A DNA stretch of 43,048 nucleotides from Candidatus Aminicenantota bacterium (GCA_022866045.1 JALHTW010000320.1:1-43048); one strand, 5' to 3'. Shown: positions 1 through 43,048, numbered from the stretch's first letter. Notes: generated from the letters alone by a model not told the origin. A program made the numbers and translations.

Positions 1-249
1 CGCAAGCTCATCGATCAATACTACTCGGATAAAGGCAAATATCCGGCCTCCGTCCAGGCTCTTGTCGACGAAAATTATCTGAGGAAGATCCCCGTGGACC
101 CAATCACCGGGAAGGCCGATACTTGGCTCGAAGTCCAGGAGCAGCCGCTCGCGGACGAGATCGAGCCCGGACAGGTGTTCGGGATCGTGGACGTGCATTC
201 GGGTGCGGAAGGAAAAGGCCTGGACGGCACGCCCTTTAACACTTGGTAA
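1..249 (+). CDS. Type II secretion/type IV pilin-like pseudopilin, C-terminal part (5' truncated by window)
   Basis: Frame 1 is open from the first base to a TAA at 247-249, giving 82 residues of a C-terminus. The sequence runs RKLIDQYYSDKGKYP..., then 'LVDENYLRKIPVDPITGK', which is the typical GspG/pseudopilin pattern: the end of the alpha-1 helix, a YP turn, then 'L...YLRxIPxDPxT'. GspG is the major pseudopilin of the type II secretion pseudopilus at the inner membrane. The N-terminal methylation signal lies outside the window. The TAA overlaps the ATG of the next gene (TAATG), so the two are coupled. It is absent from the ORF track because no start is inside the window. A role in secretion rather than in pilus formation is inferred. 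Confidence 0.75.
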   Translation, partial: RKLIDQYYSDKGKYPASVQALVDENYLRKIPVDPITGKADTWLEVQEQPLADEIEPGQVFGIVDVHSGAEGKGLDGTPFNTW

Positions 250-785
250 TGAAGAGGAACGAGGGCTACACCATCATCATGCTGCTCGTAGCGGCATTCG
301 TCTTGGCCATCGGACTTCTTGTCGCAATTCCGGTCTGGCAGACTCAGATCCAGAGAGAGAACGAGGAAGAGCTCATCTTTCGCGGCAAGCAGTATGTCGA
401 AGCCATCCGGCTCTATCAGCAGAAAAATCCCGCTCAATTCCCGAAGACCCTGGAAGAGCTTTATAAAAAGCGCTATCTGCGGCGCCTCTATCCCGAGCCC
501 ATGACCAAGAACGGCAAATGGGACGTCATCCTCCAGCAGGAACGTCTGGCGCGCAGCGAACGCCCGGCAGGCCCATCCGGCGGCCTGCAGCTTCTCGTCG
601 TTCCTGAAGCGAACCTTTCCTCCATTGGAAACCCCCGCATCCTTGGCGTCGTGAGCTCCTCGGCCAAAAAGTCCATCCGCCTCTATAACGAGGAAAACGC
701 CTATAACAAGTGGCTGTTCTATTACGGCCAGGATCCCAAGGTCAAACCGGACATCGTCTATTACGGTCAAACTGAAAAGAAATGA
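249..785 (+). CDS. Pseudopilin-like membrane-anchored protein
   Basis: The protein is 178 aa from ATG 249; the track begins two codons earlier at TTG 243. It has a prepilin-like N-terminus: a basic start 'MKRNEGYTIIMLLVAAFVLAI' with G-Y-T before a hydrophobic helix of about 20 residues, then a long amphipathic stretch (QTQIQRENEEELIFRGKQYVEAIRLY) and 'YLRRLYPEPMTKNGKW', parallel to 'YLRKIPVDPITGK' in the gene upstream. The usual Glu at position 5 of the mature pilin is not obvious because T-I-I-M follows the Gly, so processing may be atypical. It is sandwiched between a GspG-like gene (TAATG overlap) and lpxB (ATGA overlap), so it is probably part of a pseudopilus set. Exact class (GspH/I/J-like) is unassigned. 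Confidence 0.65.
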   Translation: MKRNEGYTIIMLLVAAFVLAIGLLVAIPVWQTQIQRENEEELIFRGKQYVEAIRLYQQKNPAQFPKTLEELYKKRYLRRLYPEPMTKNGKWDVILQQERLARSERPAGPSGGLQLLVVPEANLSSIGNPRILGVVSSSAKKSIRLYNEENAYNKWLFYYGQDPKVKPDIVYYGQTEKK

Positions 786-1921
786 AGGATTCTCTTCTCA
801 TCGTCGCCGGGGAAAAATCCGGAGAAAATTACGGCGCATCCGTTGTCCGACGTTTTCGAGAGATGGATCCCGAGGCGCGTTTCTTCGGCATCGGCGGGAC
901 AAAGATGGCGGCCGAAGGAGTGGATATTCTCTTCCCGATGGAGGACTTGGCCGTGGTCGGTGTCTTTGAGATCCTCTCCCAACTTCCCCGGATCAGGAAG
1001 ATTTTCTCCCGGATCCAGGACGAGATCAAAGCCCGCCGGCCGGCCGCCGCGGTTCTCATCGATTCTCCGGATTTCAACCTGCGCCTCGCCAAAAAACTCC
1101 ATAAGCTCGGAGTGCCCGTTCTTTACTACATCAGCCCGACCGTGTGGGCATGGAGAAAGGGGCGGCTCAAGACCATCAAAAAATACGTCCGCCAAATGTG
1201 CCTCATCTTTCCGTTCGAGGAAGACATTTATAAAAAAGAAGGCATCCCGGCGCGCTTCGTCGGCCACCCCCTCCTCGAAAGGGTCAAAACGGCTTTCGGA
1301 AAAGCGGAATTTATCGAGAGATACGGTCTCGACTCCGGCCAAAAACTGATCACTGTGCTGCCGGGGAGCCGGCGGAGCGAGATCCGTTTTCATATGCCCG
1401 TCCTGATCGAGGCTCTGCAGAAGATCCGGCATGAAGTCCCAGTCCAATTCGTCCTGGCCTTGGCCGAAGGCCTTGATCCCGATGCTTTTCGATCGCTCAT
1501 CCCTCTAAATTCTCCCCCCATCAAGGTCCTCCGCGAAAATACTTACGAAGCCATGGCCGCCGCCGACCTCGTCCTGTCGGCCTGTGGAACAGCCAACCTG
1601 GAGGCGGCTCTGCTCGAAATCCCGCTCATCGCATTTTATAGGCTTTCATCCCTCACCTATTGGGCCGGCCTGAAACTCGTCAAGATCAGAAATTACAGCA
1701 TCGTCAACATTCTGGCCGGCGAAAATATCGTCCCCGAACTCATCCAGCGCGACTTCACGGCGGACAACGTCTTCCATGAGGCCATGACAGTCCTCGAATC
1801 CGAAGACATCCGGTCTGCCATGAGATCGCAGTTTCGCCGGATCAGGTCCCTTCTGGGAAGCGCTTCGGCCTCCCGGAACGTGGCTCTCGAGCTTGAAGCA
1901 TTAGTCCGGCATTTGAGTTGA
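782..1921 (+). CDS. lpxB: Lipid-A-disaccharide synthase LpxB
   Basis: A 379-aa GT19 family glycosyltransferase, close to the family's usual length. It condenses UDP-2,3-diacylglucosamine with lipid X to form the lipid A disaccharide at the inner membrane's cytoplasmic face. Visible signatures are N-terminal 'AGEKSGENYGA' (AGExSGD region), 'IDSPDFNLRLAK', 'YYISPTVWAWRKGR', 'FPFEEDIYKK', 'FVGHPL', 'LPGSRRSEI' and 'SACGTANLEAAL'. The start ATG lies in an ATGA overlap with the upstream pseudopilin-like gene, so translation is probably coupled. Other lpx genes are not in the window. Its presence implies a lipopolysaccharide-type outer membrane. The gene is intact. Confidence 0.95.
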   Translation: MKDSLLIVAGEKSGENYGASVVRRFREMDPEARFFGIGGTKMAAEGVDILFPMEDLAVVGVFEILSQLPRIRKIFSRIQDEIKARRPAAAVLIDSPDFNLRLAKKLHKLGVPVLYYISPTVWAWRKGRLKTIKKYVRQMCLIFPFEEDIYKKEGIPARFVGHPLLERVKTAFGKAEFIERYGLDSGQKLITVLPGSRRSEIRFHMPVLIEALQKIRHEVPVQFVLALAEGLDPDAFRSLIPLNSPPIKVLRENTYEAMAAADLVLSACGTANLEAALLEIPLIAFYRLSSLTYWAGLKLVKIRNYSIVNILAGENIVPELIQRDFTADNVFHEAMTVLESEDIRSAMRSQFRRIRSLLGSASASRNVALELEALVRHLS

Positions 1922-1984
1922 GCCGGCACTCGGGCAAGGGAATTCCTCGCCGACGAATGAACCTTGGCTCCCGCACAACGCCTA

Positions 1985-2746
1985 TTATCTGTTGGCCTTG
2001 GCCGCACTGATGGGCGGCAGGTAAGGAAGGATATCGGCTTCGGCTGTCCGGATGTCCTCGACGGTGTCGATCTCAATCGCTTTGTACTTCCCCACATCCA
2101 CGCCATAGATATCGCCGCCGCGGTCGATGACTTCCTGGAAAGCGGCCTCGTAGAACTCGTTCACATTCTTTTCGATAACAATCTTGCGATCGATAACGGC
2201 GAAAAGCAATTCGAGTCCGGCCGGCCCGAATTTTTCGATGCCGATCGATTCTCCGATGGCTTGGGAAGACGGCACGTCCTTGCCGATCTCAAGGATGCGG
2301 CCGCGGCCATCAACGGTCACTTTGATCTCCTCCCCGCCCAGGATGATGTTTGTCTTGACAGCCAGGCAGTCGGCATGGCCGGAATCGAGAAGGGCTTCGA
2401 GGATCTTCCCATCAAAAATGATATCGCTGTCGAGAAGGAGCATCCCGCTGCGGAAGACCTCTTCCTTGGCCAGCCAGAGCGAGTAGATATTGTTCGTCGC
2501 AGCGTAGACGTCGTTGTGGATGAATGTCAGGCGAAGTTCGGGAAATTTTTCGGCGGCATAGCGCCGGACGAGAGGGGCGAGATATCCGGTCACAATCACA
2601 ATCTCTTCGATCCCGGCCGCCGAAAGATTGTCCAGCGTTCGTCCAAGGATGGCCTCCCCGCCGATGGGAAGAAGACATTTCGGCTTGTCGTTGGTGAGAG
2701 GTCGGAGGCGGGAAGATGTGCCCGCGGCGAGGATGACGCCTTTCAT
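1985..2746 (-). CDS. Nucleotidyltransferase (sugar-1-phosphate / phosphocholine-type cytidylyltransferase family)
   Basis: The 253-aa protein has the NTP_transferase Rossmann fold. N-terminal 'MKGVILAAGTSSRLRPLTNDKPKCLLPIGG' holds the G-x-S-S-R-L nucleotide loop and the PK motif, and 'LLLDSDIIF' is the metal-binding D-x-D region. The length, lacking a left-handed helix domain, matches the small LicC/phosphocholine or inositol-phosphate cytidylyltransferase-like members better than full GlmU/RmlA proteins. It is the last gene of a three-gene operon; its ATG overlaps the stop of the CDP-alcohol phosphatidyltransferase gene (ATGA). Context therefore suggests it makes a CDP-activated alcohol used by that neighbour. 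The substrate is unknown. Confidence 0.8.
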   Translation of the reverse strand: MKGVILAAGTSSRLRPLTNDKPKCLLPIGGEAILGRTLDNLSAAGIEEIVIVTGYLAPLVRRYAAEKFPELRLTFIHNDVYAATNNIYSLWLAKEEVFRSGMLLLDSDIIFDGKILEALLDSGHADCLAVKTNIILGGEEIKVTVDGRGRILEIGKDVPSSQAIGESIGIEKFGPAGLELLFAVIDRKIVIEKNVNEFYEAAFQEVIDRGGDIYGVDVGKYKAIEIDTVEDIRTAEADILPYLPPISAAKANR

Positions 2747-3633
2747 GAAGCCGCTTCCTCGGCAAGGTTATGGTCGATCCTGTTCTGGATAACGAACATG
2801 ACCGCCGTCCAGAGATTGCCGACGACGATCAGCCCCCAGAAATAGAAGTCGATCCGGCCGAGAAGCGTCGAGACGATCAGCAGCGTGCCGCCGGTCGTCG
2901 AGCCGAGGAACGTCCAGCCGCGCAGGGCAGCCTTGTTCTTCCGGGACAATTCTTCTTCGTTGAACTTTTTGACAGGCTTAGCGCTCGTCCACTGGAACGT
3001 CAGCTTTTTCTGGAGGTTCAAATACCAGAGATACATGCCGATAGCCGCCTTGCGCAAATTCTTTCCTTTATGAGCCTTGAGCGCATCCAGTTCTTCTTTA
3101 AAGCTCTCGTAGTCCTCGTCCTTGACATGCGAGGAAGAGCCCAGGACATAATCGATGAAGCGGTTCCGGTAGTAATCGAGCGTGACCGAGTGGAAAATAT
3201 TGCTCAGCCCAGCCGCCGCGACGAGCAACCACCACGCCTCCTCCGGTTGTCCCGATTCAGGGGCGAGGCCGAGGCCGATCCCGAGATAGATCGACAGGCT
3301 GACGACATAATCGATCATGCCGTCAAGGATCCGGCCCATCCGAGTCCCGTTCTTCTTGAGCCGGGCGAGCTGGCCGTCGGCGCAGTCGAAGACGATGCAC
3401 ACCCCGTAGAGAACGGCGCCTAAAATGACGGCCGAGCGGTGGCCGAACCCGAAGCTAATGCCTCCGAGGATGCCGATGAACATGGAGAACACGGTGAGCT
3501 GATTGGGCGTGATGTTCGTCCGGTAGACGGCCTTAACCAGGGCAAAAGCCAGCGGCCGGTAAAGATAGAGGTCGAGAATCTCCTCGACTTCGACGTGCTT
3601 CAGAGATCTTTTGTAGTCAGCGATGATGCTCAA
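2743..3633 (-). CDS. CDP-alcohol phosphatidyltransferase family membrane protein
   Basis: The complete CDP-alcohol phosphotransferase signature D-x2-D-G-x2-A-R-x8-G-x3-D-x3-D is present as 'DCADGQLARL' followed by 'GRILDGMID'. Several membrane segments surround it ('LTVFSMFIGILGGISF', 'SAVILGAVLYGVCIVF', 'TTGGTLLIVSTLLG'). The family transfers a phosphoalcohol between CDP and an acceptor alcohol in phospholipid synthesis. The 351-aa track ORF extends into the upstream aminotransferase in another frame. I choose TTG 3633 (296 aa): it forms a TTGA overlap with the upstream stop, has GGAG 11 nt before it, and leaves the conserved part intact. The substrate is unassigned. Confidence 0.85.
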   Translation of the reverse strand: MSIIADYKRSLKHVEVEEILDLYLYRPLAFALVKAVYRTNITPNQLTVFSMFIGILGGISFGFGHRSAVILGAVLYGVCIVFDCADGQLARLKKNGTRMGRILDGMIDYVVSLSIYLGIGLGLAPESGQPEEAWWLLVAAAGLSNIFHSVTLDYYRNRFIDYVLGSSSHVKDEDYESFKEELDALKAHKGKNLRKAAIGMYLWYLNLQKKLTFQWTSAKPVKKFNEEELSRKNKAALRGWTFLGSTTGGTLLIVSTLLGRIDFYFWGLIVVGNLWTAVMFVIQNRIDHNLAEEAAS

Positions 3634-4679
3634 AGAATTTTTTTCTCCGTGGCGAACGCCCGGATCTCTTCGATCAGCCTCCGGTTCTGCTCCTGCGTCC
3701 CGATCGTGATCCTGACGCAGTTCTCCAGATGGGCCTCGTTGAAGAATTTGATTGTCATTTTTTTCTGGGCGAGATGGTCCTTCAAGGCCGCTTTCCACTG
3801 GGCCGGAACGTCGGCCAGGATGAAATTGGCGTCCGACCGATAAGCTTTGAATCCCGGGATGCGCCCCAGCTCGCGGTAATACGTTTCCTTGTCCTGGACC
3901 ATCTTCCGTCCGATGTCGGTATAGTAATCGCGGGAATCGAGCGCCGCCAAGGCCAGCCGCTCGGAAAGACGGTTGTAGCCGAGATAGCGGGCGCTGTATT
4001 GAGAAAGGAGGGTTAAGTTCTTGCCCAGGAAGGCGAATCCGATCCGGATGCCGGCCAGGGCATAGTACTTGGAGAACGTGCGGATGATGATCAGGTTAGG
4101 AAATTCGCTAATGAGATCTTTGATGTCATTCGTCTGCCGGCTGGCGAATCCCCAGTAGGCTTCATCCAGGACGATAACCGCGTTTGTCGTTTTCCTCAGG
4201 ATGGTGCCGAGGTCCGTAAAATTGAGCGAGTTCCCGGTTGGATTGTTGGGCGAACTGATGAGGATGAGCCTGGGCTTGTGCTGCGCCGCCACCCGCAAAA
4301 GGCTCTCAACATCATAGGCAAAGGAATCCGCGCCGGGCACGATGGGATACTCGACCGAGATGCCTCCTTTTTCGCTGGCGATGGACTTGTAATACCACCA
4401 AGAATGCGTCGGGATCAGGATCGTCTCATCCTTGGCCAGGTAGCAGTGGACGGCCTGCTTGAGGAGATCCTCGGCTCCGTATCCAAGGAGAACACTATTT
4501 TCCGGAACCCCGAACTCTTTCGCCAGGCGTTCCGAGAGGACGCTTTTTACGCCCCGCACAAAATCCTTGGAATACCAGCTGAAGTACTCGAGGGTCGAAG
4601 TTCTCAGGACCTCGTAGCAGGCGGGCGCCGGGCCGTAATTGTTTTCATTGCGGTCCAGATAAGTGATTTCCTCCGGCAT
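3630..4679 (-). CDS. HisC/CobD-like fold-type I PLP enzyme (aminotransferase or decarboxylase)
   Basis: A 349-aa class I/II aminotransferase-fold protein. Visible motifs are 'SSPNNPTGNSL', 'VLDEAYWGFA' (PLP-binding Asp), 'RTFSKYYALAGIRIGFAF' (Schiff-base Lys) and the C-terminal Arg in 'NCVRITIG'. This resembles HisC (histidinol-phosphate aminotransferase) and CobD (threonine-phosphate decarboxylase) about equally. No other his or cob gene is near; instead it heads an operon with a CDP-alcohol phosphatidyltransferase (TTGA overlap) and a nucleotidyltransferase. A role in producing an amino-alcohol phosphate head group is therefore plausible but inferred. Start ATG 4679 has the RBS GGGAG and a TTGAAT-17-TATAAT promoter about 100 bp upstream. 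Confidence 0.8.
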   Translation of the reverse strand: MPEEITYLDRNENNYGPAPACYEVLRTSTLEYFSWYSKDFVRGVKSVLSERLAKEFGVPENSVLLGYGAEDLLKQAVHCYLAKDETILIPTHSWWYYKSIASEKGGISVEYPIVPGADSFAYDVESLLRVAAQHKPRLILISSPNNPTGNSLNFTDLGTILRKTTNAVIVLDEAYWGFASRQTNDIKDLISEFPNLIIIRTFSKYYALAGIRIGFAFLGKNLTLLSQYSARYLGYNRLSERLALAALDSRDYYTDIGRKMVQDKETYYRELGRIPGFKAYRSDANFILADVPAQWKAALKDHLAQKKMTIKFFNEAHLENCVRITIGTQEQNRRLIEEIRAFATEKKIL

Positions 4680-4776
4680 GATTGATCTCCCTTTCTTGAT
4701 CTATCAAGCATCGATATTTAAGTCCGCGAAATGTCCGGGCTTCTTGATCCAAAAGTCCGCTCAATTACGTCGGCGT

Positions 4777-4805
4777 ATTATACACATTCGGAAAGGACAA
4801 TTCAA
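4777..4805 (-). promoter_or_regulatory. Sigma70-type promoter for the PLP enzyme/CDP-alcohol/nucleotidyltransferase operon
   Basis: Read on the - strand: -35 TTGAAT (4805-4800), 17-bp spacer, perfect -10 TATAAT (4782-4777). This predicts a leader of roughly 90 nt before ATG 4679. Confidence 0.7.
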
Positions 4806-4834
4806 CAAATCAAGGATGGCCAGAAAACACAGGC

Positions 4835-4863
4835 TTGAAATCGCGGGTCAAAAATTGTAAGTT
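4835..4863 (+). promoter_or_regulatory. Sigma70-type promoter for the secreted 168-aa protein
   Basis: -35 TTGAAA (4835-4840), 17-bp spacer, -10 TAAGTT (4858-4863), about 35 nt before ATG 4899. It is divergent from the promoter at 4777-4805. Confidence 0.5.
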
Positions 4864-4898
4864 TGAAGGAGTTTCGAAGGCAATGAAAAGGAGGACCG

Positions 4899-5405
4899 AT
4901 GAAAAGATTATTCGCGATGGGACTGGCCTTGGCGTTCGCCGGAGGCCTGGCCTTCGGGCAGGCGGACGAGATCCTCAAGCTCAAGGAAAAAATCATCGAG
5001 CTCCAGAATAAAGGAGAGCTCGGCTTCAGGAACTTCAACCTCTGTTCGAACATCTTGGGATTCGGGTCCTATGTCCCGCTCCCGGAATCCGTCATCAAAA
5101 AGGACGAGAAGTTACAGCTGTATTACGAACCCATGAATGTGTTTACGAGCAAACGCGAGGGCCTGTACGAGATATGGTACACGCAGGACATGGTCCTCCT
5201 GAAGCCGAACGGCGAAGTCCTCCAGGAATGGAAAGATATCCTCAGCTTCAACTATACATCGAAAGCCCCGGTCCTGGACCTCTACGCGACGAACTCGCTG
5301 GACTTGGCCGGCCTGGCTCCGGGAAAATACAAATTCAAAGCGGTTTTAAGAGACAAACTGAAGAATAAGGAAGTCAGCAAGACGATCGATTTCACGATCC
5401 GATAA
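4899..5405 (+). CDS. Secreted protein of unknown function
   Basis: 168 aa with a clear Sec signal peptide, 'MKRLFAMGLALAFAGGLAFGQA', and likely cleavage after AFG-Q or GQA. The mature part starts with a charged helix (DEILKLKEKIIELQNK) followed by a beta-rich domain; 'LQLYYEPMNVFTSKREGLYEIWYTQDMVLL' and 'LAGLAPGKYKFKAVLRDKL' look like an Ig-like beta-sandwich with the final strand motif 'LxPGxYxFxxxLxD'. I do not recognise a named family. It has a strong RBS (AGGAGG) upstream of ATG 4899 and its own promoter; no operon partner is on the same strand. A periplasmic or outer-membrane-associated location is inferred from the signal peptide. Confidence 0.75.
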   Translation: MKRLFAMGLALAFAGGLAFGQADEILKLKEKIIELQNKGELGFRNFNLCSNILGFGSYVPLPESVIKKDEKLQLYYEPMNVFTSKREGLYEIWYTQDMVLLKPNGEVLQEWKDILSFNYTSKAPVLDLYATNSLDLAGLAPGKYKFKAVLRDKLKNKEVSKTIDFTIR

Positions 5406-5424
5406 AATCCACGGGGATGCAGAA

Positions 5425-5505
5425 AATTCGGTGACAGACACTGAGTTCACATGACATTTCAGGAAAAGATCATTGACTTCTGAATGCGGAGTCTGTCATC
5501 GAATT
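5425..5505. repeat. 81-bp inverted-repeat (REP-like) element
   Basis: The left arm AATTCGGTGACAGAC (5425-5439) and the right arm GTCTGTCATCGAATT (5491-5505) are inverted copies with one mismatch in 15 bases. The right arm covers the TGA stop of the DUF192 gene (5496-5498). The core TCGGTGACA resembles TCGGGGACA in the larger element at 8313-8500 and in the hairpin inside ribF, suggesting one repeat family. Confidence 0.65.
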
Positions 5506-5957
5506 ATTGGCAGAGTAAACTCCAGCCGATCGAAAAGCTTGAGGCCGAGACTGTCAGCGGCGCCGGCCGCAAGCTCAAGCACATAGAAGCCCGGCCGTTC
5601 CGGAGAATACGAAGGACAAGGGTCCTCCTTGCACGGGGGGACGTTCCGGGCAATGTGGACGATCCTTCGGTCCTTATTGATCCAGAGCATATCCAGGGAG
5701 ATCAGAGTATTCTTCATCCAGAAGGAATAGAGTCCTTCCTCCTCGAACACGAACAACATTCCCTGGTCGGGCAGGAGCTTCTCCCGGAACATCAGCCCCC
5801 GCTGCCGTTCCTCGTCCGTGACGGCGAGCTCGGCCGTAACCGATTTGCCGTCGGGAAGATAGATCTTGATGAATTTATCACGTCGTTCCGACTGGCAAAA
5901 AAGCAAGCCTCCGGCCAGGAGGAGAAGGAGAGTTAGGATCTGGATTTTTTTATTCAT
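5496..5957 (-). CDS. DUF192 family exported protein
   Basis: 153 aa, matching the DUF192 (PF02643) pattern: 'VTAELAVTDEERQRGLMFREKLLPDQGMLFVFEEEGLYSFWMKNTLISLDMLWIN', 'GFYVLELAAGAADSLGLKLFDRLEF'. The RGLM and FWMKNT motifs are diagnostic. It has an N-terminal signal sequence, 'KKIQILTLLLLLAGGLLFC'; the Cys does not sit in a canonical lipobox, so lipidation is uncertain. The biochemical function of DUF192 is unknown. The TGA stop falls inside the right arm of the inverted repeat at 5425-5505, so the annotated C-terminus may have been set by insertion of that repeat. Confidence 0.9.
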   Translation of the reverse strand: MNKKIQILTLLLLLAGGLLFCQSERRDKFIKIYLPDGKSVTAELAVTDEERQRGLMFREKLLPDQGMLFVFEEEGLYSFWMKNTLISLDMLWINKDRRIVHIARNVPPCKEDPCPSYSPERPGFYVLELAAGAADSLGLKLFDRLEFTLPIIR

Positions 5958-6005
5958 TGTAAATCCTCATGACTATTATAAACTTTCCCGCCGCGAAAAT
6001 AATCC

Positions 6006-6037
6006 CCCTCTCCCCCTTTAGAAAAGGGTGGAGAGGG
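6006..6037. repeat. C/G-rich REP-like palindrome, copy A
   Basis: CCCTCTCCCCCTTT and, after an AGAA loop, AAGGGTGGAGAGGG form an imperfect 14-bp stem. A related sequence with the same CCTTTAGAAA centre lies at 30098-30134. It sits between DUF192 and pcm. A second hairpin (GGCAGG...CCTGCC, about 6059-6080) follows with a T-run on the + strand only, the wrong side to terminate either flanking - strand gene. Confidence 0.55.
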
Positions 6038-6087
6038 CCGGATTTATCAGTCTTTTGGGCAGGCCCAGGTCCGCCTGCCGATTTTTA

Positions 6088-6720
6088 TTAATGCAGCGAA
6101 ACGAGGGGGACGAACCGGACGGGCAATAGCCGCGTCTCTTTGAACGTCTTCTCTTCCCGCCGGACCAGGACGAGCTCCTGATAATCCACACCGACAGGAA
6201 TGATCATCCGGCCGCCGACTTGGAGCTGTTCTTGAAGGACTTTGGGCACAGAGCCGGGAGCTGCCGTGACCATGATGGCGTCGTAAGGAGCGAAATCCTT
6301 CCAGCCTCTTGTTCCGTCGCCGATCTTGAACTGAATATTGACATACCCCAGGCTTTTCAAAACGTCCTGAGCGCGCTGAGATAAAGTGGAGACGACTTCG
6401 ATCGTGAAAACATCCTTGACGATCTCGGCCAAAACGGCGGTCTGGTATCCTGAGCCTGTCCCCACCTCAAGGACTCTTTCGGCTCCTCCGAGTTCCAAAA
6501 TTTCGGTCATATAAGCAACGATATAAGGCTGGGAAATGGTCTGCCCTGCCCCGATCGGAAGCGGCCCATCTGCGTAAGCGGAATCCCTCAACTCTTCGGG
6601 GACGAAAAAATGCCGCGGAACTTTGCCCATAGCATCAAGGACTTTCGCGTTCTTGATGCCGCGGCCGGCGATCTGGACTTCGACCATCTTCTCCCGGAGG
6701 GAGGAAAAATCGTTGCGCAT
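6088..6720 (-). CDS. pcm: Protein-L-isoaspartate O-methyltransferase
   Basis: A 210-aa SAM-dependent methyltransferase that repairs isoaspartyl residues in damaged proteins. Diagnostic motifs are 'MVEVQIAGRGIKNAKVLDAMGKVPRHFFVP', 'LPIGAGQTISQPYIVAYMTE' (the PCMT hallmark), the SAM-binding 'VLEVGTGSGYQTAVLA', 'DAIMVTAAPGSVPKVLQEQL' and 'GGRMIIPVG'. Length is normal. It begins 6 nt after the proS stop and has no recognisable Shine-Dalgarno, so translation probably depends on coupling to proS. The residues between the SAM site and the C-terminus are all consistent with an active enzyme. Confidence 0.95.
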   Translation of the reverse strand: MRNDFSSLREKMVEVQIAGRGIKNAKVLDAMGKVPRHFFVPEELRDSAYADGPLPIGAGQTISQPYIVAYMTEILELGGAERVLEVGTGSGYQTAVLAEIVKDVFTIEVVSTLSQRAQDVLKSLGYVNIQFKIGDGTRGWKDFAPYDAIMVTAAPGSVPKVLQEQLQVGGRMIIPVGVDYQELVLVRREEKTFKETRLLPVRFVPLVSLH

Positions 6721-6726
6721 TCTGTT

Positions 6727-8181
6727 TTAATAGGCTCGGGCGAAATAGACTAGAGCTTTCGCTTCTTTGCCGCAGCAGACGCAGGCGCCATGAACGGGTT
6801 TGTCTTTAATCTCGAGGGGAATGAGGCGGATCGTGGCCATGGTTTCGTCCTTGATTTTGTCTTCGCAAGCCTCGCCGCCGCACCAGAGGCTTTTCACGAA
6901 TCCTCGCTTCGTATCCAGGATGTCCTTGAACTCGTCATAGGTGCGGGCCTCGTGGGTATTTTGTGCTTGGAACGTGAAGGCCTCTTGATAGAGCGAGGCT
7001 TGAATGTCTTCAAGCAAGGCGGGCACTTTGGCCCCAAGAGCATCCAGCGGCAACGTTTCCCTTTTCATGGTGTCCCGCCGGACAAGAACGGCCTGGCCGG
7101 ATTTGACATCCCGCGGGCCGATCTCGATCCGGAGAGGGACACCCCGCATCTCATGTTCCGCGAATTTCCAGCCGGGCGTGAATTCTTCGCGGGTATCCAG
7201 GTAGACCCGGACCCCCGCCTTCTTCAGAATTTCTTCGGCAGCGAGGGCCGCCGGGATGACGGTTTCTTTCCAGTTGCCCAAAGAGATGGGGACGATGACG
7301 ACCTGGATCGGAGCAACATGGGGAGGCAATCGAAGCCCGGAATCGTCGCCGTGGGACATGATCAGAGCGCCGACGAGCCGCGTCGAAACGCCCCAGGACG
7401 TCTGCCAGACGTATTGGAGTTTCTGGCCGCGATCCTCGAAGCGGATATCGAACACCTTGGAGAAATGCTGGCCCAGGTTATGGGAAGTCCCCATTTGAAG
7501 CGCTTTTCCGTCCGACATCAGGCCCTCGATGGCGTAGGTTTCCTGGGCGCCGGCGAATTTCTCCCGCCAGGTCTTCCGTCCGGCGAGGACGGGGATGGCA
7601 AGCTCGGTCTCCACGAATTCCTTATACATAGCCAGGATCAAAAGCGTTTCTTTCTGCGCTTCCTCGTAGGTTTCGTGGCAGGTATGGCCTTCCTGCCATA
7701 AGAACTCTGTCGTCCTCAAAAACGGCCGCGTGACTTTCTCCCAACGGACGATGTTGGCCCACTGATTGATCAGGACGGGCAGGTCACGCCAGGATTTAAT
7801 CCACTTCGAATACATATGACCGATGATCGCTTCCGAGGTCGGGCGGACGGCCAGCCTTTCTTCCAGCTCCTCTTTCCCCCCGACGGTAACCCAGGCTACT
7901 TGAGGTGAAAATCCCTCGACGTGCTCTGCTTCTTTTTGGAGGAAGCTCTCTGGAATGAACAGGGGGAAATAGGCATTGACATGACCCGCGGCCTTGATTC
8001 TCTGATCCATCAGCCGCTGGATGTGCTCCCAGATCGCGTAGCCGTACGGCCGGATGACCATCATGCCCTTCATCGGGGCATAATCGGCGAGTTCCGTTTT
8101 TTGGATGATTTCGACATACCAACGTGAGAAATCTTCGGTTTTCGGCGTGATCTGTTTGACCAATCGTTCGTCTTTGCTCAC
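6727..8181 (-). CDS. proS: Prolyl-tRNA synthetase, archaeal/eukaryotic-like (ProS type 3)
   Basis: A class IIa synthetase charging tRNA-Pro. It matches the short ProS form that lacks the editing insertion: 'EDFSRWYVEIIQKTELADY', 'PYGYAIWEHIQ', 'VRPTSEAIIGHMYSKWI', 'RPFLRTTEFLWQEGHT', 'SHGDDSGLRLPPHVAPIQVVIVP', C-terminal zinc-type cysteines (CGGEAC, CVCCG) and the terminal ARAY tyrosine end. The track starts at TTG 8241 and an ATG sits at 8214, but a TTGACA-17-TAGAAT promoter covers 8213-8241, so transcripts should start near 8206. I therefore prefer GTG 8181 (484 aa, GGAG upstream), which fits the family length of about 475-485. ATG 8214 is the alternative. Confidence 0.95.
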   Translation of the reverse strand: MSKDERLVKQITPKTEDFSRWYVEIIQKTELADYAPMKGMMVIRPYGYAIWEHIQRLMDQRIKAAGHVNAYFPLFIPESFLQKEAEHVEGFSPQVAWVTVGGKEELEERLAVRPTSEAIIGHMYSKWIKSWRDLPVLINQWANIVRWEKVTRPFLRTTEFLWQEGHTCHETYEEAQKETLLILAMYKEFVETELAIPVLAGRKTWREKFAGAQETYAIEGLMSDGKALQMGTSHNLGQHFSKVFDIRFEDRGQKLQYVWQTSWGVSTRLVGALIMSHGDDSGLRLPPHVAPIQVVIVPISLGNWKETVIPAALAAEEILKKAGVRVYLDTREEFTPGWKFAEHEMRGVPLRIEIGPRDVKSGQAVLVRRDTMKRETLPLDALGAKVPALLEDIQASLYQEAFTFQAQNTHEARTYDEFKDILDTKRGFVKSLWCGGEACEDKIKDETMATIRLIPLEIKDKPVHGACVCCGKEAKALVYFARAY

Positions 8182-8212
8182 GATGCACTCCGGAGTTGAA
8201 ATCTGCGGGATC

Positions 8213-8241
8213 ATTCTATCGTCCACCCCCTCTTTTGTCAA
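8213..8241 (-). promoter_or_regulatory. Sigma70-type promoter for proS-pcm
   Basis: On the - strand: TTGACA (8241-8236), 17-bp spacer, TAGAAT (8218-8213). The -10 overlaps the ATG at 8214, which argues for the downstream GTG at 8181 as the proS start. Confidence 0.6.
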
Positions 8242-8312
8242 CTTCGGCCGGGGCCAAAGAGCGGAAGAGAAGAAATCTCCTTAGAAAATGTCAGGTCCTT
8301 CAAGCGAGAAGA

Positions 8313-8500
8313 ATTAACCTGAATTATTCATAAATTGCTTCGTTTCCTCGAGAAGAATATTCGCAGATAGCGCCGAATTCAAGACAAGGGGGACACGATC
8401 CCAAATTCCGGAGAATTTGGGTCATGTCCCCGAATTCGGCACCCGTCCGCAAATTCACAACCGGGAGAGATAACGTAATTCATGAATAATTCAGATTAAT
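8313..8500. mobile_element. 188-bp MITE-like palindromic element, copy 1
   Basis: Terminal inverted repeats: the left end ATTAACCTGAATTATTCAT and the right end, read in reverse complement, ATTAATCTGAATTATTCAT differ at one position in 19. The interior is also palindromic: GGGGGACACGATCCCAAATTC pairs across a short loop with GAATTTGGGTCATGTCCCC, flanked by GCGCCGAATTC / GAATTCGGCACC. No ORF is present. A close copy lies at 42750-42933 in this window. This is the structure of a non-autonomous element (MITE or large REP/BIME). No cognate transposase is in the window. Confidence 0.8.
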
Positions 8501-8526
8501 AAACTTGGCTCGAATAGGCAGATTTC

Positions 8527-8608
8527 CCATTTGATTTTTTTCGATTCCATGATCGGATAACCTCCAAACCGGAGAGGGGCATGGACTGGGGTTTCTCTGA
8601 TCAAATGG
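8527..8608 (+). ncRNA. Candidate structured RNA leader upstream of PilZ-like genes
   Basis: Nested complementary segments: CCATTTGAT (8527-8535) with ATCAAATGG (8600-8608), perfect over 9 bp; CCATG (8547-8551) with CATGG (8580-8584); and CTCC/GGAG closing an AAACC loop in the centre. This could be a multi-stem 5' leader or riboswitch-like element, about 160 nt before the first PilZ-like start. I could not match it to the known c-di-GMP-I or -II riboswitch consensus. It could also be another palindromic repeat. Confidence 0.35.
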
Positions 8609-8677
8609 ACTGTAAAAGTTAATTCATCAGGAAGGAGTATCCCAGCCGACAAGGAGGTGAGGCCCTAAAATCCGAAT

Positions 8678-8707
8678 ATCACCCCTTTTTTCATCCAAAG
8701 GGGTGAT
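8678..8707. other. Perfect 11-bp hairpin between structured leader and PilZ gene
   Basis: ATCACCCCTTT (8678-8688) and AAAGGGGTGAT (8697-8707) pair perfectly around an 8-nt loop. There is no T-run after it on the + strand. A perfect anti-16S sequence AAGGAGGTGA lies just upstream at 8651-8660 with only a 3-codon frame (GTG AGG CCC TAA) after it. Confidence 0.5.
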
Positions 8708-8766
8708 TGACCCCCTTCAAAGGCCGTGGCATTGTATCGGCGAAGCTTATGAAAAAGGAAGCGAGA

Positions 8767-9129
8767 ATGATAAAACAGCCTGTCACAGGAGAGATGGATG
8801 TCCTGGGCGCCAAGGACCTCGAGTTCAACTTCCCCCTCCCAACCCTGGTCGAAGGCCTGAACGCTCATGAAAAAGAATTCGTGGAGGACACGGTCGTTTC
8901 AAATATCAGCCACCAGGGGGCTTCGTTCTATCTTAAAAATCCCGTCAGTATCAGCACGCGCTTGAAGCTCATCATCGACGTGCCGGAGAAACTCGCCGGG
9001 GATAAGGACTTGAAGCTGGTCATCAAAGGCAAAGTTGATAAAGTCGAGATCCTTCGCGAGCGGTTCTCGGAGCAAAGAGTCACGGTCAAGTTCGACAGCA
9101 AATACATCATCAAGCCTGGTCCGGAATAA
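8767..9129 (+). CDS. PilZ-like domain protein (first of three paralogues)
   Basis: 120 aa from ATG 8767, chosen because AAGGAAG lies 6 nt before it; ATG 8749 and the track's TTG 8707 are alternatives. The pattern 'LEFNFPLPTLVEG...', 'VSNISHQGASFYL', 'STRLKLIIDVPEKL', 'RVTVKFDSKYII' follows PilZ domains: the N-x-S-x-x-G motif is present (NISHQG), but the N-terminal R-x-x-x-R that normally contacts c-di-GMP is not evident. PilZ domains bind c-di-GMP and regulate motility, exopolysaccharide or export. Here binding is doubtful. The next paralogue follows after 9 nt, forming a two-gene unit. Confidence 0.7.
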   Translation: MIKQPVTGEMDVLGAKDLEFNFPLPTLVEGLNAHEKEFVEDTVVSNISHQGASFYLKNPVSISTRLKLIIDVPEKLAGDKDLKLVIKGKVDKVEILRERFSEQRVTVKFDSKYIIKPGPE

Positions 9130-9138
9130 ATCACAGAT

Positions 9139-9507
9139 ATGAACGCGAACGGCACTTCCATCCAAGGCGTTTCCAGAGCACAGAAGAGGGAGCGGACATT
9201 TGAGTTCTCTCTTCCCGTTCTGGTCCAAGGCTTCGACGCCGCGGGCAGGAAATTTTCGGAAAGAACGGTCCTCTCATCTCTCAGCGCCAAAGAGGCTGTC
9301 TTCATGCTCCGGGCTAGAGTCATAATCGGAATCAAGCTTAATCTTAACCTCCAGGTCCCGCAAACGTCCATGCTCGAAAAGCCGCTCGAACTCTGCGTCT
9401 CGGGAACGGTTCAATACGTCAGATCGGACACTTCGTTCAAGAACAAGAGCCAGCTGGTTTCGATGAAGCTTGACTCGGATTTCCAGATCCAGTCCCTCGC
9501 CTCCTAA
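9139..9507 (+). CDS. Degenerate PilZ-like domain protein (second paralogue)
   Basis: 122 aa. It aligns by eye with its neighbours: 'KRERTFEFSLPVLVQGFDAAGRKFSERTVLSSLSAKEAVFML...GIKLNLNLQVP...CVSGTVQYVR...VSMKLDSDFQI'. The N-x-S-x-x-G motif has decayed to S-L-S-A-K-E, and the basic N-terminal motif is only partly kept (K-R-E-R). It therefore probably keeps the beta-barrel fold but not c-di-GMP binding. It lies 9 nt after the first PilZ-like gene. There is no strong Shine-Dalgarno; coupling is likely. The assignment rests on similarity to the third paralogue, which has complete PilZ motifs. Confidence 0.6.
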   Translation: MNANGTSIQGVSRAQKRERTFEFSLPVLVQGFDAAGRKFSERTVLSSLSAKEAVFMLRARVIIGIKLNLNLQVPQTSMLEKPLELCVSGTVQYVRSDTSFKNKSQLVSMKLDSDFQIQSLAS

Positions 9508-9567
9508 TTCGGCGGTCAAAGCTCAACATCTGCCATTTTTTCCAAAAAATTGATGATGAGGTCTTTC

Positions 9568-9596
9568 TTGACAAGCCATATCCAATTTTATAGAAT
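9568..9596 (+). promoter_or_regulatory. Sigma70-type promoter for the LuxR-like regulator
   Basis: TTGACA (9568-9573), 17-bp spacer, TAGAAT (9591-9596), 58 nt before ATG 9655. An A/T palindrome ATTTTTTCC/AAAAAAT lies just upstream (about 9532-9548). Confidence 0.55.
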
Positions 9597-9654
9597 TCGA
9601 AGAAAATAGAGAGGATAGGAAGAACCCAGATCATCTAAAGGGGCGCAAAAATAC

Positions 9655-10344
9655 ATGAACAAAAGAAAATCCTCATTTTCGGAATCCTCGAAAATCAAGC
9701 TTCTCGTCTTCTGCCCTTCGGACATCATCCTTTCCGGGATCCTCAAATCGCTTGAAACCGATCCGGAGATCGAAGTCGTCAACATCGAAAAGAACACCCT
9801 CGAGTCCTTCATGGACTCGATCCGCAAGCTCCTGCCTCACGTCATCCTCTTCGCCAGCTCCGAGGCGCTGCCCAACATTCGGGAGATCTGCAAGGCGATC
9901 CGGGAAATCTCCAAGGACCAGATCAAGTCTCAGATGCTCTTGCTGGGCAACATTCCCTCCCACGAAGAGATCGTGAGCCTTATCAACGTCGGGGCGCGCG
10001 GCTATTTCGACCTGAACGACCCGTCGGGCCAGCTTCCTGAAGCCATCCGCGTCATCCACAGGGGCGAGATCTGGCTCCCCCGCGACAAGATGAGCAGCAT
10101 CATGGACCGGATCATCTCGGTCGTCGGCCGGGATATGAAGGAAAAGACGCTCGACCAGCTCACGCCCACCGAATTCCAGGTCCTCAAGCTCATCGGCCAG
10201 GGCAAGAGCAACGACGATATCGCCTCCATCCTCTTCATCAGCAAGAACACCGTCCGATCGCACATCAAGAGCATCTACGCCAAGCTCGACACACACAGCC
10301 GTCTCCAGCTGGCGCTGTATGCCATCAATTCGGCCCTCTTTTAA
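9655..10344 (+). CDS. NarL/LuxR-family response regulator with degenerate receiver domain
   Basis: 229 aa. The C-terminal ~65 residues form a GerE/LuxR helix-turn-helix: 'LTPTEFQVLKLIGQGKSNDDIASILFISKNTVRSHIKSIYAKLDTHSRLQLALYA'. The N-terminal ~130 residues keep a receiver-like order ('KLLVFCPSDIILSGILKSLE', 'MLLLGNIPSHEEIVSLINVGARGYFD'), but where the phosphoacceptor Asp should follow the third strand the sequence reads 'PHVILFASSEALP', with no Asp. The Lys near strand 5 is also not evident. It is therefore probably regulated by something other than Asp phosphorylation. It is followed after 27 nt by a PilZ gene, which suggests a link to c-di-GMP-related behaviour. Confidence 0.8.
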   Translation: MNKRKSSFSESSKIKLLVFCPSDIILSGILKSLETDPEIEVVNIEKNTLESFMDSIRKLLPHVILFASSEALPNIREICKAIREISKDQIKSQMLLLGNIPSHEEIVSLINVGARGYFDLNDPSGQLPEAIRVIHRGEIWLPRDKMSSIMDRIISVVGRDMKEKTLDQLTPTEFQVLKLIGQGKSNDDIASILFISKNTVRSHIKSIYAKLDTHSRLQLALYAINSALF

Positions 10345-10371
10345 TTTCAAAAGGACAAGGTGGGGAATGCC

Positions 10372-10782
10372 ATGGACAAAAAAGCCGATAAAAAAAGCAC
10401 TCAAGTAAAGGAAACAAAGAAAAAAAATCTTGTCCCGGTCGAAATCAACCGCCGCAGGGAATGGCGCTTCTACCTTCCGCTGAGGGCCATCGTCAAGGGC
10501 ACGCTGCCCCTGGGCAAGAGATTCAAGGAAGCCGCGAAGCTCGAGAACATCAGCTCGAGCGGGGCCTATTTCTGTCTGGACTCGGGCATCGTCGTTGGGT
10601 CCAAGCTCAACCTCATCATCGACTTCCCCAAAGAGGTCACCGAAGGAAAAAAGAAGATCAAGCTGCGGATCGGCGGCATCACGGTCCGCCTGGAAAACGC
10701 CGATAAAAAAGGCAAGAAACAGGGCGTGGCTGTCCGCTTCAGCAAAGAGTTCAAATTCGTCGTCCCCGGCAATAAAAAATAA
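10372..10782 (+). CDS. PilZ domain protein (third paralogue, complete motifs)
   Basis: 136 aa from ATG 10372, preceded by GGTGGGGA; the track's GTG 10360 lies within that RBS region. Both PilZ motifs are recognisable: R-x-x-x-R as 'RREWR', then 'LENISSSGAYFCL' (N-x-S-x-x-G), followed by 'GSKLNLIIDFP' and 'GVAVRFSKEFKF'. The N-terminus is very Lys-rich and probably disordered. This paralogue is the best candidate of the three for c-di-GMP binding. It is located between the LuxR-like regulator and coaE, each gap under 30 nt, so these are probably cotranscribed. Confidence 0.8.
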   Translation: MDKKADKKSTQVKETKKKNLVPVEINRRREWRFYLPLRAIVKGTLPLGKRFKEAAKLENISSSGAYFCLDSGIVVGSKLNLIIDFPKEVTEGKKKIKLRIGGITVRLENADKKGKKQGVAVRFSKEFKFVVPGNKK

Positions 10783-10798
10783 GAGGGACAGATCCCGC

Positions 10799-11440
10799 AT
10801 GCTCACCGTCGCCCTGACAGGGGGAATTGCGTCCGGCAAATCCATCGTCGCGGACGTTCTCCGAAAACGCAGCTGCTATATCCATCGTTCCGACGAAACC
10901 GCGCGCGAGATCATGGCGCCGGAGGGACTCGCCTGCAAAAAAATCGTCTCCCGGCACGGCGCGAGCATCCTGAATCCCGACCGGACGATCGACCGGGCCA
11001 AGCTGGGGCGGATCATCTTCAACGACCCCGGCGAGAGAGAGTTCATCAACCGCCTCATCCATCCGCTCGTCATAGACAAGATCAAGAAGACCATCGCCCG
11101 TCTCGCGAAGAAGGGCAGCGTGAAGATCTTCGTCTCCGAAGCAGCCCTGACCATCGAGGCCGGCTACGCGGAATTCTACGATAAGGTTGTCGTTACGTAC
11201 TGCCCGGAGGACATTCAAATTCAAAGGCTCGTCGAACGGGACGGCATCTCGCTCGAAGAGGCCCTGAGAAAGATCCGGGCTCAAATGCCGGCCGAGGAAA
11301 AATTGGACTTTGCCGATTACGTCATCCATACGGCGGGAACAACGGATGAGACAATCGCTCAGGCGGAAGATCTCTACGAGGAGCTGCTGCTGGATTATAA
11401 AATCAAATGTGAGACCACCGACAATCCTGCTTCACGATAA
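10799..11440 (+). CDS. coaE: Dephospho-CoA kinase
   Basis: 213 aa. It phosphorylates the 3'-OH of dephospho-CoA, the last step of CoA synthesis. It has the P-loop 'ALTGGIASGKS', then 'TAREIM', 'REFINRLIHPLV' and 'KVVVTYCPEDIQIQRLVERDGISLEEALRKIRAQMPAEEKLDFADYVIHTAGT', all characteristic of CoaE. The track ORF begins at 10595 inside the PilZ gene in another frame; ATG 10799, 16 nt after the PilZ stop and with GAGGGA upstream, gives the normal family length. The substrate-binding D-A-D motif after the P-loop is altered ('HRSDETA'), but the rest is intact. Confidence 0.93.
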   Translation: MLTVALTGGIASGKSIVADVLRKRSCYIHRSDETAREIMAPEGLACKKIVSRHGASILNPDRTIDRAKLGRIIFNDPGEREFINRLIHPLVIDKIKKTIARLAKKGSVKIFVSEAALTIEAGYAEFYDKVVVTYCPEDIQIQRLVERDGISLEEALRKIRAQMPAEEKLDFADYVIHTAGTTDETIAQAEDLYEELLLDYKIKCETTDNPASR

Positions 11441-11450
11441 TTCTATGCTC

Positions 11451-12395
11451 TCACTCCGCTTTCAACGCGGCGGCGAGAAGCGGGATCATGATCTCATGGT
11501 GGCCGATAAAATAATACCCTTTCCCCTTCTTCCCTATCGGCCGCACGACCACGTTCTGCGAAGGACGATAGTGATGGATGAAATCGAAGACGGCCGTTGA
11601 AAAGCCGTCCAGCCTCTTTCCTTTATTGCGGACAAGCGATACCGCTTTGAGAAAGACTTCGGGCAGGATGACGGCCGAACCGATGTTGAGAAACACGCCC
11701 CCGCCGTCGAGCTTTTGGACCAGTGCGCTCAGCAAGAAAAAGTCCCTGAGGGACGTCTTGCCCAAAGCTTCGCCGCTTGCGCGCGGGTGCATATGGATCG
11801 TGTCCGTGCCGAGAGCGACATGCACGGTCAGGGGAATATTCAGGCGGTACGCCGCTCCCAGCAGGCTCAACTTTTTATATGGAAAATCCGACGCGGCGAT
11901 CATCCGCCCGACGGCTTCGCCCAATCCCAGGCCACCGGCGGCCCCCTGCCGGATGGCTTCATTCAAGAGATCACCCGTCTCCTTCGCCATCCCGAACTTC
12001 CCGGTTCTGATCTGAACTTCGACATCCTCGGATGTCTCTCCGCCATAGGCCAGCTCAAAATCATGGACGATCCCGGCGCCGTTGAAAGCCATGCCTGTCA
12101 TCCATCTTTTTTTCATCAGGTCGATGAGCACGGGAGCGAGGCCGACCTTGATCACGTGGGCGCCCATCGCCCAGATCAAAGCTTTGCCTCTTGTTCGGGC
12201 TGTCTTCATCCGCGCCGCCAGCTCTTTAAGGTCCTTGGCCGCTAGAATATCCGGAAGGTTGCGGATGAAGCGTGAAAAAGGATCTCCCGGCCGCGTGACT
12301 TTGGCGAACTCCGCAACGCCGACGATGCTCTTCCGAGAGCGGAGCGGATACGTCCTGAGACCTTCGGGAGACAACGGTTTCAATTTGTAGGCCAC
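11451..12395 (-). CDS. Deoxyhypusine-synthase-like family protein (function unknown)
   Basis: 314 aa from GTG 12395 (AGGGGA 7 nt upstream). The order of segments 'IWAMGAHVIKVGLAPVLIDLMKKRWMTGMAFNGAGIVHDFELAYGGETSEDV', '...NIPLTVHVALGTD', 'VFLNIGSAVILPEVFLKA' and the end 'YYFIGHHEIMIPLL' resembles the NAD-binding deoxyhypusine/homospermidine synthase fold, including a small-residue TAGG-like turn followed by a D/E-rich loop. The active-site Lys region of true deoxyhypusine synthase is replaced by 'HHYRPSQNVVVRP'. I infer remote homology only. It lies 57 nt downstream of the HU gene on the same strand and is convergent with coaE. Confidence 0.45.
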   Translation of the reverse strand: MAYKLKPLSPEGLRTYPLRSRKSIVGVAEFAKVTRPGDPFSRFIRNLPDILAAKDLKELAARMKTARTRGKALIWAMGAHVIKVGLAPVLIDLMKKRWMTGMAFNGAGIVHDFELAYGGETSEDVEVQIRTGKFGMAKETGDLLNEAIRQGAAGGLGLGEAVGRMIAASDFPYKKLSLLGAAYRLNIPLTVHVALGTDTIHMHPRASGEALGKTSLRDFFLLSALVQKLDGGGVFLNIGSAVILPEVFLKAVSLVRNKGKRLDGFSTAVFDFIHHYRPSQNVVVRPIGKKGKGYYFIGHHEIMIPLLAAALKAE

Positions 12396-12452
12396 GTCAA
12401 ATCCCCTTCCTATCGCGCTGATTGGAGAAATGGACCCAAAAAGGAATCAAAT

Positions 12453-12731
12453 CTATGGGTTGGTCGTGATGTTCTTCAGTTCCTGGCCAGAGCGGAACTT
12501 GATCCTCTTGCCCTGGGTGATATGGATCTGCTTCTTGCGGCGGATGTCCCGTCCGTAACCGGTCTTTTTGGCCACGACCTTGAAGCTCCCGAACCCGCGG
12601 ATCTCGACTTTTTCCTTCTTGGCGAGAGCATCTTTCAAGGCTACCAGGATCGTTTCGACGATTAATAATGATTTCGCCCCGTTGAATTCGGACTTCTTTT
12701 CAATCGCGAGGGCTATATCATTTTTAATCAT
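12453..12731 (-). CDS. HU/IHF family DNA-binding protein
   Basis: 92 aa from ATG 12731, which has AAGGAG 6 nt upstream; the track start five codons earlier overlaps that RBS. Family hallmarks are 'MIKNDIALAIEKKSEF', 'VETILVALKDALAKKEKVEIRGFGSFKVVAKKTGYGRDIRRKKQIHI', containing the G-F-G-S-F turn and the DNA-binding arm with GRN/P-like 'GRDI'. It ends 'KRIKFRSGQELKN'. This is a dimeric nucleoid protein that bends DNA. It has its own promoter (12755-12783) divergent from nfeD. Confidence 0.95.
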   Translation of the reverse strand: MIKNDIALAIEKKSEFNGAKSLLIVETILVALKDALAKKEKVEIRGFGSFKVVAKKTGYGRDIRRKKQIHITQGKRIKFRSGQELKNITTNP

Positions 12732-12754
12732 CGGGAACTCCTTCAAGATATCTA

Positions 12755-12783
12755 AAATTAATTTATTGACGGCCGTTTGTCAA
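12755..12783 (-). promoter_or_regulatory. Sigma70-type promoter for the HU gene
   Basis: On the - strand: TTGACA (12783-12778), 17-bp spacer, TAATTT (12760-12755), 24 nt before ATG 12731. Confidence 0.6.
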
Positions 12784-12792
12784 GACAATTTA

Positions 12793-12821
12793 TTGACTTG
12801 TTGAACGATCCTTTCTATAAT
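12793..12821 (+). promoter_or_regulatory. Strong sigma70-type promoter for the nfeD operon
   Basis: TTGACT (12793-12798), 17-bp spacer, perfect TATAAT (12816-12821). The -10 ends only 9 nt before GTG 12831, so the transcript should be leaderless or nearly so. Confidence 0.75.
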
Positions 12822-12830
12822 GGAATCAAC

Positions 12831-14117
12831 GTGAAGAAAATCATTTGGACGCTCTTCCTTGTCTTCTCCTTGGCCGGATTTTCCGAAGCCGCGATCCTTA
12901 AAATCACGGTCAATGCGGCCATCCATCCGGTGACCTCCGAGTACATCCGCGGCGCGATCGACCGCGCCGACAAAGAAGGCGCGAGCCTGCTCCTCATGAC
13001 GCTCAACACGCCCGGCGGCCTCGACTCTTCCATGCGGGAGATCATCGAAAAGATCCTTTCGGCCAAGACGCCCGTGGCGGCGTTCGTCGCGCCAAGCGGC
13101 GCCCGCTCGGCCTCCGCCGGATTTTTCATCGGCATCGCCTCCGACCTGTTCATCATGGCGCCCGGCACGAATACCGGCGCCGCCCATCCCGTCGGCATTT
13201 CGATCACGGGACAGTCCATGGACCAGACCATGGAGGACAAGGTCACCCACGACGCGGCGGCCTACATTAAAACCTTGGCCGAAAAGCGTGGCCGCAACGT
13301 CAGGATGGCCGAAGACGCTGTCCGGAAGAGCCTGTCCTACACGGAAAAGGAATCGCTCCAGGGCGGAATCATCGATCTCGTCGCCAAAGATGAGGAGGAG
13401 ATCATCAACGCCCTGGACGGGAAAACGATCCACCGCTTCAATGGGGAGGAAACCGTTCTCCATCTGAAACAACAGCCGGTCATCGACGTGCCGATGTCGG
13501 CCCGGCAGAAGTTTCTTCTGACGATCTCGAATCCCAACTTCGCTTATATTCTTCTCATGATCGGTCTTCTCGGCCTCTATTTTGAGTTCGCCAACCCGGG
13601 CGCCATTCTTCCCGGAGTCCTCGGCGGCATCTCGCTCCTCCTGGCCATCTTCGCCTTCCAGATCCTGCCCATCAATTACGTCGGGCTGATCCTCATCCTT
13701 CTGGCCATCGTCCTTTTCATCCTGGAGGTCAAAGTGCACAGCTTCGGCGCTCTGTCTATCGGCGGCATCATCGCCATGCTCATCGGCTCGACGATGCTCA
13801 TCAACGCTCCGATCCCCGAGCTCAAGCCCAGCCTGAAGTTCATCATCCCCGTAGCCCTGGGCGTATCGCTGATCTTCATCTTCCTCGTCTTCCTCGTCGT
13901 GCAAGCCCACCGGCGGAAAGTGGCAACGGGAAAGGAAGGCCTCATCGGAGAGATCGGATTGGCCCAGACCGACCTCAACCCGTCGGGCAAGGTTTTCGTC
14001 CACGGCGAGCTATGGCAGGCGGAAGCCGACGAATTCATCCCCATTGGGGCCAAAGTGAAGGTCGGCCGGGTCGAGGCCAACTTGAGCCTCAAGGTGACGA
14101 AAGCTAATCGAAAATAA
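12831..14117 (+). CDS. NfeD/STOPP-family membrane-bound ClpP-class serine protease
   Basis: 428 aa from GTG 12831; the track's TTG 12777 lies upstream of a near-perfect promoter and is rejected. Layout: signal peptide (about 1-20), ClpP-like serine protease domain (about 22-215), four or so membrane helices (about 230-360) and a C-terminal NfeD OB-fold ('EGLIGEIGLAQTDLNPSGKVFVHGELWQAEA'). The catalytic Ser is in 'RSASAG' (about residue 95) and the Lys in 'EDKVTHDAAAYIK' (about 137), matching the Ser-Lys dyad of archaeal stomatin-operon proteases. The next gene is a slipin, the usual partner and substrate. Likely role: membrane protein quality control. Confidence 0.93.
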   Translation: MKKIIWTLFLVFSLAGFSEAAILKITVNAAIHPVTSEYIRGAIDRADKEGASLLLMTLNTPGGLDSSMREIIEKILSAKTPVAAFVAPSGARSASAGFFIGIASDLFIMAPGTNTGAAHPVGISITGQSMDQTMEDKVTHDAAAYIKTLAEKRGRNVRMAEDAVRKSLSYTEKESLQGGIIDLVAKDEEEIINALDGKTIHRFNGEETVLHLKQQPVIDVPMSARQKFLLTISNPNFAYILLMIGLLGLYFEFANPGAILPGVLGGISLLLAIFAFQILPINYVGLILILLAIVLFILEVKVHSFGALSIGGIIAMLIGSTMLINAPIPELKPSLKFIIPVALGVSLIFIFLVFLVVQAHRRKVATGKEGLIGEIGLAQTDLNPSGKVFVHGELWQAEADEFIPIGAKVKVGRVEANLSLKVTKANRK

Positions 14118-14169
14118 TGATGCATCCATTTGAATGCTTCATCGATAACTCTCTTTTGAGGAGGTTTGC

Positions 14170-14931
14170 ATGATTACCTATCCGATAATCGTTCTCGGCT
14201 TTTTCATTCTTTATCTTCTCAATTCAATCAAGATCCTACGCGAATACGAGCGCGGCGTCATTTTCCGCCTCGGCCGGCTTCTGCCGAAAGCCAAAGGCCC
14301 GGGTCTGATTCTCGTCTTCTCGCCGGTGGACCGTATCGTGAAAATAAGCTTGCGGATAATCGCCATGGAGATACCTCCCCAGGATGTCATCACTAAAGAT
14401 AATGTTACGGTCAAAGTGAGTGCCGTCCTTTATTTTCGTGTCATCGACCCTATCAAGTGTGTCATCGAAGTCCAGGATTATCTGTACGCGACGTCCCAGC
14501 TCTCCCAGACAACGCTCCGCAGCGCGCTCGGCCAGGTCGATCTCGATGAGCTACTTTCGCAACGCGAAAAACTCAATGCCCGGCTTCAGGAAATCATCAG
14601 CAAGCACACCGACCCCTGGGGCATCAAGGTCCAGCTTGTCGAGATGAAACACGTGGACCTGCCGGAGAACATGATCCGGGCGATCGCCAAGCAGGCCGAG
14701 GCCGAGCGCGAGCGAAGGGCCAAAGTCATCCACGCCGAAGGCGAATTCCAGGCCGCCGATAAGCTGACCAAGGCCGCTGACATCATCTCCACGAACCCCC
14801 AGGCTCTCCAACTCCGATTCCTGGGCACCTTGACGGAAATTGCCGCGGAAAAGAATTCGACGATCGTCTTTCCTCTCCCCATGGAGTTCTTGAAGGCGTT
14901 TTCCTTCGAAAAAAAGCCGGAGAATAAATAA
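14170..14931 (+). CDS. Slipin / stomatin-like SPFH domain protein
   Basis: 253 aa, with the RBS GAGGAGG before ATG 14170. One N-terminal membrane helix ('[17 protein letters not shown]') is followed by an SPFH/band 7 domain: '[27 protein letters not shown]', '[20 protein letters not shown]', '[30 protein letters not shown]', '[43 protein letters not shown]'. Stomatins assemble in membrane microdomains. Adjacent placement after the NfeD protease (52-nt gap) is the classic stomatin operon. The C-terminal coiled coil is short. Confidence 0.95.
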
Positions 14932-14936
14932 ACCTC

Positions 14937-15542
14937 ATGACAACCGAGAGACAATTCCGCGAACTCAAATTCTCGAGCACCCAGCTCGCCGTCGTTTTTC
15001 TGGCCATCCTCGTCCTCGGCGTCTTCATCTTTCTCCTCGGGATCTCGGTCGGCAAAAAACAGTCTCAGCTTTCCGCGCAGGCCGTTATCACCCCGGCCAT
15101 AACAACCGAGAATGTCGCTCAAAAATCCGCCCTGCCTGCGGAATCTACGACAACGGGGACCGTCCAGCCGCAGCAACAGCCGCCAACGGCCAAGGAAAAG
15201 CCCGTCGAAATAAAACCGACGACGGAAGTCGAAAAGCCGGCCGAGGCCAAAGCCGAGCCGGTAAAAAAATCTGCTCAACCGGCCGTCAAGAAACAAGAAG
15301 GAATTTTTTACGTGCAGATCGGCGCCATAGCGGATAAAGAAGCGGCGGATACCTTCGCTAAAAAGGTCGATACGCTGGGCTTTCCGGCGATCGTCCTGTC
15401 CCCGCGCGCCACGGACAATAAGGCCCTTTATCGCGTTCGCATCGGGCCCTACAAGACGAAGCAGGACGCCCAAGAGGCCCAGGCCAAGATCGCCGCTGCC
15501 TTAAAGAAAAAGACAACCGACTTTTTCATCGTGACGAGCTGA
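14937..15542 (+). CDS. SPOR-domain membrane protein
   Basis: 201 aa: a cytoplasmic N-terminus, one membrane helix ('LAVVFLAILVLGVFIFLLGISVG'), a low-complexity Pro/Lys/Glu/Thr linker (about residues 45-118), and a C-terminal SPOR domain, 'IFYVQIGAIADKEAADTFAKKVDTLGFPAIVLS...ALYRVRIGPYKTKQDAQEAQAKI'. SPOR domains bind denuded glycan strands of septal peptidoglycan, so a cell-division or wall-remodelling role in the periplasm is likely. It starts 5 nt after the slipin stop and belongs to the envelope operon nfeD-slipin-SPOR-lnt-prfB. Confidence 0.9.
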   Translation: MTTERQFRELKFSSTQLAVVFLAILVLGVFIFLLGISVGKKQSQLSAQAVITPAITTENVAQKSALPAESTTTGTVQPQQQPPTAKEKPVEIKPTTEVEKPAEAKAEPVKKSAQPAVKKQEGIFYVQIGAIADKEAADTFAKKVDTLGFPAIVLSPRATDNKALYRVRIGPYKTKQDAQEAQAKIAAALKKKTTDFFIVTS

Positions 15543-15556
15543 TTCGGGCCATATCC

Positions 15557-17077
15557 GTGAAAATGAAATTATCCGACTTCGTCTTTGCCGCATTTTCCGG
15601 ATTCCTTTCGGCCCTGGCTTTTCCCAAGACGAACCTCCCCTTCTTTGTCTGGATCTCTCTCATCCCGCTTTTCTTTGTCCTGGCCCGCATGACCCCGAAA
15701 CGATCGTTTCTGTCGGGATGGACGGCCGGGACGATCTTCTACGGGATCCTCCTCTACTGGATTCCGGCCGTACCGGCCCATTATGGCCATTTGTCCAAGG
15801 CGCTCAGCCTCCTCATCTATCTCGTCTTCATCCTGTTCCTGGCCCTGACGTGGGCCCTGTTCGGCTTCGTCTTTTCCGTGATCCATCGAAAACGCGCCGC
15901 GGCCGCCTTTTTCGCAGCGCCGTTCCTCTGGGTGGCCTTTGAATACATCATCACCCACGCCTTTACCGGTTTTCCATGGGGCGTCCTGGGCCTCATCCAG
16001 CATAAAAACCTCTCCTTTATCCAAATCTCGGCCGTCACCGGAATCTATGGCGTCTCCTTTGTCCTGGTCATTTTTCAAAGCCTGTTCGTCTATTCCCTCC
16101 GGTCCATGAAAAGGCTGCCGTTCGCCTTCGGGATCATCCTTCTTGTCCTCGTCCATCTCGGCGGGTTCATAAGCTTGGAAAAAGTCCCCGAGACGAAAAC
16201 CTCTTTTCCGGCGGCGGTTATCCAGGGCAACGTCTCCTCGGACATCTACTGGAATGACGCGGCCACCAACGACATCCTCACCCTGTTCGAAGAGCATCTC
16301 GAACTCACCCGGCAGTCATGCGAGAAAGGCGCCAAGCTCATCATCTGGCCCGAGTTCACGGTCCCCCTGTGTTTCTCCTGCGAGCAAGACCTCTATCAGA
16401 GCTTCAAGCGCATCCTTTCCCAATTCGCTGCGGACACCCAGACGACGCTTCTCCTCGGAACGAACGAACAGTCCGGTCCTCCCGGCCAGGAGCACTACTT
16501 CAACACGGCCCTCTGCCTGACCCCCGACCTCAAAATCACCAAGTACGCCAAGATGCACCTTGTCCCATTCGGCGAATACACGCCCTACAAGAAGATCTTT
16601 TCCTTCATCGAGAAAATGACGCACGCCATCGGCGAGATCACGCCCGGGACCGAGCTCACGCTCCATTCCTTCCGTGACCTGAAATTCGGCTCGCCGATCT
16701 GCTACGAGCTCATCTTCTCCGACCTCGTCCGCCGCTTCACAAAAAAAGGCGCGGATTTCCTCGTGACCATCACCAACGACGGCTGGTATGGAAAGACCGC
16801 GGCACCCTATCAGCATTTCTCCAACGCCGTTTTCCGGGCTGTCGAGAACCGGCGGTTCCTGCTTAGAGCGGCGACGACGGGCATCAGCGGCATCATCGAT
16901 CCTTACGGCCGGGTCCTCGCCCAGTCCGAGATCGGGACAAAAACATTTTTGACCGGAACGGTCACGCCCTCGAAAAAATTGACATTTTACGCCCGGTTCG
17001 GGGACGTCTTCTCGCTTTTGTGCTTGACAACGAGCGTCATCTTCCTTATCCTGGCCCTTTTCAAGCGACGACCATGA
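15557..17077 (+). CDS. lnt: Apolipoprotein N-acyltransferase
   Basis: 506 aa. Lnt adds the third acyl chain to the N-terminal Cys of lipoproteins in the inner membrane. An N-terminal block of about six membrane helices is followed by a periplasmic nitrilase domain whose catalytic triad is visible: Glu in 'IIWPEFTVP', Lys in 'KYAKMHLVPFGEYTP', Cys in 'GSPICYELIFSDLVR'; 'TNDGWYGKTAAPYQHF' and 'ENRRFLLRAATTGISGIIDPYGR' also match. Start GTG 15557 or ATG 15563; neither has a clear RBS, so coupling to the SPOR gene 14 nt upstream is likely. Its stop overlaps the prfB ATG (ATGA). Confidence 0.95.
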   Translation: MKMKLSDFVFAAFSGFLSALAFPKTNLPFFVWISLIPLFFVLARMTPKRSFLSGWTAGTIFYGILLYWIPAVPAHYGHLSKALSLLIYLVFILFLALTWALFGFVFSVIHRKRAAAAFFAAPFLWVAFEYIITHAFTGFPWGVLGLIQHKNLSFIQISAVTGIYGVSFVLVIFQSLFVYSLRSMKRLPFAFGIILLVLVHLGGFISLEKVPETKTSFPAAVIQGNVSSDIYWNDAATNDILTLFEEHLELTRQSCEKGAKLIIWPEFTVPLCFSCEQDLYQSFKRILSQFAADTQTTLLLGTNEQSGPPGQEHYFNTALCLTPDLKITKYAKMHLVPFGEYTPYKKIFSFIEKMTHAIGEITPGTELTLHSFRDLKFGSPICYELIFSDLVRRFTKKGADFLVTITNDGWYGKTAAPYQHFSNAVFRAVENRRFLLRAATTGISGIIDPYGRVLAQSEIGTKTFLTGTVTPSKKLTFYARFGDVFSLLCLTTSVIFLILALFKRRP

Positions 17078-18208
17078 GCCCAAACAAGCCGATATCCGCA
17101 GAACATTCGAGCGACCTCGAGGCTAAAACCCGCGAGCGCTTCGCCAAATTCGATGAGCTGCGAGGTTTTCTTTGACCTCGAACAGAAGAAAATCCAGGTC
17201 GAGGCGCTGAACCGCGATCTCTCCTCCCCTGACGTCTGGCAGGACCAGAAAAAGTCCCAGTCCCTCCAACAGAGCAAAAAACGCCTCGAGCGCGAAATCC
17301 AGTTTTTCACCGGACTCTACCAGAAAAAAGAAGATCTCGATGTCCTCCTCGAGCTGGCCAAGGAAGGCGAAAACGTTGATCAGGAGTTCGGGCAAAGCCT
17401 GACGGCGTTCAGCCAGCACCTGGAAGAAGCCGAATTGCAGACGCTCTTCTTCGAACGCGATGACGCCCGCAACGCCATTCTGACGATCCATCCGGGCGCG
17501 GGCGGGACGGAATCCCAGGACTGGGCCTCTATTCTGATGCGGATGTACCTCCGCTATGCCGAACGCAAAGGATTTAAGACCGAGATTCTAGACATGCTCC
17601 CCGGCGAAGAGGCCGGTCTGAAAAGCGCGACCATCCGGATCGAGGGGGACTACGTCTTCGGCAATCTCAGCCAGGAAACCGGCGTCCATCGCCTCGTCCG
17701 CATCTCCCCCTTCGACGCCAACAAGCGGCGGCATACATCGTTTGCAGCCGTCTTCGTCTATCCGGAAGTTGACGAAGACATTGAGATCGCGATTAACCCG
17801 GAAGAGTTGCGGATCGACACCTTCCGCGCCGGCGGCAAGGGCGGCCAGCATGTCAACACGACAGATTCGGCTGTCCGTATTACGCACATCCCGACGGGCA
17901 TCGTCGTCCAGTGCCAGAACGAACGCTCCCAGCATAAAAACAAGGCCGCGGCGATGAAGGTCCTCAAGGCCCGGCTCTATGAGCTCGAGCGGAAAAAGAA
18001 GCTCGAAAAAGTCGAACAGCTCGAAGACTCCAAGACCGATATCGCTTGGGGAAACCAGATCCGCTCCTACGTCCTTCACCCCTATAAGATGATCAAGGAT
18101 ATGCGGACGCGCCTGGAGACCGGAGACACGGACAGGGTCCTCGACGGCGACCTCGATGAGTTCATCAAGGCCAGCCTGATCCTGCGGAAAACGAAGCCCG
18201 CCGAATAG
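17074..18208 (+). CDS. prfB: Peptide chain release factor 2 with programmed +1 frameshift
   Basis: The first frame starts at ATG 17074 (overlapping the lnt stop) and ends after 33 codons at CTT TGA C (17170-17176). A Shine-Dalgarno-like GAGG lies just upstream, as in the classic RF2 autoregulatory site. Slipping +1 after CTT joins the track ORF from 17174, giving 377 aa in total. The body carries the UGA/UAA-recognition S-P-F motif ('RISPFDANKRRHTS') and the G-G-Q peptidyl-hydrolysis motif ('GGKGGQHVNTTDSAVR'). RF2 terminates at UAA/UGA and here senses its own UGA. The automated ORF at 17153 lacks the N-terminus. Confidence 0.95.
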
Positions 18209-18214
18209 TCGCTT

Positions 18215-18994
18215 CTATTTCTTCACATCCTCCCAGACCGCGTCCATCTCGGCGAGGGTCGCCTCCCCCAATTCCTTTCCCTGTTTCTTGAGCTTCGTTT
18301 CAAGCTTCGCGAAGCGCCGGAGGAACTTAGCGTTCGCCTGACGGAGGGCGGTTTCGGGGTTGAGCTTTAATTTCCGGGCGACATTGGCCAGGGTGAAAAA
18401 GCAGTCGCCGATTTCCTCCTCCACCCGCCGCGCTTGTCCCGATGTCATCGCCGCTTCGAGTTCGCCGATCTCCTCATTCATTTTCGTGAGCGCTTCGTCC
18501 GCCGACGGCCAATCGAAGCCGAAATGGGAGACGCGCTGGCCGATCTGAAACGCGGCCAGCAGCGAAGGCGCAAGCCTGGAAATGCCCTCAAAATGCGATT
18601 CCCGCTTTTTTTCGGCCTTCTTCTGTTGAATCCAGGCGTCCAGGACGCGCTTCGAAGAATCGACCTTCTTTCCGCCGAACACATGCGGATGGCGCCGGAT
18701 CATCTTCTTGTTGATGCCGTCCAGGGCATCGGACACGGAAAAGGCGCCTTTTTCTTCATAGATGCGCGAAAGGAAAACGACCTCCATCAGGACATCGCCC
18801 AATTCCTCGGCCAGCGCGGCCGCGTCGTTCCGGGACAGAGCGTCGAGCGCTTCATAGACTTCTTCCAAAAAGTAATTCGCGATGGACCGCTCGTCCTGCT
18901 CCTTGTCCCACGGACACCCCTCCGGCCCTCTGAGTGTTTTGAGGATCCCGACCAGCTCCTGAAATCTCTCACCAGCTGCTTGCGCTCTTTTCAT
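18215..18994 (-). CDS. mazG: Nucleoside triphosphate pyrophosphohydrolase MazG
   Basis: 259 aa, two-domain MazG form. 'LRGPEGCPWDKEQDERSIANYFLEEVYEALDALSRND...LAEELGDVLMEVVFLSRIYEE' holds the E-x2-E...E-x2-D metal-binding helices of the first domain; the second domain repeats the pattern as 'EEIGELEAAM...RVEEEIGDCFFTLANVARKL'. It hydrolyses NTPs to NMP and pyrophosphate, a house-cleaning and (p)ppGpp-linked role. It is convergent with prfB (6-nt gap) and divergent from DUF1844. Confidence 0.93.
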   Translation of the reverse strand: MKRAQAAGERFQELVGILKTLRGPEGCPWDKEQDERSIANYFLEEVYEALDALSRNDAAALAEELGDVLMEVVFLSRIYEEKGAFSVSDALDGINKKMIRRHPHVFGGKKVDSSKRVLDAWIQQKKAEKKRESHFEGISRLAPSLLAAFQIGQRVSHFGFDWPSADEALTKMNEEIGELEAAMTSGQARRVEEEIGDCFFTLANVARKLKLNPETALRQANAKFLRRFAKLETKLKKQGKELGEATLAEMDAVWEDVKK

Positions 18995-19095
18995 GACAAC
19001 CTCGCCTCAAAAACTAAATCTCACTTTGTTTATAAAACGCCGTTATCTTATCACATTTTTTCTTATTTATGCGTCCATCCACCGAGCCGATTTTC

Positions 19096-19124
19096 TTGAA
19101 TTTTCCGCACGTTCCAGGTAATAT
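19096..19124 (+). promoter_or_regulatory. Sigma70-type promoter with overlapping palindrome for DUF1844-ribF
   Basis: TTGAAT (19096-19101), 17-bp spacer, TAATAT (19119-19124). A perfect palindrome ATATGAAA-TCTC-TTTCATAT (19121-19140) overlaps the -10 and the predicted start site, so it may be an operator or a 5' stem-loop. Confidence 0.55.
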
Positions 19125-19160
19125 GAAATCTCTTTCATATCGACAAAGGATGAAACGGTC

Positions 19161-19460
19161 ATGAAGAACGAAAAAAAGAACGGTGAGGAGCCACAGGAAT
19201 TCTTGCCGCCTTTAGATTTCAGTTCGATCGTCTTTCCGTTCTATACCCAGGCACTGGTGAAACTCGGGTTGATGGAAGATCCCCTGAAGAACGTGACCGA
19301 GGAGAACCTGGAGTTCGCCAAGCGGCTCATCGACATGCTCGATCTCCTCAAGGAGCGGACCGCGGGCAACCTCAAGGAGGACGAGGAAGCATTCCTCGAG
19401 TCCTGCCTCCTCCAGCTCAAGATGAACTATATGAAGAAGGCCAACATCATTAAGATTTGA
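19161..19460 (+). CDS. DUF1844 family protein
   Basis: 99 aa. 'LDFSSIVFPFYTQALVKLGLMEDP' followed by 'NLEFAKRLIDMLDLLKERTAGNLKEDEEAFLESCLLQLKMNYMK' matches the short DUF1844 pattern (PF08899): a hydrophobic 'FSxxVxSLxxQAxxxLG' segment and a 'xxxxIDxLxxLxxKTxGNLxxEExxxLxxxLxxLRxxY' helical hairpin. Function is unknown; the all-helical, small, soluble form suggests a protein-protein interaction role. It lies 4 nt before ribF and shares its promoter. Confidence 0.88.
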   Translation: MKNEKKNGEEPQEFLPPLDFSSIVFPFYTQALVKLGLMEDPLKNVTEENLEFAKRLIDMLDLLKERTAGNLKEDEEAFLESCLLQLKMNYMKKANIIKI

Positions 19461-19464
19461 GTTC

Positions 19465-20436
19465 ATGAAGATCTTCCGCTCGCTCAACGCGGTCCCCGCC
19501 CTCCCTCGAAAAACGGCGCTGGCTATCGGCAACTTCGACGGCCTCCACCTTGGGCATCAGAAAATCCTGAGATTTTTGGCAGATGAGGCCGGAGAAAAAT
19601 CCCTCTTCTCCTGCGTTCTTACCTTTTCCCCTCATCCCGAAAAGATCTTCGGCCCAAAAAACATCTGGATGATCCAGACGCTCGAGCAACGCCTCGAGGA
19701 GATCGAGAAGTTCAGCCCGGACATGATCCTTGTCGTTCCTTTCGACCGTCAATTCGCCGGACTCGGAGGAAAAGATTTCGTCCAAGAGATCCTCGTCAAA
19801 ACGCTCCGAGCCGGGACGGTTATCGTCGGCTCCGGTTTTCGCTTCGGCAAAGACCGCTTGGGCGATGTTCGCTCGCTCCGGCGGTTTGGCCGGCAATTCG
19901 GCTTTGACGTCAAAGCCATCGCGCCGGTTAAAAGAAACGGGCTCATGGTCAGTTCCAGCTTGATCCGCGACCTTCTCCAGCAAGGACGGATTGGAGCCGC
20001 CAATCTCCTTCTCGGCCGTCCCTATTCCATCGAAGGCGATGTCGAGCGAGGCGACGCGCGGGGACGGCGCCTCGGCTTTCCCACGGCCAATATCCAGACG
20101 CCGAACGAGATCATCCCCAGCGGGGTGTACGTCACGATCGTGGAAATGGGGGACAAAAGATATCCTTCCATAACAAATGCCGGAGTCCGGCCGACCTTCC
20201 AAGAATATCGGGGACACCAAGCGAGAACCCGTCCCCGATTTTCTATTGAAACACATATTCTCGACTTCCGTAAAAACATTTACGGGACTTCCGTAAAGAT
20301 CCATTTCTTAAAGAAAATACGGGAGGAACGGGAGTTCGGCGACGCTCAAGAGCTGGCGGCCCGGATCAAAAAGGATCTGGAGTCGGCCCGGCAGTATTAT
20401 AAAAGGACGGGGACTCGTCACCTCATCCAGAATTGA
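19465..20436 (+). CDS. ribF: Bifunctional riboflavin kinase/FMN adenylyltransferase
   Basis: 323 aa. It converts riboflavin to FMN and then FAD. The N-terminal adenylyltransferase domain shows 'ALAIGNFDGLHLGHQKIL' and 'TFSPHPEKIF', then 'VGSGFRFGKDRLGD' and 'SSSLIRDLLQQGRI'. The C-terminal kinase domain shows 'RGRRLGFPTANIQ', 'PSGVYVT' and 'NAGVRPTF'. Between RPTF and 'IETHILDF' there are 15 residues where relatives usually have about 6-8; this segment is encoded by a 33-nt inverted repeat (20207-20239), so a repeat seems to have inserted in frame. The reading frame and the remaining motifs are intact. Confidence 0.93.
   Translation: MKIFRSLNAVPALPRKTALAIGNFDGLHLGHQKILRFLADEAGEKSLFSCVLTFSPHPEKIFGPKNIWMIQTLEQRLEEIEKFSPDMILVVPFDRQFAGLGGKDFVQEILVKTLRAGTVIVGSGFRFGKDRLGDVRSLRRFGRQFGFDVKAIAPVKRNGLMVSSSLIRDLLQQGRIGAANLLLGRPYSIEGDVERGDARGRRLGFPTANIQTPNEIIPSGVYVTIVEMGDKRYPSITNAGVRPTFQEYRGHQARTRPRFSIETHILDFRKNIYGTSVKIHFLKKIREEREFGDAQELAARIKKDLESARQYYKRTGTRHLIQN
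20207..20239. repeat. REP-like hairpin embedded in the ribF reading frame
   Basis: ATCGGGGAC (20207-20215) and GTCCCCGAT (20231-20239) are perfect 9-bp inverted repeats around a 15-nt loop. The TCGGGGACA core matches the interior of the MITE-like elements at 8313-8500 and 42750-42933. It encodes 'YRGHQARTRPRF', extra to the RibF family. Confidence 0.65.
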
Positions 20437-20490
20437 GGCGAGATGTCCTTCCCCCTCATTTTATGATATAAAAGAAGCGAGAGAGAGACT

Positions 20491-21048
20491 ATGGAAGAAA
20501 AAATCAAGGCCAGCGTGATGGATGCAACCAAAATCAAGCGCGTCATCTACCGCATGGCCACCGAAATCCTCGAGCGCAATCGCAATCTGAGGAATCTGGT
20601 CATCGTCGGGATCCGCACTCGCGGCATTTATATCAGCAAGCGTATCGCTAAGATCGTCAAAGAGCTGGAGAACGTGGACGTTCCCGTCGGTGTCCTGGAC
20701 ATTACGCTCTACCGCGACGACTTCTCCGAGCTCGAGACCCAGCATATGATCCAGAAGACTGAGATCCCATTCGCGATCTCTAAGAAAGACGTCATTCTCG
20801 TCGACGATGTCCTGATGACCGGCCGGACGATCCGGGCCGCCATGGACAGCCTTTTCGATATGGGCCGGCCGAAATCGATTCAGCTCCTCGTCCTCATCGA
20901 CCGCGGCCATCGCGAGCTTCCGATCCGCGCCGATTACATCGGCAAGCAGCTGCCCACCTCCCGGCGCGAAATCGTCCAGGTCCGCCTCAAAGAGATCGAT
21001 AACCGCGACGAAGTCCAGATCACGGAGCCCGTCAAGCTGAAAAAATAG
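20491..21048 (+). CDS. pyrR: PyrR bifunctional regulator / uracil phosphoribosyltransferase
   Basis: 185 aa. It has the type I phosphoribosyltransferase PRPP loop 'VILVDDVLMTGRTIRAAMD' and PyrR-specific segments: 'IYRMATEILERN', 'VGIRTRGIYISKRIAK', 'DITLYRDDF' and 'VLIDRGHRELPIRADYIGKQLPTS'. PyrR senses UMP/UTP and, in organisms with an RNA target, controls pyr mRNA attenuation; it can also salvage uracil. It is followed by pyrC after 51 nt; pyrB, often between these genes, is absent here. I saw no clear PyrR-binding attenuator in the 54-nt upstream gap. Confidence 0.93.
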   Translation: MEEKIKASVMDATKIKRVIYRMATEILERNRNLRNLVIVGIRTRGIYISKRIAKIVKELENVDVPVGVLDITLYRDDFSELETQHMIQKTEIPFAISKKDVILVDDVLMTGRTIRAAMDSLFDMGRPKSIQLLVLIDRGHRELPIRADYIGKQLPTSRREIVQVRLKEIDNRDEVQITEPVKLKK

Positions 21049-21099
21049 GAGGGGGCTTTCGCATGACTGTCTCAGACTTTCGGCGAGGAGGCAAAGACC

Positions 21100-22381
21100 G
21101 TGAAATTCCTGATTAAGAACGGCCGGGTCGTCGATCCCAAGTCCAACACCGATGAAACGCTCGATATCTTGATTGGCTGGCAAGATCGCCGACCTCAAGG
21201 CCAAGATCGAATCCAAGGACGCGACCTTGATCGATGCCTCGCGGTTCGTTGTCGCCCCCGGCTTCATCGATATGCACGTCCATCTGCGCGTACCCGGGCA
21301 GGAACATAAAGAGACTATCGAGACGGGCATGCGCGCGGCGGCCAAGGGGGGCTTCACGTCCATCTGCGCCATGCCCAACACGTCGCCGGTGAACGACGAT
21401 CCCGAAGTGACCGAATACATCCTTGCCCAGGCAGGACGGCGGGCCATCGTCAACCTCTATCCGATCGGGGCCCTGACAAAAGGGCTGCTGGGCGCGGAGC
21501 CTGCGGATATGGCCGGCCAGGTCGCGGCCGGCGCCATCGCTTTCTCAGACGACGGGAAATGCATCCAGAACAGCCGCGTCATGCGGCAGGTGCTCGAATA
21601 TTCAAAATCCCTGAACACGCTCGTCATCGACCACTGCGAAGACAAGTCTTTGAGCGAAAACGGCGTCATGCACGAAGGCGCGGCTTCGCTGCGATTCGGC
21701 TTGCCCGGCATACCGGCGGCGGCCGAAGACATCATGATCGCCCGAGACATCATCCTGGCCGAAAGCCTGGGCGCTCAGGTCCACATCGCTCACCTCAGCA
21801 CGAAAGGCGCGGCGCATCTCGTCCGGGAAGCGAAGAAGAGGAAGGTGAAGATCACGGCCGAAGCCACACCGCATCACATCGTCCTCAACGACGGCTATCT
21901 TAAAGACTTCGAGACGAACTATAAAGTGAATCCTCCTTTACGGAGCCCGGAGGACGTCCAGGCCCTGATCAGCGCCGTCAAAGACGGCACCGTGGATGTG
22001 TTCGCCACGGACCACGCCCCGCATACCGCGAAAGAAAAAGACGCCGCGTTCGACAAAGCGCCGTTCGGGATAGTCGGACTGGAAACCGCGGTCTCGCTCC
22101 TTCTCGACAAGCTGGTCAACAATAACGTGATCTCCCTCGCCCGTTTCATCGAGATGATCTCTACGATACCCGCTCAGCTCCTCGGTCTCAAGAACAAGGG
22201 CCAGATCGCCGTCGGGGCCGACGCCGACCTGACAATCCTCAATCTTCACAAAGAGGTCGTCGTGGACGTCAAGGCGTTCTCCTCCAAGAGCAAGAACAGC
22301 CCGTTCCACGGTTGGAAACTGAAGGGCGCACCCGTGATGACGATCGTGGCCGGCAAAATCGTTTATCCGTTTGCCGGATGA
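21100..22381 (+). CDS. pyrC: Dihydroorotase, interrupted by an apparent frameshift near the N-terminus
   Basis: Two frames together make one class I dihydroorotase. From GTG 21100 (GAGGAGG upstream) the frame reads 'MKFLIKNGRVVDPKSNTDETLDIL'; then at about 21170-21178 the homologous continuation 'AGKIADLKAKIESKDATLIDASRFVVAPGFIDMHVHLRVPG' moves to the frame at 21173. One extra base (or a 2-base loss) explains it. The body keeps the metal ligands: 'DMHVHLR', 'DHCEDKSL', 'HIAHLSTKGA', 'TAEATPHHIVL' and 'FATDHAPHT'. It catalyses carbamoyl-aspartate cyclisation in pyrimidine synthesis. Sequencing error or true mutation cannot be told apart here. The stop overlaps the rnc ATG. Confidence 0.88.
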
Positions 22382-23145
22382 TAGGAAAATATTTGAGAAA
22401 AAAGAAAAAAGGGATCGTTTCTGAGGTCGAGAAGGCCATCCGGCATCATTTCCGGAACAAGGACCTCCTTCTCCAGGCGCTCACCCACAGCTCCTTCGCC
22501 TACGAAAGCCAAGCGAGGATCAGGGACAATGAGCTGATGGAATTCCTTGGGGATTCCGTCGTCGGCCTGATCGCGGCCGACTTCTTCTACGGCTCGTACC
22601 CCGACGTCACCGAGGGCGACCTGTCGAAGCTCAAATCGTCCGCCTCAAGCACGATCGCCCTGGCTGAATTCGCCCGACAGATCATGCTCGACAAGTTCGT
22701 GAGGCTGGGACGGGGAGAAGAAAAAAGCGGCGGCCGGAAAAAGGACAGCATCCTCGCCGGGACCTTCGAGGCCATCTTGGGCGCGATGTACCTTGATACC
22801 GGGTTTGAGGCGGCGCGGAATTTCTATCTTCAGCTCCTCCGGGGTTCCTTCAAGAAGATCAAGGACGAAAAGCAGCTCGACATCAACAACTACAAGTCGG
22901 CCCTTCAGGAATTCCTCCAAAAAGAAGACCTGCCAGCCCCCCATTATAAAATGCTGAAGACGAGCGGACCCGATCACAAGAAGGAATTCATCATCGAGGT
23001 CTTCGTGAACAAGACGTCATTGGCCACCGCCAGCGGTCCATCCCGGAAAGCCGCCGAGCTCAAAGCGGCCGAACAGGCCCTCAAGAGCTTCTTCGGGAAG
23101 AAGATCAAGTCTCTGACCCAAGAAACGTTCATCTTCAAAAAGTGA
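22378..23145 (+). CDS. rnc: Ribonuclease III
   Basis: 255 aa from ATG 22378, which forms an ATGA overlap with the pyrC stop; the track's earlier start lies inside pyrC. The endonuclease domain carries 'ALTHSSFAYES' and the signature 'NELMEFLGDSVVGLIAADFF', with catalytic acids again at 'LAGTFEAILGAMYLDTGF'. A C-terminal dsRNA-binding domain follows ('NNYKSALQEFLQKEDLPAPHYKMLKTSGPDHKKEFIIEVFVN...GPSRKAAELKAAEQAL'). It processes rRNA precursors and structured mRNAs. All catalytic residues appear intact. Confidence 0.95.
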   Translation: MIGKYLRKKKKGIVSEVEKAIRHHFRNKDLLLQALTHSSFAYESQARIRDNELMEFLGDSVVGLIAADFFYGSYPDVTEGDLSKLKSSASSTIALAEFARQIMLDKFVRLGRGEEKSGGRKKDSILAGTFEAILGAMYLDTGFEAARNFYLQLLRGSFKKIKDEKQLDINNYKSALQEFLQKEDLPAPHYKMLKTSGPDHKKEFIIEVFVNKTSLATASGPSRKAAELKAAEQALKSFFGKKIKSLTQETFIFKK

Positions 23146-23154
23146 TCCTCTCCT

Positions 23155-23805
23155 ATGGCCAAGTGCTCCCGTTGTCAGCAGAGAAAAGCCAAGCGCCGCT
23201 GTCCCGGACTAAGAAACGATCTCTGCCCCCTGTGCTGCGGGCTTTTGCGGGAAAAGGAGGTTACCTGTCCGCCGACGTGCCGCTTCCTGGCCGAACACAA
23301 ACCCTATCAGGAAAAAAGAATCCTGGAGAAAAAGCAGGCGGCGCCGGCGAGAGCGGGGCGCAGACAGGATGATTTCCTCAAGGATGAGCGGATCGCCTGG
23401 CTCGCCTTGAATATCGAAGCTCCGCTTAAGGAGATCGGAGAGCGAAATCCGTCCTTTACGGACGCCGAGGCCATCCTGGCCCTGGAATACGCGAAAGAGA
23501 AACTGGCCAAAGGCCGGAGCATCCTTTTGATACCGGGCGAAGACCGCAAACCTGGAAACGAAGTCGGCGAGGCAATCTTCCAGAGCGTGGAAAACTGCAA
23601 GTATGAGGGGAACGTGATCCTGACCGCGGCGGCGGAGAGCTATAAGAGCGAAGAAAAGGTCCGGTGCTTGGACCGCCTGATCCTAGCGGCCAAAACATGG
23701 GCTCGGGAGAATTACACGGGCCGCGCCTACATCGATCATCTCCGGGAACAATTTGCCCAGATCGCAGAGATGTCCCGCACGTCCAAGGTCATCACCCCCC
23801 GATAA
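23155..23805 (+). CDS. Cys-rich zinc-ribbon-like protein of unknown function
   Basis: 216 aa. The first ~45 residues have a dense Cys pattern: 'CSRCQQRKAKRRCPGLRNDLCPLCCGLLREKEVTCPPTCRFL'. This likely binds one or two zinc ions and is a pattern I know from uncharacterised acidobacterial-type proteins. The remaining ~170 residues are helical and soluble ('FTDAEAILALEYAKEKLAKGRSILLIP', 'RCLDRLILAAKTWARENYTGRAYIDHLREQFAQIAEMSRTSKVI'), with no named family recognised. It follows rnc by 9 nt, so RNA-related function is possible but unsupported. Confidence 0.75.
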   Translation: MAKCSRCQQRKAKRRCPGLRNDLCPLCCGLLREKEVTCPPTCRFLAEHKPYQEKRILEKKQAAPARAGRRQDDFLKDERIAWLALNIEAPLKEIGERNPSFTDAEAILALEYAKEKLAKGRSILLIPGEDRKPGNEVGEAIFQSVENCKYEGNVILTAAAESYKSEEKVRCLDRLILAAKTWARENYTGRAYIDHLREQFAQIAEMSRTSKVITPR

Positions 23806-23815
23806 TCCGCTCGGA

Positions 23816-23843
23816 GAAGGGCCTCGGTCTCTCGGAGCCCTTT
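23816..23843. terminator. Bidirectional terminator between convergent genes
   Basis: AAGGG-C-CTC pairs with GAG-CCCTT around a GGTCTCTCG loop, followed by TTTACTTA on the + strand. It lies exactly between the Cys-rich gene (+) and the AI-2E-type transporter (-). Confidence 0.5.
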
Positions 23844-24864
23844 ACTTACTCAGCAGCGCATCCAGAAACTTCAATTCAGGAAAATTGCCGCAGATGATCT
23901 TCAGGATGACCATCATGGGCACAGCGAGGATCATGCCCGGGATGCCCCACAGCCACCCCCAAAAGAAAAGGGCGAATAGGATGGACAAGGGACTGAGCCC
24001 CAATCCCTTCCCCATGATCTTCGGCTCGACAATCATTCCGATCACGCCGTCCACGATGACTAGGACGACGAGGACCCAGACCGCCTTCCAAAAGCTATCG
24101 AACTGAAGCATGGCCCATAAGAACGGGAAAACCTTGGCGATGAGGGAGCCGATGTTGGGAATGTAATTGAGAAGGACGGTCACGACACCGAAAAGCACGG
24201 CGAAATCCACGCCGAAAATAACAAGGATGAGCACCGCCAGGAGGCCGGAGACGATGCTGATGACGGTCTTGAGGGCCAGGTATTTTTGGACCTGGTGGTC
24301 GATGTTCTCGACCATTTTGTTGAGTTGAAGCGCCCGGTGCGGACTGAAGGAATTCTTGATCTTGACGGTCAGCTTGCCTCGGCCCGCGAGCATGAAGATC
24401 AGGAAAATGAGGACCAAAAACAAGTTGGAAAAGAAAGAAACAACCGTTCCAAGAGAAGACAGGACAAACGCTCCGAGCTTATTGATGTCCAGACTCTCCA
24501 CCCAGGCAAACGGGTCCCATTTGGATTTCGGAAGTTTGAGCTGCTCCTGGAGCGAATTGACCATGGCGTTGAACTTTGGCCCGTATTTGGGAAATTCCGT
24601 GGCGAACTTCTCTCCACTTGAGAAGAAGATCACGCCCATGAGGTACAGGACGAAGAACGTGAAGAGGAGAATGATGACGATGGCCAGCGCCCGGGGAATT
24701 TTCAGCCTGTCCGTCAGAAAATCATGGACGGGCGAGAGCACAAAATAAAAGAAAATCGCCAAGAAAAAGGGAAAGAGCACGGGCTTGGCCAGTCGGAGGA
24801 CGACGCCGACGACGAAAATCGCCACGATACTGCTCGACAGAGTCAGTATTTTGTTCTTCTCCAT
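23842..24864 (-). CDS. AI-2E transporter (PerM/TqsA) family membrane protein
   Basis: 340 aa from ATG 24864 (AGGGAA just upstream); the track's 359-aa version adds an unlikely N-terminus. Seven to eight membrane helices are seen, with the family pattern 'VLFPFFLAIFFYFVLSPVHDFLTDRLKIPRALAIVIILLF', a soluble helical section (about 75-145), 'HRALQLNKMVENIDHQVQKYL', 'GVDFAVLFGVVTVLLNYIPNIGSLIAKVFPFL' and 'VEPKIMGKGLGLSPLSILFALFFWGWLWGIPGMILAVPMMVILK'. The family includes putative efflux and antiporter proteins; the substrate is unknown here, and a quorum-signal role should not be assumed. Confidence 0.9.
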   Translation of the reverse strand: MEKNKILTLSSSIVAIFVVGVVLRLAKPVLFPFFLAIFFYFVLSPVHDFLTDRLKIPRALAIVIILLFTFFVLYLMGVIFFSSGEKFATEFPKYGPKFNAMVNSLQEQLKLPKSKWDPFAWVESLDINKLGAFVLSSLGTVVSFFSNLFLVLIFLIFMLAGRGKLTVKIKNSFSPHRALQLNKMVENIDHQVQKYLALKTVISIVSGLLAVLILVIFGVDFAVLFGVVTVLLNYIPNIGSLIAKVFPFLWAMLQFDSFWKAVWVLVVLVIVDGVIGMIVEPKIMGKGLGLSPLSILFALFFWGWLWGIPGMILAVPMMVILKIICGNFPELKFLDALLSK

Positions 24865-24944
24865 GTTCCCTATTGTAATCGAGTTCAGGTTGGATTGTCC
24901 AACATCCCTCAGCCGAGCCAAGGGCGAATTCCTCGCCGGCCGGC

Positions 24945-25856
24945 CTATTTCTTCAAAGCCTTGACTATCGCTTCGAGATACTTCTCTCCTAAAGCCTCCT
25001 GACCGTCCTCGATCTTCGTGACACCGCAGAGATGATTTCCGGCCCGGGCGACAAAGACATTCTTGAGATACCGATCCTTGAAATGAGCGCCGCCGGGTCT
25101 TTCATCGACGGTCAGGCCATTTTTGGCGAAATTTCCGAGATATTGCTTCATCATCGCTTCCGCGTCTTCGGCGGACTTCGCCTCGATGAGAAAGCCATCG
25201 AACTCGTGTCCCGCTTGTCTATAGCTCGCCGTGAAACCGTTCCTCAAAAACTTGAATCCCATGAAGTTCGAACGGACGAACTTTTCGCTGTTGGCCACGA
25301 GCCCTTCTCTTGGAAAAGCCTTGAGGAGAGCAGGAAAGCCGCCCGTGTCTTTGATCTTGTCCGCGATGGACCCGGCAAAGAGCTTTAAAAACTCTTCGGT
25401 CTTCTCGCCGCCTTCATAGCATAGAAGCTTAATGTAAAAACGGCCGGCCAGAAAATTCAGCGTACCCTCTTCCTGATAGCCTTGGACGCCAATGGGCAGG
25501 AAACGGCTCTCGGGAAACCGTTCGGCGCTGTAGATGCCGAAGGCGTTCAGGTTCTTTCCCATATCGTAAATCTCGGCCGTAAGCACGGCTTTCGTTCGAC
25601 CTCCCTCGAACTGGGCGACGATCAATTCCTTGAAATCGTAGCTCAAATAGGCCTCGGCCGCCCCGTCGATATATTCATAAAGGGTTCCAGGATTATAGCC
25701 CTGGACGTCTTCGACGATCTTCCAATTCGCCACCCGGGGCAGAAGCGGGGCCAAGGAAGACGCCCCCGTTTTTTGCCCGCCTGGACCGGACGGAACGAGA
25801 AATCCGCACGAAATAATGACCAAGACAAACCCTTTTTTTAATGTCTTTAGCAGCAT
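24945..25856 (-). CDS. Secreted DUF6599-like protein
   Basis: 303 aa from ATG 25856, with AGGAG 8 nt upstream; the 437-aa track ORF reads back through the divergent promoter and is rejected. A signal peptide is present ('LKKGFVLVIISCGFLVPSGPGG'). The mature protein has 'GYNPGTLYEYIDGAAEAYLSYDFKELIVAQFE', 'AEIYDMGKNLNAFGIYSAERFPE', 'LNFLAGRFYIKLLCYEG' and 'FGFKFLRNGF'-like segments that I associate with the uncharacterised DUF6599 group common in acidobacterial-type genomes. Function is unknown. Its promoter shares its -35 region with the divergent DUF362 gene, hinting at co-regulation. Confidence 0.7.
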   Translation of the reverse strand: MLLKTLKKGFVLVIISCGFLVPSGPGGQKTGASSLAPLLPRVANWKIVEDVQGYNPGTLYEYIDGAAEAYLSYDFKELIVAQFEGGRTKAVLTAEIYDMGKNLNAFGIYSAERFPESRFLPIGVQGYQEEGTLNFLAGRFYIKLLCYEGGEKTEEFLKLFAGSIADKIKDTGGFPALLKAFPREGLVANSEKFVRSNFMGFKFLRNGFTASYRQAGHEFDGFLIEAKSAEDAEAMMKQYLGNFAKNGLTVDERPGGAHFKDRYLKNVFVARAGNHLCGVTKIEDGQEALGEKYLEAIVKALKK

Positions 25857-25889
25857 TTTTTGACTCCTGTTTATGTCGGTCCGAGCCTT

Positions 25890-25918
25890 ACTATAAACGC
25901 AACGGACAAGATTGACAA
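25890..25918 (-). promoter_or_regulatory. Sigma70-type promoter for the DUF6599-like gene
   Basis: On the - strand: TTGTCA (25918-25913), 17-bp spacer, TATAGT (25895-25890), about 34 nt before ATG 25856. The -35 overlaps that of the divergent promoter. Confidence 0.6.
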
Positions 25919-25940
25919 GAGCTCTGGGCTGGAGTAACTT
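25912..25940 (+). promoter_or_regulatory. Sigma70-type promoter for the DUF362-amrS-SpeE-like cluster
   Basis: TTGACA (25912-25917), 17-bp spacer, TAACTT (25935-25940). The -10 ends 7 nt before ATG 25948, so the mRNA may be leaderless. Confidence 0.5.
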
Positions 25941-25947
25941 GACATGG

Positions 25948-26844
25948 ATGTCCGTTTCGAAAGTCGTCATCGTCCGGGGAAAGGGCGTCCTGCCGCGGAA
26001 AGGCGAAGTGGACTCGAAGATCCTTTCGAGAATGTATGACCGCGGCGTCCGGCTTCTCACCGGGCAGAACGATATCAAAGAAGGATTACGTTCGATCTTT
26101 TCTCCCTCCGACCGTGTCGGGATCAAGGTCAACACGATCGCGGCGCCCGAACTCACCACGCCGCCCGACGTCAGCCTCCCCTTTGCCCGGCTTTTGGCCG
26201 CGATCGGGATCCCGGAGAAAAATATCGTCGTCTGGGACCGGACGAACAGAGAGCTCAAGGAGGCAAAGTACCGCCTGAATATCGGCGGCAGCAGCTTTCA
26301 AATCATGGGGACGGATACGGCGGGCGCGGGATACCCGGATGAGCCTCTCATCCATCTTAGCATCGGAAGCCTGTTTTCCACGATCCAATCGAGCCTCATC
26401 ACGGCCTCGGTCAGCTTCGCCATTTTGAAAGACCACGGCATGGCCGGGATCACAGCCGGCATGAAAAATTACTTCGGCGTTATCCACAACCCGAATAAAT
26501 ACCACGACGACAGCTGTAATCCATTCGTGGCCGAGCTCTTCGACACTTCGCCGATCAAAGGCAAGCATCGCCTCACGATCCTCGACGCCCTTGTCGTCCA
26601 ATATCACAGGGGGCCTTCCTATCACGCGCGGTGGGCCGAAACCTGCGAAACCCTCATCTTCAGCACTGATCCTGTCGCGGCAGATTCGACCGGCTGGCAG
26701 ATCGTCGAAAAGCTCCGGAAGGAGAAAAGTCTCCCTTCCTTGGAGGAAGACAAACGGCTTCCTCTCTATATCCGGACAGCGGAACGGATGGGGCTGGGCA
26801 AGGCGAATCCGGCCGATATTCAGGTCATCGAGGAAGCGGTATAA
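25948..26844 (+). CDS. DUF362 domain protein
   Basis: 298 aa from ATG 25948; the track start at 25912 lies within the -35 element. The DUF362 pattern is clear: 'DRVGIKVNTIAAPELTTPPDVSLPFARLLAAIGIPEKNIVVWDR', 'FAILKDHGMAGITAGMKNYFGVIHNPNKYHDDSCNPFVAELF', 'RLTILDALVVQYHRGP', 'TDPVAADSTGWQIVEKLR'. No ferredoxin-type cysteine cluster is fused, unlike many DUF362 proteins, and no Tat signal is seen. Biochemical function of the family is unknown. It is 8 nt before the Tat-tagged AmrS gene, and the two are probably cotranscribed. Confidence 0.88.
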   Translation: MSVSKVVIVRGKGVLPRKGEVDSKILSRMYDRGVRLLTGQNDIKEGLRSIFSPSDRVGIKVNTIAAPELTTPPDVSLPFARLLAAIGIPEKNIVVWDRTNRELKEAKYRLNIGGSSFQIMGTDTAGAGYPDEPLIHLSIGSLFSTIQSSLITASVSFAILKDHGMAGITAGMKNYFGVIHNPNKYHDDSCNPFVAELFDTSPIKGKHRLTILDALVVQYHRGPSYHARWAETCETLIFSTDPVAADSTGWQIVEKLRKEKSLPSLEEDKRLPLYIRTAERMGLGKANPADIQVIEEAV

Positions 26845-26852
26845 TTAAGAGC

Positions 26853-27974
26853 ATGAATAGACGGCATTTTTTCCGGCGAGCGGCGGGGGCGGGCGTCGTC
26901 CTGGGAACCGATCTCGGGCCGACGCTCAGAGATCTTTACGCCTTCGGACAAAAAGCCAATCTTTCGCATGTCGAAGCGCGATATTATAAGAGCCTGCCCG
27001 ACAGGGAGATCGAATGCGAGCTCTGTCCGCGCCGCTGCAAGCTGGGCGATAAGGAACGGGGCTACTGCGGCGTCCGGGAAAACGACGGCGGGACCTATTA
27101 CACGCTCGTCTATGGCAAAGCCTGCGCGATGCACGTCGACCCCATCGAAAAGAAACCTTTCTTTCATGTCCTGCCCGGGACGAATGCCCTGTCCATCGCC
27201 ACGGCCGGATGCAACGTCAATTGTAAGTTCTGCCAGAACTGGGAGATTTCCCAGGTCCGTCCAGAGCAAGTCGACCACTTCGACCTGCCTCCGGCCGACA
27301 TCGCCGAAACAGCTTCCACCTATCGATGTCCTTCGATCGCGTACACATACTCCGAGCCCACGGTATTTTATGAATATATGTATGACACGGCTGTTCTGGC
27401 CCGGCGCAAAGGCGTCAAGAGCGTCGTCGTTTCCGGAGGGCATATCAACCCCGAGCCTCTCGCGGCGCTGATAAAAGTCGTGGACGCCATCAAGATCGAC
27501 CTCAAAGCCTTTAACCAGGATTTCTATAAGAACTACGTCCGGGGCGATCTTCAGCCGGTGCTCGAAGCCATCCGATTAATCGCCAGGAGCAAGATCTGGC
27601 TCGAAATCGTCTATCTCGTCATCCCGACCCTGAACGACGCGCCCGAGGAGACCCGGAAGATGTCACAGTGGATCCAGAAGGAGATCGGGCCTGACGTTCC
27701 CGTCCATTTCACCCAATTCCACCCGATGTATCTCATCAAGAACTTGCCTCCGACGCCGGTTTCAACCCTCGAAAAGCTCCGGAAAATCGCCCTTCAAGAA
27801 GGGCTGCACTATGTCTATATGGGAAATATCCCCGGCCATGAGGGCGAGAACACGTTCTGTCCCAAATGCCGGAAGATCTTGATCCAGAGAAACGGTTTTG
27901 AGATCGAAACGAACGCGCTCGAGGGAGGGAAGTGTCCCAACTGCCAAAATCCGGTCCCCGGAATCTGGGCTTAA
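26853..27974 (+). CDS. amrS: AmrS-type radical SAM protein with Tat signal
   Basis: 373 aa. The radical SAM cluster motif is C-x3-C-x2-C in 'AGCNVNCKFCQNWEIS'. Family-specific parts are the N-terminal 'CELCPRRCKLGDKERGYCGVREN', 'YTYSEPTVFYEYMYDTAVLARRKGVKSVVVSGG', 'AIKIDLKAFNQDFY' and the C-terminal CxxC pairs 'FCPKCRK...CPNCQNPVPGIW', all typical of the AmmeMemoRadiSam system protein. The first residues 'MNRRHFFRRAAGAGVVLG' form a twin-arginine signal, implying folded export with its iron-sulphur cluster. The Memo and AMMECR1 partners are not in the window; neighbours are DUF362 and a SpeE-like membrane protein. Substrate unknown. Confidence 0.9.
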   Translation: MNRRHFFRRAAGAGVVLGTDLGPTLRDLYAFGQKANLSHVEARYYKSLPDREIECELCPRRCKLGDKERGYCGVRENDGGTYYTLVYGKACAMHVDPIEKKPFFHVLPGTNALSIATAGCNVNCKFCQNWEISQVRPEQVDHFDLPPADIAETASTYRCPSIAYTYSEPTVFYEYMYDTAVLARRKGVKSVVVSGGHINPEPLAALIKVVDAIKIDLKAFNQDFYKNYVRGDLQPVLEAIRLIARSKIWLEIVYLVIPTLNDAPEETRKMSQWIQKEIGPDVPVHFTQFHPMYLIKNLPPTPVSTLEKLRKIALQEGLHYVYMGNIPGHEGENTFCPKCRKILIQRNGFEIETNALEGGKCPNCQNPVPGIWA

Positions 27975-30118
27975 GGTTTTCTGCGCCGGCTTTTCTCCTC
28001 GGCCTGCTCGCCGCGTCCTTCCAGATCTTTCTTCTCAGGGAATTTTCCGCCCAATTTTACGGCAATGAACTGACTTTTGGCCTCGTCCTCGCGGGCTGGC
28101 TTTTTTGGGGCGGGCTGGGAAGCCTGTGGGCGACCGGGCGGACCATAAAAAGGGCGGGATTGGCCCGGCTTTATCTCACCGTCCTTATCCTCGCCCCTTT
28201 GTGTTTTGCCGGGCTGAGGTTCTCCCGTCTCCTGATCGGAGTTCTCCCTGGAGAAATGACCGGCATCTTTCCCGTATCGCTCTTCGCCTTTGTTCTCACC
28301 CTGTTCCTGAACTTTCCCCTTGGCACGATCTTCGTCTTTGCGGTGAAACTCGAAGATCATCTCCCCCGCGTTTACCTCTGGGAATCCGTGGCCGCGGCGG
28401 CGGGCGGGCTCTTCGCTTATTTCGCCCTCATTCCCTTCTTTTCGAATTGGCAGGCGCTGGCTCTTCTGGGATCGGCCAGCACAGGGATGGTCCTTTTATA
28501 TTTCAAAAGGAAAAGATTGGCCCCTCTTGGCGCTCTCGCTCTGGCCGTCTATTCATTGTTTTTCATGTTCGATTTTCCCAGCCAGAAGATCTCCTGGAAA
28601 CCGTTCACTCTTGTCCGGAGCAAGGACAGTCTCTACGGCAAGCTGCAGGTCATTAAAACGGCCGAACAGGTCACCCTTTACGACAACGGGCTCCGCGTCT
28701 ATTCCTTTCCGGACCCGGCCTCGGCCGAGGAAGCCGTGCACTTTGCTCTTCTTCAAAACCCGCGGGCCGAGCGCGTTCTTCTCGTCGGAGGCGGCACTGG
28801 CGGAAGCGTGACCGAGATCCTGAAATATCCGAAGGCCGAGATCGATTATGTCGAGCTCGACCCGGAGATCATCCGGCTCTCCGAGCTTTTCCTTCCTGCC
28901 GCGGAAAAGGAAGCCCTCAAGAATTCCCGCGTGCACGTCATTTACGCGGACGGCCGCGCGTTTCTGGAAAGAAATGGTAACTCCTACGACATCATCATCC
29001 TGAACCTGCCCGAGCCGGCCACGGCCCAGATCAACCGCTTCTACACCCAAGAATTTTTTTCCGAGGTCCGCGAAAAATTAAAGGCGGAAGGCGTCTTTTC
29101 CTTCCGCCTGCCATCGGCCGAAAATTACATCAGCCCGGAGCTTCAGAATTTTCTCTCCGTCATTTATGCCACACTCCGGAAGATATTCCCGGCGGTCGAG
29201 GTCGTTCCCGGAGATTCCAACATTTTTTTGGCCTCCCGGCGTCCCCTGAACGTCAGGCTGGATTATTTCATCCAGACGCTCAGACAGATGAACCATCAAA
29301 ACAGATATATAACCCCTGAACAGCTTCCGGCGCGCCTCCATCCGCTGCGAGTCCGGGCTCTCAGGACAAAGATCGGAGAAGGTTCGAAAGCCCTGAATTC
29401 GGACCTCCATCCCATCAGTTATTTTTTCAATTCCGTCCTCTGGAGCACACAATTCAAGGGCCTGGAATCGAAGGCCCTGAAGTCCCTGGCCCGCATTCCC
29501 TCCCACTGGCTTCTGGATATCCCCCTTTTTCTGTTCATCGGGCTCCTCGTTCTCGTCAGACTCAGATCCAAAGGATCCGGGGATTCGGTCATCCCGGTCG
29601 CCGTCATGGGCCTGACGACAATGGCCGTCGAGATCATGAGCCTTATCTGGTTTCAGGCCCGCTTTGGATATGTTTACAAGAAAGTCGCCCTTCTCTTGGC
29701 CGTATTCATGATCGGGCTGGCGCTTGGAGCGTTCTTGAGCTCAAAAAGAAAAATGGCCCGCTTTTCCCAGCTTGTGCTTTTGCAGTTCGGCTTCCTCATG
29801 CTGGTCCTGGCCATGAGGATCTCGCTCGACGCGCGTCCCGCAGAATCCGTGTTGTTCGCTTTTCTCTTCTTGCTGGGATACCTGGGAGGAGATTTTTTCA
29901 TCGTGTTCAACAGCCTGTTCTTCAAAGAAAAAGCCCAAACAGGGCTCGGCTACGGATGGGACCTCCTCGGGTCCTTTCTGGCGGCCGTCGGCCTGTCCGC
30001 GGTCCTCATCCCGCTGGCCGGACTGCAAGTCCTTTTTCAATATCTCTTCCTGATGAACTCGTTCGGCCTGCTCTTTCTCGTTGTCAGGCGAAATAGTCCC
30101 CCCTCACCTCTCCTTTAG
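27932..30118 (+). CDS. Membrane-fused spermidine-synthase-like (SAM-fold) protein
   Basis: 728 aa from GTG 27932 (GGAGGGAA just upstream), overlapping the end of amrS by 43 nt. Six or so membrane helices (about 15-215) precede a Rossmann domain (about 225-445) with 'RVLLVGGGTGGSVTEILKYPKAEIDYVELDPEII' and 'HVIYADGRAFLE', then about eight further helices to the C-terminus. The domain resembles polyamine aminopropyltransferases, but the catalytic D-S-x-D-P motif reads 'ILNLPEPATAQINRFYTQEFF', so aminopropyl transfer is doubtful. The stop codon lies inside a C/G-rich repeat (30098-30134), which supplies the last residues PPSPLL. Confidence 0.85.
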   Translation: MSQLPKSGPRNLGLRFSAPAFLLGLLAASFQIFLLREFSAQFYGNELTFGLVLAGWLFWGGLGSLWATGRTIKRAGLARLYLTVLILAPLCFAGLRFSRLLIGVLPGEMTGIFPVSLFAFVLTLFLNFPLGTIFVFAVKLEDHLPRVYLWESVAAAAGGLFAYFALIPFFSNWQALALLGSASTGMVLLYFKRKRLAPLGALALAVYSLFFMFDFPSQKISWKPFTLVRSKDSLYGKLQVIKTAEQVTLYDNGLRVYSFPDPASAEEAVHFALLQNPRAERVLLVGGGTGGSVTEILKYPKAEIDYVELDPEIIRLSELFLPAAEKEALKNSRVHVIYADGRAFLERNGNSYDIIILNLPEPATAQINRFYTQEFFSEVREKLKAEGVFSFRLPSAENYISPELQNFLSVIYATLRKIFPAVEVVPGDSNIFLASRRPLNVRLDYFIQTLRQMNHQNRYITPEQLPARLHPLRVRALRTKIGEGSKALNSDLHPISYFFNSVLWSTQFKGLESKALKSLARIPSHWLLDIPLFLFIGLLVLVRLRSKGSGDSVIPVAVMGLTTMAVEIMSLIWFQARFGYVYKKVALLLAVFMIGLALGAFLSSKRKMARFSQLVLLQFGFLMLVLAMRISLDARPAESVLFAFLFLLGYLGGDFFIVFNSLFFKEKAQTGLGYGWDLLGSFLAAVGLSAVLIPLAGLQVLFQYLFLMNSFGLLFLVVRRNSPPSPLL

Positions 30119-30134
30119 AAAGAGGGGGAATGGG
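30098..30134. repeat. C/G-rich REP-like palindrome, copy B
   Basis: CCCCCCTCACCTCTCCTTT and, after AGA, AAGAGGGGGAATGGG form an imperfect palindrome related to 6006-6037 by the shared CCTTTAGAAA centre. The TAG in that centre (30116-30118) is the stop codon of the SpeE-like gene. Confidence 0.55.
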
Positions 30135-30334
30135 AAGATCTGAGAAATGTCAAATTTTCAGGAAGAAGATCGGCGGCAAGAAATTAACGCGGAGGACCCA
30201 GATCAGGAAAATGCCGGGCCTGGATTAAAGAACTTCTTGTCTCCGAAGGCTTTCCTCGGTTATGATGGAGAGAAGGTCATATTGTTCCTTGAGAGCGCCA
30301 GGACAAAACATTATCCATCATGGGAGGGATTCTA

Positions 30335-31321
30335 ATGTTTAAGCAAGAGCAGACCTTCATGGACTTTTTGCTCGAGCATCAGGAGCGCCATAAGCGCAGC
30401 TATCATTTCTTGATCCTCATGAATTCCATCCTCAACGCCGCCAAGCGCATTCAATTTTACTATTCGACCGGCGCCCTGCGGGGAGATCTCGGCCTGACGG
30501 GCTCGGTCAACATCCAGGGCGAAGATGTCCTCCATATGGACATGATCGCCAACGAGCTCGTTAAGCATTCTCTGGCCCGCTCGGGCCGCGTCGTTCATGC
30601 CGTGGGTGAGGAAGAAGAAGAGGTCATCGTGATGAACGAGGAAGGCGGGAGATATTTCGTCTATTACGATCCCATGGACGGCTCATCGAACGTCCCCCAT
30701 AACCTGCCGATCGGGTTTCTCTTCGGCGTCGCCAAGCGCAATCTCGAAGGCAAGGAAGACATGCATCTCCGCGCCGGCCGGGAATATATCGCCGCGGGGA
30801 TGTTCGTCATCCCCACCGGGACGTTCACGATCGCCCTCCACAACGCCGGCTGCTGGCGCTTTCACCTCGACGAAACCTTTAATTACGTCAAACCGACGAA
30901 CATGGTCCTGCCCGACAGCAGAAAAACATGGGAGCTCTCCTTCAACTCGGCCAACCGGGGGACCTATGCCCTGCCCATCCAGAAGTGGATCGCGGAAAAC
31001 GAGAGAAAATACGCTTTTCGCTATTTGGGCGCCCTGGCTGGCGATTTCCACCGCATCCTGACCAATGGCGGGCTTTTCATGTACCCGGCCATCATCAACC
31101 ATCCTGATCCCAAAAAGAACAGACCCCAGGGAAAGCTCAGGCTGATGTATGAGGCCGCGGTGGTGTCCTTCATGTGCCGCGAGGCGGGCGGCCACGCCGT
31201 GGACGAAGACGGGACCCCGATTCTCGACATTGTTCCCCAAAAGCCTCATCAGCGCACGGCGCTTTATGTGGGCTCCAAACCGTTGGTCGATGAGATCGGC
31301 AAAATCTTGAGGGAAAAATAG
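30335..31321 (+). CDS. fbp: Class 1 fructose-1,6-bisphosphatase
   Basis: 328 aa from ATG 30335 (GGAGGG 7 nt before); the track's GTG-type start five codons earlier overlaps the RBS. It dephosphorylates fructose-1,6-bisphosphate in gluconeogenesis. Metal and substrate motifs are present: 'GEEEEEVIVM', 'YFVYYDPMDGSSNVPHNLPIGFLFGV' (D-P-x-D-G-S-S-N), 'RYLGALAGDFHRILTNGGLFMYP', 'GKLRLMYEAAVVSFMCREAGGHAVD' (K-L-R-x2-Y-E). No regulatory AMP-site judgement is possible by eye. It stands alone between the SpeE-like gene and the kinase. The 216 bp upstream hold only a weak TTGTCT-18-TATGAT match. Confidence 0.95.
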   Translation: MFKQEQTFMDFLLEHQERHKRSYHFLILMNSILNAAKRIQFYYSTGALRGDLGLTGSVNIQGEDVLHMDMIANELVKHSLARSGRVVHAVGEEEEEVIVMNEEGGRYFVYYDPMDGSSNVPHNLPIGFLFGVAKRNLEGKEDMHLRAGREYIAAGMFVIPTGTFTIALHNAGCWRFHLDETFNYVKPTNMVLPDSRKTWELSFNSANRGTYALPIQKWIAENERKYAFRYLGALAGDFHRILTNGGLFMYPAIINHPDPKKNRPQGKLRLMYEAAVVSFMCREAGGHAVDEDGTPILDIVPQKPHQRTALYVGSKPLVDEIGKILREK

Positions 31322-31440
31322 ACATATAAACCCGGGTCCAAAGCTCCAAGCCTGCCAAAAACGAGGTCGGACAGCCGTCGGCGGTCCTATCCATGAAAAT
31401 CCGGGAGGCGAACCTTATTCTTCAACCGTTTAATCTCAAT

Positions 31441-31469
31441 TTGACTCTAAAGAAATTAGCGCTTATGAT
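31441..31469 (+). promoter_or_regulatory. Sigma70-type promoter for the Ser/Thr kinase gene
   Basis: TTGACT (31441-31446), 17-bp spacer, TATGAT (31464-31469), 33 nt before ATG 31503. Confidence 0.65.
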
Positions 31470-31502
31470 GACTTCGCTTTAGCATTTAAGAGGGACCTAG
31501 GA

Positions 31503-34028
31503 ATGAAATGCCCGAAATGCCAATCCGATAATCCCCAAACAAGCCGGTATTGCGCAGAGTGCGGGACTTCTCTGACCCCCCCTCCAGACCAGGCATCCCA
31601 AATCCGGACGCAAACACTCGTTCCCTCGTTTGAGCCTTTTTCAACGGGAACGCTGTTCGCCGGCCGCTACCAAATCATTGAAGAGCTCGGCCATGGCGGC
31701 ATGGGCAAGGTCTATAAAGCCTTCGACATAAAGATCCAGGAAAAGATCGCCGTCAAGATCATCCGACCGGATATCGCCAGCGATCAAAAGACGATCACCC
31801 GCTTCCGGAACGAGCTCAAGCTGGCCCGCCAGATCACCCACCGGAATATCTGCCGGATGCACGATCTGGGAGAAGACCAGGGCACCCATTTCATCACAAT
31901 GGAGTACGTCGCAGGAGAGAGCCTAAAAAATATTATCCGCATGACCGGGCCCCTGACCATCGGAACCGCCCTGGATTACGGCCGGCAGATCTGCGACGGT
32001 CTGGCTGAAGCGCACAGGCTGGGCGTCATCCACAGGGACCTCAAGCCCCAAAACATCTTGATCGATGAATCGGGAACGGCCAAGATCATGGATTTCGGCA
32101 TTGCCCGATCTCTGGAAGCCGGCAGTTTGACCGGCGAAGGAATGATGGTCGGGACACCCGAGTACATGTCGCCAGAGCAGGTCGAGGGCAAAACGGCTGA
32201 CCAGCGCACGGACATCTATGCCCTCGGCGTTATCCTGTATGAAATGGTCACGGGGAAACGTCCGTTTTCCGGTGATACGCCGATCAGCGTGGCCCTGAAG
32301 CACAAATCGGAGATCCCGCGGCCTCCGCTGGAATTGAACGCCCAAATGCCCGGCGAGCTGAATACACTCATTCTGAAGTGTCTGGAGAAAGACAAGGATA
32401 AAAGGTATCAGAGCGCCACGGAACTCCAGACGGAATTGAACAAGCTGGCGGAGATTCAGCCTCTGGCAGCGATAACGGATGGATCGAAAAGGATCACGGG
32501 AAGAGCGGGCTTCAAACGGTCCAAATGGATCCCGGCCCTGGGCATTCTGTTCGCCCTCATCGCGATCGCCGGGGCCTCCTATCGCCTCCTTAATAAAAAG
32601 AACATCGCTCTTGTACTGCTTCCTTTAGAGGACAAGAGCCCTGAACAAAACCAAGGCATCTTCTGTGAAGGCATGACGGACAACATCCGGGCCAAGCTAT
32701 GGGGCCTCGGCGAGGTGAAAATCATTTCCAAAATTTCCTCGGATCAATTACGGGAAAAGAACATGGAGCTCAAAGAAATCGGCCGGATGCTCAACGTCCA
32801 AAAAATCCTATCCGGGACTTTGCAGGCCGGAAAAGAGGCGATGTGGATCAACATGAACCTGGACGATGCCCAAAGCGGGTTTAGCGTATGGACTAACCGT
32901 TATGAAGTCGGCAAGGACAATGATTTTCGCCTCCAGGATCAAATCGTGAATGATATCGCCGGAAAACTGGGAGTCCGCTGGACGAAAGGCTCGATCCAAA
33001 ACTTCAAAAAAAGAGAGCCGGGCAATCTCGAAGCCTATAAATACTTGCGTTTGGGAAAACACTTTGAAGGGCTCTACAGAAAATCCAACAAAGACGAGGA
33101 TTTCGGGGAATCTCTCAAGAACTATCGCCAGGCCCTGGCCGTTGAGCCAAATTATGCCGAGGCCTATTGGGGACTGGGCATGCTCTATGAAGCCCGGTAT
33201 GTGAGAAATGACCGGATCGATGACCTGACCGAAATGCTGAACTCTTACAAGATGGCTTATGACGCGGACCCGTTATTGGCGGAAGCCCATATCGGGATGG
33301 CCCTCGCCTATTTCTACAAAGAAGAATTTGATCAGGCTTTTAACAGCTTGAGAATGGCGGTCAGAATCGATCCTGAAAATCCCATCGTCAACGACGGCGC
33401 GGGCTCACTTTTCCGGAGCATCGGTCTTTTCGAGAACGCGATCAAATATTTCTCCAAGTTGGCCGATCTCGACCCCCTATCCTCTTCCGCCTACTTCAAA
33501 CTGGCCATTTGTCACTCTTATATCGGTCATTATGATAAATCCTCGCAAATCCTGAGCCGGGCCTTAGTCCTCCTGGCGGACGATTTCAACCTCCATCTAC
33601 TCCTGGGGCGGCAATATTTAATGATGAACAAATATAATGAGGCCGCCAAGGAGATCGCCATATCCGAAAAATTGGCCTCCGCCTCTCATTTAGCCCCACA
33701 GACTCTGCTCCGTCATCAGATCTGGATATCGGCCGCCAGAGGCGAAAAAGAAAAAGCCTTGGCCAGGATCAAGGAGGTCGACCGGCCCTATCTCTACGAG
33801 ATCACCAACGCCTACTGTCTTCTCGGCATGAAAGACGAAGCGATCCAGAACATTTATGAGGGGATTGAAAAGGGATACCACGAAGTCAAAGAGGAAATGT
33901 ATGTCTATCCCTATCTCACAAGCAATCCCTTATTCGACGTCCTCGGTGACGACCCGCGGTTCAAGGAAATTCTCGCCCAGGCGAAAAAGAATTACGAGGA
34001 AAAGGTTAAAAAATACGGCAGCTTATGA
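31503..34028 (+). CDS. Zn-ribbon/Hanks-type Ser/Thr protein kinase with TolB-like and TPR domains
   Basis: 841 aa. Order: zinc ribbon (C3, C6, C17, C20); kinase domain about 55-320 with the Gly loop 'GHGGMG', VAIK-type Lys 'AVKII' (about 85), 'HRDLKPQN' (Asp about 179), 'DFG' (197-199) and 'GTPEYMSPEQ'; one membrane helix (about 343-365); an extracytoplasmic TolB/FlgO-like domain ('IALVLLPLEDKSPEQNQGIFCEGMTDNIRAKL...ILSGTLQ'); then TPR repeats to the end. The active-site residues are complete, so it should be an active transmembrane kinase with a periplasmic sensor or scaffold. It has its own promoter. Substrates unknown. Confidence 0.93.
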   Translation: MKCPKCQSDNPQTSRYCAECGTSLTPPPDQASQIRTQTLVPSFEPFSTGTLFAGRYQIIEELGHGGMGKVYKAFDIKIQEKIAVKIIRPDIASDQKTITRFRNELKLARQITHRNICRMHDLGEDQGTHFITMEYVAGESLKNIIRMTGPLTIGTALDYGRQICDGLAEAHRLGVIHRDLKPQNILIDESGTAKIMDFGIARSLEAGSLTGEGMMVGTPEYMSPEQVEGKTADQRTDIYALGVILYEMVTGKRPFSGDTPISVALKHKSEIPRPPLELNAQMPGELNTLILKCLEKDKDKRYQSATELQTELNKLAEIQPLAAITDGSKRITGRAGFKRSKWIPALGILFALIAIAGASYRLLNKKNIALVLLPLEDKSPEQNQGIFCEGMTDNIRAKLWGLGEVKIISKISSDQLREKNMELKEIGRMLNVQKILSGTLQAGKEAMWINMNLDDAQSGFSVWTNRYEVGKDNDFRLQDQIVNDIAGKLGVRWTKGSIQNFKKREPGNLEAYKYLRLGKHFEGLYRKSNKDEDFGESLKNYRQALAVEPNYAEAYWGLGMLYEARYVRNDRIDDLTEMLNSYKMAYDADPLLAEAHIGMALAYFYKEEFDQAFNSLRMAVRIDPENPIVNDGAGSLFRSIGLFENAIKYFSKLADLDPLSSSAYFKLAICHSYIGHYDKSSQILSRALVLLADDFNLHLLLGRQYLMMNKYNEAAKEIAISEKLASASHLAPQTLLRHQIWISAARGEKEKALARIKEVDRPYLYEITNAYCLLGMKDEAIQNIYEGIEKGYHEVKEEMYVYPYLTSNPLFDVLGDDPRFKEILAQAKKNYEEKVKKYGSL

Positions 34029-34124
34029 TCGATGGGAGTATGGGCTATGGCCTTGACTCTTTTCCCCTTATCTGATAGAGATGAAGGCATAAAGCATATC
34101 AAGCCTGGGAGGGAAACACGGCGG

Positions 34125-34142
34125 ATTCCACTCGAGTGGAAT
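34125..34142. terminator. Perfect 18-bp palindrome after the kinase gene
   Basis: ATTCCACTC/GAGTGGAAT is a perfect palindrome followed by TCGTTGTTTCTATTT. It is a plausible intrinsic terminator or a binding site between the kinase gene and the NTF2-like gene. Confidence 0.4.
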
Positions 34143-34193
34143 TCGTTGTTTCTATTTAAATTATAAATTTCGTTTAAGGAGGGAGGTTAAGCT

Positions 34194-34736
34194 ATGAAGA
34201 GTCCGTTGGTTAGTCCTGTGAGGACTATGGCGTTTCTATTTCTGTTTATTTGGATTTCATGTGGGGCCGGATCTGAGCCGGCGATAAGTCAGGTGACTGG
34301 TCCGCAACCGAAAATCACGGATTTTCAGAAATTCTATGATGATCTCGCGGCTAAAATCGAAAATGGAGATTGGGATGGAATCAAAAATTTATACAAGGAT
34401 TCCTCAAAGTTGAATCACAAGAGCCGGAATGAGATCTCTCACGGCCCGGACGCCATCGCGAAATTCTGGCAAAAACAAAAAGAAGAACAGGGATTGAGAA
34501 AGCCGAAATGGACGATCAAAGAATTGATTTTCTTTGAAACCGACATGAAGGTCAGGCACACCTCCATCTTCAAGCCGCACGAGTATGTCCAGTTCTGTGT
34601 CCTCAAAGGCACGTTTGAATATGAAAAACTCAAAGATGGAAATATTGAGCTGGATCCTGACGATTTTGAGGGTCTATTTGGCCATTGGGATGTTTGCCCC
34701 TGGTTTCCCGAATCCGAGAACTACCTCGGCCTATAA
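34194..34736 (+). CDS. Small secreted NTF2/SnoaL-like protein
   Basis: 180 aa with AGGAGGGAGG upstream of ATG 34194. The N-terminus is a signal sequence, 'VRTMAFLFLFIWISCGAGSEP', possibly a lipoprotein (I-S-C-G), although Trp at -3 is unusual. The mature part, 'ITDFQKFYDDLAAKIENGDWDGIKNLYKDSSKLNHKSRNEISHGPDAIAKFWQKQKEEQG', matches the helix-then-'F/GxxAIxxFWxxxxxxG' pattern of DUF4440/SnoaL proteins of the NTF2-like superfamily. The rest is less typical. It is richer in A/T than its neighbours, which could hint at transfer. Function unknown. Confidence 0.65.
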   Translation: MKSPLVSPVRTMAFLFLFIWISCGAGSEPAISQVTGPQPKITDFQKFYDDLAAKIENGDWDGIKNLYKDSSKLNHKSRNEISHGPDAIAKFWQKQKEEQGLRKPKWTIKELIFFETDMKVRHTSIFKPHEYVQFCVLKGTFEYEKLKDGNIELDPDDFEGLFGHWDVCPWFPESENYLGL

Positions 34737-34764
34737 AAAAGCGAATTAGCAACGAGGCCCGATC

Positions 34765-34796
34765 TATCCCTTGTCTTGAGAGGGGTGATTTTTTTC
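34765..34796 (+). terminator. Possible intrinsic terminator after the NTF2-like gene
   Basis: A weak stem (CCCT/AGGG around TTGTCTTGAG) is followed by a run of seven T on the + strand, just before the convergent RND gene stop. Confidence 0.35.
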
Positions 34797-37700
34797 TAAT
34801 TTTCCGCTTTTTTCCTTCTCAGCTTTAAGACGATATCGTCCAGGATCGAATACACGACCGGGACGACGACCAGCGTCAGGACCGTCGAGCTGATCAGGCC
34901 GCCGATGATCGTGTAGCCGATCCCCGCCCGGAAGCTCGAACTCGTCCCGAACCCCGCCGCGACCGGGATCATGGCCAGGATCATGGCCAGCGTGGTCATG
35001 AGGATGGGCCGCAGCCGCGTCGAGCCGGCCTCGATGATGGCCTCGAACCGCTTCAATCCTCTCTTCCGGAGCGTATTTGTGTAGTCGACGAGCAGGATCG
35101 AGTTCTTAGTCACCAGCCCCATCAGCATGATCAAACCGATAAAAGCGACCATGTCGAAGAGCTTGTTCGCGAGCAGGAGCCCGAGCACTGCGCCGATGAT
35201 CGAAAGCGGAAGAGCGAGCATGATGACGAACGGCTGGACGAAGGATCCGAATTGGGAAGCTAAGACCATATAGACGAACACGACGGCCAGGCCCAGGGCA
35301 AGGAAAAAAGAAGCGAACATCCTTTGGTTCTGTTCGACCTGCCCTCCGAACTCATAGGTGATCCCCTTGGGAAACGGAATGGCGGAAAGGGCGGCATTGA
35401 CTTTCTGAGTGATCTCATTGAGAGCTCGGCCTCTGAGAATATTGGCCCCGATGACGATCTGCCGTGTCCGGTTGGCCCGCTTGATCTGGGTCGGCCCGTT
35501 GACGGTCTGGAGGCTGGCAACCTGATCCAAGGTGATGGAACTGCCCTTCATCGTGGGCAGATAAACCCGGCTGAGTCTTTCCAGGTTGAAGCGGACATCC
35601 TCTGAGGCGCGGACCCGGATGTCGACGAGCTTCTCAGCCTCGCGGTATCTGGATGCGATGTCGCCATCCACAAACGACCGCATAAGGGAGGCGATCTGAG
35701 CGGTGCCAGTCCCGAGCCGGGAGGCACGGTCGCGGTCGATCCGAATCTGGAACTCGGGCTTGGGAGGCCGGAGGTCGCTGTTAACGTCGACCAGCCCGTT
35801 GATGTTCTGAAGGGCAAGCTTGACGTCCTCGCTGGCGGCGGTCAGGCCGGCGAGGTCCGTCCCTTTCAGATTGATCTGAATGGGGAGCTGCTGCATGGAG
35901 GCGAACGCCGCTCCTCCCATCGAAACAGACTCCTGGAACGTGATGGCGGCGCCCGGAATGTCCTCCACAAGGGGACGCAATCTGTCCTGGTACCCCCGGG
36001 CCTCTTTCGTCCGAATTTTCAGTTTCACATTGATGGAGGCCACATCGGAGGAGCCGTCGGTCGAGCCCACGACCGTAGCTATATCCCCGATCTCGGGCTG
36101 CTCGTTCAGGATCTTTTCGATCGACCTGACGATCTTGTCGGTCTGCTCGAGCGAGCTGCCCGAAGCGGTCTGGATCTGCAAATTGAATTCCGGACGCTCC
36201 CCGTGAGGGGTTCCGCCCGTCCCGACGACGGTGAAGAGGTAGGCGCTCAGCAGGAAAACGGCCGTTGTGGCGGCGACCATGGTTTTCCGGTGCTTCAGGG
36301 CCCAGCGCAGCAGAGGCCGGTAGTTGTTGCCCAGCTTTTCGTAGATCTTAGACACCAGGTTCTGAAAACGCGACGACAGCGTCTTCTTGTGGCTTTTCTC
36401 GACTTTTTTGAAGAAATGGGCCGAGAGCATCGGGGCGAACGTGAATGCCTAGAACAACGAGATCATGACCGCGGCCGCGACCGTCACGCCGAACTGGCGG
36501 AAGAATTTTCCGGCGATGCCGGTGGTGAAGGCGACCGGAAGAAAGACAGCGACGATCGTCAGGGTCGTGGCCGTGACGGCCAGGCCCACTTCGGACGTCC
36601 CGTCGCTCGCCGCATTTCGCGGGTCCTGCCCCAGCTTTTCCATGTGCCGGAAGATGTTCTCGCGGACGACGATGGCGTCATCGATCAAGAGGCCGACCGA
36701 GAGGCTCAGCGCGAGCAGGGTAATGATGTTCACCGTGTAGCCGAGCGCGCTCATGACGGCGAAAGTGGCGATGATGCAGACGGGCAACCCGGCCACGGTG
36801 ATGAGCGTGTTGCGGAGGTCGCCGAAGGAGAACAGGACGACGAGCCCGGCGAACAGGATGCCCAGGATCAAGCTCCGGATCACCTCGTCGCGGGAGTCCT
36901 TGATCATCAAAGATGAGTCTGTGGCCGTGCGGACGTCCAGGTCGGGATTAGCCGCCCTGATGCCGGCGATCATTCTATTCACCTGATCTGCGACTTTGAC
37001 CGTGTTGGTCCCCGACTGCTTCTGGACGATGAGCGAGACGCATTCCTGACCGTTGATCCGGGAGATCGTCCTTTTGGTCTTAAAGGCGTCCTTGACGATG
37101 GCGATGTCTTTCAAATAGACCGATTGGCCGCCGACGTTGGCCACGACGATGTCCTGCATCTCCCGAAGGCTCGTGAACTCGGCCTTGGTCCGGATCAGGA
37201 AATCCTGGGATTTCTCCGTCACCCGGCCGGCCGGCAGGTTCAGGTTCTCGCCCCGTATGGCCTGGGTGACCTGAGCGATGGAGATTCCCTGGGCATTCAT
37301 TTTATCCAGGTCAACTTCGACCTGGATCTCCCGCTCCAGTCCTCCGATGAGGTCGACGGAGCCGACCCCGTCCACCTGCTGGATCTGGGTTTTGATCTTA
37401 TCATCGACAAAGGAGCGGACTTCGGGAAGGCTCATCTTGCCGCTCTTGCTCAGGATGGCGAAGGAGATGATGGGGGACGCCGAAGGATCGAACTTGTTGA
37501 TGATGGGTTCGATGATTTCCCGGGGAAGGGTGTTCCGGATCGCGGCGACCTTTTCCCGGACCTCGGTGGCGGCCAGCTGAGCGTCCTTCTCCAGGACGAA
37601 CGAGACCAGGATGACCGAGACCCCTTCGGCCGAAGTCGAGTTGATTTTATCGACGCCATTGATGGTGCTGAGGACGTCCTCGATCGGCTTGCTGACCTGG

Positions 37701-37882
37701 GATTCCATCTCTTCGGGGCCGACACCGGGGTTGGCGATGGTGACGGCGACGATCGGCAGGGAGATGTCGGGCATCAGGTCCACGCCGAGCCGGGAATAGG
37801 ACAGGACACCCACGACCACCAGCGCGACGATGACCATGGTGATGAAGATGGGCTGCTTGATTGAGATATCGGCGATTTTCAT
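34796..37882 (-). pseudogene. RND multidrug efflux permease interrupted by an in-frame amber codon
   Basis: Two track ORFs (37882-36449 and 36430-34796) lie in the same frame and together make a ~1028-codon AcrB/HAE1-type permease. The only interruption is TAG at 36451-36449, within 'MISLF*AFTFAPMLSAHF', just after membrane helix 6. Everything else is kept: helix-4 Asp pair in 'LLIDDAIVV', helix-10 Lys in 'GLVTKNSILLVDY', and the duplicated porter domains. The C-terminal half has no RBS at its first ATG. A single change (for example TTG to TAG) would explain it; sequencing error, recent decay or amber read-through remain possible. The pump would use the MFP and TolC upstream. Confidence 0.9.
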
Positions 37883-37896
37883 GGCGGGGCCGCTCC

Positions 37897-38826
37897 TTAA
37901 TCCTGGCTGGTCTTGGGCTCGACGACCTTGATCTTATCCTTGTCATTGAGCTGGCCGGCGCCTGTCGTCACGATCCGCTCGTCGCCCTTGAGGCCGGAGA
38001 GGATCTCGACGACGTCGCCGACGACGGCGCCCACGGTCACGGGATTGATCCGGGCCAGGCCGTTGTCGGCGAAGAAGACGTATTTCTGTCCGCCCCGGTC
38101 CACGACGGCCGTGAGAGGGACGACGAGGGCCGAGCGCTGGCTTTCGATCCATTCGACCTCGGCATACATTCCCGGCTTGATGCGGTGGCCGGAGTTCGGG
38201 ATGCTCAGCTCGACGTCGATCGTCCGGCTCACGGGATTGCAGATCGGGCTGATGTTGGTCACCCGGGCCGCGAAGGTCTCGCCCGGATAGGCTTCCAGGG
38301 TCACCCGGGCGGCCTCGCCCATTTGGATGAACCGGATCTTCTTTTCATCGACCGCGGCGACGGCCTTTACCGTGTCGATATCGACCAGGTTCATGAGCGG
38401 CGCGCTGGGGTTGACGGTCGCGCCCGGGTTCAGGATGATCCGGGACACGACGCCCTTCCCATCGCTCTTGACCTCATAAGGCTTGTATTCATAGCCGACC
38501 TCGTCGCGGTTGACGATGGCCACGACCTGGCCCGGTTCGACGGCGCTTCCCATCTTGACCAGGTTCTGGGCGATCTTTCCGGCCGCCTTCGAATAAATGG
38601 CGATCTCGGAATCCGCCTGGATACTCCCCGAGGCATGGGTTTTCTCGGTGATGTTCATCCGGGTGGGCTGAACGGACTCGACCGGGACGATGTTTTCGGG
38701 GGCCGGCTGACTCATCGCCTTTTTCTTGGCCTGGATGTTCTGGTTGGCCCGATAACCGACGAACGCCGCCAGGGCGATCAGGATCAAAACGACAAAAGTT
38801 CTTCCGATGATCTTTCCGATTCTCAT
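37897..38826 (-). CDS. RND efflux periplasmic adaptor (membrane fusion protein)
   Basis: 309 aa from ATG 38826 (GGAGGAAAAT upstream, and an ATGA overlap with the TolC-type gene). One N-terminal membrane anchor ('TFVVLILIALAAFVGY') is followed by a split biotinyl-lipoyl domain: 'SEIAIYSKAAGKIAQNLVKMGSAVEPGQVVAIVN' and 'SDGKGVVSRIILNPGATVNPSAPLMNLVDID'. The alpha-hairpin between is very short. The beta-barrel and membrane-proximal parts follow ('TLEAYPGETFAARVTNISPICNPVSRTIDVELSIPN', 'ALVVPLTAVVDRGGQKYVFF'). It links the permease to the outer-membrane channel. The RND gene follows after 14 nt. Confidence 0.93.
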   Translation of the reverse strand: MRIGKIIGRTFVVLILIALAAFVGYRANQNIQAKKKAMSQPAPENIVPVESVQPTRMNITEKTHASGSIQADSEIAIYSKAAGKIAQNLVKMGSAVEPGQVVAIVNRDEVGYEYKPYEVKSDGKGVVSRIILNPGATVNPSAPLMNLVDIDTVKAVAAVDEKKIRFIQMGEAARVTLEAYPGETFAARVTNISPICNPVSRTIDVELSIPNSGHRIKPGMYAEVEWIESQRSALVVPLTAVVDRGGQKYVFFADNGLARINPVTVGAVVGDVVEILSGLKGDERIVTTGAGQLNDKDKIKVVEPKTSQD

Positions 38827-40127
38827 ATTTTCCTCCCACATGAGCGGAACAGACTGTATTTGCTCAAGGTATGATTATAAATGAGTTGCAGATAATTCAG
38901 CCGGGCGCTCTCGAGCACGTTCTGAGCGTCGATGAGGTCCGTGGCACTGAGGAGGCCGTTCTGGTAGCGCTCCTCCGCGACCCGCAGCGCGTCCTCGGCC
39001 TGCTTGATCTTCAATTTTTCGATCTCAAGCTTCTGCTCAATTGTCTTCAGGTCTGATAGGGAGTTCTCGATCTCCGCCGTGACCGTCCTTTCGAGATCAA
39101 TCTTTCTCATCTCGACAGCCTTCAGGTTGGATTCGGCCTGCGCCACCTGCGAGCTGACACGGAAGCCGTCGAACGCCGGATAAGTGATGGAAAGCAGGGC
39201 TGTCCAGTTGCCCTTGATCTTGTCCATCTCAGGCATGAACCCGTTGCGGAACTCGTAATTGAACGACGCGGTCACAGTCGGCTTGTTGCCCGTCTTCGTC
39301 AGGCCGAGGGAGGCCTGGCCGAGCTTGAGCTGGTGTCCGACCTGCTGGAATTCGACGCGGTTGGCCAACGCTTCCTTGATGAGCTCGTCCTGAATGAAAT
39401 TCGCCGGTTCAAATCCGAGTTCGGCGGCCGGCTCGAACGCGGCATCCTCGTCGCGGCCGGCCAGGGCATTGAAGGTGATCCTGAACTTGTGGATGCTGTT
39501 CTCGAAATCGATCTTCTGCGCCTGGAGGGTGCTGATCTGGACTTGGACGAGTGATGTCTCGAAACTCGAGGCCAGCCCGGCCTTAAACCTCTGGCTCATG
39601 ATGTCCAGCTTCTTCTCGAAGGCTTTAAGGTTTTCGTCCAGGACCTTGATCGCTTCCTTGAAAAAGACCGTTCCATAGAAAAGCGGGACGACCTGGTAGG
39701 AGAGCACGTGCTTGGTCAGGACGACGCCGTCCTGGGCCAGCTCGAGCCCGGCCTTGCTCATCTCTACGGTCCTGGCTGTCCGTCCCCAGTTGAACACCTG
39801 CCCCATGATGGAGCCTCGCATGCTGTAATTGTTGGGAGTGCCGAACTTGATGGTCCGCATTTCTCCCCCAAAGGGAAACTGGAACTCCCCAAAGAGGCTC
39901 ATCCGGGTGTAATTCCCCGATACATTAGCCTGAGGCCAGTACTGGCTCTTACTCTCGTTGATCTTGAGCTCGGCGCCGGTCACGGACTCCGCGGCGATCT
40001 GGACCTGCTCGTTGTTCTTGAGCAGGAGCTCGGCGGATTCTTTGAGCGTTATCCTTTCCTGAGCGAAGGCCGCCGTCGCGCACAGCAGGGCCAGGGCCAG
40101 GACTGTTTTATGAACGTGTTGAATCAT
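38823..40127 (-). CDS. TolC-family outer membrane efflux protein
   Basis: 434 aa with a Sec signal peptide ('KTVLALALLCATAAFAQ'). 'ITLKESAELLLKNNEQVQIAAESVTGAELKINESKSQYWPQANVSGNYTR' is the typical start of the TolC repeat. The second half repeats helices 'GLTKTGNKPTVTASFNYEF', 'FDGFRVSSQVAQAESNLKAVEMRKIDLERTVTAEIENSLSDL' and 'VAEERYQNGLLSATDLIDAQNVLESARLNYLQLIYNHTLSKYSLFRSCG', again TolC-like. It would form the trimeric outer-membrane exit duct. ATGA overlaps join it to tetR upstream and to the adaptor gene downstream. Confidence 0.92.
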   Translation of the reverse strand: MIQHVHKTVLALALLCATAAFAQERITLKESAELLLKNNEQVQIAAESVTGAELKINESKSQYWPQANVSGNYTRMSLFGEFQFPFGGEMRTIKFGTPNNYSMRGSIMGQVFNWGRTARTVEMSKAGLELAQDGVVLTKHVLSYQVVPLFYGTVFFKEAIKVLDENLKAFEKKLDIMSQRFKAGLASSFETSLVQVQISTLQAQKIDFENSIHKFRITFNALAGRDEDAAFEPAAELGFEPANFIQDELIKEALANRVEFQQVGHQLKLGQASLGLTKTGNKPTVTASFNYEFRNGFMPEMDKIKGNWTALLSITYPAFDGFRVSSQVAQAESNLKAVEMRKIDLERTVTAEIENSLSDLKTIEQKLEIEKLKIKQAEDALRVAEERYQNGLLSATDLIDAQNVLESARLNYLQLIYNHTLSKYSLFRSCGRKI

Positions 40128-40735
40128 CTCGCATCCTCCATGACGTGTTTGATGAGGCCGATAAAGAAATGGGCGGCCGTTTTGGCTTCAGCCTTATGGC
40201 CCTCGAGCAGCTTGATGCCGATGCCGATCTGCAGGGTTTTGATGAATTTCAGGAGCTCATCCAGGTCGAAGGGCAGCCGTTCCTCGGATATTTTCTTCTT
40301 GAGGATCTCCCGGATGAACCCGCCGTGGGAATCGTAGCTTCGCCTGGACTTCCGGAGGGAAGCTTCGCCCCCGAACCGGACGAACCCGCACATGCAGGGC
40401 AGGAACATCTTCAGGAATGCGCGGTTCTTCTCGAAATATTCGAGATAGAAACCGATCGTCTGTTCGAGCGCCTCGAGGAATGAAGACTTCTCCGAGATCC
40501 GGCTTTGGATCTCTTCCTCCACCTTCCGGGCTTCCCGCTCCAGAAGGTGGAGGTAAATCTCGTCCTTGCTCTTGAAATAATAATAGAGCGTTCCTTTGGC
40601 CAGTTCGGCCGCCTCGGCGATGTCGTTCATCCGGGCCTGGTAGTAGCCTTTCTCGGCGAAGACATTCTCGGCCGCCATGACGATGCACGCTAGGCGCGCC
40701 TTCTCCTCGCGCTCCCGTCGTTCTTTCACGCCCAT
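40124..40735 (-). CDS. TetR/AcrR-family transcriptional regulator
   Basis: 203 aa. The N-terminal TetR helix-turn-helix reads 'IVMAAENVFAEKGYYQARMNDIAEAAELAKGTLYYYFKSKDEIYLHLLEREA', matching the family consensus closely. The C-terminal ~130 residues form a helical ligand-binding and dimer domain with no specific match. It is the first gene of the efflux operon and overlaps the TolC-type gene by an ATGA. Palindromic sites lie just downstream of the promoter -10, so negative autoregulation of the whole operon, relieved by a pump substrate, is likely. Confidence 0.93.
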   Translation of the reverse strand: MGVKERREREEKARLACIVMAAENVFAEKGYYQARMNDIAEAAELAKGTLYYYFKSKDEIYLHLLEREARKVEEEIQSRISEKSSFLEALEQTIGFYLEYFEKNRAFLKMFLPCMCGFVRFGGEASLRKSRRSYDSHGGFIREILKKKISEERLPFDLDELLKFIKTLQIGIGIKLLEGHKAEAKTAAHFFIGLIKHVMEDAR

Positions 40736-40775
40736 GTTCGGACTCCTCTTCTCCCGCTCGATGCCGCGGGGATTT

Positions 40776-40808
40776 TGACCAATTAGTCATATTTCAACTA
40801 GCCAGTCA
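40776..40808. promoter_or_regulatory. Candidate TetR operator pair
   Basis: TGACCAATTAGTCA (40776-40789) is a near-perfect palindrome. A second, weaker site TCAACTAGCCAGTCA (40794-40808) repeats the AGTCA half. Both lie between the -10 and the regulator's start, an ideal place for repression. Confidence 0.5.
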
Positions 40809-40836
40809 TAATAAGCCGCACTCCTCGATTTGTCAA
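40808..40836 (-). promoter_or_regulatory. Sigma70-type promoter for the efflux operon
   Basis: On the - strand: TTGACA (40836-40831), 17-bp spacer, TATTAT (40813-40808). The candidate TetR operator directly follows. Confidence 0.7.
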
Positions 40837-40843
40837 GCCGTAT

Positions 40844-40871
40844 TTGACATCCGTTTCCTTCGTGTTATAAG
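40844..40871 (+). promoter_or_regulatory. Sigma70-type promoter for the M20 amidohydrolase
   Basis: TTGACA (40844-40849), 16-bp spacer, TATAAG (40866-40871). It is divergent from the efflux promoter, with -35 elements 7 bp apart. The predicted leader before ATG 41088 is about 210 nt. Confidence 0.55.
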
Positions 40872-40883
40872 TTTATTCCCTTC

Positions 40884-41078
40884 ATGAAAAGCTGCCGAAA
40901 GGAGCTCTGGTTCAACGTTCCGGCCCGCCGCGCACCCCGGGCCGCCTCGGGGGCACTATGGCCAAGGCCGACGCCCGTTCTCAATCAGGTTACGGGCCCC
41001 GCCGATCTGAGCACGCTTCCTTACAAAAACATCCCGAAGACCCTTTACCCTTTATATAAAGAGACTGGAAAAAAATAA
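40884..41078 (+). CDS. Possible 64-aa leader ORF (doubtful)
   Basis: ATG 40884 lies 12 nt after the -10 of the promoter, and the frame ends 9 nt before the M20 gene. The product 'MKSCRKELWFNVPARRAPRAASG...' is Arg/Pro-rich and resembles no family I know. It has no Shine-Dalgarno, although it could be near-leaderless. It may be a coupled leader peptide, or the region may simply be a structured, GC-rich 5' leader. I put it at low confidence. Confidence 0.2.
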   Translation: MKSCRKELWFNVPARRAPRAASGALWPRPTPVLNQVTGPADLSTLPYKNIPKTLYPLYKETGKK

Positions 41079-41087
41079 GGAGGAGAC

Positions 41088-42620
41088 ATGAACCGGAAAT
41101 CAACGATCAGGATCCTGCTCGTCGTTCTCATCACTCTTTCCTGTGCATCCCTTCCCTTCAGCCAGGGGAAAGAAAAGGTCAAGATCGCCAAGGAAAAACA
41201 GCTCGTTCTAAACTGGCTCAGCCAGCCCCAAACCGTGGAAAAATTCGGGAAGATCTCGGATGCGATATGGTCGTATGCCGAGCTCGGCCTTCAAGAATAT
41301 AACTCCTCGAAGCTCCTGGCCGATACGCTCGAGCAGGCCGGGTTCAAAGTCGAGCGCGGCGTAGCCGGGATGCCGACATGTTTCGTCGCGTCCTACGGCT
41401 CGGGGAAACCCGTGATCGGGCTTCTTGGAGAATTCGACGCCCTGCCCATGCTCTCTCAGAAAGGTCGCGTCCCCAGCCAAGACCCGCTCGTCGAAGGAGC
41501 GCCGGGACATGGGTGCGGCCATAACACGATGTGCACGGCCGCCGCGTCCGCGGCCATCGCCGTGAAGGAAGCGATGGACAAATACGGCATGAAGGGAACG
41601 ATCAAGGTCTTCGGCTCGCCCGCCGAAGAAATCGTCGCCAGCCGTCCGCATATGATCCGCGCCGGCCTCTTCAACGACGTGGACGCCGTCATCGACAACC
41701 ACAGCGGGAGCGGGTTCGGAACTAGCTATGGAAGAGGCGGAAACGCCGTCTTTTCCGTGATCTTTTCTTTCCGAGGGAAAACCGCGCACGGCGCGAATGC
41801 ATGGGCCGGCCGCAGCGCCCTGGACGCCGTGGAGATCATGAACGTCGCGACCAATTACCTCCGCGAGCACCTCGACCCCGCCTACCGGATGCACTATGTC
41901 GTCATCGAGGGCGGGCAAGCGCCGAATGTCGTGCCCGACAAGGCCAGCGTCTGGTATTACGTCCGGAACAGCGACGAAAGAGTCGAGGAAATGTTCGAGC
42001 GGGTCCTGAACTGCGCGAAGGCCGGCGCCCTGGCCTCGGGGACTGAATTGTCTTCGGTCCGGTTCATCGCCGCTGTTCATCAAAGCTACAGCAACAGGGC
42101 CGCGGCCGAGCTCCTCCAAAAGAATATCGAGCTCGTCGGCATGCCGCCGTGGACCGAGGATGAGAATGCCTTCGCCAAAACCCTCCAGAAAGAGCTGAAA
42201 GCCAAGGAAGAGGGCCTGCCGACGAAAGTCGATTCGCTCCGAGGGCCCAGCCCTGTTTCCATCGGAGGAGGCTCGACCGATGTCGGCGATGTGACGCTTA
42301 TCGCCCCAACGGCGTCGATCCGCTTCCCAGGCCAGGTTCCCGGCGCTATCGGCCATCACTGGTCGTCCGTGGCCTGTAATTACGGTTCGACGGCCTGGAA
42401 AGGATTGAACGCCGGGGCAAAGGCCATTGCCGCGTCCGCGATCGACCTGATGACCAAGCCGGAAGAGCTCAAAAAGCTCCGGGCGGAATTCGAGGAGACT
42501 TCAAAGAAATATCCCTATAAGTCCTTTTTGCCGGCCGACGCCAAACCGCCGCTGGACATCAACGAAGAGCTGATGAAGAGGTACCGGCCGCTGCTCGAGA
42601 AGTTTATAATCGAGAAATAA
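41088..42620 (+). CDS. Secreted M20 family amidohydrolase, AbgB-like
   Basis: 510 aa with AAGGAGGAG before ATG 41088. A signal sequence ('IRILLVVLITLSCASLPFSQG') points to export; a Cys is present but not in a canonical lipobox. Family M20D features are 'IWSYAELGLQEYNSSKLLADTLEQAGFKVERGVAGMPT', 'GLLGEFDALP', 'GHGCGHNTM', 'KVFGSPAEE', 'FRGKTAHGANAWAGRSALDAVEIMN' and 'STDVGDVTLIAPT'. This fits p-aminobenzoyl-glutamate hydrolase subunit B-like enzymes, which cleave amide bonds of N-acyl amino acids using two metal ions. An AbgA-like partner is not adjacent. The exact substrate is unknown; a role in peptide or conjugate scavenging is inferred. Confidence 0.9.
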   Translation: MNRKSTIRILLVVLITLSCASLPFSQGKEKVKIAKEKQLVLNWLSQPQTVEKFGKISDAIWSYAELGLQEYNSSKLLADTLEQAGFKVERGVAGMPTCFVASYGSGKPVIGLLGEFDALPMLSQKGRVPSQDPLVEGAPGHGCGHNTMCTAAASAAIAVKEAMDKYGMKGTIKVFGSPAEEIVASRPHMIRAGLFNDVDAVIDNHSGSGFGTSYGRGGNAVFSVIFSFRGKTAHGANAWAGRSALDAVEIMNVATNYLREHLDPAYRMHYVVIEGGQAPNVVPDKASVWYYVRNSDERVEEMFERVLNCAKAGALASGTELSSVRFIAAVHQSYSNRAAAELLQKNIELVGMPPWTEDENAFAKTLQKELKAKEEGLPTKVDSLRGPSPVSIGGGSTDVGDVTLIAPTASIRFPGQVPGAIGHHWSSVACNYGSTAWKGLNAGAKAIAASAIDLMTKPEELKKLRAEFEETSKKYPYKSFLPADAKPPLDINEELMKRYRPLLEKFIIEK

Positions 42621-42671
42621 AAAGGGGACATGTCTCGAGAGAACATTTAAAAAGTGCGCATTTCGCGCCTC

Positions 42672-42698
42672 ACGTCTTCTCGGCGGACGTCTTTTTTT
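42672..42698 (+). terminator. Rho-independent terminator after the M20 gene
   Basis: ACGTC (42672-42676) pairs with GACGT (42686-42690), followed by C and seven T (42692-42698). Confidence 0.6.
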
Positions 42699-42749
42699 GA
42701 TCAATTCGGACAGACATGCCGAATTCAAAAACCAAATGAATCCAGGCCC

Positions 42750-42933
42750 TAACCTGAATTATCCATAAATTGCGTCGTTTCCTCGAGAAGAGAATTTGCA
42801 GATGGCGCCGAATTAAGACGAGGGGGACACGATCCCAAATTCCGGAGAATTTGGGTCATGTCCCCGAATTTGGTGCCCGTCTGCAAATTCAGGACCTGGA
42901 GATACCAACGTAATTCATGAATAATTCAGACTA
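42750..42933. mobile_element. 184-bp MITE-like palindromic element, copy 2
   Basis: It has the same orientation and plan as 8313-8500. The left end TAACCTGAATTATCCAT and the right end, in reverse complement TAGTCTGAATTATTCAT, form terminal inverted repeats; the inner GGGGGACACGATCCCAAATTC / GAATTTGGGTCATGTCCCC hairpin is identical to copy 1. Differences from copy 1 are scattered point changes and small indels, consistent with independent decay after dispersal. Confidence 0.8.
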
Positions 42934-42967
42934 AAAATCTTCATCCGAATTCGGTCTGTGTGCCGAT

Positions 42968-43048
42968 TTATTTCCTGAAATCGACATCATCCGGCAATTC
43001 GTTTTTATCGGCCAGCGGGTCATAGGGAAAATGGGCGGCTAAGTGCTC
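42968..43048 (-). CDS. C-terminal end of an unidentified gene (5' part outside window)
   Basis: On the - strand the frame is open from the window edge to TAA at 42970-42968, giving 26 residues: 'EHLAAHFPYDPLADKNELPDD' then 'VDFRK'. The composition looks like a genuine soluble C-terminus and codon use matches the neighbours. It is missing from the ORF track because no start is inside the window. No family can be named from so short a piece. Confidence 0.5.
   Translation of the reverse strand, partial: EHLAAHFPYDPLADKNELPDDVDFRK

Follow-up and report, generated by a model that had tools for sequence, protein, structure and literature searches.

What do three overlapping genes on the minus strand of a 43,048-nucleotide stretch of DNA from a Candidatus Aminicenantota bacterium (hereafter the window) make, and could their product be the head group of a polar lipid? 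The window belongs to a 3.28 Mb genome assembly that is 94% complete. ORF analysis and reading of the sequence place the genes in the order PLP enzyme (PLP, 3630–4679), CDP-alcohol phosphotransferase (CDP-AP, 2743–3633), and nucleotidyltransferase (NT, 1985–2746). PLP, a HisC/CobD-superfamily enzyme of 349 amino acids, extends from an ATG at 4679 to a TGA at 3632–3630 and matches PF00155 (6.4e-38). CDP-AP is a multi-helical membrane protein of 296 amino acids (TTG start at 3633, stop at 2745–2743; PF01066, 5.3e-13), and NT is a LicC/PntC-type enzyme of 253 amino acids (ATG at 2746, stop at 1985–1987; PF12804, 8e-15); all three scores lie above Pfam cut-offs. Because CDP-AP begins with TTG at 3633, its start overlaps the PLP stop in a TTGA (3630–3633), and its stop overlaps the NT start in an ATGA (2743–2746). 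A longer CDP-AP reading frame, reaching 3798, has a GTG start inside the PLP gene. The first-pass annotation of this DNA had described the same three genes with 4-bp start/stop junctions, which the sequence confirms, and had held that their products are made in fixed ratio. The latter is an overstatement, as the overlaps suggest translational coupling only. A possible sigma-70-like promoter on the minus strand (TTGAAT-17-TATAAT, 4777–4805) lies ~100 bases upstream of the PLP start; it has 10 of 12 consensus matches, yet is weak since the consensus scan found four sites with 1.6 expected. On one side the set is flanked by genes for ProRS, PCMT, and a DUF192 protein; on the other lies lpxB, encoded on the opposite strand.

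The association of these genes extends well beyond the window. Within the same family, the whole set is also found in G146 and G320, with 67–69% identity for PLP and, in G146, 63% for NT and 54% for CDP-AP. The locus of a named member of the family, the Acidobacteriota metagenome genome L048, coincides with that of G320/G396. When 85,000 species genomes were scanned with a PLP alignment, 80 loci emerged, mostly from Ignavibacteria, with others from Spirochaetota, a deltaproteobacterium, Bacteroidota, Lachnospiraceae, and further groups. Linkage was counted over the 76 loci with a clear PLP homolog, found by sequence alone: 46 of them have an NT or CDP-AP gene no more than 6 kb away on the same strand, 32 have both, and the 4-bp overlap is repeated at many linked loci. 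The association is therefore not due to chance. Conservation of the three-gene set extends across Acidobacteriota, Ignavibacteriota, Bacteroidota, and Spirochaetota, with the orders PLP-CDP-NT, PLP-NT-CDP, or PLP-(other genes)-CDP-NT, and fusions occur between NT and CDP-AP (L050) as well as between NT and PLP (Lachnospiraceae). Eleven Ignavibacteria genomes and G421 harbor no adjacent NT gene, and each encodes a strong NT homolog elsewhere. Within the window's family, the window genome (G000), G146, and G320 encode both window-type proteins, PLP and NT, and G296 and G336 encode neither. The window genome also contains a second NT and CDP-AP pair without PLP (G000:C293). Collectively, PLP, NT, and CDP-AP very probably belong to one pathway.

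PLP scores below the cut-offs of both curated models closest to it, with 238 bits for hisC (TIGR01141, cut-off 276.55) and 133 bits for cobD (TIGR01140, cut-off 290.55). In a tree of 54 sequences, 31 cluster PLPs form a single clade with support 100/99, apart from 17 HisC and three CobD or CobD-like sequences. Also outside this clade are two Armatimonadota sequences from the same scan. The phylogeny against HisC and CobD called for by the first-pass annotation thus separates PLP from both, and membership in CobD is ruled out by score and by clade. In HisC, Tyr20 of the N-terminal arm (E. coli numbering) has a role in substrate binding known from HisC structures. This residue is Tyr in 17 of 17 HisC, whereas 68 of 79 cluster PLPs lack the position, the window enzyme having 10 residues ahead of its NEN motif compared with at least 29 in HisC. 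The Arg at HisC 322 (CobD 323) is replaced by Lys in 67 of 79 cluster PLPs; the PLP lysine, with which Lys204 of the window enzyme aligns, is retained, as is the C-terminal Arg (HisC 335). The window enzyme retains DEAY, as in HisC, in contrast to the DEAF of the CobD sequences used for comparison. Its AlphaFold model (pLDDT 92.5) yields TM scores of 0.86 to HisC and 0.82–0.85 to CobD, and the nearest solved structures are those of HisC. As PLP scores nearer to HisC, an aminotransferase, than to CobD and retains DEAY, it might act by transamination. We propose two candidate activities, a phospho-amino-acid (phosphoserine) decarboxylase or a keto-alcohol-phosphate aminotransferase.

Among solved structures, the relatives closest to NT are LicC, a CTP:phosphocholine cytidylyltransferase, and PntC, a CTP:2-aminoethylphosphonate cytidylyltransferase. 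These are its best PDB matches (4.3e-17 and 5.2e-16), with inositol-1-P cytidylyltransferase reaching just 5e-6, and profile comparison yields full-length matches (positions 2–240) to LicC (8.5e-31) and PntC (3e-29) and a partial one to IPCT (4e-16). K23, the counterpart of the catalytic Lys25 of PntC, is invariant. PntC contacts the primary amine of AEP through Glu196 and Glu104 (PMC6697681). NT E200 aligns with Glu196 and is invariant in 18 homologs, whereas D106, which aligns with Glu104, is Asp as in LicC and not Glu as in PntC, and would therefore leave space for a bulkier group. The match to both amine ligands favors a phosphate ester with a primary amine as NT substrate, and we propose NT as a candidate CTP:amino-alcohol-phosphate cytidylyltransferase. 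CDP-AP, in turn, scores 50.1 bits against PF01066 (cut-off 22), and its catalytic motif DxxDGxxARx8GxxxDxxxD is complete and invariant in 21 homologs. Profile matches comprise AF2299 (2.5e-23), PIPS, and DIPPS, with weaker ones to human CEPT1 (5.7e-8) and cholinephosphotransferase. The AlphaFold model (pLDDT 89.4) is likewise closest to AF2299, and the closest solved structures are inositol-type enzymes. The protein is proposed to move phospho-X from CDP-X to a lipid.

Further indications come from loci where one component has been exchanged. In Prevotella (L184), LicD follows a PLP gene and an NT gene that share a 4-bp overlap; LicD is also located near PLP and NT in the spirochaetes L105 and L108, and adjoins the NT-PLP fusions of Lachnospiraceae. 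Since the donors of LicD enzymes are of the CDP-choline type, PLP and NT can be viewed as a donor-making module for either a lipid or a glycan enzyme. The reverse exchange is seen in the sister genomes G336 and G296. An orthologous CDP-AP (60% and 54% identity) occupies their ProRS-PCMT-LpxB locus as in the window, yet both genomes lack window-type PLP and NT and encode an NT-PLP fusion of 603–604 amino acids, positioned in G336 directly upstream of ProRS and in the same direction. The PLP domain of these fusions is CobD-like (158–160 bits for cobD compared with 121–126 for hisC), and its best PDB match is 6oux, a “Threonine phosphate decarboxylase-like enzyme” (2e-42) that may be SMUL_1544. 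Two distinct PLP and NT modules serving one membrane enzyme suggest a shared CDP product, and a replacement with a CobD-like domain favors decarboxylation.

From these comparisons we derive a pathway in which PLP would first form an amino-alcohol phosphate, most likely phosphoethanolamine via decarboxylation of O-phospho-L-serine. NT would then use CTP to produce CDP-ethanolamine or a close analog, as its LicC/PntC kinship implies, and CDP-AP would shift phospho-X from CDP-X onto a lipid hydroxyl, for instance that of diacylglycerol. Among PLP enzymes, Cj1436 is known to decarboxylate phosphoserine (PMC12409886) and SMUL_1544 has been proposed to do so (PMC4585668), and FrbH combines a cytidylyltransferase and a PLP decarboxylase in one protein (PMC8007912). 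Cytidylylation could also precede decarboxylation, as reported for FrbH. We marginally favor the operon as a de novo Kennedy-like pathway leading from phosphoserine via phosphoethanolamine and CDP-ethanolamine to lipid, and the chance that X is ethanolamine, derived from decarboxylation, appears even or slightly better. The same chain of amino-alcohol phosphate, CDP derivative, and membrane attachment had been suggested in the first-pass annotation, and it gains support from the LicC/PntC kinship of NT, the LicD alternatives, the NT-PLP fusions, and the replacement module of the sister genomes. By comparison the scheme is well supported; decarboxylation, the lipid acceptor, the substrate, every single reaction, and the biological role are what we infer from it.

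Several known systems resemble parts of this scheme. Like the eukaryotic Kennedy (CDP-ethanolamine/CDP-choline) pathway, it would activate an amino-alcohol phosphate with CTP ahead of a CDP-AP, to which CEPT1 is a distant profile match. Unlike that pathway, the operon contains no choline/ethanolamine kinase and has a PLP enzyme in its place, which would build the head group de novo, and the NT is of the LicC family. Phosphocholine decoration by LicC/LicD shares the NT type and, through relatives of PLP and NT that adjoin LicD, the gene neighborhood, but the window operon lacks a choline kinase and uses a membrane CDP-AP. The phosphonyl-tailoring protein PntC-AEPT of Treponema denticola (6pd1) also unites a PLP enzyme with a LicC-family cytidylyltransferase and has the amine ligand Glu196 at the position of NT Glu200; its PLP enzyme, however, is of class V and not of the class I/II HisC/CobD-like type, and the window genome lacks PEP mutase. 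FrbH of FR-900098 biosynthesis performs the same two chemistries in one protein, a layout shared by the sister-genome fusions, but its substrate is a phosphonate amino acid and its pathway leads to an antibiotic, whereas the window enzymes are separate proteins without a phosphonate pathway. Finally, Cj1436, SMUL_1544, and Cj1437, compared by description, are PLP enzymes with ethanolamine phosphate or serinol phosphate as their known or proposed product (PMC12409886, PMC4585668), yet feed capsule amides or a cobamide loop and not a CDP-lipid route.

Three competing readings would assign one or more of the genes to another route. PLP could be a plain HisC for histidine synthesis, located here by accident; its hisC score is significant though below cut-off, and the closest solved structures are HisC. 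The separate clade, the missing Tyr20 arm, and the conserved linkage to NT and CDP-AP stand against this, as does the distribution of histidine genes. Among 25 genomes searched with hisD and hisC models, nearly all PLP-bearing and with G320 and G396 probably one genome, hisD had no match in ten PLP-bearing genome records, one of them the window genome, and all 12 genomes with hisD carry a separate HisC above cut-off. The first-pass annotation would have given way to a PLP grouping inside HisC as the sole copy beside the remaining his genes. Instead, PLP lies outside HisC, the window genome encodes another HisC above the curated cut-off, and PLP is kept there without hisD. We thus rule out HisC identity and regard the histidine explanation as barely credible. 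The phosphonolipid route that had been raised as an alternative, in which PLP would make 2-aminoethylphosphonate, NT would act as PntC, and the membrane enzyme would attach the product, is in line with the closeness of NT to PntC and with the fusion of PntC itself to a PLP enzyme. Its key enzyme, PEP mutase (PepM), previously noted to be missing near the genes, was not found in a whole-genome search of the window genome (94% complete), and scored above cut-off in just two of 21 genomes; moreover, PLP is not of class V as in the PntC-AEPT fusion. This absence of PepM speaks against a phosphonolipid, which we consider very unlikely. We give equally little credence to NT and CDP-AP as an inositol-phosphate-type pair with PLP as an unrelated passenger. 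Both proteins are weakly profile-similar to the IPCT-DIPPS fusion and the second pair in the window genome lacks PLP, but the NT profile is closer to LicC/PntC than to IPCT by ~14 orders of magnitude in E-value, and PLP still accompanies NT in the absence of CDP-AP or with LicD in its place.

The remaining readings keep the CDP-amino-alcohol and differ in its identity or destination. PLP might aminate dihydroxyacetone phosphate (DHAP), or a similar keto-alcohol phosphate, with glutamate to serinol phosphate, from which NT would form CDP-serinol and CDP-AP a serinol phospholipid. A DHAP aminotransferase producing serinol phosphate, Cj1437, exists in C. jejuni (PMC12409886), and HisC, to which PLP is nearer than to CobD, likewise aminates an acetol phosphate. 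Genome content points in two directions. PS decarboxylase (Psd) is present in all 22 tested Ignavibacteria/Bacteroidota genomes with a PLP gene, so that the product there need not be phosphatidylethanolamine and another head group such as serinol is conceivable. In the six genome records of the window's family, including the window genome and two that are probably one genome, no Psd was found, and the three-gene pathway may be the family's route to phosphatidylethanolamine. A universal tie of the cluster to missing Psd is ruled out by the PLP-bearing Ignavibacteria. The CobD-like, decarboxylase-type PLP domain of the replacement module weighs against serinol, and the open literature searched, with subscription papers and preprints outside its scope, reports no serinol phospholipid; it likewise contains no published bacterial lipid route via phosphoserine decarboxylase and CDP-ethanolamine. 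Serinol synthesis by transamination is doubtful. More broadly, a previously undescribed bacterial phospholipid head group (e.g., serinol from dihydroxyacetone phosphate), made by a de novo CDP-amino-alcohol route in at least four phyla and beside the Psd route in Ignavibacteria, is a tentative prospect of somewhat greater weight. Alternatively, the CDP-amino-alcohol could arise as proposed and CDP-AP make a soluble phosphodiester or modify a glycan carrier. The pairing of PLP and NT with LicD in other bacteria agrees with this, as do the nearest CDP-AP structures, which include the soluble-product enzyme IPCT-DIPPS. CDP-AP is, however, a multi-helical membrane protein also related to CEPT1 and PIPS, and no second soluble acceptor pathway is encoded beside it, rendering a non-lipid product improbable.

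In textbook bacteria, phosphatidylethanolamine is made from CDP-diacylglycerol and serine, and the resulting lipid is then decarboxylated. If the Kennedy-like reading is true, the operon would represent a second logic for bacterial amino-phospholipids, in which the head group is built and activated first, without uptake of choline or ethanolamine. Under this reading, a large set of genes whose scores point to “histidinol-phosphate aminotransferase” would gain an assignment, and amino lipids not yet reported would be expected in Ignavibacteria. For the window's own family, it would explain how Acidobacteriota without a PS decarboxylase could possess amino-phospholipids.

Fusions of a LicC-type nucleotidyltransferase to a CobD-like PLP domain, ~603 aa in length, were found at loci L215 (4988-6802), L216 (4715-6526), and L105 (7102-8907), in Acidobacteriota and one spirochaete. 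These proteins share 47-59% mutual identity, and their layout resembles that of FrbH, the bifunctional cytidylyltransferase/PLP decarboxylase of FR-900098 biosynthesis. Three Lachnospiraceae fusions (L113:5005-6999, L116:4981-6993, and L118:4987-7008) comprise, from N- to C-terminus, a ~65-residue stretch, the nucleotidyltransferase, and a PLP enzyme from the sister group of the window clade, with LicD adjoining each of them. The N-terminal stretch has no Pfam match and looks by eye like a winged-helix domain. The Prevotella PLP-nucleotidyltransferase-LicD operon (L184) is located on NC_022111.1, a 1.77 Mb replicon recorded as a plasmid, which may be a second chromosome.

PLP homologues also occur in other settings. 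In Eubacteriaceae and Rhodobacteraceae, distant ones overlap a similar upstream gene (L112, 4845-5921 with 5902-6999; L123, 4609-5676 with 5660-6766), which has no Pfam match and appears ATP-grasp-like by eye; at L112, an APH-family kinase gene comes next. Two genomes of candidate-phylum bacteria have a HAD-type phosphatase gene immediately upstream of the PLP homologue (L115:535-1059 and L117:5459-5989, the latter assignment being covered by a Pfam check), an arrangement that would fit removal of the phosphate from the amino-alcohol phosphate.

A DUF192 (PF02643) gene is a recurrent neighbor of the PLP gene (window 5496-5957, L061:7055-7621, and L054:7041-7628), lying upstream in Acidobacteriota and downstream in Ignavibacteria. 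In the sister genome G336, it overlaps the CDP-alcohol phosphotransferase gene by 4 bases.

The window genome keeps a separate HisC above the curated cut-off (contig C354, 8493-9560; L042), although no hisD match was found in this genome. This HisC, adjoined by a tryptophanase/tyrosine phenol-lyase-like gene (by eye), may serve a role other than the usual one. The same genome carries, on contig C293, a second LicC-type nucleotidyltransferase gene with a CDP-alcohol phosphotransferase gene after it (L190:2163-2897 and 2695-3543) and no PLP gene, and this pair likely provides a second CDP-alcohol route.
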